From Syntrophomonadaceae bacterium (GTDB taxonomy: Bacteria; Bacillota; Dethiobacteria; DTU022), in contig PWSG01000101.1 in assembly GCA_003564055.1 (NCBI GenBank), positions 1-5,441 of the forward strand: 5,441 bases of DNA. The letters run 5' to 3'. The position numbers were made by a program, and so were the translations under genes. This document shows, one piece after another, positions 1 through 5,441 of this stretch (position 1 is the stretch's first letter; each line of letters starts with the position of its first letter). Under the pieces are notes generated by a model. The model did no database searches. It was not told the DNA's origin and was given only the letters and a program-made list of their open reading frames with translations.

Positions 1-24
1 TCCCTGCGAGTTTGATAACACTAC

Positions 25-109
25 TTATTAGCTATTATAAACCAAACTCCTGCCTGCGGGAAATTTAAGTCGAAAACAGATACTGTTCCCTATAATTATT
101 TGCTATTAT
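25..109. repeat. Pair of AT-rich direct repeats upstream of rbr
   Basis: Two 14-base copies of TTATTWGCTATTAT lie at 25-38 and 96-109 and match at 13 of 14 positions. The second sits beside a TATAAT at 91-96. A separate 12-base exact repeat, GGGAAATTTAAG, occurs at 58-69 and 177-188. Two sites of this kind upstream of an oxidative-stress gene could be operators or alternative -10 regions. ATTATAA at 34-40 equals one half of the known PerR box, but the other half matches poorly, so PerR control is only a guess. Confidence 0.35.
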
Positions 110-112
110 GAA

Positions 113-202
113 AACATAGTCTCTATGGCGGTTACCCGAAAGCATGCCTGACTATGCAATCTTTCCCAAAGGTTTGGGGAAATTTAAGGCGGCTGCTTTT
201 TT
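113..202 (+). ncRNA. Candidate structured leader with T-run upstream of rbr
   Basis: This stretch is strongly self-complementary. CATAGTC (115-121) pairs with GACTATG (150-156). A hairpin forms from 162-169 with 174-181 around the loop AGGT. GCA/GCCT (142-149) can pair with AGGC (187-190) and TGC (194-196), immediately before six T residues (197-202), like an attenuator. The first and third helices cannot form together except as a pseudoknot, which would suit a switch. I do not recognise a known riboswitch family. A TATAAT at 91-96 could serve as a -10 element, but no good -35 lies at the right distance. The rest of 1-340 shows only AT-rich sequence, including an inverted repeat GAGTTTG (8-14) / CAAACTC (43-49) that may belong to whatever lies upstream. 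Confidence 0.35.
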
Positions 203-328
203 ATCTATAAAAAGGGCTGACGTAGATTAAAAGGTAAACAAAATAATTTTATAGCAGGTATTTGCAATAAAGCATCTAATAATACAGAAAAAGACTGGTG
301 GTACAAAAAGGTTAAAATAATAAAAAGT

Positions 329-334
329 AAGGAG
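329..334 (+). promoter_or_regulatory. Ribosome binding site of rbr
   Basis: AAGGAG ends 6 bases before ATG 341 and 9 bases before the adjacent in-frame ATG 344, so either ATG could be used. The choice changes the protein by one methionine. Confidence 0.8.
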
Positions 335-340
335 TGTTGG

Positions 341-916
341 ATGATGAGCTTAAAGGGAACAAAAACCGAAAAAAATATTTTAACAGCTTTTGCCGGAGAG
401 TCGCAGGCCCGTAATCGTTACACATATTTTGCCAGCCAGGCGAAAAAAGATGGTTTTGTGCAGATTTCGGCAGTATTTGAAGAAACTGCAAACCAGGAGA
501 AAGAACACGCGAAAAGGCTCTTTAAACTTTTAGAGGGCGGCGAAGTTGAAATTCAGGCTGCTTTTCCGGCCGGGGTTATCGGCAAAACGGTAGAAAACCT
601 GAAAGAAGCTGCCGGCGGCGAAAATTACGAATGGACAGATATGTACCCCGGTTTTGCCAAGGTTGCCCGAGAAGAAGGGTTTAATGAAATTGCCGAGATT
701 TTTGAGTCCATTGCCGTAGCTGAGAAACAGCATGAAAAGCGTTACCTGGGTTTGATGAATAACATCGAAAAGGGCACTGTTTTTAAGAAGGATAAATCGC
801 AGCGGTGGTTTTGCCGCAATTGTGGATATGTTCATGAAGGACAGGAGGCTCCTGATCTATGTCCCTCCTGTAACCATCCCCGGGACCATTTCGAAGTTAT
901 CTGTGAAAATTGGTAG
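341..916 (+). CDS. rbr: Rubrerythrin (di-iron peroxidase with C-terminal rubredoxin domain)
   Basis: Cytoplasmic non-haem iron protein that reduces hydrogen peroxide to water with electrons relayed from NAD(P)H through rubredoxin-type carriers, a main peroxide defence of anaerobes. The 191 residues match the usual length of classical rubrerythrin. Residues 1-145 form the ferritin-like four-helix domain, with likely di-iron ligands Glu20, Glu53 and His56 (EKEH), Glu94, Glu97, and Glu128 and His131 (EKQH). Residues 155-191 form a rubredoxin-like Fe(SCys)4 domain with paired CxxC motifs, Cys158/Cys161 and Cys174/Cys177. All expected ligands are present, so the protein should be active. The gene appears monocistronic: it has its own ribosome site and a strong terminator 10 bases after the stop. 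Peroxide- or iron-dependent control is usual for the family, but no convincing operator was found. Identity is secure; the physiological substrate is inferred from the family. Confidence 0.97.
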
Positions 917-926
917 AAATAGCTGC

Positions 927-958
927 AGAACCCGGCTTGAATAACCGGGTTCTTTTTT
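927..958 (+). terminator. Intrinsic terminator after rbr
   Basis: A perfect 9-bp stem, AGAACCCGG (927-935) with CCGGGTTCT (945-953), closes a 9-base loop and runs into an unbroken T-run to 958. It starts 10 bases after the rbr stop, so rbr transcription should end here and the next gene needs its own promoter. Confidence 0.93.
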
Positions 959-991
959 ATCTGGAATAAGCTTGCTATACTTTAGGCGGCA

Positions 992-1019
992 TTGGCAGGC
1001 GAAAAAATTGATTTATAAG
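992..1019 (+). promoter_or_regulatory. Candidate sigma-70 promoter of the FAH-family gene
   Basis: TTGGCA (992-997) and TATAAG (1014-1019) are separated by 16 bases, close to the sigma-70/SigA consensus. Transcription would begin near 1026. That leaves ATG 1031 almost leaderless and without a ribosome site, but gives about 98 bases of leader before TTG 1124. The position just after the rbr terminator fits. Confidence 0.5.
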
Positions 1020-1111
1020 TAACTACTCGTATGCCCATTGTCCTTAGCTTAGCTGTGCCATGGGGAGGGTGGAACCGCCTCCTGTGGCTTACATTTAAAA
1101 AATATTTAGAA

Positions 1112-1116
1112 GAGGG
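1112..1116 (+). promoter_or_regulatory. Ribosome binding site that decides the TTG start at 1124
   Basis: GAGGG lies 7 bases before TTG 1124, the normal spacing. The in-frame ATG at 1031 has no purine-rich ribosome site upstream. Translation from TTG begins Met-Lys-Leu-Val-Arg-Phe, which resembles the usual N-terminus of bacterial FAH-family proteins. Confidence 0.75.
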
Positions 1117-1123
1117 TGTTTTT

Positions 1124-1900
1124 TTGAAGCTGGTTCGGTTTTATGAAAACCAGGTAGTCCGTTTTGGCAAGCTTGAAGGTAAAACTATTCTTGAACTTCA
1201 TAACCCCGGTTCTAACTGGGAAAGCAGTCAGCTGTCTGAAACCGGCAGGCAGTTTAAAGCTGATACAGTTAAGCTTCTTGCCCCCTGCCTGCCCTCTAAA
1301 GTTGTCTGCCTTGGTTTAAATTATCGCTCACATGCTGAAGAAATGAATTATGAGCTTCCTAAAAAACCAATTATATTTCTTAAACCATCGACCGCTGTAA
1401 TTGGAAGCGGCGAACAGATCAACTGCCCTCCACAAAGCAAGCGCGTTGATTATGAAGCTGAACTTGGCGTAGTTATTGGGAGGAAGACTTACCGGGTCAA
1501 GGCTGAAGAAGCTTTAAATTATGTGGCAGGCTATACATGTGCCAATGATGTTACTGCCCGCGATAAACAACCTAAAGAAGGCCAGTGGACCTATGCTAAA
1601 AGTTTCGATACTTTTTGTCCCCTCGGTCCTGTCATTGAAACGGGCATAAAAGACCCGGAAAAACTGATCGTCAGGGGTTATTTAAACGGCAAACTGGTCC
1701 AGGAGGCGCCAACATCCGATCATTATTTTAGCGTTGCTCAAATAATTGAATTTGTGTCCGGAAGCATGACTCTGCTTCCGGGTGATGTAATCATGACCGG
1801 AACCCCGTCAGGTATTGGTTCCCTGAAACCGGGTGATAGTTTTGTAGTAAATATAGAAGGTATCGGGTCTTTAATAAACACTGCTGTTTTACAGGTTTAA
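1124..1900 (+). CDS. Fumarylacetoacetate hydrolase (FAH) family protein
   Basis: Metal-dependent C-C bond hydrolase, decarboxylase or isomerase acting on small beta-keto or enol acids. Relatives include FAHD1-type acylpyruvase/oxaloacetate decarboxylase and 2-hydroxyhepta-2,4-diene-1,7-dioate isomerase. With the TTG start the protein has 258 residues, the usual size of the short bacterial family; the 31 codons back to ATG 1031 look non-homologous. In TTG numbering, a short N-terminal domain covers about 1-55. The catalytic domain then shows NYxxHxxE (His70, Glu73), the metal ligands ExE (Glu111, Glu113) in DYEAELG, the NDVTARD segment with Asp142, Lys159 in the KSFD segment, and the GTPSG loop at 226-230. 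The active site looks complete. No neighbouring gene belongs to an aromatic catabolic pathway, so the substrate cannot be assigned; oxaloacetate or an acylpyruvate is an inference. No clear terminator follows. Confidence 0.92.
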   Translation: MKLVRFYENQVVRFGKLEGKTILELHNPGSNWESSQLSETGRQFKADTVKLLAPCLPSKVVCLGLNYRSHAEEMNYELPKKPIIFLKPSTAVIGSGEQINCPPQSKRVDYEAELGVVIGRKTYRVKAEEALNYVAGYTCANDVTARDKQPKEGQWTYAKSFDTFCPLGPVIETGIKDPEKLIVRGYLNGKLVQEAPTSDHYFSVAQIIEFVSGSMTLLPGDVIMTGTPSGIGSLKPGDSFVVNIEGIGSLINTAVLQV

Positions 1901-1950
1901 AAAATAATCTGCCGGGAAATAAAAAATACAAATTTTAATGAAAAATGGTG

Positions 1951-1979
1951 TTGTCATTAATCGATTGATGTTATATAAT
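1951..1979 (+). promoter_or_regulatory. Sigma-70 promoter of the trkA-trkH-holA unit
   Basis: TTGTCA (1951-1956) and a perfect TATAAT (1974-1979) are spaced by 17 bases, the optimum. Transcription would start near 1986, just upstream of the structured leader and about 180 bases before trkA. It is the best promoter in the window. Confidence 0.85.
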
Positions 1980-1985
1980 AAAAGC

Positions 1986-2142
1986 AGTTTAAAAGACCGC
2001 CCAAGGCAGGCTTTTCTTAAAATGGACATGTCGGGGTATAGCCTCCACGCCAGGAGGAAATTGCCGGGGTTGCGGTCAAAAATAGATTTGTATTTAAATT
2101 TTTCTCCCTGATGAGGCAGCGTAGCCGCTGTCTCTTTTTTTT
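1986..2142 (+). ncRNA. Candidate riboswitch-like leader of trkA-trkH, ligand unknown
   Basis: The leader begins at the predicted start site. A closing stem GACCGC (1995-2000) / GCGGTC (2072-2077) continues through CC (2001-2002) / GG (2068-2069) and GGCA (2005-2008) / TGCC (2062-2065), with small bulges. Inside are a weak TTTT/AAAA hairpin (2012-2022), the palindrome GACATGTC (2025-2032), and a hairpin CCTCC (2042-2046) / GGAGG (2053-2057) with loop ACGCCA. The motif CGGGGT occurs at 2032-2037 and 2065-2070. GGAGGAAA (2053-2060) can alternatively pair with TTTTCTCC (2100-2107), which would break the domain. An intrinsic terminator follows before the trkA ribosome site. A compact domain plus terminator is typical of a transcription-controlling riboswitch. 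I could not match it to ydaO/yuaA, M-box, cobalamin, TPP, SAM or c-di-GMP patterns from memory. Na+-, K+- or c-di-AMP-related sensing is inferred only from the genes controlled. Confidence 0.6.
2113..2142 (+). terminator. Intrinsic terminator within the trkA leader (attenuator)
   Basis: GAGGCAGCG (2113-2121) pairs with CGCTGTCTC (2126-2134), nine pairs with one G-T wobble, around the loop TAGC, followed by eight T residues (2135-2142). It lies downstream of the promoter and only 4 bases before the trkA ribosome site. It must therefore be conditionally bypassed for trkA to be expressed. Confidence 0.9.
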
Positions 2143-2146
2143 CCTG

Positions 2147-2154
2147 AAAGGAGG
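2147..2154 (+). promoter_or_regulatory. Ribosome binding site of trkA
   Basis: AAAGGAGG is a full-strength Shine-Dalgarno sequence. Its 12-base gap to ATG 2167 is a little long, though a shifted pairing at GAGGGG (2151-2156) would give normal spacing. It lies just beyond the attenuator T-run and so is present only in read-through transcripts. Confidence 0.75.
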
Positions 2155-2166
2155 GGTGCTTATAAA

Positions 2167-3573
2167 ATGCGTATCATTATTGTTGGTGGTGGCGGGGTAG
2201 GCTATGAGCTGGCCCGCAGCCTTTCAGAAAAAGCCCAGGATGTTGTTGTAATAGAGAAAAATGAGGTCAAGGCCAGGCGCTTTAAAGAAGCGCTCGATGT
2301 TATGGTTATTGAAAAAAATGGAGCTAACGCCGCTGTCCTGGAAGAGGCTGAGATAAAAAATGCAGATATGATGATTGCTGTTACCCAGGTTGACGAGGTA
2401 AACATTATTGCCTGTATGCTGGCAAAACAATATGATGTTCCGATTACAGTTTGCAGGATCCGCAATTCAGGATTCGCGGAAGATTCTTCAGTTTTAACCC
2501 CCAAACAACTTGGTATCGATATTGTAATTAACCCCGAGCGGGTTGCCGCTATGGAAATATCTAAAATGCTGCATTTTCCAGAAGCAGCGGAAGTGGAATA
2601 TTTCAACCGCGGTAAAGTTATGATGCTTGGAGTAGTAGTCACTCCGGATGCGGATATAATTGGAGTGCCGCTTGTAAAATTACCAATGAAAACCGATGCT
2701 ATCATTGTTGGTATAAGTAAACCTGAAGGCAAATTCATCGTTCCCGGCGGTGATGATGTAATCCAGCCCGGCGATAAAATTTATTTGTTGGGTAAAGCAA
2801 GCACCTTAAAAGATATTAGCTCCCTGCTGCACCACGAAACAACCAGGATAAGCCAGGTAAGTATACTTGGCGGGGGGATGATCGGCCGTCAGCTTGCCCG
2901 CTTGTTGGAAAATAGCAAGCAGCAGTTTACTGTTAAGCTGATTGAAAAAAACGCAGAGCGCTGTGAAGAGTTGTGCCATGATCTGAATAAAACTTTAGTT
3001 GTCCAGGGCGACGCTACCGAGATTGCCATGCTTAAGGAAGAAGATACCGACTGGGCAGACGCGGTTATTGCGGTAACGGGAGACGATCGTAACAATATCG
3101 TGGCAGCGCTTTTGTCTAGGCAATTTGGAGTTAATAAAATAATATGTGAAGTAATGAAGCCTCAATACGTGCCCGTATACAAAACTTTGGGCATAGACAG
3201 CCTTATTAACCCCCGCCTGCTGGCAGCAGCCCAGATTATAAGGTTAATTCACAAGGAAAAAGTTGTTGCCCTTTCGATCTTGCAGGATGAAAAAGCGGAA
3301 ATTATTGAAATAGTACTGCCTGAAACGGCTAAAGCAGCTAATAAAAAAATTGCTGATGCCGGTCTGCCGCACGGTATGTTGATCGGTTCTATAGTGCGTA
3401 ATGATGAAGTCATCATCCCCAATGGCAGTACGCAATTGCTGCCCGGGGATCACCTTGTTATATTTGCTGTGCCGAAAGTAAGCGTTAAACTTGATCGCTA
3501 CTTTGCCAGTGCAGCAGGGAAAGAAGAGAGGGAGCATCTTCGCAATAAGTTAACTAATATTGAGAAAGAGTGA
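2167..3573 (+). CDS. trkA: Trk potassium uptake system, NAD-binding regulatory protein TrkA
   Basis: Cytoplasmic gating subunit that assembles as a ring under TrkH and couples nucleotide binding to K+ flux. The 468 residues have the duplicated architecture of TrkA: RCK_N (about 1-125), RCK_C (about 145-215), a second RCK_N (about 229-350) and a second RCK_C (about 370-440), then a charged tail. Both Rossmann folds carry GxGxxG (Gly7/Gly9/Gly12 and Gly235/Gly237/Gly240) and an acidic residue ending beta-2 (Glu30, Glu260). The second half keeps the canonical GDAT (281-284). The first half has Lys50-Asn51-Gly52 where a Gly-(Asn/His)-Gly type motif is usual, so nucleotide binding there may differ. 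trkH follows 54 bases later and control is probably set by the terminator-containing leader. In other Firmicutes, RCK_C domains of K+ transporters can bind c-di-AMP; that is not shown here. Confidence 0.95.
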   Translation: MRIIIVGGGGVGYELARSLSEKAQDVVVIEKNEVKARRFKEALDVMVIEKNGANAAVLEEAEIKNADMMIAVTQVDEVNIIACMLAKQYDVPITVCRIRNSGFAEDSSVLTPKQLGIDIVINPERVAAMEISKMLHFPEAAEVEYFNRGKVMMLGVVVTPDADIIGVPLVKLPMKTDAIIVGISKPEGKFIVPGGDDVIQPGDKIYLLGKASTLKDISSLLHHETTRISQVSILGGGMIGRQLARLLENSKQQFTVKLIEKNAERCEELCHDLNKTLVVQGDATEIAMLKEEDTDWADAVIAVTGDDRNNIVAALLSRQFGVNKIICEVMKPQYVPVYKTLGIDSLINPRLLAAAQIIRLIHKEKVVALSILQDEKAEIIEIVLPETAKAANKKIADAGLPHGMLIGSIVRNDEVIIPNGSTQLLPGDHLVIFAVPKVSVKLDRYFASAAGKEEREHLRNKLTNIEKE

Positions 3574-3590
3574 TTGCCTCTTAGTTAAAA

Positions 3591-3611
3591 CTGCTAAGCA
3601 CCCTTAAGCAG
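3591..3611 (+). other. Intercistronic hairpin between trkA and trkH
   Basis: CTGCTAAG (3591-3598) pairs with CTT-A-AGCAG (3603-3611), eight pairs with one bulged A, around the loop CACC. No T-run follows, so it is not a terminator. It ends three bases before the trkH ribosome site GGGAGG (3615-3620) and could affect mRNA processing or trkH translation. Confidence 0.45.
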
Positions 3612-3627
3612 ACAGGGAGGTTAGCCT

Positions 3628-5103
3628 GTGCGCAAAATTCGCATCTTTTACCTGGTCGGCATAATGCTCCTTTTCTTAGCCCTGGCAATGTTCCTGTCAT
3701 CTCTCTGGTCATTCAGCCAGCAGGGTCCTGACCGGCTTGCTTTCTTAACGGCAATCTTGATTACCTCTGCCGCCGGCGGTTTTATTTACTGGTTCTTTTC
3801 TCCTTCAAAAGGAAGAGAGCTAAGTATTGTCGAAAACTTTACCCTTGTTACAATAGCCTGGTTTGCAGCCGGCATATTTGGTGCATTGCCCTATCATTTT
3901 TATGGTGTTTTTGATGGAAACTATCTGCATGCATTTTTTGAATCTGTGTCGGGTTTTACTACCACCGGCGCTACCCTTATTGAAGATATAGAAGTTTTAC
4001 CCCGTGGGATATTACTCTGGCGAAGCTTTACCCAGTGGCTGGGAGGAATGGGAATTATTGTCCTGTTTTTGGCTATCTTGCCCCGGTTCGGGTTTCGCAG
4101 TATGACCATGTTCAAAGCCGAATTGCCAGGTCCGGTGGCTGAAAGAGTTGTGCCGCGGGTTGTCGAAACAGCGCGCCGTCTCTGGCTTATTTACGTAGTT
4201 TTAACTCTTGCCCAGATGCTGCTTTTAATGTTCAGCGGGCTTAGTTTTTATGACTCCCTGTGCCATGCTTTTACAACTATGCCCACAGGTGGTTTTTCCA
4301 CATACAATGCCAGTATTGCCGCCTTTAACAATCCTATGGCTGAAATTGTGATTATTCTTTTTATGCTTTTTGCGGGGATAAACTTTGCTCTCTACTTTCG
4401 CCTTATTCGCGGTGATTATAATATATATAAAAACCCCGAACTGCGTTTTTACCTGGTAATAATAGCAGCCGGGATCATCCTGGTCACCATCAATACCTAT
4501 GATTTCTCGGAAGGGGGCTTTTTCACAGCCCTGCGCCAGAGCGCGTTCCAGGTAATTTCCATAACGACTACTACAGGTTACGCTACGGCTGATTTCAATG
4601 CCTGGCCGAGCTTTTCCCGTCTTTTTTTACTGCTGCTGATGTTTTTTGGCGCCTGTGGTGGTTCAACAGGGGGTTCTATGAAACAGATACGCTGGCTGTT
4701 GATGATTAAGTACGCACTGCGTGAAATTCGCCAGGTTATTCATCCTTCGGCGATATCTTCAGTAAAACTGGGCGAACACCATGTTAGCGACGAAGTTCTC
4801 CGCCCTGTTATGGCTTTTGGATTTATTTATGTTACATTAACCGCACTGGCTACCCTGGCCCTGGCTTTCATGGGACTTGATTTTGATACTGCTTTTTCTG
4901 CAGTAGCGGCAACAATTGGCAATGTCGGTCCCGGCCTTGGCGGTGTAGGTCCTCTGGAAACCTACATGAATATTCCGCCTGCCGGGCAAATGCTTTTAAC
5001 CGTGATGATGGTTGTTGGTCGCCTTGAAATCTACACTGTTTTAATTATATTTTTACCTGAATCAAGGCTACTCTGGTCAAGAAATATTAAAAGGAAGGGC
5101 TAA
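3628..5103 (+). CDS. trkH: Trk potassium uptake system, membrane subunit TrkH
   Basis: Integral membrane K+-translocating subunit of the Trk system, partner of TrkA. Translation starts at GTG with GGGAGG 7 bases upstream. The 491 residues are typical of TrkH and longer than most KtrB proteins. The four pore-loop repeats are visible by their filter segments: TTTGAT (111-116), MPTGGF (218-223), TTTGY (314-318) and GNVGPG (431-436). The glycine-rich stretch 341-350 (GACGGSTGGS) corresponds to the intramembrane gating loop of the third repeat, followed by a basic segment. GRLE (464-467) lies in the last membrane-helix region. Hydrophobic helices run throughout, beginning at residues 6-27. No pore element is missing. 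K+ uptake is secure from the family; whether it is coupled to H+ or Na+ cannot be told. Its stop lies five bases before the holA start, implying co-transcription. Confidence 0.96.
   Translation: MRKIRIFYLVGIMLLFLALAMFLSSLWSFSQQGPDRLAFLTAILITSAAGGFIYWFFSPSKGRELSIVENFTLVTIAWFAAGIFGALPYHFYGVFDGNYLHAFFESVSGFTTTGATLIEDIEVLPRGILLWRSFTQWLGGMGIIVLFLAILPRFGFRSMTMFKAELPGPVAERVVPRVVETARRLWLIYVVLTLAQMLLLMFSGLSFYDSLCHAFTTMPTGGFSTYNASIAAFNNPMAEIVIILFMLFAGINFALYFRLIRGDYNIYKNPELRFYLVIIAAGIILVTINTYDFSEGGFFTALRQSAFQVISITTTTGYATADFNAWPSFSRLFLLLLMFFGACGGSTGGSMKQIRWLLMIKYALREIRQVIHPSAISSVKLGEHHVSDEVLRPVMAFGFIYVTLTALATLALAFMGLDFDTAFSAVAATIGNVGPGLGGVGPLETYMNIPPAGQMLLTVMMVVGRLEIYTVLIIFLPESRLLWSRNIKRKG
5091..5099 (+). 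promoter_or_regulatory. Ribosome binding site of holA inside the trkH 3' end
   Basis: AAGGAAGGG lies within the last codons of trkH, 9 bases before GTG 5109. Because the site is read by ribosomes finishing trkH, translation of the two genes may be coupled. Confidence 0.75.
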
Positions 5104-5108
5104 TCCCT

Positions 5109-5441
5109 GTGCTCTCTTATCAGGCTTTGATTAACCAGGTTAATAAGGGCAGTTTTGCACCGGTCTATCTTTTTTTTGGTGAGGAGAAATATTTGCAGGA
5201 AGAGCTTACTGACAAGGTGGCTGTAACTTTTCTCGAAGAGGATAGCGAATATGGCCGGGAAAAACTGGGCGGAAACTCTTTTAGCCTTGAAGAATTGCTG
5301 GCCAGGCTTGGGCAACCGGATTTATTTGCCAGGCGTCGTCTCTTAATTGTAGATAACCCTTCTTATCTTGTTTCGACCGGTAAAGCGGAAGAAAATAATC
5401 AATCCGAAAATGAAAATCCTGCGCCTGAGCACGAAAAGTCA
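5109..5441 (+). CDS. holA: DNA polymerase III delta subunit (HolA), N-terminal part, cut by window edge
   Basis: The delta subunit is the clamp-loader component that opens the beta sliding clamp in the replisome. Only the first 111 codons are present; the frame is open to the window end. The start is GTG with a good ribosome site. The family N-terminus is recognisable: residues 14-29 (Gly-Ser-Phe-Ala-Pro-Val-Tyr then Phe-Phe-Gly-Glu-Glu) match the usual APVY-L-GEE segment, and residues 59-83 (SLEELLARL, then a PDLF and RRRLLIVDN segment) match the central strand region of domain I. After this comes a hydrophilic stretch, residues 90-111, rich in Glu, Asn and Ser, where a compact helix is more usual. 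The assignment rests on pattern recognition of the N-terminal domain and is good but not complete. It appears to be the third gene of the trkA-trkH transcript. Confidence 0.88.
   Translation, partial: MLSYQALINQVNKGSFAPVYLFFGEEKYLQEELTDKVAVTFLEEDSEYGREKLGGNSFSLEELLARLGQPDLFARRRLLIVDNPSYLVSTGKAEENNQSENENPAPEHEKS

Follow-up and report, generated by a model that had tools for sequence, protein, structure and literature searches.

A putative c-di-GMP-I-derived RNA with an eroded aptamer domain and a conserved 3' end upstream of trkA in a Syntrophomonadaceae bacterium

The stretch of DNA considered here, 5,441 nucleotides from a Syntrophomonadaceae bacterium and referred to below as the window, encodes a rubrerythrin, a fumarylacetoacetate-hydrolase-family protein, TrkA, TrkH, and the start of HolA. 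All features discussed lie on its forward (+) strand. A promoter with 11 of 12 consensus bases, TTGTCA-17-TATAAT at 1951-1979, is the best of 14 promoter-like sites across the window (shuffles: mean 9.5), and transcription from it, with a start site placed by the -10 box, would yield a terminated RNA of about 157 nt (1986-2142). This RNA is predicted to contain a domain at 1995-2077 closed by the stem P1 (5' arm GACCGC, 1995-2000; 3' arm GCGGTC, 2072-2077), an A/T-rich linker (2078-2103), and a 31-nt 3' module, CTCCCTGATGAGGCAGCGTAGCCGCTGTCTC, at 2104-2134. The 5' part of the module, CUCCCUGAU (2104-2112), is unpaired in the terminated form; the remainder belongs to an intrinsic terminator (2113-2142) made of a hairpin at 2113-2134, with nine pairs of which six are G-C and a 4-nt loop, and a run of eight T at 2135-2142. 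The trkA gene (2167-3573; NF007039, 476 bits against a cut-off of 293; PF02254, PF02080) is followed by trkH (3628-5103; PF02386, 230.7 bits). Because trkA starts only 24 nt 3' of the T-run, the RNA of the element is unavoidably also the trkA leader. A first-pass annotation of this DNA had recognized the near-consensus promoter, the closing stem, and the terminator with its eight T residues, and all three stand.

The fold of 1986-2142 (-49.6 kcal/mol, z = -2.40, with 2 of 200 shuffles equally good) has a moderate excess of energy, and conservation is the stronger evidence of structure. In the predicted full-length fold the first five pairs of P1 have a probability of 0.99, as does the terminator. 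As judged by sequence, then, the element has both its own promoter and its own intrinsic terminator, as a small RNA would. Some other candidate signals nearby were set aside. An operator-like palindrome in the promoter spacer was equalled in 64 of 1000 shuffles; in the window (1955-1970) and its relatives, many copies have CATC at the start of the spacer and GAT at its end, an inverted repeat within chance. The sequence CUGAUGA at 2108-2114, which we take to be a hammerhead-type motif, was dropped by eye because the GAAA strand is absent downstream. The region 5' of the rubrerythrin gene (95-215) was also rejected as a structured RNA, with no energy excess (z -0.30) and no similarity past about position 80 in the loci searched. 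Positions 1-80 themselves are 73-83% identical in five relatives, in some of which they adjoin an opposite-strand gene resembling, by eye, ketol-acid reductoisomerase.

A DNA search with positions 1940-2166 gave matches in 30 of 60 relatives, of which 28 (L001-L028, all from the window's family) were used; L029 and L030, short and weak matches outside the family, were left out. Two loci from further searches, L101 and L102, bring the total to 30 copies, while L103, a one-mismatch match within a coding frame of genome G033, was excluded. L022, which lacks the domain, took no part in the analyses of P1, covariation, and antiterminator. A regular expression for the promoter (TTGNCN-16..18-TATAAT) matched 23 of the 30 copies. 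The family genomes with CSSed names presumably derive from soda-lake sediments. L030, from a genome of the same order, carries a T-box leader (263-501 on the reverse strand, 123.6 bits) unconnected to the element.

The first-pass annotation had proposed a possible new, perhaps ion-sensing, riboswitch for trkA, and had allowed for a divergent known class. This second option comes near the mark, as position and alignment relate the domain to the c-di-GMP-I-GGC aptamers of RF03167. In G002, a member of the window's genus, the leader that occupies this place before trkA reaches 58.8 bits where the RF03167 cut-off is 59, and copies in G015, G016, G022, G024, G029, and G035 score 60.4-72.1 bits and have the same 3' end as the window. 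An alignment of 10 of the 30 leaders reveals a common GGC, retained at 2005-2007 in the window, together with the common stem and 3' strand, and makes the points at which the window departs visible. The aptamer is intact in L023-L028, not in the window. L012 scores 24.1 bits, well below the cut-off, and at E up to 1 the remaining copies scanned matched no c-di-GMP model. Scanned alone against 4227 Rfam families at E up to 10, the window's leader has only ten chance-level matches, all below their cut-offs; none is to a c-di-GMP model, so the gathering threshold of RF03167 is not reached, and none is to the ydaO-yuaA, DUF1646, or nhaA families that the first-pass annotation had named for such a scan. 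The whole window, scanned in the same way, likewise had chance-level matches only. Between the stem arms there is little common sequence, and the interiors are entirely different even among the genomes of genus g4. We nonetheless regard it as very probable, from position and alignment, that the window's domain descends from a c-di-GMP-I aptamer.

Every one of the 43 family genomes has an RF03167 match at E up to 0.1, and 38 have one above the cut-off; the module accompanies one copy per genome only. At least two other c-di-GMP-I copies, L033 and L052, have a downstream GGCAGCC complementary to GGCTGCC or GGTTGCC of the aptamer; because they carry such comparable complementarity, the module resembles an expression platform of this type whose sequence has become fixed. 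The window's own genome, G000, holds three c-di-GMP-I-GGC riboswitches above the cut-off (L105, L106, and L107; 65.8-66.4 bits), yet has no GGDEF or EAL match in an assembly that is 74% complete. By eye, these three precede genes for a secreted camelysin-like protein, a MORN-repeat-like protein, and a small protein. Aptamer decay is not simply a matter of lost c-di-GMP enzymes: GGDEF was not found in G000 and G009, but G032 and G034, with 24 and 21, also have replaced cores.

Another cyclic-dinucleotide leader, ydaO/yuaA (RF00379), is known at K+ transporters, and the first-pass annotation had seen no sign of its pattern here. Indeed, RF00379 has no match in the window's leader, in G000, or in the window's genus, and control of the window by c-di-AMP through this class was rejected. 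Under stricter filters the family is found in 11 of 43 family genomes (genera g10, g11, g14, g16, g17, and g18) and is missing from 32, with the c-di-AMP synthase domain PF02457 present in 41 of 43, G000 included. The genera of the RF00379-bearing group also contain all six intact copies of the element that face a convergent gene.

Sensing of c-di-GMP has probably been lost in the window's copy, judging from the predicted pairing and the aligned contact positions. The ligand contacts of class I aptamers are G20, A47, and C92, as given in PMC4744006. The base before CGGUC, which we take as C92, is C in all seven intact or near-intact copies, another base in 10 of the 22 eroded copies, and G2072 in the window, where A47 has no confident alignment; this mapping rests on our own alignment. 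We expressed antiterminator formation as the number of module bases, of 17, expected to pair with the P1 3' strand and linker before the 3' arm of the terminator exists, a thermodynamic quantity computed for the ligand-free RNA. All seven copies that are intact or near-intact for RF03167 are predicted to form a strong antiterminator (10.1-13.7 of 17 bases), and the window none (0.0 of 17); its linker lacks the AGG(A) that pairs with CCUGA in intact copies. No mutually exclusive terminator and antiterminator are thus predicted in the window, in agreement with the first-pass annotation, which had found no strong antiterminator; the two alternatives it listed, 2041-2045 with 2113-2117 and 2053-2060 with 2100-2107, are possible by sequence but absent from the predicted folds.

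Among the 22 eroded copies, the predicted number of antiterminator bases is at least 9.3 in seven, 5.5 in L016, and at most 0.9 in 14. With a strong antiterminator predicted in seven and a partial one in L016, switching may persist in some eroded copies. Full-length folds predicted without ligand give a terminator probability of at least 0.89 in all 22 eroded copies; of the seven intact copies, four have at most 0.17, and three have 0.68, 0.90, and 0.99.

Two parts of the element have been kept. The first is P1. Over 26 distinct leaders, 98.5% of the 130 cells for its five outer pairs hold a standard pair, and at three of the five both sides have changed. The paired percentage is inflated by the way the arms were chosen, since the 5' arm of the trkA clade was fixed 15 nt after TATAAT, the 3' arm was picked for best pairing, and the arm of L027 was set by hand. 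In 500 shuffles, which ignore the relatedness of the genomes, the observed values were reached 0 times for the paired percentage, 0 times for two-sided cells, 3 times for the count of pairs with such changes, and 43 times for the number of pair types.

The second is the 3' module. Of the 30 copies, 23 share all 31 nt exactly; in the other seven the differences lie mostly in or adjoining the loop, two copies also differing in CCUGA. The conserved stretch spans both arms of the terminator, G-U pair included, and extends to the loop in 23 copies. Across trkA in 15 of the genomes with the identical 31-mer, the longest invariant run is 5 in 1392 aligned bases, third positions have a mean identity of 46%, and the tree built on them has a total length of 8.0 substitutions per site (15 of 17 genomes were compared; L008 and L009 were left out because they did not match the start-motif expression). 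Pairing with an antiterminator does not account for this invariance, because all 14 copies that have the domain and lack the antiterminator are among the 23 with the identical 31-mer.

The module is confined to the family in the genomes we searched. A covariance model of it, R1, finds a single strong copy per genome (52.3-76.5 bits, the window's at 76.5; next best 28.2) in 30 of 43 family genomes, a match that holds by construction for the 30 copies from which R1 was built. The remaining 13 include several incomplete assemblies as well as the near-complete G017 (97%), G031 (97%), G033 (94%), and G027 (93%). The 17-mer at 2104-2120, with at most one mismatch, is likewise found in 30 of 43 family genomes, in one of them (G033) within a coding frame. 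The exact module pattern is absent from all 28 other genomes of the order and from all 392 genomes outside the family in a phylum sample, in which it matched five of the six family members included. In G013 the promoter and the module are kept and the domain between them is gone.

Four kinds of neighbour lie next to the 30 copies: trkA follows 18, a PF00999 Na/H-exchanger-family gene with a TrkA-type protein follows two, holA follows three, and six face a convergent gene for a GH57 branching enzyme (four calls tested with Pfam, two made by likeness); one copy stands at a contig end. For the six convergent copies the distance from the T-run to the end of the facing gene is about 1-123 nt, and because only reading frames of at least 80 aa were listed, a very small one may lie there. 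The element is thus kept irrespective of its neighbour, as a small RNA would be, though 18 of 30 copies precede trkA. Were a terminator that is always active no more than a burden, one would expect it to decay in front of trkA, trkH, or holA.

We give about an even chance to the following account of these observations: the element is a one-per-genome RNA derived from a c-di-GMP-I-GGC riboswitch, predicted to be always terminated in the window's genome, and likely to be a small RNA that acts in trans by way of its 3' module. It is likely that the terminated RNA itself, which also forms the trkA leader, is the conserved product. For the first-pass annotation, a terminator lying between a promoter and its gene made sense only if regulated, an argument that overlooks the terminated RNA as a possible product. 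The ancestor would have been an 'off' switch: closure of P1 by c-di-GMP would have released the 5' arm of the terminator from the GCUGCC..UCAGG antiterminator strand. Erosion of the core and the antiterminator would then have left a constitutive terminator in the window. Selection may now keep the P1-capped RNA of about 157 nt, whose 3' end consists of unpaired CUCCCUGAU, a candidate seed, and the terminator hairpin, with trkA presumably served only by polymerases that read through.

The weakest step of this account is the action in trans, whose chance we put at about even. The RNA might pair with ribosome-binding sites of the AGGGAG type. The complement of CUCCCUGAU, AUCAGGGAG, is commoner than its reversed pattern 2-14 nt 5' of ATG in all 43 genomes; it includes and overlaps a common ribosome-binding sequence, with which this enrichment is confounded. 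The starts that recur behind AUCAGGGAG among the loci read, named by eye and not claimed as targets, belong to a histidine-kinase-like protein (four loci), a secreted protein (six), and a V-type ATPase subunit F-like protein (two). Against a small RNA speak the 18 copies followed by trkA and the two followed by the exchanger and TrkA, which would suit control of K+ genes in cis, as well as the switching that may persist in seven of the 22 eroded copies and L016.

Alternatively, the element may be a cis-acting attenuator, in which a putative protein rather than a small molecule binds the module and sets read-through into the next gene, while the aptamer core decays freely. We consider this main rival unlikely, if still a serious contender. 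The K+ genes behind 20 of the 30 copies fit it well, and so does the extent of the conservation: a protein site might likewise take in both terminator arms with the G-U pair, and also the loop, which is conserved in 23 copies. However, six copies face a convergent gene and three precede holA.

It appears improbable that the window's copy, divergent as it is, still works as a c-di-GMP 'off' switch of trkAH. G002, in the same genus, has a nearly intact aptamer and a strong predicted antiterminator before trkA, P1 and the GGC at 2005-2007 are retained in the window, and GGDEF, the mark of diguanylate cyclases, was found in 41 of 43 family genomes. Yet the window's leader matches no c-di-GMP model at E up to 10, has no predicted antiterminator, and carries G at the position taken as C92; nor does its genome, at 74% completeness, have a GGDEF or EAL match. 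About as improbable is a functionless relic, a dead riboswitch whose terminator has merely not yet been lost. Cores that differ widely among genomes, and the domain-less copy of G013, are what such decay would produce; drift, however, would not be expected to leave 31 nt identical in 23 copies while third positions of trkA average 46% identity, nor P1 covarying.

The six intact copies facing the GH57 branching-enzyme gene raise the further idea that read-through from them silences the convergent gene by antisense control and that the window's copy is a derived leftover; c-di-GMP switches top all riboswitch families in antisense tendency according to PMC9943018. This is very unlikely for the element as a whole, because the next gene in the window is co-directional and the invariance there is left unexplained. 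Least of all can we credit an undescribed riboswitch for Na+, K+, or another ion: although the element sits before a K+ uptake operon, its orthologues share no conserved core to form a binding site, no antiterminator is predicted in the window, no meaningful Rfam match was found, and the neighbour is not always a K+ gene.

How does a terminated, riboswitch-derived RNA compare with systems already described? With RF03167 riboswitches the element shares the P1 stem, the position of the GGC, and, in intact relatives, a terminator arm complementary to the 3' strand of the aptamer; it differs in that the window has neither a model match nor an antiterminator, has G at the C92 equivalent, and is conserved in the expression platform instead of the aptamer. 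The merRNA of Bdellovibrio bacteriovorus, massively expressed at 445 nt and proposed as a c-di-GMP store, is also a c-di-GMP riboswitch RNA with no tie to a downstream gene, as are the six intact convergent copies here (PMC3627812). Unlike merRNA, which is an intact riboswitch, the present RNA keeps its 3' end while its aptamer erodes, though it is intact in L023-L028. Class I c-di-GMP switches of Clostridioides difficile are uniformly 'off', and five have no detected downstream coding sequence (PMC6200980); a review lists one orphan and two associated with antitoxin antisense RNAs (PMC11477304). Neither an invariant 3' module nor eroded aptamers are described in the available text of these two papers. 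In Bacillus thuringiensis, the c-di-GMP-I leader Bc1 has a terminator that works at any ligand level, much as we predict for the window, but the Bc1 aptamer is conserved and binds c-di-GMP, and the leader, with two terminators, is discussed as regulating adjacent genes (PMC11218506). Among the titles listed in an open-access literature search on riboswitch-derived or gene-less c-di-GMP RNAs, there was no such case beyond the papers cited here, and a search of open-access papers for the module 17-mer in RNA and DNA letters found none.

The element is very probably a c-di-GMP-I-derived RNA, its sensing probably decayed and its 3' end conserved. In the usual riboswitch the aptamer is conserved and the expression platform changes fast, an arrangement that is reversed in this element. 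We tentatively propose, at a little under an even chance, that a riboswitch is turning into a trans-acting small RNA, in which the expression platform has become the functional part and the aptamer passes from intact and ligand-controlled in the convergent copies, through eroded in the window, to deleted in G013. A terminator in a leader need not imply regulation of the gene that follows it. If the 3' end does act in trans, this family would offer a natural series from metabolite switch to small RNA, in which members with an intact aptamer, an eroded one, or none could be compared side by side.
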